In this document: positions 1 through 47,125 of the stretch, piece by piece
Layout of the letters: every line of letters begins with the position of its first letter
Numbering within the stretch: the stretch's first letter is position 1
Assembly (NCBI GenBank): GCA_014378765.1
Contig: JACMNA010000089.1
Coordinates: forward strand, 1-47,125
Reading direction: 5' to 3'
Source of the DNA: Bdellovibrio sp.
Lineage (GTDB): Bacteria; Bdellovibrionota; Bdellovibrionia; Bdellovibrionales; Bdellovibrionaceae
DNA length: 47,125 nucleotides
Notes under the pieces: model-generated
Seen by the model: the letters and a program-made list of their open reading frames with translations, nothing else
Told to the model about the DNA's origin: nothing
Databases searched by the model: none
Translations under genes and position numbers: made by a program

Positions 1-262
1 CCTGAATTTAGAATTTTTTGGCAACGGCTATTTAGGTTCGACCGAAACGTCCGTCGATACAAAACTTTTTGGAAACACTACGAAAAGCAAAGGAACACCT
101 GAGATGGTATTTGGTTTAGGTGCTTCGGCTATCGGCCGCGCTTTTGTTAAAAACTTTTTTGTTGTTTCAGAAATCGATCTTAAATTATTATATTCAAATA
201 ATATGAATCCCCAAACCGTTCCGGCGTTGGGGATTAGGCTCGGTTTAGGTTACCGTTTTTAA
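1..262 (+). CDS. C-terminal part of an outer-membrane beta-barrel-like protein (partial)
   Basis: The frame is open from base 2 to a TAA at 260-262 and continues beyond the left edge, so only about 86 residues are visible. The end alternates hydrophobic and polar residues and finishes in GLGYRF. A terminal aromatic residue, here Phe, is the usual signal by which the BAM complex recognises outer-membrane barrels. Glycine-rich strand-and-turn texture (for example FGLGASAIG) fits a small OmpA/OmpW-like barrel or another eight-strand porin-like protein. The family cannot be named from this fragment. It converges on the minus-strand SPOR gene with 12 bases between the stops. Confidence 0.6.
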   Translation, partial: LNLEFFGNGYLGSTETSVDTKLFGNTTKSKGTPEMVFGLGASAIGRAFVKNFFVVSEIDLKLLYSNNMNPQTVPALGIRLGLGYRF

Positions 263-274
263 GCAATAATATTA

Positions 275-1006
275 CTACTGAACTTTTTGAACGAAGGCCG
301 AAGTTAAGCTAGTCTTCTGCAAGAAATCTTTTTTGTAATCTTGTGCTTCTTTAAACGTTCCAAATAAGCCTACATTGACGCGGTACCAAGTTTGTCCGTT
401 GATTTGTGCGGGCACGGCCGAAGTTTTAAAGCCTTTGCCCTGAAGCTCTTTAGTTAACTTCTGCGCTTCATTTGCAGTCGGAAAAGCTCCGGCCTGCACG
501 GTAAAATGAAGGCTTGAGTCAGTTTTCGGTGGAATGCTAGCGACAGTTCTTTCAGGATCATTCGCTTTAGCTGCCGAAGCCCCTACTTTTACTGCAGGTT
601 TAGCGACGGCGGCAGCGCCATTAGTTGCAGCTGCCGCGCCATGCCCAGCAGGCGCCGCAATGGCATGAATTGGTTTCTCATCCGTCGTTGTTGCAATTAT
701 TTTTTCATCGGTGTTTGTAATTTCATTATCATCGGCGGCGAACTCTTCCGCGATTTTAGCCACCTCAGAATCTGTTAAAGCTGTTTCTTTACCCGGGGTC
801 GTTGCGGTCGCTTTGTCAGCGTGGGCATCGGTGGCCGTTGCAAATTCATGCGAATCTGCGGCCGGATGAGCTTGGGGCTCTAACTGGGCTAACTTGTATT
901 GACTGTCGGAATAAATTTTTCCGACGTAGATACCAACGGAAAAGGATAATGCACAAACTGTAAAAACTAGCGCTAACTTAATCATCGTATCCGTTTTTTG
1001 ACTCAT
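275..1006 (-). CDS. SPOR-domain membrane protein
   Basis: Likely a single-pass inner-membrane protein that binds denuded peptidoglycan at division or remodelling sites. One hydrophobic segment sits near the N-terminus (about residues 10-29, LALVFTVCALSFSVGIYVG). A long Ala/Thr/Asp/Lys-rich periplasmic linker follows, and then a C-terminal SPOR domain (about residues 165-240) with the typical start FTVQAGAF, the mid-domain WYRVNVGLF and the closing ...A..YKKDF. Two ATGs lie in tandem (1009 and 1006). The second has GAGG at a better distance, so it is chosen. SPOR proteins include FtsN, DedD and DamX, but the linker does not identify one of these, so no symbol is given. Confidence 0.85.
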   Translation of the reverse strand: MSQKTDTMIKLALVFTVCALSFSVGIYVGKIYSDSQYKLAQLEPQAHPAADSHEFATATDAHADKATATTPGKETALTDSEVAKIAEEFAADDNEITNTDEKIIATTTDEKPIHAIAAPAGHGAAAATNGAAAVAKPAVKVGASAAKANDPERTVASIPPKTDSSLHFTVQAGAFPTANEAQKLTKELQGKGFKTSAVPAQINGQTWYRVNVGLFGTFKEAQDYKKDFLQKTSLTSAFVQKVQ

Positions 1007-1089
1007 CATGGCCTCACAAAATAATGTTTTACCGACTTCTTCTAGTGTAACCTATGGACGAAAAAAGGGTCAATTCGGAGTAAAAAAAT

Positions 1090-1896
1090 ATGAAAAAGTC
1101 TAGGTATGAGGCCGCCGTCAAGGCCGTAAAGTTGGGGCGAGCCTGTTTATTGGGATATTTTGGAAAAATAAACCAGATTGAAGTGAAAGAAAAAGCGGGT
1201 TTGGTCAGCGAGGCCGATCGTGAGTGCGAGAATTTAATGAAAGCCTATCTAGAGCTTCATCACCCGGACATTGATTTTTTAGGCGAAGAAACAAGTCATC
1301 TTAATCACGTTGAATCTTTTAAATCCGCGTCGGGTGCCCGCTGGATTCTTGATCCCTTAGACGGTACTACAAATTATATTCACCAGTTTCCCATATTTTG
1401 TATTTCACTAGCCCTTGAAGTGAATGGTCAAATTGAACTTGGAATTATCGATATGCCAGTTTTGAATCAAACATGGACGGCTATTCGCGGTGAAGGGGCT
1501 TTTTGTAATGGTGAAAAAGTTTCGGTTTCTAAAACCGAAAAATTTTCTGATGCATTATTATCAACGGGCTTTTTTGCCGAAGACCCAGAGCATCTAGACG
1601 AACAATTAGTTATATTTTCGAAGTTAGTTCGAATCGCGCGTGGCGTGCGGCGACCCGGCGCTGCCGCTTACGATTTAGCTTTAGTCAGTTCAGGGGTGTT
1701 CGATTTATTTTGGGAAAAAAATTTAAAGCCGTGGGATACCGCGGCCGGACTGTTACTGATCGAAGAAGCCGGCGGAATTGTCAGAACTTACGAAGGAAAT
1801 CCGTATACGCCTTTTGAAAAAAGTGTAGTCGCCGGAAACCCAAAATTAGTAGAATGTTTTTTAAAAGAAATTCGCGATTTGCGAAAAAATTCATAA
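1090..1896 (+). CDS. suhB: Inositol monophosphatase family protein (SuhB-like)
   Basis: A cytoplasmic Mg2+-dependent phosphatase of the IMPase superfamily. The metal and phosphate motifs are all present: GEE at residues 65-67, DPLDGTTN at 88-95 and WDTAAG at 215-220 followed by LLIEEAGG. At 268 residues it has the normal family length. Family members hydrolyse myo-inositol 1-phosphate, and some (SuhB) also act in rRNA transcription antitermination. CysQ and fructose-bisphosphatase paralogues share these motifs, so the substrate is not settled, but the overall pattern is closest to SuhB. GGAG at 1077-1080 serves as ribosome binding site. The gene is divergent from the SPOR gene and is followed by 256 noncoding bases before fliL. 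Confidence 0.8.
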   Translation: MKKSRYEAAVKAVKLGRACLLGYFGKINQIEVKEKAGLVSEADRECENLMKAYLELHHPDIDFLGEETSHLNHVESFKSASGARWILDPLDGTTNYIHQFPIFCISLALEVNGQIELGIIDMPVLNQTWTAIRGEGAFCNGEKVSVSKTEKFSDALLSTGFFAEDPEHLDEQLVIFSKLVRIARGVRRPGAAAYDLALVSSGVFDLFWEKNLKPWDTAAGLLLIEEAGGIVRTYEGNPYTPFEKSVVAGNPKLVECFLKEIRDLRKNS

Positions 1897-1983
1897 ACAA
1901 ACCGTGAATTTATCTGGTCGAGTCGCTGGTCTGGGCGCCGACAAAATTCCAACAGGACCAGTCATGGTTACAACCTGTTTTTG

Positions 1984-2005
1984 CCTAGACGAAGTCGCGT
2001 CTAGG
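1984..2005. promoter_or_regulatory. Perfect 8-bp inverted repeat upstream of the flagellar operon
   Basis: The arms CCTAGACG and CGTCTAGG are separated by six bases (AAGTCG). No T-run follows, so this is not an obvious intrinsic terminator for the phosphatase gene. Its centre is about 100 bp upstream of the start expected from the sigma-54-like site at 2069-2085. That is the usual distance for an NtrC/FlrC-type enhancer-binding protein. A role as an operator or enhancer is inference. Confidence 0.4.
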
Positions 2006-2068
2006 GCGTGGAAGTTCATTTTTTTGACGTTGGTGACGCATAACCTAACTATCTATAGAAAAGTCTAG

Positions 2069-2085
2069 TTGGCATTTGTGTTGCT
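2069..2085 (+). promoter_or_regulatory. Possible sigma-54 (RpoN) promoter for the fliL-fliA operon
   Basis: The sequence TTGGCATTTGTGTTGCT resembles the -24/-12 consensus. GG at 2071-2072 and GC at 2083-2084 are separated by exactly ten bases, as sigma-54 requires. The -24 half reads TTGGCA and the -12 half reads TTGCT. Transcription would start near 2096, leaving a leader of about 57 bases before fliL. Flagellar middle genes depend on RpoN in Vibrio and Pseudomonas. That the same holds here is inference, and no RpoN or enhancer-binding protein gene is in the window. Confidence 0.45.
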
Positions 2086-2152
2086 CCGTAATTGATGGAA
2101 TCAAAGTATTAGAATATTCGAAGTACTGCAGCAATGAATCAAGGAGGATGAA

Positions 2153-2680
2153 TTGGCTGAAGAAAAAGCACCATCGACAGAAACACCAGCCGCCCCATCA
2201 ACTGGGCCTAAGCCCTACTTATTAATTACCCTGGTTGTTGTCAACATGCTGGTTGTCGCGTTTGTTGGTTTTATGGTTTGGAAATCTCGCCAAGCGCAAG
2301 AATCAAAACCAGGTATTGAACAAGTTATCGACGGCGAACATAAAACTCAAAACGAAGAAATTGGTAAGACCGAAGAAGTTGGAAAAGTTATTCCGCTTGA
2401 AACTTTCATCGTGAACTTAGCCGGTTCTAAGGGTCGTAAAGTTTTAAAAATTAATATGGAGCTTGAAGTTAAGGGCCAAGAAGTCATTCAAGAAATCGAT
2501 AACCGCAAAGCTCAAATCCGCGATTTCATTATCATAATTCTTTCAAGCAAAACGTATGACGAAGTCACAACTAAAGAGGGAAAAGACGCCCTTCGTAATG
2601 AAATTAAAGACAATGTTAACTCCTTTTTAAGTAAGGGAAAAATCGTCAACGTTTACTTCACTGAGTTTATTTACAATTAA
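2153..2680 (+). CDS. fliL: Flagellar basal body-associated protein FliL
   Basis: FliL is an inner-membrane protein that surrounds the stators at the flagellar base and supports torque and rotation under load. The 175-residue sequence has a Pro/Ala-rich cytoplasmic N-terminus and one membrane helix at about residues 21-43. A periplasmic stomatin-like FliL domain follows, beginning LETFIVNLAG and ending near VYFTEFIYN. The start is a TTG at 2153, supported by the strong Shine-Dalgarno AAGGAGG at 2141-2147. It is the first gene of the flagellar operon, as in many polar flagellates where fliL precedes fliM. Confidence 0.95.
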   Translation: MAEEKAPSTETPAAPSTGPKPYLLITLVVVNMLVVAFVGFMVWKSRQAQESKPGIEQVIDGEHKTQNEEIGKTEEVGKVIPLETFIVNLAGSKGRKVLKINMELEVKGQEVIQEIDNRKAQIRDFIIIILSSKTYDEVTTKEGKDALRNEIKDNVNSFLSKGKIVNVYFTEFIYN

Positions 2681-2717
2681 TAATTTATAAAAATTATTAT
2701 ATTAAGGGGCGCATAGC

Positions 2718-3719
2718 ATGAATCAAATATTATCCCAAAGTGAAGTCGATGCGCTCTTAGCCGCGGTCACCGATGGTGAAATCAAAACGGCCGATGGCAG
2801 CACACCTTCAAACGTAAGTAGTATAAAGGAAGATACACGTAATATTATATCTTACGACTTAACCAGTCAGGACCGTATTATTCGTGGCCGTTTACCGCAG
2901 CTTGAAGTTATTTACGAGAAATTTATGCGTTCGTTTCGCGTTTCCTTATCATCAGCTCTACGTAAAATCGCTTCTATAACGTTAACCTCGACCGAATTTT
3001 TAAAATTTGGCGAATTTATTAATACTTTACCCATTCCGACGTGCATGAGTGTCTTACGTTTTAACAACCTACGTGGATCGGCTTTATTCGTGATTGAGGC
3101 GAAACTGGCTTATGCGTTAGTGGATTCATTTTTTGGCGGTGCAGACCGCCCTTACGCGAAACTAGACGGTAAAGAATTCACGCCGATTGAATTGCAGATT
3201 GTTAAGAAGGTAGTTGAATTGGCAATTAATGATTTAGAACAGTCTTGGTCGACGATCGAAAAAATTGGATGTTCATTTCAGCGTACCGAAATCAATCCGC
3301 AGTTTGTGGGTATCGTGCCACCGACCGACGTGGTTATTGCTTCAACTTTTGACGTTGAGCTTGAACAAGCTTCGGGAACAATTTCAATCGTAATTCCTTA
3401 TTCAACGATTGAACCCATTAAGCATAAATTATCAACGGGTTTTCAAGTTGAGTCGGATCAAACCGATAAAAAACTTTGGACCTCAATCATCAAAGAGCAG
3501 CTGTTAGATACCGACGTCGATATTAAAGTTAACTTAGGTGAGACCGAAATTAAATTAAAAGATTTAATGACGCTTAAGGTGGGCGATATCATTCCGCTAA
3601 CGCAGGACTCTTCGGGTGAACTCGACGTGCAAATCGAGAACGTCAAAAAATTTAAGGGCTATTACGGTGTTCACCACGGAACCGTAGCGATGCAAATTAC
3701 AAAACAAATTGAAAAATAA
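2718..3719 (+). CDS. fliM: Flagellar motor switch protein FliM
   Basis: FliM is the C-ring component that binds phosphorylated CheY and switches the direction of rotation. The N-terminal LSQSEVDALLAA (residues 5-16) is the conserved CheY-P binding helix. The CheC-like middle domain and the C-terminal SpoA (FliN-like) domain follow, the latter near residues 255-325 (VNLGETEIKLKDLMTLKVGD). The length, 333 residues, is normal. The ATG is preceded by AAGGGG. It sits 37 bases after fliL and 27 before fliN, in the standard order. Confidence 0.97.
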   Translation: MNQILSQSEVDALLAAVTDGEIKTADGSTPSNVSSIKEDTRNIISYDLTSQDRIIRGRLPQLEVIYEKFMRSFRVSLSSALRKIASITLTSTEFLKFGEFINTLPIPTCMSVLRFNNLRGSALFVIEAKLAYALVDSFFGGADRPYAKLDGKEFTPIELQIVKKVVELAINDLEQSWSTIEKIGCSFQRTEINPQFVGIVPPTDVVIASTFDVELEQASGTISIVIPYSTIEPIKHKLSTGFQVESDQTDKKLWTSIIKEQLLDTDVDIKVNLGETEIKLKDLMTLKVGDIIPLTQDSSGELDVQIENVKKFKGYYGVHHGTVAMQITKQIEK

Positions 3720-3746
3720 GCAACTAGTTAAGTTACAGGGGGAATA

Positions 3747-4100
3747 ATGGGAAATGATGCAGCAGATAATTTTGGCGAGCCAGCTGATGAAAAAGTAAAG
3801 TCCATCAACGAGCACGAAACAAAATCAACCGGAGTAAAAGATAGAAATCTAGATTTAATTTTAGATATTCCATTGAAACTTACGGTTGAATTGGGTCGGA
3901 CGAAAATGCCCGTCAGCGAACTTCTTAACTTAACTCAAGGGTCGGTCATTGAATTGTCAAAACTAGCCGGTGAGCCAATGGAAGTATTAGTGAATGACAA
4001 ATTAATCGCCCGCGGTGAAGCCGTAGTGGTAAATGAAAAATTTGGTGTTCGCTTAACTGATATTATCTCGCCATCTGAACGAATTGAGCATTTAAAATGA
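3747..4100 (+). CDS. fliN: Flagellar motor switch protein FliN
   Basis: FliN is the SpoA-domain protein that forms the bottom of the C-ring and docks the FliH/FliI export ATPase complex. The 117-residue product has a hydrophilic 30-residue head and then one SpoA domain, from LILDIPLKLTVELGRTKM to VRLTDIISPSERI. The motif GSVIELSKLAGEP is the characteristic FliN core. A strong ribosome site (AGGGGG) precedes the ATG. Its stop codon overlaps the ATG of the next gene (ATGA at 4097-4100), pointing to translational coupling with fliO. Confidence 0.95.
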   Translation: MGNDAADNFGEPADEKVKSINEHETKSTGVKDRNLDLILDIPLKLTVELGRTKMPVSELLNLTQGSVIELSKLAGEPMEVLVNDKLIARGEAVVVNEKFGVRLTDIISPSERIEHLK

Positions 4101-4756
4101 TGAAGTCAGCCGTATTGATATTACTAATAGCAAATTTTTCACTTCCAGCAATTGCGGCAACCGAAATGGCGTCCCCTGCGTCAATCGTTACCACTGAGGC
4201 AGTTGTTGAAGAACCAGCCATTACGGTTACAGCGGCGGCGATTGCGCCGATTGAAGCTAAATTGCCTGAAGATCAGATTCCGCTAACAATTACGGCCGCA
4301 AAAAAGCCGGTTGAAGCGGGTGGTAATTCAACTCGTCTGTTATTTACTGGATTTGTTTTACTTACGCTATTGGGCACGGCTTACTACTTCGTTAGAAAGT
4401 ATAAAGTTTCTAATAAGATCAATAAGTCTAATATGCAGATTAAAGTATTATCGCAGCACTATTTAGGTCCAAAAAAGAGCTTAGCTATTATTCGCGTTTC
4501 GGGCGAATCAATTTTGATTGGCGTTACTGACACAAATATTTCAATGATCAAATCATTATCACTTATTGACGATGAAGTGCCACAAGACGCACCACAAAGC
4601 TTTAATGATTCATTAGAGCAACAAAACCGGGCGAACAACGCCACGAAGATTAATAACACGCGTGGAATGGTTGATGAATTAGATGAAGAGTTCTCATTTG
4701 CTGGAATTAAAGATTCAGTTTCAAAAAAAATTAAATCAATGAGGAATTTTTCATGA
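4097..4756 (+). CDS. fliO: Flagellar biosynthesis protein FliO
   Basis: FliO is a scaffold that helps assemble the FliP ring of the flagellar export gate. Residues 1-20 look like a signal peptide (ILLIANFSLPAIAA). A Val/Ala/Pro-rich periplasmic stretch follows, then one membrane helix (about 80-99) and a cytoplasmic FliO domain with KVLSQHYLGPKKSLAIIRV. The family is poorly conserved, so position between fliN and fliP is strong support. At 219 residues it is longer than enterobacterial FliO because of the periplasmic stretch and a hydrophilic tail. Two ATGs lie in tandem at 4097 and 4100. The end overlaps the fliP start by four bases. Confidence 0.9.
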   Translation: MMKSAVLILLIANFSLPAIAATEMASPASIVTTEAVVEEPAITVTAAAIAPIEAKLPEDQIPLTITAAKKPVEAGGNSTRLLFTGFVLLTLLGTAYYFVRKYKVSNKINKSNMQIKVLSQHYLGPKKSLAIIRVSGESILIGVTDTNISMIKSLSLIDDEVPQDAPQSFNDSLEQQNRANNATKINNTRGMVDELDEEFSFAGIKDSVSKKIKSMRNFS

Positions 4757-5496
4757 AGTTGTTGAAGTTAATTTTACCGTTAGCCGTTTTATTTGTGGGT
4801 TCTTGGGCATTCGCGCAGGTGACCTTACCAACTTTCAATATGGGTTTTAAAACTTCGCAAAGCCCTAATGAGGTTGTTAACGCAATAAAAATGGTTTTGG
4901 TTTTAACGGTATTAACTTTAGCCCCAGCTATTCTAATTATGATGACAGGTTTTACTCGCATTTTGATTGTACTTTCATTTTTACGCCAAGCTTTGGGCGT
5001 ACAACAAATGCCACCAAATCAATTGTTAGTGGGATTATCACTGTTCTTAACTTTTTTCGTAATGGGACCGGCTTTTACCGAAATCAATCAAAAAGCAGTC
5101 GTGCCTTTTATGGCCGGCACAATTTCCCAAGATGTAGCATTAGAAAATACTTTAGGTCCTTTGCGTCGCTTTATGTTTAACCAAACGCGCGATCAAGATT
5201 TGGCTCTTTTCATTAAGTTGGCTCAGGTTGAAAAACCAAAAACCCGTGCTGATGTTCCAACGCTGGTACTAGTTCCATCATTTATTATTTCTGAATTAAA
5301 AACTGCGTTTATGATTGGTTTTATCGTTTTCTTGCCATTCTTAATTATAGATATTTTGGCGGCCAGCGTACTTATGGCAATGGGTATGATGATGGTTCCG
5401 CCGGTCGTTATTTCGTTGCCGTTTAAAATTATGCTTTTTGTTCTAGTAGATGGTTGGAGTTTATTAATTGGTTCAATGGTTAAGAGCTTCGGCTAA
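4753..5496 (+). CDS. fliP: Flagellar export gate protein FliP
   Basis: FliP forms the pentameric core of the type III export gate in the inner membrane. The 247-residue product has a cleavable signal peptide (about residues 1-21, ending SWAFA). The FliP-family membrane segments follow, with characteristic stretches TRILIVLSFLRQALGVQQMP and VPSFIISELKTAFMIGF. Length is normal. The ATG lies within the end of fliO. The next gene, fliQ, starts 14 bases after the stop. Confidence 0.97.
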   Translation: MKLLKLILPLAVLFVGSWAFAQVTLPTFNMGFKTSQSPNEVVNAIKMVLVLTVLTLAPAILIMMTGFTRILIVLSFLRQALGVQQMPPNQLLVGLSLFLTFFVMGPAFTEINQKAVVPFMAGTISQDVALENTLGPLRRFMFNQTRDQDLALFIKLAQVEKPKTRADVPTLVLVPSFIISELKTAFMIGFIVFLPFLIIDILAASVLMAMGMMMVPPVVISLPFKIMLFVLVDGWSLLIGSMVKSFG

Positions 5497-5510
5497 GTAA
5501 AGAGGATTAA

Positions 5511-5786
5511 ATGACTGACGATATCGTTATACAATTAGGACAAGACGCTTTGAAAACCTTAGCCATGGTTTCAGCGCCCTTATTATTAAGCACGTTGGTC
5601 ATTGGTTTAATCATAAGTATTTTTCAAGCTCTTACGCAAATTAATGAGAACACTTTAACGTTTGTTCCGAAAATGGCGGTCATTGCCATCGTACTGATTT
5701 TAGCCGGGCCCTGGATGCTTGATACCATGACCGTTTACACTTCAAATCTTTTTGACAGTATCGCCACGATTGTAAGAGGAAATTAA
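5511..5786 (+). CDS. fliQ: Flagellar export gate protein FliQ
   Basis: FliQ is a small two-helix membrane protein packed around the FliP/FliR gate. The 91-residue product has two hydrophobic hairpin helices (about residues 17-40 and 54-76) and the family signature ISIFQALTQINENTLTFVPK. A ribosome site AGAGGA precedes the ATG. Its TAA shares one base with the ATG of fliR at 5786. Confidence 0.96.
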   Translation: MTDDIVIQLGQDALKTLAMVSAPLLLSTLVIGLIISIFQALTQINENTLTFVPKMAVIAIVLILAGPWMLDTMTVYTSNLFDSIATIVRGN

Positions 5787-6571
5787 TGTTTAACGTTTCT
5801 CAGTTGAATGAAATTCAAATCTTAATGTTTGGGCTTATTCTACTAAGAATGTCGGCGTTTGTTATTTCGGCAGCGATTTTTAGCTCGCCGACAATTCCCG
5901 TTTCGCTTAAAGTTTTATTTTCGGTCGTATTGACCTTAGTGGTTTTTAAAACGGTGGCGACGAATGAAGCGTTAGTTCGATTGCATGAGTTAGAAAATAG
6001 TCTATTAATTTTAGCCGCGCGCGAATTAGCAATTGGTATTGCCCTGGGATTTATTACCCGCATGTTTTTTTTCGCGCTATCTATGGCCGGCGAATTAGTT
6101 TCGGTTTCTTTGGGCTTAGGCCAAGCGCAAATATTTAATCCGATGGTGGGTTCAATGGGAAATGCCATGGAGCAGTTTTACGTAATTATCGGCACGCTTA
6201 TTTATCTTTCATTAAACGGCCACCACATGATGATTCACGGAATCGTGCAAAGCTTTTCAATTAGCGAAGTGGCTTCCATTCATTTTAATTACGAATCATT
6301 CGTGGAAATGACGATGAAAGCTCAAGGCTTTTTCGTGATGGGTATTCGGATTGCCGCCCCAGTTTTAATTTCAATGATCATGGTACAAGTTGGAGTCGCC
6401 TTATTAAGTCGTGCGGTTCCGCAAATTAACGTGATGTCGACGTCAGCTTCCATCACGACGCTAATTGGTTTTACAATTATTTTTATTAGTTTGCCGCTAC
6501 TGGTTATGCAGATGACGGGGTTGATGGATTTAACCCAGCTAGAGTTTTTTAAGTTTATAAAAGCCATTTAA
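5786..6571 (+). CDS. fliR: Flagellar export gate protein FliR
   Basis: FliR is the single-copy subunit of the FliP5Q4R1 gate. The 261-residue product has about six hydrophobic segments and FliR-family stretches such as ELAIGIALGFITRMFFFAL and FNPMVGS. Length is normal. Its start overlaps the fliQ stop by one base and flhB begins 10 bases after its stop, so the genes are probably translated in coupled fashion. Confidence 0.96.
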   Translation: MFNVSQLNEIQILMFGLILLRMSAFVISAAIFSSPTIPVSLKVLFSVVLTLVVFKTVATNEALVRLHELENSLLILAARELAIGIALGFITRMFFFALSMAGELVSVSLGLGQAQIFNPMVGSMGNAMEQFYVIIGTLIYLSLNGHHMMIHGIVQSFSISEVASIHFNYESFVEMTMKAQGFFVMGIRIAAPVLISMIMVQVGVALLSRAVPQINVMSTSASITTLIGFTIIFISLPLLVMQMTGLMDLTQLEFFKFIKAI

Positions 6572-6581
6572 AAGGAATTAA

Positions 6582-7676
6582 ATGTCAGAAGATCAGGGCG
6601 AGAAAACCGAAGAAGCAACCGACGCACGCCGCGAAGAATTTCGCAAGCGCGGCCAAGTTGCCATGACACGTGAATTAAGCACGGCGATCTTCTTTTTAGT
6701 AGCGGCCGGCCTGATTTACGTTTCAGGACGTTATTTCTTACAAAATATTTATGATGTTTTCACGCGCGCCATGGGTGGCGAGCTGATTGCAAAAATTCGT
6801 GAAGGACAAATTTCAGAAATCCTCAGTTTTATTGGATACAAAGTTGTTATTTTAACGTCGCCCATATTTTTTATTTCTTTAATCATCGGCATCGGTTCGC
6901 AACTGATGCAAACGGGGCTTTTGCAGATCGAAGACGCGATTTCGCCCAACTTTAATAAATTAAATCCAATGAATGCCTTAGGCCGAATTTTCTCGATGAA
7001 GGGTGTCTTTGAATTATTCAAATCTATTTTAAAAATGACGGCCGTCGGTACCATTATGTACCTTCTTTTAAAATCTGAAATAAAACAAATTCCTTACCTA
7101 TCAGGGTTAAGTATCGAGCAAATGCTAACTTACCTGGGCGGCGTGCTATTTAAATTATTAACGGGCACGGGTATGTTCATGTTGGTATTAGCCATTGGTG
7201 ATTACTTTTTTCAACGTTGGCAGCTTGAAAAAGAAATGATGATGACCAAGCAAGAAATCAAAGAAGAACACAAGTCACGAGATGGTGACCCGATGGTTAA
7301 GGCCCGCATTCGTAAAGTGCAACGTGAATTAGCGACCCGCAAAATGATGACTGAAATTCCTAAAGGTGACGTGGTTATTACAAATCCTACGCATATTGCG
7401 GTCGTTATTAAGTACTCGGCCAATCTACCGGCCCCGCAGCTAATTGCGAAGGGCGCCGATTACATGGCTGAACGAATCAAGCAAATCGCCCGCGACAATA
7501 ATATTCCGATCATTGAAAACAAACCACTAGCGCGCACGATTTTTAAAACCATGAAAATTGGCCAAGTGATTCCACGTGATCTGTTCGTCGCGGTGGCTGA
7601 AGTGCTTTCGTATGTTTACCGTTTACGTCGTAAGAAAAGAAAACCGACGAACACCCAAGCTGAGAGAGGTCTATAG
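6582..7676 (+). CDS. flhB: Flagellar export switch protein FlhB
   Basis: FlhB sets substrate specificity of the flagellar export apparatus by autocleavage between Asn and Pro. The sequence starts with the hydrophilic EKTEEATDARREEFRKRGQV typical of the family, followed by four membrane segments. The cytoplasmic domain carries the NPTH cleavage motif at about residues 268-271. The charged linker before it (MMMTKQEIKEEHKSRDGDP) is characteristic. Length, 364 residues, is normal. The stop overlaps the GTG start of flhA at 7676. Confidence 0.97.
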   Translation: MSEDQGEKTEEATDARREEFRKRGQVAMTRELSTAIFFLVAAGLIYVSGRYFLQNIYDVFTRAMGGELIAKIREGQISEILSFIGYKVVILTSPIFFISLIIGIGSQLMQTGLLQIEDAISPNFNKLNPMNALGRIFSMKGVFELFKSILKMTAVGTIMYLLLKSEIKQIPYLSGLSIEQMLTYLGGVLFKLLTGTGMFMLVLAIGDYFFQRWQLEKEMMMTKQEIKEEHKSRDGDPMVKARIRKVQRELATRKMMTEIPKGDVVITNPTHIAVVIKYSANLPAPQLIAKGADYMAERIKQIARDNNIPIIENKPLARTIFKTMKIGQVIPRDLFVAVAEVLSYVYRLRRKKRKPTNTQAERGL

Positions 7677-9763
7677 TGGACGCAATTTTTCAATTTGTTA
7701 AAAAATTCGATAAATTCACGAAAAATACCGATTTATTTATCGCATTCAGTTTACTTGCCGTTATTGCGGTGATGATTATTCCATTGCCAGCGATCTTGTT
7801 GGATTTAGCTTTAACGATTTCTCTGTCTTTAAGCTTATTAATTTTATTAACGTCATTATATATTACTCGCACTTTAGATTTTACTTCGTTTCCATCATTA
7901 CTATTAATGACCACGTTGTTTCGTTTGGCATTAAACGTGGCAACGACTCGTCTTATTTTAACTCATGGTCACGAGGGCCCCGAGGCCGCCGGTTCGGTCA
8001 TTAAGGCTTTCGGTAATTTCGTCGTTGGTAACAATTACGTCATCGGATTTATCGTCTTCGCCATTTTAGTCGTCATCAACTTCGTGGTCATCACGAAGGG
8101 ATCTGGGCGCGTTGCCGAAGTTGCGGCCCGTTTCACGTTGGATGCAATGCCCGGTAAACAAATGTCGATCGATGCAGAATTAAACGCCGGCATCATCAAC
8201 GAACATGAAGCCAAAAAGCGCCGTAAAGAAATCGAGCAAGAAGCCGACTTTTACGGAGCGATGGATGGTGCCAGTAAGTTCGTTCGCGGAGATGCCATTG
8301 CGGGTATTATTATTACGGTTATTAATATTGTCGGTGGACTTTTAGTTGGCGTGATGCAAAAAGGTTTAGATCTTTCTACCGCCGCAAAATATTACACAAT
8401 GCTTACAATCGGTGACGGATTATTAGCACAAATTCCGGCACTTATTATTTCAATCGCGGCTGGTATGATTGTGACTCGAAGTAGTTCAGGCGAAAACATG
8501 GGTACCGAAGTAACGAGTCAGTTATTCATGAATCCGCGTGCGATTTATATTACGGCGGGGGCATTAGGAATTTTAGGATTAGTTCCGGGCTTACCAACAA
8601 TTCCATTCTTACTTATTGCCGCAATCATGGGATCTGTGGCGTGGATGATTACTCGGTACAAAGCAGAAGCCGTCACCATCGAAAAAACCAGATCTGACGC
8701 AGAACTTGCCACGCCTAAAAAAGAAAACGTCGAAAGTATGTTACCACTTGATATGGTTGAACTTGAAGTGGGGTACGGACTCATTAACGTGGTTGATTCA
8801 AGTAAATCGGGAGATCTGTTAGAGCGCATTGCTTCGATTAGAAAACAATTTGCCCTTGATTTAGGAATCGTTGTACCGAGTGTTCACATTCGCGATAACC
8901 TGCAATTAGCGGCGGGCGAGTATCGATTTTTAGTTAAAGGAAATAAAATTGGCGGCGGCACTTTACGTCCCGACATGTTATTAGCAATGGACCCTGGGCA
9001 GGTGAGCGGAAAAGTCGACGGCATTCCAACGAAAGAACCTGCATTTGGATTAGACGCTTTATGGATTTCACCAATGAATCGTGAAAAAGCTGAATTAGCT
9101 GGTTACACGGTCGTTGATTTGCCAACCGTAATGGCGACCCACATCACCGAAATGATTCGTACTCACGCGCACGAATTATTAGGTCGTCAAGAGGCTTCGC
9201 AACTTGTCGATAATTTTAAAAAGACGCATCCAAAAGTGGTCGAAGATTTAATCCCGGACGCATTGTCATTGGGTGGAGTTGTTCGCGTCTTACAAAACTT
9301 GCTTAAAGAGCAAGTTTCAATTCGGGATCTATTAACTATCTTTGAAACTTTAGCCGACGAAGCCGCACGAACAAAAGATTTAGATTTGCTAACCGAATCA
9401 GTTCGTAAGCAGCTTTCGCGTTCAATCACGGCTAAATACACCGCCGAAGATGGCGCCGTGAACGTAATGACGTTTGATTCAAAACTCGAAGAGGCCGTTT
9501 CAAATGCCTTGCTGCAAACCGAGCAAGGGGTTCAGTTAGTAATGGATCCACAATCGGCATCAAAGATGATTTCAAATATCGCGATGCAAATTGAAGGGCA
9601 CCCCGAAATTGCTGGGCAACCGATACTATTAACCAGTCCCACAGTTCGGCGGCATGTTTTTAAATTAGTTTCTCGTTTTATTCCGCAGTTGATTGTTTTA
9701 TCGCATAACGAAATTACGTCCGATGCCAGAGTGCAGTCGGTAGCCACAGTTGGATTAGCTTAA
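7676..9763 (+). CDS. flhA: Flagellar export protein FlhA
   Basis: FlhA is the nonameric export component that couples proton flow to secretion and docks chaperone-substrate complexes. The first 330 residues hold about eight membrane helices and the cytoplasmic FHIPEP loop (RFTLDAMPGKQMSIDAELNA). The remaining half is the soluble FlhA-C domain. Its 695-residue length is normal. The start is a GTG overlapping the flhB stop. The gene is followed by a 22-base gap and flhF. Confidence 0.97.
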   Translation: MDAIFQFVKKFDKFTKNTDLFIAFSLLAVIAVMIIPLPAILLDLALTISLSLSLLILLTSLYITRTLDFTSFPSLLLMTTLFRLALNVATTRLILTHGHEGPEAAGSVIKAFGNFVVGNNYVIGFIVFAILVVINFVVITKGSGRVAEVAARFTLDAMPGKQMSIDAELNAGIINEHEAKKRRKEIEQEADFYGAMDGASKFVRGDAIAGIIITVINIVGGLLVGVMQKGLDLSTAAKYYTMLTIGDGLLAQIPALIISIAAGMIVTRSSSGENMGTEVTSQLFMNPRAIYITAGALGILGLVPGLPTIPFLLIAAIMGSVAWMITRYKAEAVTIEKTRSDAELATPKKENVESMLPLDMVELEVGYGLINVVDSSKSGDLLERIASIRKQFALDLGIVVPSVHIRDNLQLAAGEYRFLVKGNKIGGGTLRPDMLLAMDPGQVSGKVDGIPTKEPAFGLDALWISPMNREKAELAGYTVVDLPTVMATHITEMIRTHAHELLGRQEASQLVDNFKKTHPKVVEDLIPDALSLGGVVRVLQNLLKEQVSIRDLLTIFETLADEAARTKDLDLLTESVRKQLSRSITAKYTAEDGAVNVMTFDSKLEEAVSNALLQTEQGVQLVMDPQSASKMISNIAMQIEGHPEIAGQPILLTSPTVRRHVFKLVSRFIPQLIVLSHNEITSDARVQSVATVGLA

Positions 9764-9785
9764 ATGATTAAGCAAGGGATAGCAT

Positions 9786-11282
9786 ATGCAAGTTAAAAAG
9801 TTTGAAGCCCGTTCAATGAAAGAAGCTCTCGAAATGATCAAGTCTCAACTTGGCCCGGACGCGATTATTCTATCGGCGAAAGAAATGACTAAGGGTTTTG
9901 GTCTGGGTGGCGAAAAAAGTATTGAAGTGACCGCCGCTTACTCAGAAGCTGTGCTTCATAAAAAGAAATTTGTAGAATCTAAGTTCGCGGCTAAAGAAAA
10001 GGATAAATTTCAAAAGATTCCCGCCAAGAATCAAAAAGAAGTCATGCAAAAGATGATCGAAGGTCACGTTGCAAAAATGAACGCGCAATTTGTTAAGTTA
10101 AATCCGATGCCACAAGCCGCGCAAGCCATTCCTCATAAGAACACCGAACGTCGTTACATCGACATCGACAACGATCATAACGTCAGCGCCTCCGCACCCG
10201 TCGTTAGCGAAGTTCCGTCAGTTACGCAAGTAGCGCAAAAAGTATGGAATGACATGGAAGTTAATTCACTAAAGCAAGAGATTGAAACCCTAAAGCAGGT
10301 AATGACACAGTTTCGTTCGGTACCACAAAGTTTTGTGCAAGCTCATCCTGGAGCTGATTTAGGCATTCATTACTCAATGAGTGCGACTTACCAGCGACTC
10401 GTGCAACGGGGATTGTTGCCCGAAATCGCGGCCGATATTATTGTGCAAGCACAGAAGCAGATTCCGGTCCAACAACAGCACAATAAAAATGTGGTCGATG
10501 GTTGGATGGCAAAATATATCTTAGATTCAACGCCGGTAGTAGACGGGGCGTACGAGCAATTTCATTTATTTGTGGGCCCATCCGGCGGCGGTAAAACAAG
10601 TTCATTGATAAAACTAGCTAGCGATCTTATTCTCAATCACCGCAAACGCGTAGCCATTATCACCACTGATACTTCAAAAGTCGGCGCATCTGAGCAAATG
10701 AAAATTTTTGCGCAGATTTTAAATGTTCCTTATTTATGTTTGCGTTCGCAGCAAGATTGGGCGCATGTCATACCGCATTTGGATCAATTAGATCATATTC
10801 TAGTTGATTACGCGGGGCTAAATTTACGTAATCAAGAAGAGCTTAATTATTTAAAGCGCATGTCTCCCCCGGCTTATAAATCTTTAAGAACGCATTTGGT
10901 TCTTTCGACATTGTCGAAAGACGGAGACCTTATAGAATGCGCTAAGCGCTACCAAAATTTTCGTTTTAACGATGTGATATTTTCAGGCCTTGACGAAGCC
11001 TCAATGCACGGAAATATTTATAATTTTATTAGAAAAATTCCGACGCGTTTGTTCGCCTTCGGAATTGGTACGAAAGTTCCGGAAGATTTCGAAAAAGCAA
11101 CGCCAGAGCGCGTAGCCGACTTAATTTTGCAAATCACGCAAAACAATTCTGCGCCATCCGTTACTCAATCGCAGAACCAATTGCAAATACCGGCGTCGGC
11201 GCCAATTGCGGCCGCGCACCAATCTCATTCATATTCTCAATCAGACACCCACTATTCTAACCCACAGGAAGCTCCACTATGA
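9786..11282 (+). CDS. flhF: Flagellar SRP-like GTPase FlhF
   Basis: FlhF marks the pole where the flagellum is built. The N-terminus (VKKFEARSMKEALEMIKSQLGPDAII) is typical of the family; a long basic and Gln-rich middle region leads to an SRP-type NG domain in the second half. The P-loop GPSGGGKT is intact at about residues 264-271. Other GTPase motifs are degraded: DTSKVGASEQ (about 295) instead of DTYR-type, DYAG (about 341) instead of DTAG, and SGLDEA (about 400) instead of TKLDET. It may bind GTP yet hydrolyse it poorly; this is inference. A 498-residue length fits. Its stop overlaps the flhG ATG. Confidence 0.93.
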   Translation: MQVKKFEARSMKEALEMIKSQLGPDAIILSAKEMTKGFGLGGEKSIEVTAAYSEAVLHKKKFVESKFAAKEKDKFQKIPAKNQKEVMQKMIEGHVAKMNAQFVKLNPMPQAAQAIPHKNTERRYIDIDNDHNVSASAPVVSEVPSVTQVAQKVWNDMEVNSLKQEIETLKQVMTQFRSVPQSFVQAHPGADLGIHYSMSATYQRLVQRGLLPEIAADIIVQAQKQIPVQQQHNKNVVDGWMAKYILDSTPVVDGAYEQFHLFVGPSGGGKTSSLIKLASDLILNHRKRVAIITTDTSKVGASEQMKIFAQILNVPYLCLRSQQDWAHVIPHLDQLDHILVDYAGLNLRNQEELNYLKRMSPPAYKSLRTHLVLSTLSKDGDLIECAKRYQNFRFNDVIFSGLDEASMHGNIYNFIRKIPTRLFAFGIGTKVPEDFEKATPERVADLILQITQNNSAPSVTQSQNQLQIPASAPIAAAHQSHSYSQSDTHYSNPQEAPL

Positions 11283-12085
11283 AAATTGTTAGTATCACCT
11301 CCGGCAAGGGCGGCGTCGGCAAGACGTCTCTAGTTAGTAATATGGCCATTGGCCTTTCGCAACTTGGCAAAAAAGTTCTTATCTTTGACGGTGATTTAGG
11401 TATGGCCAATGTCGACATATTTTTTGGCGTGCACCCGCAAAAAAATCTACAAGACTTGGTCGATGGCGATTCAATTAAAAATTGTCTGACTTCTGCCGCC
11501 CACAACGTTGATTTATTAGCCGGTGGTAATGGCATTTATAATTTATGTCATTTGAACGCGTTTCAGCGTCGTGAAATTATGTCACGTTTAGGCGACATGA
11601 ATTTTTCTTACGATTTTTTATTAATTGATACGTCGCCGGGTCTTCACGATCACGTTCTTCATTTGAATTCAGTTGCAGACGACTGCTGCGTGATTTTAAC
11701 TCCAGATCCTTCAAGCTTTACGGACTCATACGCTTTAATTAAAGTGTTATTCCAAAAATATAAAACGCAAAAATTTTCAATTATCTGTAATCAAGTGCGC
11801 GATGAAAAACAGGGCGAACAACTTTTCTTAAGGTTTGCCGAAGTAGTGCAACAGTTTTTACCGGTTAGACTCTCGTACAAAAAGAGTATCCCGTATGACC
11901 CACAACTGAAGTTGTCAAATCAGTTGCAGCGTCTCATCCTAAGACAAGACCCGAAATCAATTTCGGCGATGGCAATCAAATCAATATGTATGGATCTTGT
12001 GTCTCAAGTCCAATTGGCACCCACTACGGGCAATGGCGTAAATGGTCTAGACAGTTTATTTAGACCAGTCTCTGGTCATGCTTAA
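11279..12085 (+). CDS. flhG: MinD-like flagellar number regulator FlhG (FleN/YlxH)
   Basis: FlhG is a ParA/MinD-family ATPase that limits flagellar number, partly by acting on FlhF GTPase activity. The deviant Walker A KGGVGKT lies at residues 10-16, the FDGDLGMANVDIFFG stretch near residue 38 is typical of FlhG, and DTSPGL forms the switch II region. The ATG lies inside the end of flhF, so the two are coupled. The stoichiometry of this pair is a main determinant of the single polar flagellum expected for such an organism. The 3' end and the following bases contain small inverted repeats (for example 12080-12096) but no T-run. Confidence 0.93.
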   Translation: MKIVSITSGKGGVGKTSLVSNMAIGLSQLGKKVLIFDGDLGMANVDIFFGVHPQKNLQDLVDGDSIKNCLTSAAHNVDLLAGGNGIYNLCHLNAFQRREIMSRLGDMNFSYDFLLIDTSPGLHDHVLHLNSVADDCCVILTPDPSSFTDSYALIKVLFQKYKTQKFSIICNQVRDEKQGEQLFLRFAEVVQQFLPVRLSYKKSIPYDPQLKLSNQLQRLILRQDPKSISAMAIKSICMDLVSQVQLAPTTGNGVNGLDSLFRPVSGHA

Positions 12086-12145
12086 GCAGTTTAAGCTATG
12101 TTGAATGGTCTGAATCAGATAAAGTGAAGGATAGAGGGGTCATCG

Positions 12146-12931
12146 ATGTCAAAAGCTAATCTTCTTAAAAAATATAAAGAAGAGCCCAAAAAGAATATTA
12201 AGCGTAATCAAAAAGAAGAGCTTATTAAAGAATATGCGCCTCTGATTAAATTCGTTGCTCAAAAAATTGCGATCCGTTTGCCACCTAATATCGAACTTGA
12301 TGACTTAATTTCGGCCGGATCTATCGGCCTGATGGATGCGATCGATAAGTGGGATCCAACGCGTGATAATAAATTTAAAACCTACGCAGAGTTTCGTATT
12401 CGTGGAGCGATCCTTGATGAATTGCGTTCGCAAGACTGGGTGCCCCGATCAGTGCGCGATAAAGCAAAAGCCTTAGATCGCACAATTGCCGCTTTAGAAA
12501 ACGAATTAGGTCGTTACCCAACCGAAGAAGAAGTTTCAAGCCGGTTGAATATGCCGATGCAAGAATTTCATGATTTAGTTAATCAAGTACGCCCGGTCAG
12601 TTTGCTTTCGATTGATGATCAACCGACATTTAGTGATTCAGATAAAAAATCAATCGCTAATTTACTTGAAGGCGCGAAATCAAACAGTCCGTTTAATCAG
12701 CTGAACGTTAAAGTGGTTAAAGATGTCGTAGCTAAAGCGATTGAAGAATTACCAGAACGACAGCGCCTTGTACTTTCTTTGTATTATTTTGAAGATCTTA
12801 ATTTAAAAGAAATTGGCCAAGTATTACGAGTCACTGAATCACGCGTGTCGCAGTTACATGCTCAAGCCGTAACTCGCTTACGGGCAAAGCTTGCTGCAAC
12901 TATTGCGGCTGGCGAACTAGAAGCCATTTAA
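12146..12931 (+). CDS. fliA: Flagellar sigma factor FliA (sigma-28)
   Basis: FliA directs transcription of late flagellar genes such as flagellin. The 261-residue protein has region 2 (LIKFVAQKIAIRLPPNIELD, then GSIGLMDAIDKWDP and KFKTYAEFRIRGAILDELR), region 3 with LGRYPTEEEV, and region 4 with ELPERQRLVLSLYYFEDLNL and the helix-turn-helix LKEIGQVLRVTESRVSQLHA. There is no sigma-70 region 1.1, as expected for the family. The start ATG follows GATAGAGGGG. It lies 60 bases after flhG and is probably the last gene of the operon. No anti-sigma flgM is visible in the window. Confidence 0.95.
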   Translation: MSKANLLKKYKEEPKKNIKRNQKEELIKEYAPLIKFVAQKIAIRLPPNIELDDLISAGSIGLMDAIDKWDPTRDNKFKTYAEFRIRGAILDELRSQDWVPRSVRDKAKALDRTIAALENELGRYPTEEEVSSRLNMPMQEFHDLVNQVRPVSLLSIDDQPTFSDSDKKSIANLLEGAKSNSPFNQLNVKVVKDVVAKAIEELPERQRLVLSLYYFEDLNLKEIGQVLRVTESRVSQLHAQAVTRLRAKLAATIAAGELEAI

Positions 12932-12949
12932 TACTTACAATTACTAAAA

Positions 12950-13378
12950 TTATTTACAAATTGATTCGGGAAGCCTTACGGGAGAACTTAAACGTTCTCT
13001 CGCGGCAACAATCGTCTTATTCTTAAATCTTAATTCGACTCGTACCATTTGATCAATCGTGTCGGCATCAACTTCGACTCGTAAGATGGCCTTTGTATCA
13101 AAAAATACTAACGATTGCGAAACAATTTTATCATTCGCATTATAAAATAAAGCTAATACCTTTTGATTAACAAGTTTTTCAGTTCGCTTACGATAATCCG
13201 CATCTCGTTCGGGTTCACAAACAAATCCGATATTTATAAAATAAGTTTCCCCCTGGCGGGTTGGCACAGTGTGCAAACCTAATTCATCCGTATAATCGAC
13301 AATTACTTTGGTGGCGGTTTGGCAACTTATCATTATGATCAAGACAGCAAACATTAAAAATTTACGTAGGGTTTCCAA
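12950..13378 (-). CDS. Small lipoprotein of unknown function
   Basis: I do not recognise this family. The 142-residue product begins with a short basic head and a hydrophobic core ending IIMISC, a lipobox-like site that would leave Cys19 for lipidation. The mature part is mostly beta-like (ILRVEVDADTIDQMVRVELRFKN) with Cys residues near FVCEPERD and at the C-terminal SICK. The start is a TTG at 13378, with AGAGAGG about seven bases upstream. It overlaps the last 17 bases of the upstream sigma-factor gene, so it is likely co-transcribed with it and translationally coupled. The fliA and lipoprotein stops face each other with 18 bases between. Confidence 0.7.
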   Translation of the reverse strand: METLRKFLMFAVLIIMISCQTATKVIVDYTDELGLHTVPTRQGETYFINIGFVCEPERDADYRKRTEKLVNQKVLALFYNANDKIVSQSLVFFDTKAILRVEVDADTIDQMVRVELRFKNKTIVAARERLSSPVRLPESICK

Positions 13379-14462
13379 TCATGGCCTCTCTTATCTTTTT
13401 CATTAATCGCACTTCAGTTTGTCTGACGGCTTCGCGTGAGATCCCATACTTATCGCCAATTTCTTGAAGCGTTAAGGGCTCATCACTTAAAATGCGCTCT
13501 TCAAGTAAAATAGTTTCTTTTTCGTTCAAATTTGTTCTTAAAGAATCTACGGCTTTCATTAATAAGCCAAGTTGTTCATCAAGGGCTAATTGTTCATCTA
13601 AAGGTAAGCTGCCATCTTCTTTTCGAAGCAAGGCCGATAATGGAGTGGCGTGCTCATCGCCGCCGTGGGCGGGTTTATCTAAACTAACATCGCGCGAGCT
13701 CAAGCGTTTTGCCATTTCGCTAATTTCTTCTGGCGAAATTCCAAGCTTATGCGAAAGTTGCGCAACGTTTTCAGCTGACGACATTTTTTCAAGTTCTTGT
13801 TTCTGCCGCTGCAGTTGATAAAATAGTTTTCTTTGATTCGCGGTTGTTCCTATACGAACCATCGAAAATTGCCGCATAAGATATTCTTGAATATACCCAC
13901 GAATCCACCAAACGGCGTAAGTAATCAGGCGATTACCTTTGTACGGATTGAATTCTTTGACCGCGTGCATAAGTCCCACGTTGCCCTCTTGAATTACGTC
14001 GATCAGTTTATTTGAAAACCTTGCATATTCGGCGGCCACTTTAACAACAAAACGTAAGTTAGACTTTACAAGGGTTTGGGCTAGCTGCGGATCTTTTGTT
14101 TCATAATATTTCTTGGCTAATTCAAGTTCTTGTTCACGAGTTAATAATGGATATTTTCTAACTTCACTTAAATAAAGTGAAAGTGGGTCGGTCGTAGTAA
14201 GACCACGTTCTTCCGATTTTTTTGGCGCAAGTTCAACAACCTCGCGCGACATAAATTCCGAAGTTTCTTCGGTATCTTCCGATAGCTCTGCCGCATCTAA
14301 CTCGATTTGCTCATCATCTGTAACAATTTCGGCTTGCACAACGCGCGGCTGTTCTCCGGTCTTCGCTTCGACTGAAACTCTACCAGAAGCTTTAGACCTA
14401 CGCTGGTGTGACACCGGGCTGGGCTTTTTAGTTTTTAAGGTCGCCTTTTTTTTTAGAGCCAT
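13362..14462 (-). CDS. rpoH: RpoH-type (sigma-32-like) RNA polymerase sigma factor with N-terminal extension
   Basis: The core from about residue 91 has sigma region 1.2 (DPLSLYLSEVRKYPLLT), region 2 (DVIQEGNVGLMHAVKEF, TYAVWWIRGYIQEYLMR) and the RpoH-box-like segment RIGTTANQRKLFYQL. Region 4 ends in the helix-turn-helix LTLQEIGDKYGISREAVRQ. These features fit heat-shock sigma-32. About 90 extra residues precede the core, first Lys-rich (ALKKKATLKTKK) and then acidic, which is not usual for RpoH (about 285-300 residues). A nine-base poly(A) run encodes Lys codons near the start. The gene lies convergent to fliA, with the lipoprotein gene between them. RpoH is the best family match, but it could be another group 3 sigma factor. 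Confidence 0.8.
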   Translation of the reverse strand: MALKKKATLKTKKPSPVSHQRRSKASGRVSVEAKTGEQPRVVQAEIVTDDEQIELDAAELSEDTEETSEFMSREVVELAPKKSEERGLTTTDPLSLYLSEVRKYPLLTREQELELAKKYYETKDPQLAQTLVKSNLRFVVKVAAEYARFSNKLIDVIQEGNVGLMHAVKEFNPYKGNRLITYAVWWIRGYIQEYLMRQFSMVRIGTTANQRKLFYQLQRQKQELEKMSSAENVAQLSHKLGISPEEISEMAKRLSSRDVSLDKPAHGGDEHATPLSALLRKEDGSLPLDEQLALDEQLGLLMKAVDSLRTNLNEKETILLEERILSDEPLTLQEIGDKYGISREAVRQTEVRLMKKIREAMIGNPT

Positions 14463-14464
14463 CT

Positions 14465-14773
14465 TTAAGTTAGAATTTTTTTAAGATTCTTCTCTAGGGC
14501 ATCTTGAATTTTTCCTTTAAATAACGAAAGTGCAAACGGAAGTTCTACTTCGATTGCGATCTGACTCGATTTAGCATCTTTCTCTTTCACTTGCAGTTCG
14601 GCCTTAAATTGGCTTCCTTTAACGTGAAAAATCTTATCGGCCTCGTCAAAAGTAGAGGTGATATTGGCGTCGAATTTTTTAAAGTCATTATCTCCATTCA
14701 GCAGAGTCTTTATTTTGTTAAAAGCAGTTGCTGAATCTATTGGCGCTGGTAATTCAAATTTAAATTTTGGCAT
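14465..14773 (-). CDS. PHA-granule-region-like small protein
   Basis: A soluble product of about 102 residues that matches, by pattern, the polyhydroxyalkanoic acid system family (PHA_gran_rgn). It has a FELPAPIDSATAFNKIKTLL head, a beta-rich middle, and the closing LPFALSLFKGKIQDALEKNL. Function in this family is poorly known; members often occur without PHA genes. The ATG at 14773 is chosen because the domain starts there. An in-frame TTG at 14812 would add 13 residues of unconvincing sequence. The stop lies two bases before the sigma-factor ATG, suggesting one transcript: this gene, sigma factor, lipoprotein. Confidence 0.6.
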   Translation of the reverse strand: MPKFKFELPAPIDSATAFNKIKTLLNGDNDFKKFDANITSTFDEADKIFHVKGSQFKAELQVKEKDAKSSQIAIEVELPFALSLFKGKIQDALEKNLKKILT

Positions 14774-14870
14774 GCAAGAATGATAGAACTTTGACCGCTT
14801 TTCGTCTACCAAAACTATGCATCAAACTTATAGACCTCATTAAAAGTTCAGTTTTGACTGGGGTTTCATT

Positions 14871-14896
14871 TTCATGAGAGCATCAACTCTATGAAA
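14871..14896 (+). promoter_or_regulatory. Hairpin enclosing the aspS start codon
   Basis: TTCAT-(G)-AGAG at 14871-14880 can pair with CTCT-ATGAA at 14887-14895, leaving one bulged G and a six-base loop. T14870 with A14896 may add a tenth pair. The AUG of aspS (14891-14893) lies in the right arm, and the only Shine-Dalgarno-like bases (GAGAG, 14876-14880) lie in the left arm. Translational control is inferred; the pairing itself is visible. Confidence 0.4.
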
Positions 14897-16714
14897 TTTG
14901 TAAGAGACCTAAAAAGAACCGAGTACTGTGGAAATTTAAATAGTAAGCACGTGGGCCAAAAAGTCGTTTTGATGGGTTGGGTCAACTCAAGGCGCGATCA
15001 CGGTAGCCTTGTATTTATTGACATGCGTGACCGTGAAGGTTTGGTGCAAGTAGTTCTTGACCCCAATAAAAGTGAAACAACCTCGGCCAAAGATTTCCGC
15101 GGCGAATACGTTGTCGCAATCGAAGGCATTGTACGCGCCCGCCCCGAAGGCATGCGCAATACAAAACTAAAAACCGGTGAAGTTGAAGTTGAAGCCGTTC
15201 GCTGCGAAATTTTAAATTCGGCCACAACGGTGCCTTTTCAGATCGATGACGAAAATGTAAACGAAACGTTAAGACTTAAATACCGCTACTTAGATTTAAG
15301 GTCGCCGCGCTTACAAAATAATTTAATTATGCGTCACCAAGTGGCCAGGCTGGTGCGTGAGTTTTTATCTGACAATGGATTTATCGAAGTCGAAACGCCG
15401 ATTTTATTTAAATCAACGCCCGAAGGCGCCCGCGATTATTTAGTTCCATCACGAGTGAATCCCGGCAACTTCTATGCACTGCCACAATCTCCACAAATTT
15501 TAAAACAACTTCTAATGGTGTCTGGTTACGACCGCTATTTCCAAATCGCGCGATGTTTCCGTGACGAAGACTTACGCGCCGATCGCCAACCCGAATTTTC
15601 ACAGATCGACATGGAAATGTCTTTCATCGACGTTGAAGATATTTTAGAAATAAACGAGCGCATGCTTCGCCATATTTGGAAGACGATTAAGGGTATGGAA
15701 GTTCCAAAAATTCAGCGCATGAGTTACTTCGAAGCAATGGATCGTTACGGCAGTGATAAGCCCGACACGCGCTTTGCTTTAGAGATTCAAGATCTATCGA
15801 AAATTTTAACGAATTCAGGTTTTAAAGTATTCGACGACGCGCTTTCTCGCGGTGGAATCGTACGTGGCCTCAATATTCCTGGTGGCGGAACTTTCTCGCG
15901 CGGGCAATTCGACAAACTGACAGAGCTAGCAAAGAAAAACGGCGCCAAGGGTTTAATTTGGATGAAGCAAGAGGCCGACGGCACCATCAATTCGCCAATT
16001 GCAAAATTCTTCACCCCCGAAAAGCTAAAAGAAATTTTTTCTAGCTTAGGTTGTACCGCAAAAGATTGCGCACTGATCGTGGCCGACGACTATGATCCAA
16101 CTTGCGCGGCGCTGTCGTCGTTACGTCTGCATTTAGGCCGCGAGCTAAAATTAATTGATTTTACAAAGTATAATTTCTTGTGGGTTGTTGATTTTCCGCT
16201 GCTAGAGTACTCGCCAATTGATAAGCGCTGGGTATCAAGACATCATCCGTTCACGTCACCAACCGATGAGTTTTTTGATGATATGATTGCAAATAATGAA
16301 AAGGCCTATCCAAAGATGTTAGCGAAAGCTTACGACTTAGTTTGTAATGGATACGAAATGGGCGGTGGATCGATTCGTATTTACCGAAATGAAATTCAAC
16401 AAGCTATTTTTAGATTGTTAGGAATGTCAGAAGAAGAAACAAAAATGAAATTCGGCTTCTTCTTAGACGCCCTTAAATATGGAACTCCGCCACACGGTGG
16501 TATTGCTTGGGGAATGGATCGCTTAGTGATGTTGCTAACACAAACCGAAGCAATTCGTGACGTGATCGCATTTCCAAAAACCGCAAAAGCAAGTTGCTTA
16601 ATGAGTGACGCCCCAAGTGGCGTCAATCGCGATCAATTAGTTGAGGTGGGAGTACGTTTAAGTGCGCAAGCCGAAAAAGCAATCGAAGACTCAAAAGGCA
16701 CAAAGGCCGAATAG
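14891..16714 (+). CDS. aspS: Aspartyl-tRNA synthetase
   Basis: A class II synthetase that charges tRNA with aspartate. The 607-residue protein has the N-terminal OB-fold anticodon-binding domain ([23 protein letters not shown]), motif 2 ([18 protein letters not shown], about residue 220), the bacterial GAD insertion domain in the middle, and motif 3 with [14 protein letters not shown] (about residue 535). This is the full bacterial-type length. Whether it is discriminating or also charges tRNA-Asn was not determined. The start is fixed by the conserved N-terminus although the ribosome site is weak. The end is four bases from the convergent cpaF stop. Confidence 0.97.
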
Positions 16715-16718
16715 TTAA

Positions 16719-17828
16719 CTAAGGGCTCTCATCAATTTGATTGAGAGTCAGGCCATTATTTTCTAATGAGGCTATTTCGTAAATTCCTTGTAGCCGACGG
16801 ACACCATCTTTTTTTTCAACGACAATAATGTTTTGCACCGTCATACCGATTAATTTTCGAATGGATTGTAAACTCCATTGGGGCGCTCCCATTTGAATAA
16901 GCATTTCTAATCGAATCAACGCCTCTTCGGCCGTACGGGCGTGTAGCGAACCAAAACTTCCATCGTGGCCAGTTGCCATGGCCATCATTAATGACTTAGC
17001 TTCGGCCCCCCGAATTTCGCCAATGACTAAGCGATCAGGTCGCAATCGCAACGCGCGTTTCAATAAGTCATCCATGGTAATGTCGGGCACCGAACTGCTA
17101 GGATCTTGTCTAGTTAATAGCGATACACTTGCCGAGATGGGTAGATGCAGCTCTTGCGTATCTTCGATTATGACTGCACGCTCAGCGTCAGCAAAAAGTT
17201 GCAGCATTGATTGTAAAAAGCTGGTTTTACCAGAACCCGTGCCGCCGACGACTAGAAAATTTTTTTTCGAATAAAATATTTCTTGAATTTGTTTCAGTTG
17301 TTTTTCATTACACCATTTTTTTTCGAAAAGACTAGCAAGCGTCCAACTTTGGACGGGCTGAATACGAATCGATAGCAAGCTATCACCACGTGATATTTCA
17401 CCAAAGATAATTGTAACCCGCATGCGGCCCAGTTGTGTTTCAATAAAAGGTTTTTCACGGTTTAAATAGCTACCGCAACTTTGCGATAATCGGTCTAAAG
17501 CCGCCGCGTACGACTGTTTAGAAAAAAAACGGTCATGGCACTTAAAAAGCTTACCTTTTTTTTCATAAAAAATTTCTGCGTGGTGATTAACCAAAATTTC
17601 GGTGACTTCGGCGTCATCTAGTAACGGATCAATCGGCCCCAGCCCAGAAATTTCACTGCGAATTCGCGCCTGCACCACTGACTCATCGTTTTTGATTTCG
17701 GCTTCGACCAGAGTATTAAGCGCCTCACCTAAATTAGTTGGCGACTCTGAAGCATCCCATTGCACGGCGATGCGGGCTTTTTGTTTATTATATATTAACT
17801 CAATTTTCTCAGCAATTTGCGGCGTCAT
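16719..17828 (-). CDS. cpaF: Tad pilus assembly ATPase CpaF (TadA-like)
   Basis: The secretion ATPase that powers Flp (type IVb) pilus assembly. Walker A GGTGSGKT is at residues 195-202, followed by an Asp-box IIEDTQELHL, the Walker B-like LRPDRLVIGEIRGAEA, and the His-box GSFGSLHAR typical of the VirB11/CpaF group. At 369 residues it is shorter than many CpaF proteins, mainly because it lacks the N-terminal extension. Its ATG overlaps the stop of the upstream cpaC-like gene by four bases. No TadB/TadC membrane partners follow in this window. Confidence 0.9.
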   Translation of the reverse strand: MTPQIAEKIELIYNKQKARIAVQWDASESPTNLGEALNTLVEAEIKNDESVVQARIRSEISGLGPIDPLLDDAEVTEILVNHHAEIFYEKKGKLFKCHDRFFSKQSYAAALDRLSQSCGSYLNREKPFIETQLGRMRVTIIFGEISRGDSLLSIRIQPVQSWTLASLFEKKWCNEKQLKQIQEIFYSKKNFLVVGGTGSGKTSFLQSMLQLFADAERAVIIEDTQELHLPISASVSLLTRQDPSSSVPDITMDDLLKRALRLRPDRLVIGEIRGAEAKSLMMAMATGHDGSFGSLHARTAEEALIRLEMLIQMGAPQWSLQSIRKLIGMTVQNIIVVEKKDGVRRLQGIYEIASLENNGLTLNQIDESP

Positions 17829-19087
17829 AATAGGTCGGACTCTTGGCGCATTAATTCTGGGGTTACAAAAATAACAAGTTCAGTCTTACTTTCACGGTAA
17901 TCTTTGCTAGAAAATAATAAGCCCAAGATCGGTATTTGCCTTAAGAACGGAAGCCCCTCACTGCTTTCGCCGGTTTCGTTTTTAAGTAAACCTGACAAGG
18001 CGATCGTCTGACTTTTGATTAAGTCAAATTGGCTGATGACCCGGTGGGTGTGTATGCCCGGAATGCCATCGACTGATAAACTTTTATCTAAACTTGAAAC
18101 TTCGGACTCAATTTGAATACTCATTTGCCCGATTGAATCGATGACGGGCTTAATTTTCATTCCGATACCGTACTTTTTCCACACCACATCGTTAACTTTG
18201 AAATTAAGAATACGAATCGGAAATTCTCCGCCAGCAAAAAACTCGGCTTCTTTGCCACTTCGACAAATTAAAGTAGGCGAGGCTAGCACCTTAATGTTTC
18301 CTTCGTTTTCGTTAGCGACGGCGCTAACGTCGATGGGTAAAACTTTAGTGGCTTCGCCTGGCAAAATCTGGGCGGCGTAAGTACCGGGCCACTTAATACC
18401 AATTGTTCGACCAAATTCTTTTTTAATTTCGGTGATCTGCACCGCCACGCGAATGTTATCGGCAATTTCAATCTTCTGTTTATTTTCTACAGCTAATATC
18501 CCAACCGACTGCAAAGCGTTTCGGTAGTCACTGGCGTAATCTTTTGAACTAAATTGAATTCGCCAAGGCATACTGTACATAACTTTTAAAGGCGTTAGGC
18601 CTTTTGAGCGTAAATATTTTTCGATGTAATTACTGACCTGTTGTTTTAATTTTTCATCAAGCTCGACCCCCCAAAAAAGAGTCGAGTTAGTGTCTTGCAT
18701 CAGGCGAATTATTTTTTCAAAATCGGCAAAGCGGTAAAGCCGCCCTTTTAAGCAAACGACGTCATCGCAAAAGTCGACCTTAAGGCCCACAAACTTTTTA
18801 GTAAGGATGTTCCATTCGGTAAAAGTCGATAGCGACCCAATTGGCGTGCTAATCACCGTGTACGAAATATTATCAAGTCGCATTTGCGTACGGCCGACGG
18901 CCAGAGTTTTTAAATAAACTGAGGCCCCGCGTGACTCGGCCGCAATGACTTTTGGATTCTCAATCCATACTTTCGAAAATTTTTTCTTTAATTGGTAATC
19001 TTGCCCAAGTTCGATCGTGATAACCTCTTTAGCGAAGGCCCAATTAGCTACAAAAAAAGCGATTAGTAAGATAAGTATATTTTTCAT
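17825..19087 (-). CDS. cpaC: Tad/Flp pilus secretin CpaC (RcpA-like)
   Basis: An outer-membrane secretin expected to form the pore for the Flp pilus. The ATG at 19087, preceded by GGTGG, gives a clean signal peptide (ILILLIAFFVANWAFA). The pilus-assembly N-terminal domain follows, with VITIELGQDYQLKKKFSKVW and LAVGRTQMRL. The C-terminal secretin domain shows LASPTLICRSGKEAEFFAGGE, then the usual GIGMKIKPVID and LSGLLKNETGESSEGLPFLR. An upstream GTG at 19114 would add nine residues and spoil the signal peptide. It is translationally coupled to cpaF. The length, 420 residues, fits the family. Confidence 0.9.
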   Translation of the reverse strand: MKNILILLIAFFVANWAFAKEVITIELGQDYQLKKKFSKVWIENPKVIAAESRGASVYLKTLAVGRTQMRLDNISYTVISTPIGSLSTFTEWNILTKKFVGLKVDFCDDVVCLKGRLYRFADFEKIIRLMQDTNSTLFWGVELDEKLKQQVSNYIEKYLRSKGLTPLKVMYSMPWRIQFSSKDYASDYRNALQSVGILAVENKQKIEIADNIRVAVQITEIKKEFGRTIGIKWPGTYAAQILPGEATKVLPIDVSAVANENEGNIKVLASPTLICRSGKEAEFFAGGEFPIRILNFKVNDVVWKKYGIGMKIKPVIDSIGQMSIQIESEVSSLDKSLSVDGIPGIHTHRVISQFDLIKSQTIALSGLLKNETGESSEGLPFLRQIPILGLLFSSKDYRESKTELVIFVTPELMRQESDLL

Positions 19088-19169
19088 AACCACCAATAGA
19101 TCAAAAATGCCCACAGGGTAAGGCTGAACTATCAGGCCATTGAAATTCGGAATTAATCAAAGATCCGGA

Positions 19170-20270
19170 TTAGCGGAAAAGCAATTCGACCAGCACGCCC
19201 GTGTCGGTATTGGTAACCTTCAGTTCGCCGTTTTGCGCCTTCATCAAAGTTTGGCAAATAGTAAGGCCTAGCCCCATGCCAATCGAGTGATTCATGATAT
19301 TTTCATCTAACTGAAAAGGTTTCATTATTTTTTCAATTGTTTGGGCAGAAATTTGGGGCCCTTGATTTTCGATGGCAATCACAAAGCGGTAAGGTGACTG
19401 AGTTTGAATACGCACAAATATTTCACTACCAGCTACGCCAAATTTAGTGGCGTTGTGCAAGGCCCGCATGAAAGCTATTTTGCTAAGTTGCGGATCTAAT
19501 TCAATACTATCTAGATCACTTTTCATGCGCAATGTTTGCGTTTTTGAATTCAACAGTTGCGTAATATCATTCGGAATATCACGCAAAAGTGATTCAGGAT
19601 TTATTAAATCTTTGCGCGTGGGAATTAAACCAACCTCACCTTTGACGATCAATAAGACGTCATCAATGATACCTTTTAATTTTTCGGATGAACGCACGAT
19701 TCGGTCGGTAAAAAGTTTTTGTTCTTCCGACAATGGCGTTTCTTTCATAAGGCCGGCAAAGCTCATAATTGTGGTTAACGGTGTTTTTAACTCGTGATTA
19801 ATTAAAATCATAAATTGATTTTTTGCTTTATCAAGTGAACGTAAATCTTCAAGAGCTTGTTCAAGTGCGCGATTTTTTTCTTTCAGTTCGCTTTTTAAAC
19901 TAAATTTTTCATAGCCCTGGTCAACCGTGTGCAAAAGATCGATCGGGTCCCATGGTTTAGTAAGGTAACGATAAATCTGACCCTGGTTAACGGCGCCAAT
20001 GACCGAATCAATATCGGTATACCCAGTTAGTAAAATTCGAACTGTGTCTGGATGTGAGACAATCGACTTTTCTAAAAATTCAACTCCTGTAATTAATGGC
20101 ATTCGTTGATCAGAAATGATAACGGCCAGACCAGGATAATTGTCTAGGATGTTGAAGGCCTGCTCGGGCGTAGAGGCCTTTAAAACACTGTATTTACGTC
20201 TAAAGATACGCTCAAGCGCATCTAAGTTATCGGTTTCGTCATCTAAACAAAGCAGGTAGGGTTTTTCCAT
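19170..20270 (-). CDS. Receiver-histidine kinase hybrid (REC first, kinase second)
   Basis: A cytoplasmic signalling protein with an N-terminal receiver and a C-terminal kinase. Receiver residues are intact: D10/D11, phosphoacceptor D54 in IISDQRMP, and K105 in YLTKPWD. A coiled linker (about 120-150) leads to the HisKA box with H159 (INHELKTPL) and the HATPase domain with RALHNATKFG and GMGLGLTICQ. The ATG at 20270 begins right at the receiver. A TTG at 20321 with better spacing from AAGG would add 17 residues, so the start is uncertain. It lies 82 bases upstream of cpaC on the same strand and may regulate or be co-expressed with the Tad genes; this is inference. Confidence 0.8.
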   Translation of the reverse strand: MEKPYLLCLDDETDNLDALERIFRRKYSVLKASTPEQAFNILDNYPGLAVIISDQRMPLITGVEFLEKSIVSHPDTVRILLTGYTDIDSVIGAVNQGQIYRYLTKPWDPIDLLHTVDQGYEKFSLKSELKEKNRALEQALEDLRSLDKAKNQFMILINHELKTPLTTIMSFAGLMKETPLSEEQKLFTDRIVRSSEKLKGIIDDVLLIVKGEVGLIPTRKDLINPESLLRDIPNDITQLLNSKTQTLRMKSDLDSIELDPQLSKIAFMRALHNATKFGVAGSEIFVRIQTQSPYRFVIAIENQGPQISAQTIEKIMKPFQLDENIMNHSIGMGLGLTICQTLMKAQNGELKVTNTDTGVLVELLFR

Positions 20271-20406
20271 CTTTACTAACTGTAACGTTCGATTTTGCCC
20301 TTGGTCTAGATTTAAGTACAATTTCTGACCTTAGGCCATTTTTAGGTATAGAAACCAAGCTGAAGTGTCGAAGAGTGATACGATATTAAAATATTAGGAG
20401 ACAGCT

Positions 20407-22578
20407 ATGTCCGTAAAAAATCTAATGAATTTCGTATTTGCGTTGACTGCATTTGTTACTCTATTTTTCAGTGGTCAAGTCGCCAAAGCACAACTTGGTT
20501 TACAAGGAACTGGATATTGGGGCGGTCAGCAAGCTTGTCCTTATAACCCACGGTTCGGAACACAAGCTGTGAATGTGCGCGAACAAATCAGCGAGCAAGA
20601 AAAAGCCCAAGCCGATAAAATTAAAGCGTTAGAAAAGAAATTAGCTAAATCAGAAGAAGACGTCGAAAAAGCTGACAAGAAATTAGAAAAAAATAAAGAA
20701 ATTCTTGAAAGAAGCTTATCACGCGAAGTTGTTAATTTCATTACTTCCGTACATATCGAAAATCGAAAAAAATGCACTGATTACATTCCTGATAATTCTC
20801 AATGCACTAAATCTCGTGGCGGTCGCACGGCCGGGGTCGTTGCCGCTAAAGGCGTGACCGTAGAAAAAGTGCAAACGGGCACTGGTAATTCTGGTGAACC
20901 GACGTCTGCAGAATTATTGCAAGCGAATCGTGCCGGTCAGTCAAACGAGCGTCGCTCGAGCGTAGACTCAAGAAAAAGTTGCGAAAATTTAGAACCGGTA
21001 CCAGAAGCACTTCGTAATCTTTGGACAAGCGAAGACGAAGACGGGTACCCAAATGGTTTTTGCATTGGTAACACGGATTCAAACGCGGGTTCAGTCAGCC
21101 CTTCAATTTGTGATAATTCTTCGTTACGTCCGCGCAGCAGTTCAAATAAATATAAATCAGAATCTTCAGGCTCGTCTTCATCGTGCAAACGCGCGCTAGA
21201 AGGGTATCAAGATCAACGAGTCGAAAAAGGTATCGCCGCCGCTCGAGTTGAAAATTACAAAGAAGAAATAGAAAAAGCCCAAGACAGATTAGAAGGCTAC
21301 ACCGAAAAACGACTGGCCCGTAAAACTGAAGCTGAATGCGAAACGTGCGCGGGCGCTCGCGGCTACGTTTACGAAGCTCCCAAGCGAAATCCATGGGAAA
21401 CAGTTGGAAACATAATTGCCGGAGTTGGTTTTGGTGCCTACGGATATTATAAAGATCGTCAAACGCAAGACATCCAGGCTCAAATGGGTGTAGTCCCGCA
21501 AGTTGGCGGAGTGCCCAGCGCTTTAATGTATGCTTACCCATTTTTTAACGCGGCTATAAATGGCGGCGTTGCCGGTGGAGTTGGCCAAGGTGCGTACGGT
21601 TGTTCGGCCGGTCCGAATGGTGCGGGTTTTCCTTACGGCCCAAATCCAAATCCATATTCAATTGGAAATAATCCTTACGGACCCTTCGCGCCAGGTGGCG
21701 CAAATGGTGGTGGTGCCTTCGGATACCCTCGCGATATGTACGGAAACGTAATCGGTGGCGGTGCTTACACTCCAGGAATAAATCCTTATGGTGGAATGAA
21801 TGGCCCCGGTAATATAGGCGGCCAATGTTTAACGTGGCCATGTCCGGGTGGCTTTGGTGCAAACACTCAATTAGGTGCAAACGGCGGATTTCCAAACGGA
21901 GGCTTCGGTGGAAACGGAGGCTTCGGTGGTAATGGTGGATTTCCAGGTGCGGGCGGATTTCCAAACGGAGGCTTCGGTGGAAACGGAGGCTTCGGTGGAA
22001 ACGGAGGCTTCGGCGGAAACGGTGGCTTTCCAGGTGCAAACGGCGGATTTCCAAATGGAGGCTTCGGTGGCAATGGTGGATTTCCCGGAGTTGGACCGGG
22101 CTTAGGCGGCGGAATAGGTGGCCAATTCGGTTTAGGAATGCAGAACCCCCAATATCAATTACAATTATTGCAACAACAGCAAGCGATGTTGGCGGCGCAA
22201 GCCCAACAACAAGCACAGATGGCTCAATATTATCAACAGCAGGCCATGGCTCAGCAGCAAGAGGCGATGCGCCGATCTGCACTTCAAGAGCAAGCTCAAA
22301 AAGTTAGTACTGATATCATGATGCTTCAAAATCAATTACGAATGCTTTACTCAAGTGCGTATTCATCAGGAACCAGTTCAGTTTACGGTGGTTACGGTGC
22401 TGGCGGCGGCGGTTACGTTGGAATTCCGGGTAACCCCATCAACGCTTCATTTAACTTGGGCGTAAATGCTAATATCGGAGTGACTCCTTACGGCGTGCCA
22501 CCGCAATTAGGTGTACAGCCGGGCATGCAACCAGGAGTTCAACCGGGAGTTCAACCGGGCACCTCGCGCGGTCGTTAA
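20407..22578 (+). CDS. Secreted Gly/Gln-rich repeat protein with N-terminal coiled coil
   Basis: I do not recognise a family. Residues 1-28 form a signal peptide (ending GQVAKA). A charged coiled-coil region (about 58-105) follows, then a Cys-containing, Ser/Arg-rich region with a second coil near residues 280-305. About 200 glycine-rich residues (about 380-578) include perfect and near-perfect GGFGGNGGF / GGFPN repeats (residues 494-562). A Gln-rich block (about 578-628) and a tail ending in short PGVQPG repeats complete the protein. Such composition suits an extracellular, elastic or adhesive surface protein. AGGAG precedes the ATG, and a terminator follows. It interrupts the two Tad blocks on the opposite strand. 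Confidence 0.75.
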   Translation: MSVKNLMNFVFALTAFVTLFFSGQVAKAQLGLQGTGYWGGQQACPYNPRFGTQAVNVREQISEQEKAQADKIKALEKKLAKSEEDVEKADKKLEKNKEILERSLSREVVNFITSVHIENRKKCTDYIPDNSQCTKSRGGRTAGVVAAKGVTVEKVQTGTGNSGEPTSAELLQANRAGQSNERRSSVDSRKSCENLEPVPEALRNLWTSEDEDGYPNGFCIGNTDSNAGSVSPSICDNSSLRPRSSSNKYKSESSGSSSSCKRALEGYQDQRVEKGIAAARVENYKEEIEKAQDRLEGYTEKRLARKTEAECETCAGARGYVYEAPKRNPWETVGNIIAGVGFGAYGYYKDRQTQDIQAQMGVVPQVGGVPSALMYAYPFFNAAINGGVAGGVGQGAYGCSAGPNGAGFPYGPNPNPYSIGNNPYGPFAPGGANGGGAFGYPRDMYGNVIGGGAYTPGINPYGGMNGPGNIGGQCLTWPCPGGFGANTQLGANGGFPNGGFGGNGGFGGNGGFPGAGGFPNGGFGGNGGFGGNGGFGGNGGFPGANGGFPNGGFGGNGGFPGVGPGLGGGIGGQFGLGMQNPQYQLQLLQQQQAMLAAQAQQQAQMAQYYQQQAMAQQQEAMRRSALQEQAQKVSTDIMMLQNQLRMLYSSAYSSGTSSVYGGYGAGGGGYVGIPGNPINASFNLGVNANIGVTPYGVPPQLGVQPGMQPGVQPGVQPGTSRGR
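21888..22090 (+). repeat. Tandem coding repeats of the glycine-rich protein
   Basis: Units based on GGAGGCTTCGGTGGAAAC recur with small changes, alternating with units reading GGATTTCCAAACGGA. The repeats encode GGFGGNGGF and GGFPNGG and remain in frame throughout. Near-identical units make unequal crossing-over and length variation likely, and could cause assembly collapse. Confidence 0.85.
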
Positions 22579-22610
22579 TTTTTTTATTTGTAAATCTTTA
22601 TAGTAAATTT

Positions 22611-22649
22611 AAAAAGAGGCTAGTTAACGCTAGTCTCTTTTTTTTTATT
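22611..22649 (+). terminator. Intrinsic terminator after the glycine-rich protein gene
   Basis: AAAAAGAGGCTAG pairs with CTAGTCTCTTTTT across a six-base loop (TTAACG), with one G-T pair, and a run of nine T follows. It lies 33 bases after the stop and ends about 20 bases before the next ATG. The A-run on the left arm could let it work in both directions. Confidence 0.85.
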
Positions 22650-22667
22650 CGTTTATGAATAATAAAG

Positions 22668-23984
22668 ATGATTCACACCATTCGAAATTGTTACGACAGT
22701 CACGTTCACTTTTTAGCTACGGGTCAGGTTGCGGCCGGTTTAAAACTTAATTCGTTAAAATCAGAAATTGATGTAAGGCAACTGCAATTAAAACCTTCTT
22801 TTTATCGGGCAGAATGGTTAACCGGTTTTGGATGGGACCAAAATAAATGGCCCGTAAAAGAATTTCCTCACAAAAAAACCTTAGACGAAGTTTTTAAGAC
22901 AACTCCCGTATTTTTCTCACGCGTTGATGGCCATACTTCATGGATTAATTCTGCCGCCATCGAGCAATTTAAAAAAGTCGGTTACAACTTTTCAAGCGAC
23001 CCAATCGGCGGAAAAATTTTACGAGACATAGACGGGCAGCCTTCGGGAGTTTTATTAGACCAGGCGCATATTAATGCGCTACAATTGCTGCCTAAATTTA
23101 ACGATGTCCAAAATATTTTATTTATTGAGCAAGCGCAAAATATTTTTAATCGGGCTGGGTTCACGCACGTGCGTGATCTTTCAATGAATTTGCAAACTTG
23201 GAATTTATTAAATAAGCAAACCCTAAATAAAAGGCTAACTGTTTGTATCGACGGGTTCGTAACTGTTGAAAATGTGCATGATTTGCCGAGCGTACTAACC
23301 GAAATAAAAGAAATGCAAAATTCGCCTTCGCCGCTGCTTCGCATTCACGGAATAAAATTATTTGTAGATGGTTCGTTAGGATCAAAAACCGCGTATCTTT
23401 CAGAACCTTACTTGAACACGAATGATGTGGGCCTACTAAGTTGGACGCCCAATGAAATCGCTATAGCTTTGAAATTTATCTGGCTAAACAAGCTTGAAGC
23501 CGCCGTTCATACCATAGGTGATCAAGCGGTGCACGAAGTGGTTCAGGCTGCACGCACCGTCTCGGCTGCGGGCACGTTAGGCCGTCTGCACCTCGAGCAT
23601 GTGCAACTTATTCGACCCGAAACGCTTATCCTAATGAAGCCTTTGCATATCAGTTGCCACATGCAACCTTGCCACTGGCTCAGTGACCAATCATGGTTGC
23701 CCAAAGTTTTAAGCCCACGACAATTAACTAATTTATTTCCTTGGGAAAATTTAAGAAAAAATAAAATTCTATTCGATTTTGGTAGCGATTCACCAATCGA
23801 GGCGCCCGGACTTTTGCGAACTCCCGAGGCTTTGCAGAAAAGTGCAAAGTCGGGAGTGCCAGAGTTAAAATCAAACTGGCAGGTGTACCACCAACATCCC
23901 GATTTAAATTGGACAAACAGTCGGACCGAATTTGATGACCAAACCATTAAGCAAGTTTATTTTAATGGCGAACCATTACTTTAA
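22668..23984 (+). CDS. YtcJ-like amidohydrolase lacking the usual N-terminal strand domain
   Basis: A predicted metal-dependent hydrolase of the amidohydrolase superfamily, closest in pattern to YtcJ. Metal-binding sites are visible: HVHF near residue 12, a central VHTIGDQAVHEV, HLEHVQLI and the late Asp in FGSDSPIEAP. Usual family members have 55-70 residues of beta-sandwich before the HxH motif; here it starts at residue 12, so the protein is shortened (438 residues against about 530). A terminator sits directly upstream, leaving no room for a longer N-terminus, and no clear ribosome site precedes the ATG. Substrate is unknown. Its 3' end overlaps the convergent gene by four bases. Confidence 0.75.
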   Translation: MIHTIRNCYDSHVHFLATGQVAAGLKLNSLKSEIDVRQLQLKPSFYRAEWLTGFGWDQNKWPVKEFPHKKTLDEVFKTTPVFFSRVDGHTSWINSAAIEQFKKVGYNFSSDPIGGKILRDIDGQPSGVLLDQAHINALQLLPKFNDVQNILFIEQAQNIFNRAGFTHVRDLSMNLQTWNLLNKQTLNKRLTVCIDGFVTVENVHDLPSVLTEIKEMQNSPSPLLRIHGIKLFVDGSLGSKTAYLSEPYLNTNDVGLLSWTPNEIAIALKFIWLNKLEAAVHTIGDQAVHEVVQAARTVSAAGTLGRLHLEHVQLIRPETLILMKPLHISCHMQPCHWLSDQSWLPKVLSPRQLTNLFPWENLRKNKILFDFGSDSPIEAPGLLRTPEALQKSAKSGVPELKSNWQVYHQHPDLNWTNSRTEFDDQTIKQVYFNGEPLL

Positions 23985-24790
23985 AACTGAAATTGCACTT
24001 CGTATTGGTTTAACAAAAGAGCCGCGCCTATGATAAGCGCCCCCGTAATTAACCATTTTTTATTCTGACTCATTGTAGATCCGATGGCCATGGTAGCCGC
24101 CGAAAAACTTTCAGTTAAGCTGCAGTTTTGGGCGTGATAAGGTTGCCAGGCCGTTACGATTAACTCTTTGGCTAGTTCGGCCTTTTCACATTGGCCAGTT
24201 AATACGGGAATAGCTACTGGTCGCAGTGCTTGGCGCGTATTAAAATCTTGCGGAACTTGATTAAATTGTACAACAACGGCCGGCATTTTAAGCAATGTAG
24301 TTTTAATTTTTTTAAAGTCGCTTTCGGCAACGGGTTTTTTAAAAAAAATAACAAATCTTTCTGATTGCGATACATCGGGCGCCTTAGATAAAACTTCTTT
24401 GACCGCCTTTAAATCATTTTCAATTGAGGCCAATTGATTCTTATTTTCAATTAAATCTTTTACCTGTGAGATCAATTTAAGAGTAAGTTCAAGCTGGTCT
24501 TCCGAAAGCATTTCTTTTTGCAGAATATTTAAAAAATCTTTATTAAATTTTTGTAAGTAAATTTTTGAAGATAGGTCGACCGAATTAATTAACTCGTCAA
24601 AAAGCGGGGTCTCCTTTTTTACGTTTTGGTCTAGAGTATAAAGATTTGTACATAAATAGCCGGGGCGTAGGCAAGCCGCTTGATAAAGGTTAAAAGTAGC
24701 CGCTTGTTCAGGAACTAAAAGCATATCGGCAAAAGAATTAAAGCCAACTCCGAAGATTGCCACGAAAGCGATAATTAAAAATTTGTTCAT
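23981..24790 (-). CDS. Exported membrane-anchored protein of the Tad cluster, unknown function
   Basis: No family recognised. The 269-residue product has a signal peptide (about 1-21, ending FNSFA), two Cys in the early mature part (AACLRPGYLC), and a long helical middle. A beta-like region (SERFVIFFKKPVAESDF, MPAVVVQFNQVP) follows and a membrane segment lies near the C-terminus (about 249-264, ITGALIIGAALLLNQY). It would be held in the inner membrane facing the periplasm. It is the last gene of the pilin operon; its ATG abuts the stop of the CpaB-like gene. A role in Flp pilus assembly is inferred from position only. Confidence 0.65.
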   Translation of the reverse strand: MNKFLIIAFVAIFGVGFNSFADMLLVPEQAATFNLYQAACLRPGYLCTNLYTLDQNVKKETPLFDELINSVDLSSKIYLQKFNKDFLNILQKEMLSEDQLELTLKLISQVKDLIENKNQLASIENDLKAVKEVLSKAPDVSQSERFVIFFKKPVAESDFKKIKTTLLKMPAVVVQFNQVPQDFNTRQALRPVAIPVLTGQCEKAELAKELIVTAWQPYHAQNCSLTESFSAATMAIGSTMSQNKKWLITGALIIGAALLLNQYEVQFQF

Positions 24791-25266
24791 TACATTCCCC
24801 CTTTATAATATTCGATTGATACGGCCTTAACGGGCACGTTAACTTTTTCTTCGTATTGCACTTGTCGGTTTTGAACGACCGCATAGAAAGGTCCCACAGA
24901 GTGCATAATTTCTTTCGATAAATTTTCAGGAACTAAAACGGCGTACTGCTGCGGATTTAAAGGCGCCCGCAAAATTTTTACTTTGGCCGCAATCTTCTTA
25001 GAGCCCCCGGCTGAACCTTGGCCGGCGTATAGATCAATTACGCCAAATTGATCTATCAATCCAGAAACCGTATCGGCATTAGCAAGTTCGATTGGTAATA
25101 ACACCAGCCCCTTCGGAATCATCGTGTCAGCGTAAATTTTGTCTTTGCTAAGTGGCCCTTTTTCTGCCCCAAAGTTGATGGCGATAAAAGCCACCACGAA
25201 AAGTAAAAACGCAATGATAAGCGGTTTATTTTTAGCATTAATGTGAGTTTTCAGTTTGGCGATCAT
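24790..25266 (-). CDS. cpaB: CpaB/RcpC-like Flp pilus assembly protein
   Basis: A 158-residue protein with one N-terminal membrane helix (about 15-32) and a periplasmic portion. The portion resembles the C-terminal domain of CpaB/RcpC: MIPKGLVLLPIELANADTVS, then a GLIDQFGVIDLYA stretch corresponding to the family's 'G.i.pGd.VDv' region. It is shorter than typical CpaB (about 250-300), lacking a clear SAF domain in its first half, so the identification is tentative. The ATG is preceded by AAAGGA. It overlaps the end of the small pseudopilin gene by 29 bases. CpaB works with the secretin CpaC, which is encoded about 6 kb away. Confidence 0.6.
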   Translation of the reverse strand: MIAKLKTHINAKNKPLIIAFLLFVVAFIAINFGAEKGPLSKDKIYADTMIPKGLVLLPIELANADTVSGLIDQFGVIDLYAGQGSAGGSKKIAAKVKILRAPLNPQQYAVLVPENLSKEIMHSVGPFYAVVQNRQVQYEEKVNVPVKAVSIEYYKGGM

Positions 25267-25423
25267 TGACGTGATCCTTTCTGTATTTTGACAATCGATA
25301 TTTACTCGATTCAGTTTTTTGATGATCGATCATAATTTGAAAGGCAATCAGGACTGATCCGATCAACATAATCAAAAAAATAGATTCAATTAAAATTTGT
25401 CCCCTTTGATTTCGATAGACCAT
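25238..25423 (-). CDS. Small TadE/TadF-like pseudopilin
   Basis: A 61-residue prepilin-like protein. The start at 25423 has the strong site GGGAGG; a longer in-frame opening upstream lacks one. The N-terminus RNQRGQILIESIFLIMLIGS has a type IV prepilin cleavage pattern: a basic leader, Gly before the cut, and Glu at mature position 5, followed by a hydrophobic helix. The rest is a short charged tail. It is probably a minor pseudopilin cut by a TadV-type peptidase, which is not in the window. It overlaps neighbouring genes on both sides (by 34 and 29 bases), indicating tight coupling. Confidence 0.65.
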   Translation of the reverse strand: MVYRNQRGQILIESIFLIMLIGSVLIAFQIMIDHQKTESSKYRLSKYRKDHVNDRQTENSH

Positions 25424-26136
25424 TTTCCTCCCTTGTAATTGGGGCCTGAGCCACATGAAAATTCATAATTTGTTTCAGTTTTTATGAAGTGTTCGGCCGA
25501 TGCGCTTGTTTGATAATGATGATGCCAAAATAAAACCAACTGCTGCCGCGATTTATAGTCGTCTTTAAGTTCGTAATTGGGAGCCGTCTCTTCTATGTCC
25601 GGACGAACGGCGAATTCAGGGGCTTGAGATAAGTGAATTGAATTTGTTACAAATAAATAAAATTTCCAAATAAGCCCCATTTCGTTAACGTGCTTGTATA
25701 GATTCGAAAGCATCAATTGGGTTTGAATTTGAGAGTAGACTTCGGCAGCCTTAATTATTCCTTTTTGCAGCAGGTCTAAGCTTTCTTGCTGAGATTTAAT
25801 CGAATTAATCAAATAGTTCGCGTGGGCGATGCCAACCGGATTTTCCATATAAGTTTGTAAGGCTAGATCTGCCTGCGCGGCTAAAAGTTCAATTCTTAAG
25901 GTTGTTGAAAGCGGGTTCATTTTAAATAGCCGCTGTTCGCTTTTGATAATATTCTTTTGAATTTCAATCGACTCTTCAATGCAGGTCTTACGTACGCGGC
26001 TCTTCAATTGAATGAAATACCCCGACAGAGCAAATGTAAGTCCCAGCATAAAGAAGACCGGAATAACGGTTAACATAAAGACGGCAGCGCCGCCGGAATT
26101 ATTACTGAGAAACCGTAAGCCCAAGTTTAAGCTCAC
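25390..26136 (-). CDS. TadG-like membrane protein of the Flp pilus cluster
   Basis: A 248-residue protein with one N-terminal hydrophobic helix (about 17-40, AAVFMLTVIPVFFMLGL) preceded by SNNSGG. This resembles the N-terminus of TadG proteins, which sit in the inner membrane. The large periplasmic part is mostly helical with few Cys. It lacks the recognisable von Willebrand A domain of longer TadG proteins, so the name is by position and N-terminal pattern only. The start is a GTG at 26136, overlapping the upstream gene by 35 bases; a TTG slightly downstream is possible. Confidence 0.55.
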   Translation of the reverse strand: MSLNLGLRFLSNNSGGAAVFMLTVIPVFFMLGLTFALSGYFIQLKSRVRKTCIEESIEIQKNIIKSEQRLFKMNPLSTTLRIELLAAQADLALQTYMENPVGIAHANYLINSIKSQQESLDLLQKGIIKAAEVYSQIQTQLMLSNLYKHVNEMGLIWKFYLFVTNSIHLSQAPEFAVRPDIEETAPNYELKDDYKSRQQLVLFWHHHYQTSASAEHFIKTETNYEFSCGSGPNYKGGKWSIEIKGDKF

Positions 26137-26437
26137 TTTCTTTGACGAACTGTTGACCTAAAGATGTCGTGGCGTTTAACCAAATTCGAGATTGATTATT
26201 GCTGTTAGCGACGATTAATGAATTTTTAGTTAGGCCTAATTGGCGCAAATTTTTTTCGAGTTGTGACTGGCAATCAGATTTTTTTTGAATTTCACATAGG
26301 TGCGTAATTTCGATCATTTCATCAACTGCAATATTAATGTGAAGTAAAACTCCCAGGCGGACAGTCCAAATAACCGCAACAATGATGATCGAACTTAAGA
26401 TCAGCATTTCGATTAAAGCCTGTCCGCGCTGGTTCAT
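26102..26437 (-). CDS. TadE-like pseudopilin
   Basis: A 111-residue prepilin-like protein. It starts MNQRGQALIEMLILSSI, with the class IVb cleavage pattern (Gly then Gln, Glu at mature position 5) and a hydrophobic helix. The mature domain has two Cys (HLCEIQKKSDCQ) that may form a disulphide. TadE pseudopilins are needed for Flp pilus biogenesis, probably as initiators or tip components. Its ATG coincides with the end of the flp gene (sharing base 26437), so the two are coupled. Confidence 0.75.
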   Translation of the reverse strand: MNQRGQALIEMLILSSIIIVAVIWTVRLGVLLHINIAVDEMIEITHLCEIQKKSDCQSQLEKNLRQLGLTKNSLIVANSNNQSRIWLNATTSLGQQFVKESELKLGLTVSQ

Positions 26438-26697
26438 TAGCGAGAGCCGTCCATAAAATTAGATAGGTCTTTTTGATTAAGCTGGTTGTCGTTGGCATTT
26501 TTCGAATCAAGTTGCGTTGATTTTTTCGCGCCTAAGACGCGGTTGATATTTTCGTACTGAATACGAACATTTTGCCCGACCACTTTAACAACGCCGATTG
26601 TGCCCGCCGCAATTAAAGCCACCAGAATAAGATATTCAATCATGCCCTGTCCGCGCTGATTCTTAACTGGTTTTGTAAAAAAATTTAATTTTTGCAT
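26437..26697 (-). CDS. flp: Flp-type pilin
   Basis: The probable major type IVb pilin of this locus. The 86-residue precursor has a basic leader, then RGQGMIEYLILVALIAAGTI, the classic Flp motif with Gly before the cut, Glu at mature position 5 and adjacent Tyr. About 50 hydrophilic, Asn/Gln/Lys-rich residues follow the helix; this tail is longer than in minimal Flp pilins. The Shine-Dalgarno GGAGG (26706-26710) lies inside a terminator-like hairpin directly upstream, with eight bases (CTTTTTTT) to the ATG. It heads a six-gene operon with overlapping or abutting genes. Confidence 0.88.
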   Translation of the reverse strand: MQKLNFFTKPVKNQRGQGMIEYLILVALIAAGTIGVVKVVGQNVRIQYENINRVLGAKKSTQLDSKNANDNQLNQKDLSNFMDGSR

Positions 26698-26725
26698 AAA
26701 AAAAGCCTCCTGGTGGGGAGGCTTT
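26698..26725 (-). terminator. Terminator-like hairpin containing the flp ribosome binding site
   Basis: On the minus strand, AAAGCCTCC (26725-26717), a six-base loop CCACCA, and GGAGGCTTT (26710-26702) form a perfect 9-bp stem that runs straight into further T, then ATG. The T-run totals seven bases. It can end transcription from the Lys-rich protein gene (stop at 26783) and, since GGAGG is in the right arm, can also block translation of flp in any read-through RNA. Confidence 0.8.
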
Positions 26726-26782
26726 GCAAGACCGCTGTCGACTAAGGGCCCCGCTTATTGAACGGGGGATCCGTTTGGCGAA

Positions 26783-27193
26783 TTAACGCTTTTTTGGTGC
26801 GGGCTTCTTTTTAGCGGCAGCAACCGGAGCCGGTGCGGCTTTCTTTGCCGGAGCGGCTTTAGCTGGCGCCGAGGCCTTTTTTACAGGAGCAACTTCTTTT
26901 TTAAGTGAAGCAATTTCTTTTTTTGGAGCTTCGGCTTTTTTAGCTTCTGCTTTTTCTAATTTTTTTGCGGGCATTGCATCTTGTTTTTCTTTTAGCTTCT
27001 TCGCCTTACGAATCCCTACGATGCGCTCTAAAATTTCGTAAGCTTCTTTTTGTAAGTCATTTTCAAAGATAAACCGGTAAAAGCCTTCGATTTCAGGACT
27101 TTGACGAAATTTTTTAACTGAAGTCGGGATGCTTTCAGATTGAACAAAATCAATTGAGTTTCCGTCTTTTGAAAGTTTAACTTTATCTGCCAT
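26783..27193 (-). CDS. Small protein with Lys/Ala/Pro-rich histone-like tail
   Basis: The 136-residue product has a folded-looking N-terminal part (residues 1-70, with IEGFYRFIFENDLQKEAYEI). A low-complexity tail rich in Lys, Ala and Pro (APAKKAAP-type repeats, ending KKKPAPKKR) follows, resembling histone H1-like bacterial proteins. DNA or RNA binding is plausible from charge, but the N-terminal domain is not recognised. The ATG at 27193 has GGGAGG four bases upstream; a longer opening to 27277 has no such site. It is divergent from folD and is separated from flp by the terminator-like hairpin. Confidence 0.7.
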   Translation of the reverse strand: MADKVKLSKDGNSIDFVQSESIPTSVKKFRQSPEIEGFYRFIFENDLQKEAYEILERIVGIRKAKKLKEKQDAMPAKKLEKAEAKKAEAPKKEIASLKKEVAPVKKASAPAKAAPAKKAAPAPVAAAKKKPAPKKR

Positions 27194-27346
27194 GGGGCCT
27201 CCCGGTAATTGGTACGAAGCTGGTTCTAAGCTGTTTCTAATAAAATGCAATCTAATCGATGGGGGCAATGGGGTCAAGCACTAGCAATACATATAAGTCG
27301 TTGATTTCTTTTACGATTCAGACCATTTTAAGTGCGGGTGGTGACT

Positions 27347-28201
27347 ATGATAGAGCTTAAGGGGAAACCCGTTGCGGATTTTATTTACCAACAAATTGAG
27401 ACAAAACTAGAAAAGTGGTCCGAGCACAAGTGGGCGCGCCCGCACTTAACGGTTATTTTAGTTGGCGCCGATCCGGCCAGTCAGGTTTATGTTCAGCATA
27501 AACAAAAGGCGTGCGAGAAATTAGGTTTTAAATCGACGCTTATTCAGTTACCAGATTCAATTTCGGAAAAAGATCTTACCGAAAAATTACAGTATTTAAA
27601 TAATGACCCTTCGGTGGACGCCATTTTGATGCAGCTTCCTTTACCGGCGCATTTGCCAACAAAAAAAATGTCTGATTTAATTGCCGCCAATAAAGATGCC
27701 GACGCCTTGACAAGTTCATCCTTAGGTTTATTAGTAACGGCTCAACAAATGGTGGCCTCGTGTACGCCTTCCGGCATCATGGAAATTTTAAAGTTTTATG
27801 GTTTAGATGTGGCTCATAAAAATGTATTAGTGATTGGCCGTAGTTTGATTGTGGGTTTTCCGTTGTTTCATTTATTGAATCAAAAAAATGCAACCGTTAC
27901 TTTAGCGCATTCTAAAACACAAAATTTAAAATTACTGATTAAAGAATTTGATTTTGTTTTTGTGGCCATTGGTAAGGCTCAGTACTTTAAAGCCAGTGAT
28001 TTTAAAAAAGGCGCCGTCGTCATTGACGTAGGCATGCACCGTCTTGAATCTGGTTTGGTTGGCGATGTACAAGCCGAAGGTGCCGTCGGGCACTTATCGG
28101 CGTTAACTCCGGTGCCGGGTGGAGTTGGTCCCACCACAATTGCATTGCTTATGAGTAATACTTTTAAATTGGCCGAAAAAAGTCGGATGGCACCGTCGTG
28201 A
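27347..28201 (+). CDS. folD: Bifunctional methylenetetrahydrofolate dehydrogenase/cyclohydrolase FolD
   Basis: FolD interconverts 5,10-methylene-THF, methenyl-THF and 10-formyl-THF with NADP. The 284-residue protein has the catalytic-Lys segment SQVYVQHKQKACEKLGF, CTPSGIMEIL, the nucleotide-binding GRSLIVGFP and the closing GGVGPTTIALLM. One signature is altered: the usual KDVDGF segment reads KDADALTSSSLG. The ATG at 27347 with GGGTGG upstream matches the family start; a GTG at 27332 would add five residues. Its TGA overlaps the GTG of the next gene. Confidence 0.93.
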   Translation: MIELKGKPVADFIYQQIETKLEKWSEHKWARPHLTVILVGADPASQVYVQHKQKACEKLGFKSTLIQLPDSISEKDLTEKLQYLNNDPSVDAILMQLPLPAHLPTKKMSDLIAANKDADALTSSSLGLLVTAQQMVASCTPSGIMEILKFYGLDVAHKNVLVIGRSLIVGFPLFHLLNQKNATVTLAHSKTQNLKLLIKEFDFVFVAIGKAQYFKASDFKKGAVVIDVGMHRLESGLVGDVQAEGAVGHLSALTPVPGGVGPTTIALLMSNTFKLAEKSRMAPS

Positions 28202-29235
28202 AAGATCTATTAAAAAATCATTGGTACTTAGCGCTACCTTCGGCGCATTTAAAAATTAATAAAATGGTCTCGTTAGAAATTATGGGCGAGCCCATTTTGT
28301 TTTTTCGGAAGTCGAATGGCGAAATCAGTGCCATTTGTGATATCTGCCCGCACCGTGGAATTCCGCTTAAATTTGGCCGCGTGGTGAATGATCAGGTTGA
28401 ATGCCCCTACCATGGTTGGAAGTTTGATGGCGGCGGGGTGTGCCGCGATATTCCGTCATTAACTTCAGAGCAAAAATTAGACTGCACTAAAATTAAAATT
28501 AAATCGTATTCTTTGCGCGAACTGTACGGCGGTATATGGATTTTTATTGGCGATAATGACTTTGATCAATCGCTTGCGCCCCAGCCACCCTTGTTCGCCG
28601 GAATTCCGTTAGATGCAAAACCGCAGCTTTGCGAAGTGGTTTTATTTCCGTGCCATATTGATCACGCGGTGATCGGTTTAATGGACCCCGCGCATGGCCC
28701 TTTCGTGCATCAAAGCTGGTTCTGGCGTAGTACAAAATCAATTCATGAAAAACGAAAACAGTTTGGCCCCGTGCCATTTGGTTTTCAAATGAAGCGGCAT
28801 GAACCTTCAAAAAATTCTAAAGCGTATCGGATTTTGGGTGGAGAGCCCACGACCGAGATCACTTTTCAAATTCCGGGTACGCGGGTCGAGCACGTGCAGG
28901 TCGGAGAAAAAAGTTTTTACTCGTTAACGGCGCTTATGCCTTTGGGTGAAAATAAAACGCAAGTGGTGCAAATGGCGTTTTGGAATATTGGTTGGCTTAG
29001 TTTAGCTAAACCCCTGGTGAAACAATTTGGTCGAACTTTTTTGGGCCAAGACTTAGATGCCGTTACAAAGCAGCAAGAGGGTCTAAAGTACGATCCAACG
29101 CTGATGTTGATTAACGATTCCGACACCCAAGCCAAATGGTACTTTGCCCTTAAAAAAGAGTGGCAAGAATCTAGCGAGCAGAAACGTGCCTTTGCAAATC
29201 CGGTAAAAGACACGACTCTATCTTGGAAGAGCTAA
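28198..29235 (+). CDS. Rieske [2Fe-2S] non-haem iron oxygenase
   Basis: A predicted terminal oxygenase of the Rieske type. The cluster ligands are in C50-P-H52 (CPHRG) and C69-P-Y-H72 (CPYHGW). The mononuclear iron site appears as D163-x2-H166-x4-H171 (DPAHGPFVH). At 345 residues it resembles the VanA / pheophorbide-a-oxygenase-like subgroup rather than the larger benzene-type oxygenases. No reductase or ferredoxin gene is adjacent, so the electron donor and the substrate are unknown. The start is a GTG overlapping the folD stop (GTGA), implying co-expression with folD and the following methyltransferase. Confidence 0.85.
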   Translation: MKDLLKNHWYLALPSAHLKINKMVSLEIMGEPILFFRKSNGEISAICDICPHRGIPLKFGRVVNDQVECPYHGWKFDGGGVCRDIPSLTSEQKLDCTKIKIKSYSLRELYGGIWIFIGDNDFDQSLAPQPPLFAGIPLDAKPQLCEVVLFPCHIDHAVIGLMDPAHGPFVHQSWFWRSTKSIHEKRKQFGPVPFGFQMKRHEPSKNSKAYRILGGEPTTEITFQIPGTRVEHVQVGEKSFYSLTALMPLGENKTQVVQMAFWNIGWLSLAKPLVKQFGRTFLGQDLDAVTKQQEGLKYDPTLMLINDSDTQAKWYFALKKEWQESSEQKRAFANPVKDTTLSWKS

Positions 29236-29236
29236 G

Positions 29237-30547
29237 ATGAAAATTTGGAAATTAAAAAAAGGTCACGATTTTCGGTTGCGCTCGCGGCACCCTTGGGTTT
29301 TTTCAAATGAACTACTTGATAGCCCTAAAAGCGTTAAGCCGGGCGAGCCCGTCGAGGTTCAAGATATTCAAGGACATTTTTTAGCGCGCGGTTACGGCAA
29401 CCCGCATTCGTTGATTTCTTTTCGAGCCATGACTTTTTCACCAAAAGATGAAAACCCAACCTCGGTTGCATTTTTAACCGAGCGGTTAGTGCAAGCTTGG
29501 CAGTACCGCAATAGGAGTGGTTTTAAGAAAAGTTTTAGACTTTGTTTTTCAGAAGTCGATCAGATGCCCGGATTGGTGCTAGACCGCTACATCATTTTAA
29601 AAAATAATATTCAGTATCAAGTTTTTTCATTTCAGTTACTGACATCAGGGATGGATTTGGCTTTTCAAGAAAAAAATAATTGGGAAACGATTTTTAAAAG
29701 TTTAGTCGAACAGAGTTTAAAGTTAGGGCTCAGTCAAGTTGATTGGGCTCACACTCTGATCTTGCAGCGTAATGATGTTAATGTTCGTAAACTTGAGGGT
29801 ATTCCCGTTGAAGATCCAAAAATTTTAAAAACGGTTGAGGCTGAAGACTTAACTAACGTTGAAATTCACGTACAAAACGTGATGAATGCCGATGAAACTA
29901 TATCATTTCAAGTGAATCTTATCGAAGGCCAAAAAACAGGTTTCTTTTTAGATCAAACATTCAATATGAAACTATTAATCGAACAGCTTTCGCATCAGAA
30001 AGAAGTGTTACGCGGTAAAAAAATTAGAATTTTAGATCTGTGCTGTTATATGGGCCAATGGTCGTCACAGATCGTCACTAATTTGAAAGCCTGGGGGATA
30101 GACTGTGAAGTTCATCTAGTTGATGTTTCAGAAATGGCTTTAACTAAAGCTAAGCAAAACATTGAAAAATACGGAGTACAGGTTTTTACCTATAAAAAAG
30201 ATGTGCTGAATTTAGACGGCATGACCGAAACCTTATTTGACATTGTCATATCGGATCCACCCGCGTTCGTTAAAAATAAAAAAGATATTCACCAGGGGCT
30301 TAATGCTTATTTCAAATTAAATTCACAAGCGTTTAAAATGTGTGCGCCCGGAGCATTAGTTGTTTCGTGTACGTGTTCCGGGCTAGTTCAGCTTGAAGAT
30401 TTTAAAGAGGCTTTACGGAAATCAGTTTTACGCTCGGGGCGAACGGCCCGCTGTGTAGTTTTTGGTGGGCAGGGGTGGGATCACCCCACCCTGATGAGTT
30501 TTCCTGAAGGTTATTACCTAAAAATGGTTATGCACCAACTGGATTAG
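29237..30547 (+). CDS. rlmI: RlmI-like class I rRNA methyltransferase
   Basis: A PUA-containing SAM-dependent methyltransferase of the RlmI family, which methylates a cytosine (m5C1962) of 23S rRNA in E. coli. The N-terminus has the PUA-like KKGHDFRLRSRHPWVFSNEL and FLARGYGNPHSLISFR. The Rossmann domain shows motif I ILDLCCYMGQ (about residue 265), motif IV SDPPAFVKNKKD (about 338) and the catalytic Cys stretch SCTCSG (about 376). It is longer than E. coli RlmI (396) at 436 residues because of inserts in the centre. The ATG follows the previous stop by one base. It overlaps the convergent gene by 20 bases. Confidence 0.85.
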   Translation: MKIWKLKKGHDFRLRSRHPWVFSNELLDSPKSVKPGEPVEVQDIQGHFLARGYGNPHSLISFRAMTFSPKDENPTSVAFLTERLVQAWQYRNRSGFKKSFRLCFSEVDQMPGLVLDRYIILKNNIQYQVFSFQLLTSGMDLAFQEKNNWETIFKSLVEQSLKLGLSQVDWAHTLILQRNDVNVRKLEGIPVEDPKILKTVEAEDLTNVEIHVQNVMNADETISFQVNLIEGQKTGFFLDQTFNMKLLIEQLSHQKEVLRGKKIRILDLCCYMGQWSSQIVTNLKAWGIDCEVHLVDVSEMALTKAKQNIEKYGVQVFTYKKDVLNLDGMTETLFDIVISDPPAFVKNKKDIHQGLNAYFKLNSQAFKMCAPGALVVSCTCSGLVQLEDFKEALRKSVLRSGRTARCVVFGGQGWDHPTLMSFPEGYYLKMVMHQLD

Positions 30548-31358
30548 TTCCCATAGCGTGCGCCTGGTGCGCTAACATCTGTTTTTGGTAAACTGTCATT
30601 TTATTAATATAATCTTTTAACGAATAATTTTCTTGTTTGTAAAGTTCGACTTGGGTTTTCACTTGAGTTAACTCGCCCTTAGCATTTAGAAAATCATTTT
30701 GCGCGCGATCAAAAGACAGTTTCAATTCAACAATCTTATCTTCAGCCACCGCCATCAGGTGTTGAATTGTCTCGCCTTGTTCAATCGTAGTCTTATCTAA
30801 ATCACCCATACCGGCCTCAAGCGCGTTTATCTTCTGGTTTAATTCTTCAACTTGCGCTTCGCGGGTTTTTAGTTCGGTCAATAAACTTTCATTTGCGTGT
30901 AGTAAATCGCTTTTTTCATTGGTCATACGGTACTTCATGGTCTCGTAGGATTCTTGATGAGCTTTGCGGTCTTCCATTTGGGCTTGCAAAGCCCGTGTTT
31001 TAATTTCTTGAATCTCTAATTGTAATTTTAATGAAAGATCTAAAGATCTAGCTAAGTCCGTTGATAGTTTAGAATTATGCGAACGTTCTTGGTTCAGTAA
31101 CTCGGTCAATTCTTGCACGCGGCCGCTTAAATCTGAGTTTGAAGTCGTCATTTGTTGAAGCGTGTGAATTTTTAGCTGCATGTCTTCGTGCGTGGCTAAC
31201 AAATCATACTGAAAGTTTTTGACTTGGTTGTGCATTTTTTCTAACTGCGCCACGCGATCTTTTGAAGATTTTGTTTCTTCAACTTGAGAAAGTTCACTCA
31301 GTTTATTACAGATTTCGTTAAAAATTTTTTCGTGTTCTGGCATTTGCGTTATTTCCAT
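30528..31358 (-). CDS. Coiled-coil protein of unknown function
   Basis: A 276-residue, hydrophilic, almost fully helical protein without signal peptide or membrane segment. Heptad-like patterns run from about residue 30 to 255 (for example LQEIGDK-free repeats such as ELTELLNQERSHNSKLS). Such proteins often act as cytoplasmic scaffolds or filaments, but no family is recognised. Three ATGs are possible (31373, 31358, 31343); 31358 is chosen because AGGGAAG lies just upstream. The last residues overlap the methyltransferase end on the other strand. Confidence 0.65.
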   Translation of the reverse strand: MEITQMPEHEKIFNEICNKLSELSQVEETKSSKDRVAQLEKMHNQVKNFQYDLLATHEDMQLKIHTLQQMTTSNSDLSGRVQELTELLNQERSHNSKLSTDLARSLDLSLKLQLEIQEIKTRALQAQMEDRKAHQESYETMKYRMTNEKSDLLHANESLLTELKTREAQVEELNQKINALEAGMGDLDKTTIEQGETIQHLMAVAEDKIVELKLSFDRAQNDFLNAKGELTQVKTQVELYKQENYSLKDYINKMTVYQKQMLAHQAHAMGTNPVGA

Positions 31359-31474
31359 GGACTTCCCTGTCATGTTGTTTACCTAAGTCTAGTAGAAGTG
31401 CTTACCAATGACTAGGGCAACACTAGAGCGAAATTTAAAACTCGCTATTGGTCTAGATTGACCATGGGGCCCTT

Positions 31475-31505
31475 AAAGTCATTAATAAGTAAAGTCATAA
31501 TAAGT
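31475..31505 (+). repeat. Imperfect tandem repeat in the SLBB gene leader
   Basis: AAAGTCATTAATAAGT (31475-31490) is followed at once by AAAGTCATAATAAGT (31491-31505), identical except for one missing base. It ends 12 bases before the ATG of the SLBB gene. It may be a duplicated binding site or a simple slippage product. Confidence 0.6.
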
Positions 31506-31517
31506 GAAGAGGTTCGC

Positions 31518-32030
31518 ATGTTGCTAAAAATTTCTAGTAAGCTTACAAAGTTGGCGGTTAGCTTTTTATTCTTTACGCAGTCTTCATTAGTTTTTGCCGA
31601 GGGAAATTATTTTGAAGTTAAAGAACCCCAGCGCGCGGCTGAATATATTTATCGTTCATCGCCGAAAGAAAGCTTAATTGGCGTACAGCTGATTGGGGCG
31701 GTTAACAAACCGGGCATCTATTATATTCCCACTAACACCGACATTTTAAAATTAATTACCTTGGCGGGTGGAACGGACGATGCCGACTTGGCAAATATTT
31801 TAGTGCGTAAAACCGATCCTTCGCAAGCCGGCGTCTTTGAACTTGACGTAAAAAAATTGATGAAGACATCGGCTGACGCTAAGATTTTTCGATTAACTCA
31901 AGATGATTTCGTTTACATTCCAAAAAAAGAACCTTGGATTTCAAATGAGGTCTCGCGCACGATTACCCTGGTATCGTTAATTACCAGCATCGTATTAACT
32001 TCAGTACTTATTGAGAAAAATTCTAAATAG
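31518..32030 (+). CDS. SLBB-domain exported protein (polysaccharide export-like)
   Basis: The 170-residue product has a signal peptide (ending SLVFA) and a soluble-ligand-binding beta-grasp (SLBB) domain (VQLIGAVNKPGIYYIPTNTD, then ILKLITLAGGTDDADL). A C-terminal hydrophobic helix (about 143-165) closes it. SLBB domains are typical of Wza-type capsule exporters, but the polysaccharide export domain is missing, so this is not a complete Wza. The ATG at 31518 with AAGAGG upstream fits the signal peptide; an opening 20 codons earlier has no good site. It is followed within four bases by an O-antigen-ligase-like gene, supporting a role in envelope or exopolysaccharide export. Confidence 0.72.
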   Translation: MLLKISSKLTKLAVSFLFFTQSSLVFAEGNYFEVKEPQRAAEYIYRSSPKESLIGVQLIGAVNKPGIYYIPTNTDILKLITLAGGTDDADLANILVRKTDPSQAGVFELDVKKLMKTSADAKIFRLTQDDFVYIPKKEPWISNEVSRTITLVSLITSIVLTSVLIEKNSK

Positions 32031-32033
32031 TTT

Positions 32034-33296
32034 GTGATATTATTTCTTTTAGCTCTTATCTTTATTTCTAAAATATCACTTTCGTTTTTGCCTTTTATGC
32101 CACGTGAATTAGGGCCGGTGATTTTTCAGTCGGGTTTGCATCCTTATGTTAATATTGCGCTTAATTTGTTAGTAGGCGGGCTTATCTTTGCGCGGTGGCT
32201 GTGGAATGCAGACCCCTTGTATAGCCAAAGCCGTTTCTATCGTTTTTTAATTTTCGTTACTAGCCTCTTTTTAATTTTTATTACTTTTTTGCAAACCCAA
32301 TTTGTTAATTCTAGCGATTCATTTCTATTGCAAATGGGCGCGGCCGTTTTAGCGGTCTTTACGATCTTTCTTTTTGGCCGGGTTATCCCCACTTCCTTGC
32401 CACCAGCCCGATTGGTCGAAGTCATTAAAAAATTAGCCGTGGTCTTGTGTTGGCTTAGTTTCATTTTATTTTTTATTTCACCTGACACTTGTTTTAAGGG
32501 CGGGCGTTTCATTGGCATATTTAAGCATATCCCCCATATGGTCAGTACGGCGACCATTGCTTGTTTTACTCTTTTCTACTTTATTTTTTCTAAAAAATTA
32601 AATCGGAAACAGCTTTATATTAATTGGTTTCATTTCGCCCTTTGCTTTTATTTACTTCTTCTTACCGGAACGCGATCTTCCCTTGCGGCGGTGGCCCTTG
32701 GACTCTTTTTGGCGATGGTGGTTTTTGGTTCCAAATCAGATGCAACCCGCGTTTTAAAATTTTCGTTAGCACTGACAGGATTTTTGGTCGTAATTTTTTT
32801 CGGTGATTCATTAAGCCGCTACGCGATCGGCGTCGCCCGCGGTGAAGAATCAATCGGGCAGCGGGCCGCGCAAGATGGGATCGAGTCACGCTGGCAGGAA
32901 GTTCAGCGGGGTTACGAAATTTTTGAAAAAGATCAATGGCTGGGGCAAGGGCTGTTATCAAAGTTTTCAAGCGCCAATGAGGCTGATATTTCCAATTATA
33001 ATGCGAATAAAGATCCGCATAATATTTTTATTTCAGCTGGCGTTATCGGTGGTTGGGTTTTTATCGTACTGACGTTAATTGCTTTTGCCGCCGTGGGTTT
33101 GGCAGCGCTTAAATCTTTACGTTCTAAAAGTGATGCGATTAAATTATTAGCAATTTATGTATTAACGCATTTACCAATTTTATTTATATATCATATCCAT
33201 TTATCAATTGGTGGTATCGCTGATCGTTTTTATTGGATAGCCTTCGGGTATATGGCATTGAAAGAAAATGATTTGCACCATGACGAACCGAAATAA
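32034..33296 (+). CDS. O-antigen ligase/polymerase-like membrane protein
   Basis: A 420-residue integral membrane protein with about ten hydrophobic segments. It carries the Wzy_C-type features LTGTRSSLAAVALGLFLA and, after a large periplasmic loop (about residues 255-325), DPHNIFISAGVIGGW. These resemble the O-antigen ligase/polymerase (WaaL/Wzy) superfamily. The start is a GTG four bases after the SLBB stop. Substrate (O-antigen, exopolysaccharide or other) cannot be told. It overlaps the next gene's start by 29 bases. Confidence 0.78.
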   Translation: MILFLLALIFISKISLSFLPFMPRELGPVIFQSGLHPYVNIALNLLVGGLIFARWLWNADPLYSQSRFYRFLIFVTSLFLIFITFLQTQFVNSSDSFLLQMGAAVLAVFTIFLFGRVIPTSLPPARLVEVIKKLAVVLCWLSFILFFISPDTCFKGGRFIGIFKHIPHMVSTATIACFTLFYFIFSKKLNRKQLYINWFHFALCFYLLLLTGTRSSLAAVALGLFLAMVVFGSKSDATRVLKFSLALTGFLVVIFFGDSLSRYAIGVARGEESIGQRAAQDGIESRWQEVQRGYEIFEKDQWLGQGLLSKFSSANEADISNYNANKDPHNIFISAGVIGGWVFIVLTLIAFAAVGLAALKSLRSKSDAIKLLAIYVLTHLPILFIYHIHLSIGGIADRFYWIAFGYMALKENDLHHDEPK

Positions 33297-34596
33297 AATT
33301 CAGCCTTTCTTTTATGGCTTTGGTGAAATCGGTGCGGCTTGCGTTGATATCTTTTTAAAGGTTTATTTATTAGTTTACTTTAATCATGTTCTTGGATTAC
33401 CCGCGACTTGGGCTAGTTTAGCGATTGGCGCTAGCGTTTTGTGGGATGCCATCATTGACCCGTGGATTGGAATTTACAGTGACTATGAATTTCGCGTCAA
33501 GGGTCATCGTAAGCGCGTACTATATGTTGGGGCTATTGCCATTACGACTTTATTTATTATCTTATGGCGAATTCATTTTGAGTCTCAGTGGTTAAACTTA
33601 ATTTTTTTGTTTCTTATTTCGGCGTGTCTTAATTCGGCCATTTCGCTTTTTTCCGTTCCCTACTATGCGCTCGCAAATGATCTCGAGCCAGACAATGAGA
33701 AAAGAAAATCTTGGATCGGTTGGAGATTGATATTTTTTAATATAGGCTCGCTGATTGGCTTAGCGATACCCGCACTGTACTTAACGAGCACCCTGCAGAG
33801 CAATCAACAGCAGCCTTACCTAGATTCGGTCAACATGCTGGCCCTTATTATGGTTACGACGGCATTGCTTTCGGTTTTTTTGATTTATCGTAACCATCAA
33901 AAAGGAATACCGCCCTGCCAAGAAGTCACGCGTAATGAAACGCTTAAACAGCTTATAAATGACAAAACTTTTGTACAGATCATTGCCGCATCGTTTATCG
34001 TTAATTGTGGCTTAGGTCTTAACTCTTCTTTGGCGCTTTATTATTATAAGCTGTATTTAAATTTCACCGAAAAGCAAACGCAAATTATTCTGGTCAGTTT
34101 TTTACTTATCTTTACACTATCGATTCCGTTATGGGTATTGGTGACGAAATACTTTAACAAAAGAGCCCTCATTCGAACGGCCATTCTTATTTTAGGAGCG
34201 TTGACGCTCATTGCTTTTCCCCGCCTTGAAGGAGTTCCATTTTGGATGGTTTTTGCAATTGCTAGCGGTGTTGGTGGAGTACTTATTGGCGTTGCGGTGG
34301 TGTTAGAAATTTATTTTTCTGATTTTCTAAAAGTCAAAGAAGACAAATTCAAAAAATCTGTTTCGGGTCAATATTTAGGGCTTTGGAAGATGGCTTCAAA
34401 AATTTCAAGGGCGGTGGCCATTGCCTTAGCTGGGCCCATTATCGATAGCTCGGCCGGGCACCCGCAAATTCTGGCCAATTATTTTGGTGGCGTAGTGGGA
34501 TTCTTCTTTTTATTTTCAGGAGCCATATTATTCTTTAATCCTGGTAATGACGATTTCGATAAGCAAAAAATATCAACGACGAAGCCGATAAGCTAA
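33268..34596 (+). CDS. MFS transporter, GPH/MelB-like
   Basis: A 442-residue protein with about twelve hydrophobic segments. The N-terminal NKIQPFFYGFGEIGAACVD and the DAIIDPWIGIYSDY segment (the conserved 'DaisDPliG.lSD' of the glycoside-pentoside-hexuronide:cation symporter family) identify it as MelB-like. The loop GHRKRVLYVG corresponds to the usual 'GrRrp' signature. The substrate is unknown; sugars are typical for the family, and its neighbours suggest a link to saccharides. A second ATG at 33280 is an equally possible start. The 3' end overlaps the convergent gene by 62 bases. Confidence 0.82.
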   Translation: MICTMTNRNKIQPFFYGFGEIGAACVDIFLKVYLLVYFNHVLGLPATWASLAIGASVLWDAIIDPWIGIYSDYEFRVKGHRKRVLYVGAIAITTLFIILWRIHFESQWLNLIFLFLISACLNSAISLFSVPYYALANDLEPDNEKRKSWIGWRLIFFNIGSLIGLAIPALYLTSTLQSNQQQPYLDSVNMLALIMVTTALLSVFLIYRNHQKGIPPCQEVTRNETLKQLINDKTFVQIIAASFIVNCGLGLNSSLALYYYKLYLNFTEKQTQIILVSFLLIFTLSIPLWVLVTKYFNKRALIRTAILILGALTLIAFPRLEGVPFWMVFAIASGVGGVLIGVAVVLEIYFSDFLKVKEDKFKKSVSGQYLGLWKMASKISRAVAIALAGPIIDSSAGHPQILANYFGGVVGFFFLFSGAILFFNPGNDDFDKQKISTTKPIS

Positions 34597-35044
34597 AAAA
34601 AAGCCATACCCACGCGCCACTGGTCTGATCGGGGTGATTGCCGCCTTCAAGACCAAAATAATAGACGGCCGTTTTTAAAATGATCATGGATTGAAAAAAG
34701 GCCCAAATAAATTTAAAAAGCGTCCAAAAAATTTTTTGTTGTTCGGTTTCTTTATAGGGGGGCTTCTTAGTAGTTGTGGCGAAACCCCACGACTGTTCAT
34801 TAACAAAATCACGAATGACTTCGGGCCAAGCCTCGGTAGGGACTGCATTTTTACAGCGTAAACTTAGCTGCTGAGCTGCTTTTTCAGTAATGGCTAGCCG
34901 TTCTTCGTAATTGAAATAACCTAAGATGTGACTGGTCAAATCTTTCCAGTAAGTTTTTGAAATGGTTACGATGAAATCTGCTTGCTTTGATTCATGCGCA
35001 CAATGACTTACAAAAAATTCAGAAAATTCTTTTTCAGTTTTCAC
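34535..35044 (-). CDS. Membrane protein of unknown function
   Basis: Unrecognised 169-residue protein. The first 100 residues are soluble and helical, with Cys at SHCAHE and LRCKNA. Two hydrophobic segments follow (about 107-128, FWTLFKFIWAFFQSMIILKT, and 145-162). It starts with GTG at 35044 and has no clear Shine-Dalgarno. The last 20 codons overlap the end of the MFS gene on the other strand, which is a long overlap for convergent genes; both reading frames remain open. It is divergent from the ClC gene with 28 bases between the starts. Confidence 0.6.
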   Translation of the reverse strand: MKTEKEFSEFFVSHCAHESKQADFIVTISKTYWKDLTSHILGYFNYEERLAITEKAAQQLSLRCKNAVPTEAWPEVIRDFVNEQSWGFATTTKKPPYKETEQQKIFWTLFKFIWAFFQSMIILKTAVYYFGLEGGNHPDQTSGAWVWLFFSLSASSLIFFAYRNRHYQD

Positions 35045-35072
35045 TCTAATTGTGTATCATAATTTTTAGAGC

Positions 35073-36251
35073 ATGCAAACTTCAATCAATCGGCCGGCCG
35101 ACAATTCATTTAAAGAAATCATAATCACGCTATTGCTTGGCATTGCAGTTGGTCTTTTGGTTTACGTATTTTTGCGCAGTTTGCAATGGATTGAATATCA
35201 ACATCAGATTTGGAATCAACTATCCGTGCCACTGCACTTGGTGGCTTTGCCATTTTGTTTAATATTCTTAATCGAATTAAAAAAACGAACATTGTATTTT
35301 CCGCACCAAGTGTCGCAAGTAACCGAGCCCAAACAAGAATTAGCTCACCATTGGAATATATGGATGACGTTTTTTCATTTGGCTGGAACATTATTAAGTC
35401 ACTTAGTAGGCGCAAGCGTGGGGCGGGAAGGCGCGGCCATCCTGATGGCCAGTGGATTTGTGCGCATATTCAGATTATCTTGGTCTTTTTGGGGACCCAT
35501 CGCGGCCGGCATCGGCTTTAGCGCGATTGTTGGTGTTCCTTGGATATCGCTGGTATTAATTATGGAACTTTTCTCGACGGGCCTGAAGCAAAAAATTTAC
35601 GCCTTGATGGGTTCACTAGCGGCCTTTTTGGTATTAGAAACTTTGGGAACAAATCATTTATTTCTAAAATTTAATGCGACTTATGATCCGCCTTTTTTAC
35701 AGAAATTATTTTTTGTTATAGTGCTGGGCTTTACGGCCGGTTGGATGATGAAAGTATATAAATGGGCCTACCGCCAATTAAAACATTTTTTTACCTCATC
35801 AGATTGGTACGTAAAATTTTTTGTAGCCATTGTTTTAGCCGCATTTTTATCACAGCCGTTTCTACGAAAATTTCAAAGTTTAGGAATTCAATCCTTCGCT
35901 GATTTAGAATCCTTATCAGCTAACTGGAGCGACGTAATCAGCAAATTATTTGTAACTTTAATTTCGGTAACGCTAGGTTTTTGGGGTGGCGAATTTATTC
36001 CCTTAATATTTGCCGGTGTGCACTTAGGCAATATTTTTTCTCAAGTTATTAATTTTGATCTAGCCACCGGTGCGGCTTTAGCGGCCTTCTTATTATTTGC
36101 CGGCGCCACGCGCCTTAAGTGGACTAGCTACTTTTTAACTTTAGCCTTATTAGGCGCCGGTTGGTGGTTTTGGGCATACATATTAATTTCGACTTGCGTG
36201 AAGGTGTCGGGGCCATACAGCCTTTACCGCGAGCCCGATAGAACTATTTAA
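35073..36251 (+). CDS. ClC-family chloride channel or transporter, short form
   Basis: A 392-residue membrane protein. The GREG motif (SVGREGAAI) places E119 at the position of the gating glutamate (E148 of E. coli ClcA). A second signature, GGEFIPLIFAGVHLGNIF, matches the helix-N region GxFxP, and FAGATRLKW follows. The first filter motif, GSGIP, is not recognisable where expected before residue 100, and no CBS domains are present. It belongs to a divergent short ClC group; whether it moves chloride, fluoride or another ion is unknown. There is no clear ribosome site. It overlaps the convergent hydrolase remnant by eight bases. Confidence 0.78.
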   Translation: MQTSINRPADNSFKEIIITLLLGIAVGLLVYVFLRSLQWIEYQHQIWNQLSVPLHLVALPFCLIFLIELKKRTLYFPHQVSQVTEPKQELAHHWNIWMTFFHLAGTLLSHLVGASVGREGAAILMASGFVRIFRLSWSFWGPIAAGIGFSAIVGVPWISLVLIMELFSTGLKQKIYALMGSLAAFLVLETLGTNHLFLKFNATYDPPFLQKLFFVIVLGFTAGWMMKVYKWAYRQLKHFFTSSDWYVKFFVAIVLAAFLSQPFLRKFQSLGIQSFADLESLSANWSDVISKLFVTLISVTLGFWGGEFIPLIFAGVHLGNIFSQVINFDLATGAALAAFLLFAGATRLKWTSYFLTLALLGAGWWFWAYILISTCVKVSGPYSLYREPDRTI

Positions 36252-37020
36252 TTAATTTTTCGTATTTAATAACACTAAGAATTTTTTCAAGGTAATCAGC
36301 TGGGGCATCGCTAGGTATGATATGTCCGGCGTGTTTTAATTTTATTGAAGAGTTTTTGTGTTCAGTTTGTTGCTCGTATTTGTGAATGGCCTCAATTTGT
36401 AATTTGGCGGGCGTAGGGTTTTCATCTTCGCCTAAAATAAAATAGCGTCGCGGACCCTTGCTGAAGTCCTGCGTGCGATAATCGAAATTATCTGCAGCTA
36501 ACGACAATTGTGAATAACCTTAAATCATTAAATTTTTAAAATTGGGTATCTGCTGATAACGTGGATTTTCAGAAATCATTTTATCAACTTTGGCTGACCA
36601 GTATTGCCCGTAAGCTTGCTTTAATAAAGTGCGACTTAAAATGGAACCAAAACCAGGGTAAAGACTCAGCCAGTTTTTACAAATAGCGGCGGTTTGCGAA
36701 CCCTCGGGGTCGCTTTCATGAAAGCGGATCATTGGTGCCGTTTCAATAATAAATTGAAATTTATAGTTTTTTGCTAACTCTTTTTGACGCCTAAGCATAT
36801 TGATAAACAAATCGCGTGAATCTATACCACGATTTACGCCGGGTAATAAAATCAAGGTCGGGGATTCGTTACCCGCGCCGTCATATTTTTCGAATGCAAC
36901 GTAGTGCCCGGTATTAATCTTAAGACTTTCAAGGGCAAATGCTTGAACGCTCAATAAAACTGAAAATAAAATCTGCGAAATAAAAAATGTAAAATAGCGC
37001 TTAGGTAAGAAAATGTTCAT
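36244..37020 (-). pseudogene. Alpha/beta hydrolase interrupted by one in-frame TAA
   Basis: Reading the minus strand from the ATG at 37020, 166 codons encode a signal peptide (ending SVQAFA) and the first half of an alpha/beta hydrolase, including LILLPGVNRG. A TAA then stands at 36522-36520. The same frame continues with GYSQLSLAADNF, a nucleophile elbow (G-x-S-x), then an acid candidate in LGEDENP and the catalytic His candidate in KHAGHIIPSD, ending at 36244. The full product would be about 258 residues. No frameshift is needed: one nonsense codon just before the nucleophile separates the halves. It may be a recent pseudogene, a sequencing error or, less likely, a read-through gene. An in-frame TTG at 36507 could start only the C-terminal part. 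Confidence 0.8.
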
Positions 37021-37109
37021 CGCGGAAGAATAGCTTATGTACTACTGAATAGAAATAATTTGTGCCTCCGCATTTTCCAGCAGAGAAAATTTACAGTCAA
37101 AAACCGGGA

Positions 37110-38366
37110 TTAGGCCTTATCTTGTTGGTTCTGCGCTAAAGGCAGCCGCAGTGTAAAGCAAGTTGGTGAGCCTTTTTGGCTAAGAGTTAAATCGCCATCG
37201 TTAAAACGCGCAATGCCCAGGGCAATACTCAAACCTAGGCCGGTGGCCTTGCCGATTGGCTTAGTCGTGAAGAAAGGTAGCAAAATTTGGGATTCTATTT
37301 CTGGAGATATGCCTACGCCATTATCAAGCACTAAAATAAGAATGGCCTTTTCAGTGGTAGTAATTTGAATTTCAATAGTCGGATTTGTTATGTTTTGGCT
37401 AGCTTCTAAAGCATTGCTTAAAAGATTAGAGATAGCTTGGCAAATTTGTTGAGGCTGACAAAAGCAGTATATCGCGTGAGCGGGTGGTTTATAAATGAAT
37501 TCAATACCTTGATTTTTGAATTTCGAATCAAAAAACTGAATGGCCGCTTCGACCGTCTTACGAATATCTACTTTACTAAAAAATTCCTTATTATCACTCT
37601 GAGAAAAATCGTGTAAACCCTTTACGATTTTAGCGATTCTTAAAACGCCTCGATTTATTTTTTCTAAAGCAGAAGGAATTGAACTTTTGTTTTTTTCAAT
37701 GTCTTCAATAAAAAGTTCTAACTGGGCGGTACTGTTCATAATGATTGCCAGTGGATTATTAATTTCATGAGAAAGGCCGGATGACATTTCACCTAAGGCC
37801 GTCATTTTAGAATTTTGCACTAAATTGTTAGTAAGCTGAATAACTTCATCTCGATATTCAAAATTAGATTTAATGGTTATTCCAATCACAAAAAAAGTTA
37901 CAAAATTAGCAGCGTGAAAATGTAAAAGTTCAGCTGGCGTTAACGGACTGAAGTGCCCTAGCGCTAAAGGAACAAAAAGTGCTAAAGCCGCCGTATACAA
38001 ATAATCGCGCCAAGTCGTGGGAAGAGTCGCCATAATCGCAATAACCACGAAATAAGACCAACGGTGAAAAACAGACCAATCATTGATGTAAAGCAAATAA
38101 AAGTACAAAAGAATATACGAAAAGCTAATCAAATTAATCATGATTCGCCGTAAATAAAATGGATTTGATTTTTTAATTCCAACCAAAAAGGAAAAAACAG
38201 ATATAGCTGCCACGATCAAGCGACCGGGTAACCAGTCAAGGTGCGCGGGGGCCAATAAAACCATTAAATAGTAAAAAACAAAACTGCTGACGAAGGCACA
38301 AATCGAAAGCACTCGAATCTTTAGAATTGACTCGTCATTATAGATTTTTTCAAAAACATTCTGCAT
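37110..38366 (-). CDS. Membrane sensor histidine kinase
   Basis: A 418-residue kinase. The first 165 residues hold about six hydrophobic segments with little periplasmic exposure, suggesting sensing within the membrane. HisKA has H200 in LSHEINNPL; the HATPase domain has the N-box [20 protein letters not shown] and [11 protein letters not shown]. There is no attached receiver. It is divergent from the single-domain response regulator at 38558, its probable partner. A TTGCCT/TAAAAT promoter (38373-38400) would place the first transcribed base at or next to the ATG, and there is no Shine-Dalgarno, so the mRNA may be leaderless. Confidence 0.88.
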
Positions 38367-38372
38367 TATAAG

Positions 38373-38400
38373 ATTTTATATAAAAACAGGGTTCAGGCAA
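38373..38400 (-). promoter_or_regulatory. Probable sigma-70 promoter of the histidine kinase gene
   Basis: On the minus strand TTGCCT (38400-38395) and TAAAAT (38378-38373) are 16 bases apart. Only six bases separate the -10 box from the ATG at 38366-38364. Box quality is fair. Confidence 0.4.
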
Positions 38401-38479
38401 TTGAACTTGCACCCATAAATGATTAATAGTTAAGGGTTGGGGCAAAACGCACCAAAATAAACTGAATTTTAACAAAATA

Positions 38480-38508
38480 TTGATCAAGAAAATTTAATTT
38501 CGTATAAT
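38480..38508 (+). promoter_or_regulatory. Sigma-70-type promoter of the response regulator gene
   Basis: TTGATC (38480-38485) and a perfect TATAAT (38503-38508) are separated by exactly 17 bases. The start would fall near 38515, about 43 bases before the ATG, which has AAGGTGG upstream. This is the best housekeeping-type promoter seen in the window. Confidence 0.65.
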
Positions 38509-38557
38509 TGGGTTGGCTTAAAGTTGCAGAGTCTCATTATCGATATAAGGTGGAAAT

Positions 38558-38974
38558 ATGAATTTCGATTGGACTTGCCTACAAATTTTAATTGTCGATG
38601 ACGACCCAGATTTGCGGGAAGTCTTATCCGATATTTTCAGAAGAATGGGTTGCCAAGTTTTTTCGGCGGCCGATGGGGCGCAAGCGTTTAACCTTATTTT
38701 GAAGAATAAGTTTTCAATTATTATATCAGATCTACAAATGCCGGTAATGGATGGCCGTAAACTTTTAGAAAAAATTCTGGCCGCTAAAATTAATGTGCCG
38801 TTTATATTTATTACCGCCCAGGCCCACTTTTCTGCAACGCAGGCGCGATCATTGGGCGCACGCGGTCTCATCCATAAGCCATATAGATTAAAATCATTGC
38901 TAGAATTAATAAAGAATGCAATTTCTAATGAAACGAGCGCTACGCAAAATTTAAAATTTCTCTCTTTAAATTAA
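38558..38974 (+). CDS. Single-domain response regulator (CheY-like)
   Basis: A 138-residue receiver with no output domain. All active-site residues are present: the acidic triad D14-D16, phosphoacceptor D58 (IISDLQMP), T86 (FIFITAQ) and K107 (IHKPYR). The sequence ends about 20 residues after the receiver. It may act by protein contact or in a phosphorelay, possibly with the divergent kinase at 37110-38366. The REC-kinase hybrid at 19170 is another conceivable relay partner, but nothing in the sequence links them. Confidence 0.88.
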   Translation: MNFDWTCLQILIVDDDPDLREVLSDIFRRMGCQVFSAADGAQAFNLILKNKFSIIISDLQMPVMDGRKLLEKILAAKINVPFIFITAQAHFSATQARSLGARGLIHKPYRLKSLLELIKNAISNETSATQNLKFLSLN

Positions 38975-39459
38975 TTTCTATTTTAAAGACTCACTTCAAG
39001 TAATTTTAATTATAAATTTTTGATTTCTGGTCTGGCGAAGAATTAGCGGCTAGCCACTAACTGTGCAATCAATATGGAAACACAAGGCTTACTAAAACCG
39101 TAGCAACTATTTTTATTTAAGAAATTTACAACGTGATAAAGTAATCATATTGGTAACGAGCGCGTTCATTGATTGGTTAGATTTTCTCGACATAACTTTA
39201 TGAAAGGCAAAACAACTTGTTTTGCCTATTGTTACATAGCCCTGGTCTAGCAAGCTTAAATTCTAATTATAAGGCGTATAACATTCATAGGATTGTATTA
39301 AGGCTTTAAATTGGCAAATTGGCCTTTTAGTTCACACACTTAGGCGTTAAGCTAAAAAGGTAAGTGTCTAAACGTTCGGCATTAAAAAGATATCTATGCT
39401 TCGTTGTTTGAAGCGGGTTGGACTGAGGGTTGCATTTGAATCGGTGGGGGCAAAAAAAA
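38975..39459. other. 485-base AT-rich intergenic region without a recognisable gene
   Basis: No convincing coding frame, tRNA or rRNA was found. It holds a perfect 10-bp hairpin at 39205-39227 and several weak promoter-like AT-rich boxes. A GGTCTAG occurs at 39243-39249, a motif that recurs upstream of other genes here. A small RNA or complex promoter is possible but not shown. Confidence 0.5.
39205..39227. repeat. Perfect 10-bp hairpin in the large intergenic gap
   Basis: AGGCAAAACA (39205-39214) pairs with TGTTTTGCCT (39218-39227) around a three-base loop. The bases after it (ATTGTTAC) are not a T-run, so it is a weak terminator candidate. It lies 231 bases after the response regulator stop. 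Confidence 0.6.
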
Positions 39460-40833
39460 ATGAAACTAAAAGATCTAAAGTTAAAACGTCGCTATAAATA
39501 CGCATTGTTATTTTTATTGTTGTTGATTGGCGCGACCTCGTTTCAAAACTGCAGTCCGAAACCGTTTCAAAGTGGAACGGTGACCTCGTCATCAACCGCA
39601 AAAAATTCGACCTCGATAACTCCGAATTTAAATAATTTACCAATCGTTTACCCACCACCGGCTCCAGTGGCACCGACGCCGGTGGCTCCAACCCCTAGCC
39701 CAGCACCGACGCCGACGCCGACTCCAGCACCAGCGCCCACGCCCACGCCCACGCCAAATCCAACAAATGGAATTAATTATTTCGGATTTTTTGCAGATGG
39801 CATGGAGCATGAGGGAACCGGAAATTATATTAACGAAACTTCGCCCGTAGCCAATCTTCATTTTGTAAATGCAGATACACTTGAGGGCCTGACGGTTAAA
39901 ATTAAGCAAGCTGTTTCGAAAAATAGTAAAGTTATTATTATTGCGGAAGGATACTTATTTGATTGGCAAACCGTCAAGCTGCAGGCCAATTATAAATCAA
40001 ATATTTTGAATTTAAGAAATCATTTGGCCAGTAACAATTTGCTGAGCGCCGTTGTTGGCTTTTACATGATTGATGAGCCTTATTTTAAAAACAGTGTGGC
40101 CACTAACCAAATATCCGAACAAGAAGTTTTCAATAATTTACGTTCTGCAGCTATTGAAGTTACAAATAACTTTGGGAACACCGCCATTGTATCGACCGAG
40201 GCCTTTCCAACCTTAGATAAATTTATGAGTACCGGCCAATGGTTAGGTTTTCCAACGGAATATAATTGGTTGGCATTTAATTGTTATTTAACGTACGGCT
40301 TAACGTGCAGTACCGAACAAAAATATTCGAATTACATTACTGCGTTTCGCTCGAAAATGAGCGGTAATCAGCGCTTATTTTTAACCTTAGATAATTATAC
40401 AAATATTAATCCGGTCGCTTCAATGCAGGCGCAGCTCATTGCTCGGTCTCAGTTTCAACATCAATTGGCTTTGCAATACAACGCCGTAGCGTTAGTTTCA
40501 TTTATGTATCAAGGGGCCTCTGACCGTCTGGGTGTACAAAATATGCCTGAGTTAAGAAACTATGTTTTCAATTTGGCTTCTTCAATTACCGGAAAAAGTT
40601 CTGGAGCGGCAACCACGCCGACACCGACACCAGCTGCGGGGGGTTGTACTGATTTAGAGCCGCGTTGCGAAGGAGCCGATTCGGTGCGACGTAATTCATG
40701 TGGCGATGTAACGGGTCGTTGGGTGATGGCGCCTATTTGCACAAGAACAACGTGTGAAGGGGCCGACTTTGTTCGCAGAGATTCAGACAACAAAGTTATC
40801 GAAGTTTGGGCGAATGCCCCTGATTGCCGCTAG
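39460..40833 (+). CDS. Lipoprotein with Pro/Thr linker, glycoside-hydrolase-like domain and repeated Cys module
   Basis: The start at 39460 has GGTGGGGG upstream. A hydrophobic segment ends TSFQNC, so Cys31 may be lipidated although FQNC departs from the usual lipobox. A linker of PTPTPAPAP repeats (about 60-103) follows. The roughly 270-residue domain that comes next (from GINYFGFF) contains FYMIDEPYF with D205-E206, a TIM-barrel glycoside hydrolase-like pattern. Near the C-terminus, after a second TPTPTP linker, the motif CEGADxVRR occurs twice about 30 residues apart. Overall it suggests a surface-anchored carbohydrate-acting protein; enzyme class is not established. Confidence 0.68.
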   Translation: MKLKDLKLKRRYKYALLFLLLLIGATSFQNCSPKPFQSGTVTSSSTAKNSTSITPNLNNLPIVYPPPAPVAPTPVAPTPSPAPTPTPTPAPAPTPTPTPNPTNGINYFGFFADGMEHEGTGNYINETSPVANLHFVNADTLEGLTVKIKQAVSKNSKVIIIAEGYLFDWQTVKLQANYKSNILNLRNHLASNNLLSAVVGFYMIDEPYFKNSVATNQISEQEVFNNLRSAAIEVTNNFGNTAIVSTEAFPTLDKFMSTGQWLGFPTEYNWLAFNCYLTYGLTCSTEQKYSNYITAFRSKMSGNQRLFLTLDNYTNINPVASMQAQLIARSQFQHQLALQYNAVALVSFMYQGASDRLGVQNMPELRNYVFNLASSITGKSSGAATTPTPTPAAGGCTDLEPRCEGADSVRRNSCGDVTGRWVMAPICTRTTCEGADFVRRDSDNKVIEVWANAPDCR

Positions 40834-40834
40834 C

Positions 40835-40861
40835 AATTTTTTTTACAATGTAAAAAAAATT
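40835..40861. terminator. AT-rich inverted repeat, possible terminator
   Basis: AATTTTTTTTACA and TGTAAAAAAAATT are separated by a single base just after the lipoprotein stop. The stem is almost all A-T, so it would be weak, but it could end transcription in either direction. Confidence 0.4.
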
Positions 40862-40883
40862 TCATATAAACAGTTTATTTTAT

Positions 40884-40911
40884 TTGCCCTTACGTTGTAG
40901 CTTACTATCAT
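40884..40911 (+). promoter_or_regulatory. Probable sigma-70 promoter of the 40931 lipoprotein gene
   Basis: TTGCCC (40884-40889) and TATCAT (40906-40911) are 16 bases apart. Transcription would start near 40918, just before the GAGGG ribosome site of the gene. Confidence 0.45.
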
Positions 40912-40930
40912 AAGCGTTAACGAGGGTATA

Positions 40931-41554
40931 ATGATTCAACGTTCTTTCATAATCTTATTAGCAATCACAATCACGTCCTGTTCATCTACTAAAGATTTCG
41001 ATCAACATCTTGATGCGCAAAGATGCGAGCAAGCCCTCGAGGCGCTGCCTGAGAAGAAAAATGAATTCAAATTAGTTTCGAAAGTTCAAGAAGTGTCGGG
41101 CACCTTATTATCGTATTCGGCAACGGGCGCGGCGTACACGGTACAAGTGCTATGGGATACGACGGTTACATTTGGGGCCATCGTCGTTTTGTGCGCGCCA
41201 ACGATTGCGGTTTTGGCGGCCGGTAAAAGTTCTTCTAACTTACTTTGTTTTCCGGGCGTTAACTTAGATAAAGGCTTAGAAATAGTTCAAGCGCCTAAAA
41301 TGGGTCAAAATGTATTACGAAATACCGAAAATTGGAATTGTCCAAACGTAGACAGCATCAGCCGCTCGATTCGAAAGGTGGCGAAGTGCTATGCGAATCA
41401 AGGGGGCGAAGAAAACCAAGTGCGTGCTCTTAAAAGTTTGCAGTCGGTTGAAAAGTCAGGCTCTTTTTACCGCTGTCTTTCAAGTAAAGAACGCGAAGCA
41501 TTTTTAAAAGATCTGCACGCCATGCATGTGCCAAGCGATACCGGTCCCTTTTAA
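40931..41554 (+). CDS. Lipoprotein of unknown function
   Basis: No family recognised. The 207-residue product has a lipoprotein signal with TITSCSS, placing Cys17 at the cleavage site. A hydrophobic stretch (about 73-101, TVTFGAIVVLCAPTIAVLAAG) lies in the first half and a helical region with four more Cys follows. The internal hydrophobic segment is long enough to enter a membrane. GAGGG precedes the ATG. Its stop directly abuts the stop of the convergent small gene. Confidence 0.68.
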   Translation: MIQRSFIILLAITITSCSSTKDFDQHLDAQRCEQALEALPEKKNEFKLVSKVQEVSGTLLSYSATGAAYTVQVLWDTTVTFGAIVVLCAPTIAVLAAGKSSSNLLCFPGVNLDKGLEIVQAPKMGQNVLRNTENWNCPNVDSISRSIRKVAKCYANQGGEENQVRALKSLQSVEKSGSFYRCLSSKEREAFLKDLHAMHVPSDTGPF

Positions 41555-41779
41555 TTATTGGTGATCGTCGTAGGAACTAGAAAAACCGATCACGTGATTT
41601 AAATTATAATAATATTTTTCTTCCGACATAATCAGCGTTAAAACTTCGCCATCGATCTCGCTAATCGCAACTCGTTCTAAGACATTTCCACTGCTAAGCT
41701 CGACGTCGACGCGTAGCTTCGAATTTTTTTTATGCGAGTTCATAATCGTTTCTAAAACAGCTTTTAAAGTTGAGACCAT
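41555..41779 (-). CDS. Small LSm/SH3-like protein
   Basis: A 74-residue protein with a short N-terminal helix (VSTLKAVLETIMNSH) followed by alternating beta strands: KLRVDVELSSGNVLERVAI, EVLTLIMSEEKYYYNLNHVI. A helix followed by five small strands and the 'V.L.sG..l' start resembles Hfq/LSm or other small-barrel folds. The Hfq RNA-binding motifs are not present, so it is not Hfq itself. AGGA is seven bases before the ATG. It is convergent with and directly adjacent to the lipoprotein gene. Function unknown. Confidence 0.62.
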   Translation of the reverse strand: MVSTLKAVLETIMNSHKKNSKLRVDVELSSGNVLERVAISEIDGEVLTLIMSEEKYYYNLNHVIGFSSSYDDHQ

Positions 41780-41962
41780 GATAATTTCCTGTGACTTCCT
41801 ATATTGTTTTAAAAAGTATCTATTAAAAATTGATCATTCGTCTATAAAGAAATTGACTACCCATATTGGCTATTTAATTAGCACCGAAAATGAAAATTGA
41901 TTGCTGTAAGTTGGCTATGGCTCATAATAAAGGTGGTGGTATCCAAACCGAAAGAGGAGTGC

Positions 41963-42562
41963 ATGAAATTAAATAAAATAATCCTAACTCTAACTAGTTT
42001 ACTAATTTTAACTTCTTGCGGAGGCGGAGATAAAACGCCAACCAAAAAAAATAACGATACGGGAACTACAGAAACTTTTGAAACTTTAAGTGATCAGTAT
42101 GTGGAATTAGCAACAACAAAAGATAATTTGTCGATTGAGAGTTTATCAAATGGCATGGTTATGTTTTTTAAGGGGGCCCACCAATTTACGGGGCAAATCA
42201 GTGCCGCAACGCCCATGCAGCCTAGGCATCAACTAAGAATTGAATTATTTGTTAATTCAATCGTCGCCGAAAAACATACAAAAAGTTGCTCACTTATACT
42301 CGAGTCAGAGGCGCCAATTGCTAGTGCAAAGTTAAATGTGGTGAGCGGAAACTTTTTTATGATAAGTGGGGCTAACTATTCTGATAATGGTGAAAGCTAT
42401 TCCGTTTTCGCTTTATTAGAGACCTTTGGATCATTCTCTAATTCAACTTTGCTTTGTACTGATTATTTAAATTTACAGCTGAATGGCCGCCCTGGCGCCA
42501 TGACGGTTGGCGATGTAAAGTATGGAACTAACAATTTAATCTCGTTCGCGGCGCACCGCTAG
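41963..42562 (+). CDS. Lipoprotein of unknown function
   Basis: A 199-residue product. The ATG at 41963 has AGAGGAG upstream, and the lipoprotein signal ends LTSCGGG, so Cys19 is the lipidation site. A Lys/Thr/Asn-rich linker is followed by a beta-rich domain with two Cys (SCSLILE and LLCTDY) that may pair. No family is recognised. Possible promoter boxes TTGCTG (41901-41906) and CATAAT (41923-41928) lie upstream. The gene is followed by the structured leader of cti. Confidence 0.7.
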   Translation: MKLNKIILTLTSLLILTSCGGGDKTPTKKNNDTGTTETFETLSDQYVELATTKDNLSIESLSNGMVMFFKGAHQFTGQISAATPMQPRHQLRIELFVNSIVAEKHTKSCSLILESEAPIASAKLNVVSGNFFMISGANYSDNGESYSVFALLETFGSFSNSTLLCTDYLNLQLNGRPGAMTVGDVKYGTNNLISFAAHR

Positions 42563-42597
42563 TTTAGAATCCCAAATTGAGCAGGAGCTAACGGCTT

Positions 42598-42603
42598 TAA
42601 AAT
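42598..42603 (+). promoter_or_regulatory. Possible -10 box of the cti promoter
   Basis: TAAAAT here, with TTGAGC at 42577-42582 (15-base spacing, short), would start RNA near 42610, just before the left arm of the leader hairpin at 42612. The boxes are mediocre; the coincidence of the predicted start with the hairpin edge is the reason for listing it. Confidence 0.3.
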
Positions 42604-42611
42604 TGTATTAA

Positions 42612-42680
42612 CTTCTCGGTAGACAACATGTTCATCACACTTTTATTTCCTAATAAAAGGTGATTGAACTTACCGAGGAG
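42612..42680 (+). promoter_or_regulatory. Structured cti leader that hides the ribosome binding site
   Basis: Outer stem: CTTCTCGGTA (42612-42621) pairs with TACCGAGGAG (42671-42680) over ten positions, one of them G-U. Inner hairpin: bases 42630-42647 pair with 42652-42669 over 17 positions with one bulge on each side (A42639, T42665) and a TCCT loop. The right outer arm contains the entire Shine-Dalgarno GAGGAG (42675-42680), six bases before the cti ATG. The inner stem is A-U-rich. The layout is that of an RNA thermometer or a ligand- or peptide-controlled switch; which of these, if any, is inference. Confidence 0.65.
42628..42663 (+). CDS. Possible 11-codon leader peptide in the cti leader
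   Basis: An ATG at 42628 is followed by ten codons and TGA at 42661-42663, encoding MFITLLFPNKR. It spans the inner hairpin, so ribosomes translating it would open that stem. No good Shine-Dalgarno precedes it, and it may be chance. Confidence 0.25.
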   Translation: MFITLLFPNKR

Positions 42681-42686
42681 CACTGT

Positions 42687-45302
42687 ATGATATTGAGATT
42701 GTTAAACCGCTTTTGCGCCACGCTGATCATATCGTTGACAGGGATGGTGGTTCAAGCCAACTTCAATTCTGAGTACTACGATCACAATATAAAGCCAATT
42801 TTTGCTAGCCGCTGCGTGCAGTGCCACTCTTGTTACAATGCTCCTTGCCAGATGAATTTGGGTTCGATTGAGGGATTAAATCGCGGACTGGTTACAAAGC
42901 TTGACGTCTTTGATCCGGGAAAGTTAACCGCGGCTGCTCCGACCCGATTGGGAATCGATCGTAAGACGACGGAACAGTGGCGTAATTTTTCAAAAGAAAT
43001 TCATTTTAAAGCGGTCACTCAAGATACTGGAAATGCCCAAAAAAATATTGATACTTCATTTATTCTAACGTTGGTTAACCATAAGAAAAAAAATGCATCG
43101 CTAATTGTTGATGACCTAGCGCATGCTGATGAAATGGCTGAAAATTCTCGCGTGTGCCCTGATACTTCTCAAGGGTTGATTCAGCATTTACAGAATAGAC
43201 CCAATGCGGGAATGCCTTACGGTCTGCCGGCCTTATCAAATGAGCAAATTGAGAAAATAAAAATTTGGACCGAAATGGGTTCGCCGCGTGAAGATAAGGT
43301 GTCATCACTTACGGTCAAAGACTTCACCGTCATTAGAAAAGTTGAGAATTATTTAAATGCTTACTTACGTAATTCGAATTTAGAAGAAGCTAAACGGCAA
43401 AGCTTAGTAAGTCGATATATCTATGAGCATTTATTTTTAGCGCATATTTATTTACACGATGAGGCGGCACCTGAAAGTTTCTATACATTAATACGTTCAA
43501 GCAAAACTTGTGACGCTTTTGATGAAATTGCGACTCGCCGTCCGTGGGATGCCACCGGATTGCCTTTCTTTTACTGTTTGAAGCGAATTGATGCGACTAT
43601 AGTTAGTAAGACGCATATTCCATACATGTTAAATGAAAAAAAATTAGCACGATGGAACCAATTATTTTTTTCAAATCCTTGGAAAGTTTCATTCAAAGGC
43701 GAAGGGCAAAATTTGATCGATGTCGCTCCGCGAGCGGATAAATATGCTAATAACCCATTTTACATTTTTAATGATCTTCCCGCTCAAGGACGGTATCAGT
43801 TCTTATTAGACGATGCCCAGTACCATGTGAATACTTTTATTAAGGGTCCTGTTTGTAAAGGTAATGTGGCGGTCAATTCAATTGATGAGCAATTTTACGT
43901 TTTATTCATGAAACCGGAATCAGATTTAATGGTCCGTAATAAAAAATTAGTAAAAGATGCTATGTCAGATTTATTTTTACCGGCTCATGTCGGAAGTGGG
44001 CAGTGGGGCGGAGTCATTCGCGCTTATAACTTAAGAAAAGCGCGAAATAATTTTCGCGTGATACGTGATCAGTATTACGGACGCGAATTTCCTAAAGGTT
44101 ATGAAATCAATGACATTTGGAACGGTCTTGATGAATCGGCTAGTGATGCAATTTTATCGGCTAATACGAATGCGGCATTGACGGTATTTCGTCATGAAGA
44201 TTCAGCCGCCGTCGTAAAGGGCCTTGTGGGAGCAACGTCTAAAACAGTGTTCGTTTTAGACTACGCAATTTTCGAGCGAATCTATTATAATTTAGTTGTG
44301 GGCTTCGATGTTTTCGGAAATGCCGGACACCAAGTACAAACGCGTCGTTATATGTCTTTTACTAAAATGGAAGCGGAAGAAAATTTCTTAAGCTTTTTAC
44401 CAAGCAATGTGCGATCGCCAATGAGACGGTCATGGTATTTACAGTCAAGTAATACCGAAGAGAGTATAGATAAAGCAACTGGTGACAAATTAGCAGGATC
44501 GTTTCCGTTATTAGGTTTAGATAAAGGAACCCGCGTTGATTTACCGGCACTTGATCAATATAAATACGATCGTGCTAATGTAGTGGATAAACTGCGAACA
44601 CTACGTCGTTACCGCTCTGAACTAGTTAGTCAATTTAAAGTTCGTTTAGGGGCCGCGCTAATAGATAACAATCAATTAAATCCAGAAAAAGATTTAATGG
44701 TTAAATCAAAAGGTTTAAAAATAAATAATTCTCGCACCATCGGTGAATTTGAAAATGAATTGGCTAAGATAACTGATTTAACCGGCAAAAATAATGAATG
44801 GATTTTAAAAATGCCAAGTGCTTCAATTTTATTGGTTGAAAGTGCCGAAGGATCTGAAATCTATACTTTGGCCCGCAATAAAGAGCATTTAAATATTGCC
44901 TGGCTTACGCACGAATCATCACGACGTAACGAAGCGCTTGATTCGATGGTTATTTATAAAGGTGTTATGACTTCATATCCAAATCATATTTTTAGAATCA
45001 ATCTCAGCCAAGGGCGCGAGTTTTTAGAAACAATGTTAGCCATGATGGATCACCACACTTACGAAGTTTTGATTAGAAAATTCGGAAATCCACGAACGGG
45101 ACCAGGTTCTGAAAGATTTTGGGAATCATCAGATCGGTTGCACGAAGCATTCAAAAAAAATTATCCGTTAGAATACGGAGCATTCGATTACAACCGCTAT
45201 GGCAATGACTATCGCTATAACTCTGACAATGACGTCGATTTCTTAAAAAATATGAACCCCGCTTTACGTAAAGCCATTGGCAATGAATTGGATGCAGAAT
45301 GA
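42687..45302 (+). CDS. cti: Fatty acid cis/trans isomerase (Cti), haem-containing
   Basis: Cti converts cis to trans unsaturated fatty acids in membrane phospholipids, a fast way to stiffen the membrane under heat or solvent stress. The signal peptide ends about VVQA. The c-type haem site C43-V-Q-C46-H47 is followed by SCYNAPCQMNL, the Cti signature 'CHaCYDAPCQ'. The body is Cti-like through its length, with GRVE-type residues not checked in detail. At 871 residues it is somewhat longer than Pseudomonas Cti (about 760-790). The ATG at 42687 has GAGGAG six bases upstream, buried in the leader hairpin. Its stop overlaps the next gene's ATG (ATGA), indicating an operon. Confidence 0.9.
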   Translation: MILRLLNRFCATLIISLTGMVVQANFNSEYYDHNIKPIFASRCVQCHSCYNAPCQMNLGSIEGLNRGLVTKLDVFDPGKLTAAAPTRLGIDRKTTEQWRNFSKEIHFKAVTQDTGNAQKNIDTSFILTLVNHKKKNASLIVDDLAHADEMAENSRVCPDTSQGLIQHLQNRPNAGMPYGLPALSNEQIEKIKIWTEMGSPREDKVSSLTVKDFTVIRKVENYLNAYLRNSNLEEAKRQSLVSRYIYEHLFLAHIYLHDEAAPESFYTLIRSSKTCDAFDEIATRRPWDATGLPFFYCLKRIDATIVSKTHIPYMLNEKKLARWNQLFFSNPWKVSFKGEGQNLIDVAPRADKYANNPFYIFNDLPAQGRYQFLLDDAQYHVNTFIKGPVCKGNVAVNSIDEQFYVLFMKPESDLMVRNKKLVKDAMSDLFLPAHVGSGQWGGVIRAYNLRKARNNFRVIRDQYYGREFPKGYEINDIWNGLDESASDAILSANTNAALTVFRHEDSAAVVKGLVGATSKTVFVLDYAIFERIYYNLVVGFDVFGNAGHQVQTRRYMSFTKMEAEENFLSFLPSNVRSPMRRSWYLQSSNTEESIDKATGDKLAGSFPLLGLDKGTRVDLPALDQYKYDRANVVDKLRTLRRYRSELVSQFKVRLGAALIDNNQLNPEKDLMVKSKGLKINNSRTIGEFENELAKITDLTGKNNEWILKMPSASILLVESAEGSEIYTLARNKEHLNIAWLTHESSRRNEALDSMVIYKGVMTSYPNHIFRINLSQGREFLETMLAMMDHHTYEVLIRKFGNPRTGPGSERFWESSDRLHEAFKKNYPLEYGAFDYNRYGNDYRYNSDNDVDFLKNMNPALRKAIGNELDAE

Positions 45303-46843
45303 AAAAATTGACGGTTATAAAAATATTTACAATTTTAGCGCTTCAACTTTCATATTTGCCTTCGGTGTTTGCGGACGACGCATTTAAACTAGGTGATCAA
45401 GCCATCACCCGTTGCGACGATTGGAGTTTTCCACGCACTTTTGAACAATCGGTTGAAGAGTATATGGGTGCGATCGCCGAAAGAGACCCAGATTTTGGTT
45501 GTGTATCGCGAGCGGCTTGGATGGCGACCGAAGACTTATTTCGAATTGAAAACAGTGCTCGATACGACGGGCGTTTGAAAGCTTTTGAAATAGCTTATAA
45601 AGATAAAGCCAAATTGAATTTACAAACTCGTAAAGCCTATGAAGATCTAGAAATCTTGTTTCAATTTCGTTGGTTATCAGTCAACTATGAAGCAATGCGA
45701 AGTTATAAAGCCTCAAAGGTTGTGACGGGTGTTGCTGCCGCCACCAGTGTTTCATTAGCGGTTGTGGGTGCGGGACTTATTTTAAAAACGCCAGGACTTG
45801 GTAAGCTTAGTTCCACGGCGCGTCCGGCATTAATTAGAATGCTTAAGTACCTAGGACCAATGATGGTTGCCCAGGTGGCCATGTCGGGCTCAACATCTGA
45901 AAAGTTAAAAGCGCTAGCCGGCTTTAGTAAGCCACCACTTGATTTGATTGGTGGAACTGACATTACTTTTTGGAATTACTCTGATCTTCATTTGATGCGC
46001 GACATTGCCACAGTGACTGCCGAAGCGATTGCTACCGGCGCCGCCCAAGCGGGTATTACGATAATGGCACTGCGTTTAGGTATCGGCGTGGCCACTGCTG
46101 GGAAATTTTTTGGAGCGTCTTCGTTGATTGGCCTAGCTGCTTCATATCCAATCGGTAAATTGGTCGGTTATTTAGCGAATAATGCGATCACTGAAAAATA
46201 TCATGAAATTCACTCTAACGAGACCGTTAAAATGGAAACAGATTTCAACCAAGAAAATCTTAAGGACTGGCAACGAAATATTTTAGCCGCAAAGCTAACT
46301 AATAGCGCGGTCACTTGGGTGTCAACTCAAGATCTATACTTGCAAACGAGCATCGAAGAAAAAATAGAAGATTTCGCAAGATCACAAGTTTGTCTTCGTC
46401 TAACTCAGCATATAAGTGCCGATATCGCCGAAAAAAATCAAATGTGGCAAGGGCAGTCCGGTCGAACCAAAGTTGATTATCACGCGGTCGGCATTGAATC
46501 ATTAAATAAAATGTTCGATCGCGATGAAGTAAAATTGCATACGAAAGTTTACCAAGAAATTGTAGATAAGCAAGACCGCCTGATGCAAGTTCGCGAAGGC
46601 ATCTTAAAACGAATGATTATTTTAGAAAATTTAAAGAAGCCCTATTTGCGTGATTACGTGATTCAGCACCAAGTTCTGATCGACCGCTTAGACCGGTATC
46701 TCAATCACGATGGCGTTATCGATGCGGACTTGAATGAATTACGTGCGGTGCGAAGTAATTTACAGGTGAATTCACCAAAGTGGAAAGATGAAAAGTATTT
46801 AGAAGAAATCAGAGCGCAATACGGTTGTTTTAGTAATAAATAA
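45299..46843 (+). CDS. Large exported protein of unknown function encoded with cti
   Basis: Not recognised. The 514-residue product has a signal peptide (ending SVFA). A helical region with a few Cys follows (TRCDDW, DFGCVSR), then several Ala/Gly-rich hydrophobic segments in the middle (about 139-163 and 237-292) that could insert into a membrane. A long charged helical C-terminal half ends with CFSNK. Translational coupling to cti (four-base overlap, weak ribosome site of its own) suggests a common role in envelope or lipid homeostasis; this is inference. Confidence 0.65.
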   Translation: MKKLTVIKIFTILALQLSYLPSVFADDAFKLGDQAITRCDDWSFPRTFEQSVEEYMGAIAERDPDFGCVSRAAWMATEDLFRIENSARYDGRLKAFEIAYKDKAKLNLQTRKAYEDLEILFQFRWLSVNYEAMRSYKASKVVTGVAAATSVSLAVVGAGLILKTPGLGKLSSTARPALIRMLKYLGPMMVAQVAMSGSTSEKLKALAGFSKPPLDLIGGTDITFWNYSDLHLMRDIATVTAEAIATGAAQAGITIMALRLGIGVATAGKFFGASSLIGLAASYPIGKLVGYLANNAITEKYHEIHSNETVKMETDFNQENLKDWQRNILAAKLTNSAVTWVSTQDLYLQTSIEEKIEDFARSQVCLRLTQHISADIAEKNQMWQGQSGRTKVDYHAVGIESLNKMFDRDEVKLHTKVYQEIVDKQDRLMQVREGILKRMIILENLKKPYLRDYVIQHQVLIDRLDRYLNHDGVIDADLNELRAVRSNLQVNSPKWKDEKYLEEIRAQYGCFSNK

Positions 46844-46855
46844 TTAGGAGTTATA

Positions 46856-47125
46856 ATGGAACGCCGAAAATTTTTTAAAGGGACTGCTCTATCATTCGCT
46901 GCAGTGCCATTTTTGACAACGGTATTTCATTCTGCTGGCGCCCTAGCTAGCGAGCAGATGACTGATGACGAGGCTGATTATGCAAATTGGTCTGTTTCGC
47001 CTATGACCCCGGGTGGTCAAATCCGCTATAAAATTATAATGGCTCCATCGGTTCAAGCCGGTAACGAAGCTACATGTAAATTGGTGCGCTTCGTTCGCGG
47101 CGTTACCGTGCCCCGCCACATGCAC
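46856..47125 (+). CDS. Twin-arginine signal protein, N-terminal part (partial)
   Basis: The frame is open from the ATG at 46856, preceded by TAGGAG, to the right edge (90 codons). The start MERRKFFKGTALSFAAVPFL is a good Tat signal (RRKFFK followed by a hydrophobic core), with likely cleavage near GALA. Tat export implies a protein that folds, often with a cofactor, in the cytoplasm. The visible mature part ends PRHMH, which could be the start of a metal-binding motif. The family cannot be named from this fragment. It lies 12 bases after the previous stop and is probably the third gene of the cti operon. Confidence 0.7.
   Translation, partial: MERRKFFKGTALSFAAVPFLTTVFHSAGALASEQMTDDEADYANWSVSPMTPGGQIRYKIIMAPSVQAGNEATCKLVRFVRGVTVPRHMH

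Follow-up and report, generated by a model that had tools for sequence, protein, structure and literature searches.

A predicted hairpin in a Bdellovibrio cti leader that pairs with the entire Shine-Dalgarno sequence

The leader of cti, a fatty acid cis/trans isomerase gene in a Bdellovibrio sp. contig (JACMNA010000089.1; the window is the whole stretch of 47,125 nucleotides analysed here), is predicted to fold into a long hairpin that pairs with the whole Shine-Dalgarno (SD) sequence. Our preferred reading, to which we give a tentative probability of roughly 0.47, is that this lineage-specific hairpin stands at or within the 5' region of the cti mRNA and, as the folding models suggest, would hold translation initiation down. 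An SD-burying cti leader belongs to a known type, that of SD-sequestering leaders, and is at most a new, unproven example of it.

Geometry of the leader hairpin upstream of cti

The gene downstream of the hairpin had been taken for cti in a preliminary description of this DNA, and the family profile agrees, the product matching PF06934 with an E-value of 9e-186. The protein thus has the Cti family match together with a c-type haem motif, CVQCH, whose haem residues are invariant among 10 homologues, and the cti frame is intact. The features of the region are as follows.

42577..42603, forward strand: weak promoter candidate TTGAGC-15-TAAAAT, picked by eye
42606..42611, forward strand: alternative candidate -10 element TATTAA, picked by eye, no -35
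42612..42622, forward strand: left arm of the outer stem (CTTCTCGGTAG), from folding; the anti-SD stretch is 42612-42617
42623..42629, forward strand: 7-base bulge ACAACAT, on the 5' side only, from folding
42628..42663, forward strand: 11-codon ORF (MFITLLFPNKR) inside the hairpin, with no good SD of its own
42630..42669, forward strand: inner stem-loop of 17 pairs with a bulge in each arm
42670..42680, forward strand: right arm of the outer stem (TTACCGAGGAG), from folding
42675..42680, forward strand: SD sequence GAGGAG, fully paired in the model
42687..45302, forward strand: cti, encoding 871 aa that include a signal peptide and the c-type haem motif CVQCH
45299..46843, forward strand: second gene, 514 aa, whose start overlaps the cti stop

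Folding of this segment of the window predicts a hairpin of 28 pairs over bases 42612-42680, at -29.7 kcal/mol. The outer stem holds 42612-42622 against 42670-42680 in 11 pairs, including two G-U pairs, and the inner stem joins 42630-42647 to 42652-42669 around a 4-base loop (42648-42651). The SD at 42675-42680, six bases upstream of the cti ATG at 42687, pairs wholly with 42612-42617 in the predicted cti mRNA structure, as is expected of SD-sequestering translational leaders. The 96-base cti leader as a whole folds at -30.1 kcal/mol (z -5.45), and none of 200 shuffles was equally stable, so that the SD-burying hairpin of the preliminary description stands, as a prediction, beyond chance. Refolding also reproduced its coordinates and pairing, the inner stem of 17 with two single bulges, and the position of GAGGAG wholly inside the right outer arm, six bases before the start codon. 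The outer stem is likewise present, and only its size needed amendment: the count of 10 positions with one G-U omitted the terminal G-U pair.

The bulges of the two inner arms are offset, and on one side 7 extra bases shift the outer stem. In the folding model both features are more readily explained by pairing in RNA than by a symmetric operator in DNA, which favours the RNA-level reading of the repeat over the operator that had been entertained for it.

Occurrence in the genome and among other cti genes

The background consisted of 60 stretches of the same genome (724 kb including the window), in which a simple rule combining an ORF with an SD predicted 581 gene starts. Among these the cti leader ranks third by z-score and seventh by minimum free energy (MFE); a hairpin of such stability at the gene starts of this genome is rare, not unique. 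The gene start with the top z-score carries a T-run hairpin, terminator-like in appearance, and the second-ranked one may be a mis-called start. Pairing of the SD at 0.98 or above was found in 13 of the 280 same-genome starts with a recognisable SD. At a further gene start of this genome, about 6192-6260 on the minus strand of L061, a long and almost perfect inverted repeat (ATTGATCCGAAT/ATTCGGATCAAT) directly precedes the SD (z -4.5); the protein encoded there has a signal-peptide-like N-terminal start.

Not one of 3000 shuffles was as stable as the inner stem, which puts it far outside chance expectation. Of 3000 GC-matched genomic flanks placed round the fixed inner stem, 24 (0.8%) reached the total energy obtained with the outer stem, as did 260 of 3000 unmatched flanks. 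Taken alone, the outer stem is of only modest significance, and because of these matches the burying of the SD is the less secure part of the claim. Two other identities of the hairpin were rejected: an intrinsic terminator, since there is no U-run, and a dispersed palindromic repeat, since genome copies at 3 mismatches were not above a reversed control pattern and none was found in 290 relatives.

All 13 sampled genus mates lack cti, which is therefore accessory in the genus. Across the family, order and phylum, full-length Cti matches reach about 42% protein identity at best, and none of the 369 sampled genomes of the phylum contains a close relative of this cti. A search of genome contigs using an alignment recovered 80 cti loci, with identity up to 37%, where a first scan had found none; viral contigs held no cti relatives, and plasmids only matches of 33% or less. 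When the leader DNA was searched in 291 genomes, only its own locus was recovered and none of the 290 relatives gave a match. About 130 cti leaders were inspected, drawn from the family, the order, the phylum and other phyla, and neither the sequence nor the fold of this leader occurred in any of them. None of 36 other cti leaders, mostly with unremarkable z-scores, has the fold, which is likewise absent from 79 cti leaders of the named collection and from a further Bacteriovoracaceae set. Nineteen aligned Bdellovibrio-type cti leaders share sequence, yet consensus folding returned no common structure. The preliminary description had reasoned that related cti leaders lacking the pairing would count against its proposal; such leaders are what we found, though in distant relatives (about 42% identity). 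The hairpin is a single uncorroborated instance, from one genome only.

A Bacteriovoracaceae cti leader (L131, 320-386) has a similar-looking hairpin of its own (GACTCTCTC/GAGAGAGTC), which ends directly before the ATG (z -4.3). It was rejected as a counterpart, being of different sequence and missing from L131's own relatives. A few unrelated cti leaders (L131 and L217) carry their own hairpins near the SD, at a rate not clearly above background.

Temperature, transcription start and control of translation

According to the preliminary description the leader is an RNA thermometer, in which warming would open the outer stem and expose the SD. Occlusion of the SD is indeed thermometer architecture, found in the 5' UTR hairpins of ROSE and ROSE-like elements (ibpA) and in fourU thermometers (agsA type). 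High predicted stability is compatible with such a function as well: the Campylobacter czcD thermometer, a class-less SD-sequestering element, is likewise a simple hairpin that pairs its SD perfectly or nearly so, with high predicted thermostability; the cti SD stem differs from it in having no small internal loops, and the cti hairpin in being a predicted element (PMC7592916). The temperature modelling, however, speaks against melting. Predicted pairing of the SD stays at 99% between 10 and 45 °C and is still 95% at 60 °C, so that accessibility is not predicted to be gained over physiological temperatures. Opening the SD at 37 °C would cost 6.9 kcal/mol, about four times the 1.8 kcal/mol obtained in the same model for the E. 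coli ibpA ROSE element (5-base SD), and opening a 31-base ribosome site 14.3 kcal/mol, against 6.0 for the comparable site of the ibpA leader, which served as the one yardstick. Unlike ROSE/ibpA elements, the cti leader is one simple long hairpin whose SD pairing is predicted to be far more stable and nearly temperature-insensitive, and it differs from fourU elements in having CUUCUC opposite GAGGAG rather than four contiguous U. The Rfam thermometer families gave nothing relevant at gathering or permissive thresholds, with no match of the ROSE covariance models to the cti leader, and our search of a literature collection found no paper joining cti with RNA thermometers. The case for switching on Cti under stress is weak as well. 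In Pseudomonas and Vibrio, fast cis-trans conversion persists under chloramphenicol and needs no new protein, and Cti is described as constitutive, without transcriptional regulation, its activity being probably controlled by access to the membrane (review, PMC5847196). These review data, though from other lineages, take away the grounds on which a translational heat switch had been expected. A thermometer is possible but unsupported, and we regard it as very improbable.

Leader-peptide translational attenuators, such as the erm and cat leaders, have a short ORF inside an SD-burying hairpin, and the cti leader likewise contains one. Translation of the ORF at 42628-42663, or a ribosome stalled on it, would melt the inner stem, cover the right arm and free the SD; the ORF covers the last part of the bulge together with the inner stem and stops 11 bases short of the SD. 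In contrast to erm and cat, however, the cti leader ORF has no good SD and could be due to chance, an ATG ORF of at least 10 codons being present in 6% of shuffled hairpins; of all the readings, attenuation is the one we credit least. The position of the RNA start bears on a further alternative. A start directed by TTGAGC-15-TAAAAT, whose spacing falls outside the 16-18 accepted by our promoter scanner, would lie near 42610 and leave the SD buried. The -10-like TATTAA at 42606-42611 would move it to about 42618 and leave the SD largely free: in folding of an RNA truncated to start at 42618 the SD pairing drops to 0.28, and with a start there or later the SD is mostly unpaired. An RNA beginning inside the left outer arm or later would thus have a free SD, and the inner repeat, which is the strongest part of the structure, would serve either as a hairpin that stabilises the mRNA at its 5' end or as a site bound at the DNA level close to the promoter. 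TATTAA lacks a recognisable -35, though, the inner repeat is because of its bulges partly out of register with a symmetric dimer on DNA, and the outer stem would have to be a coincidence of about 1%. Such a late start appears unlikely, and is still the rival we take most seriously. It seems less probable again, though by no means negligible, that the hairpin has little or no function and is a tolerated chance or relic inverted repeat reaching the SD. This would accord with its conservation nowhere among the inspected cti leaders, with the equally stable leaders at other gene starts of the genome, and with its having been singled out from the entire window; it sits poorly with the z-score of -5.45 and with a 17-pair inner stem that no shuffle equalled.

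Under the reading that we prefer, translational restraint of cti, the mRNA would begin with, or run through, a hairpin that includes 42612-42617. There is no terminator-like site between the end of the upstream gene at 42562 and the hairpin, so that read-through RNA would carry the whole of it. A third promoter candidate, TTGAAC-16-TATGAT at 42664-42691, was dropped because its RNA start would fall inside the gene. The lack of further genomic copies beyond the control, and of any in the 290 relatives, argues that the hairpin is not a dispersed repeat. Base pairing of the outer arm with the entire SD would lower translation in the cell, and any release would be due not to melting by heat but to an event in trans, whether through a protein, a small RNA, a cut in the long inner stem or a ribosome engaged upstream. 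Most likely, judging from the modelled stability, such a brake on cti would be opened by some event of this kind or would simply be always on. That it constitutes a conditional switch, opened by a membrane-stress-linked factor, leader translation or heat, is doubtful, and we rate it much as we do the absence of function; if true, an enzyme described as constitutive would be under control at the RNA level. An mRNA leader repressing Cti translation would add, in a Bdellovibrio relative, a control layer different from and beyond membrane access (PMC5847196).

Neighbouring genes and repeats

Given the overlap of its start with the cti stop, the 514-aa gene at 45299-46843 probably forms an operon headed by cti. 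Its product has no Pfam match, and a search of 140 genomes from the order yielded just two relatives, both distant (25-28%). Elsewhere in the window, positions 39460-40833 encode a proline-rich lipoprotein-like protein. Several paralogues of it, and repeats of C-terminal pieces, occur in the same genome (C10, C23, C107, C157 and C180), whereas genus mates have few. The last 400 bases of the window (46726-47125) are 92% identical to L125 1203-1615, on contig C175 of the same genome, which points either to a duplicate or to mixed strains in the assembly; the L125 copy adjoins an ORF resembling an IS91-type transposase.
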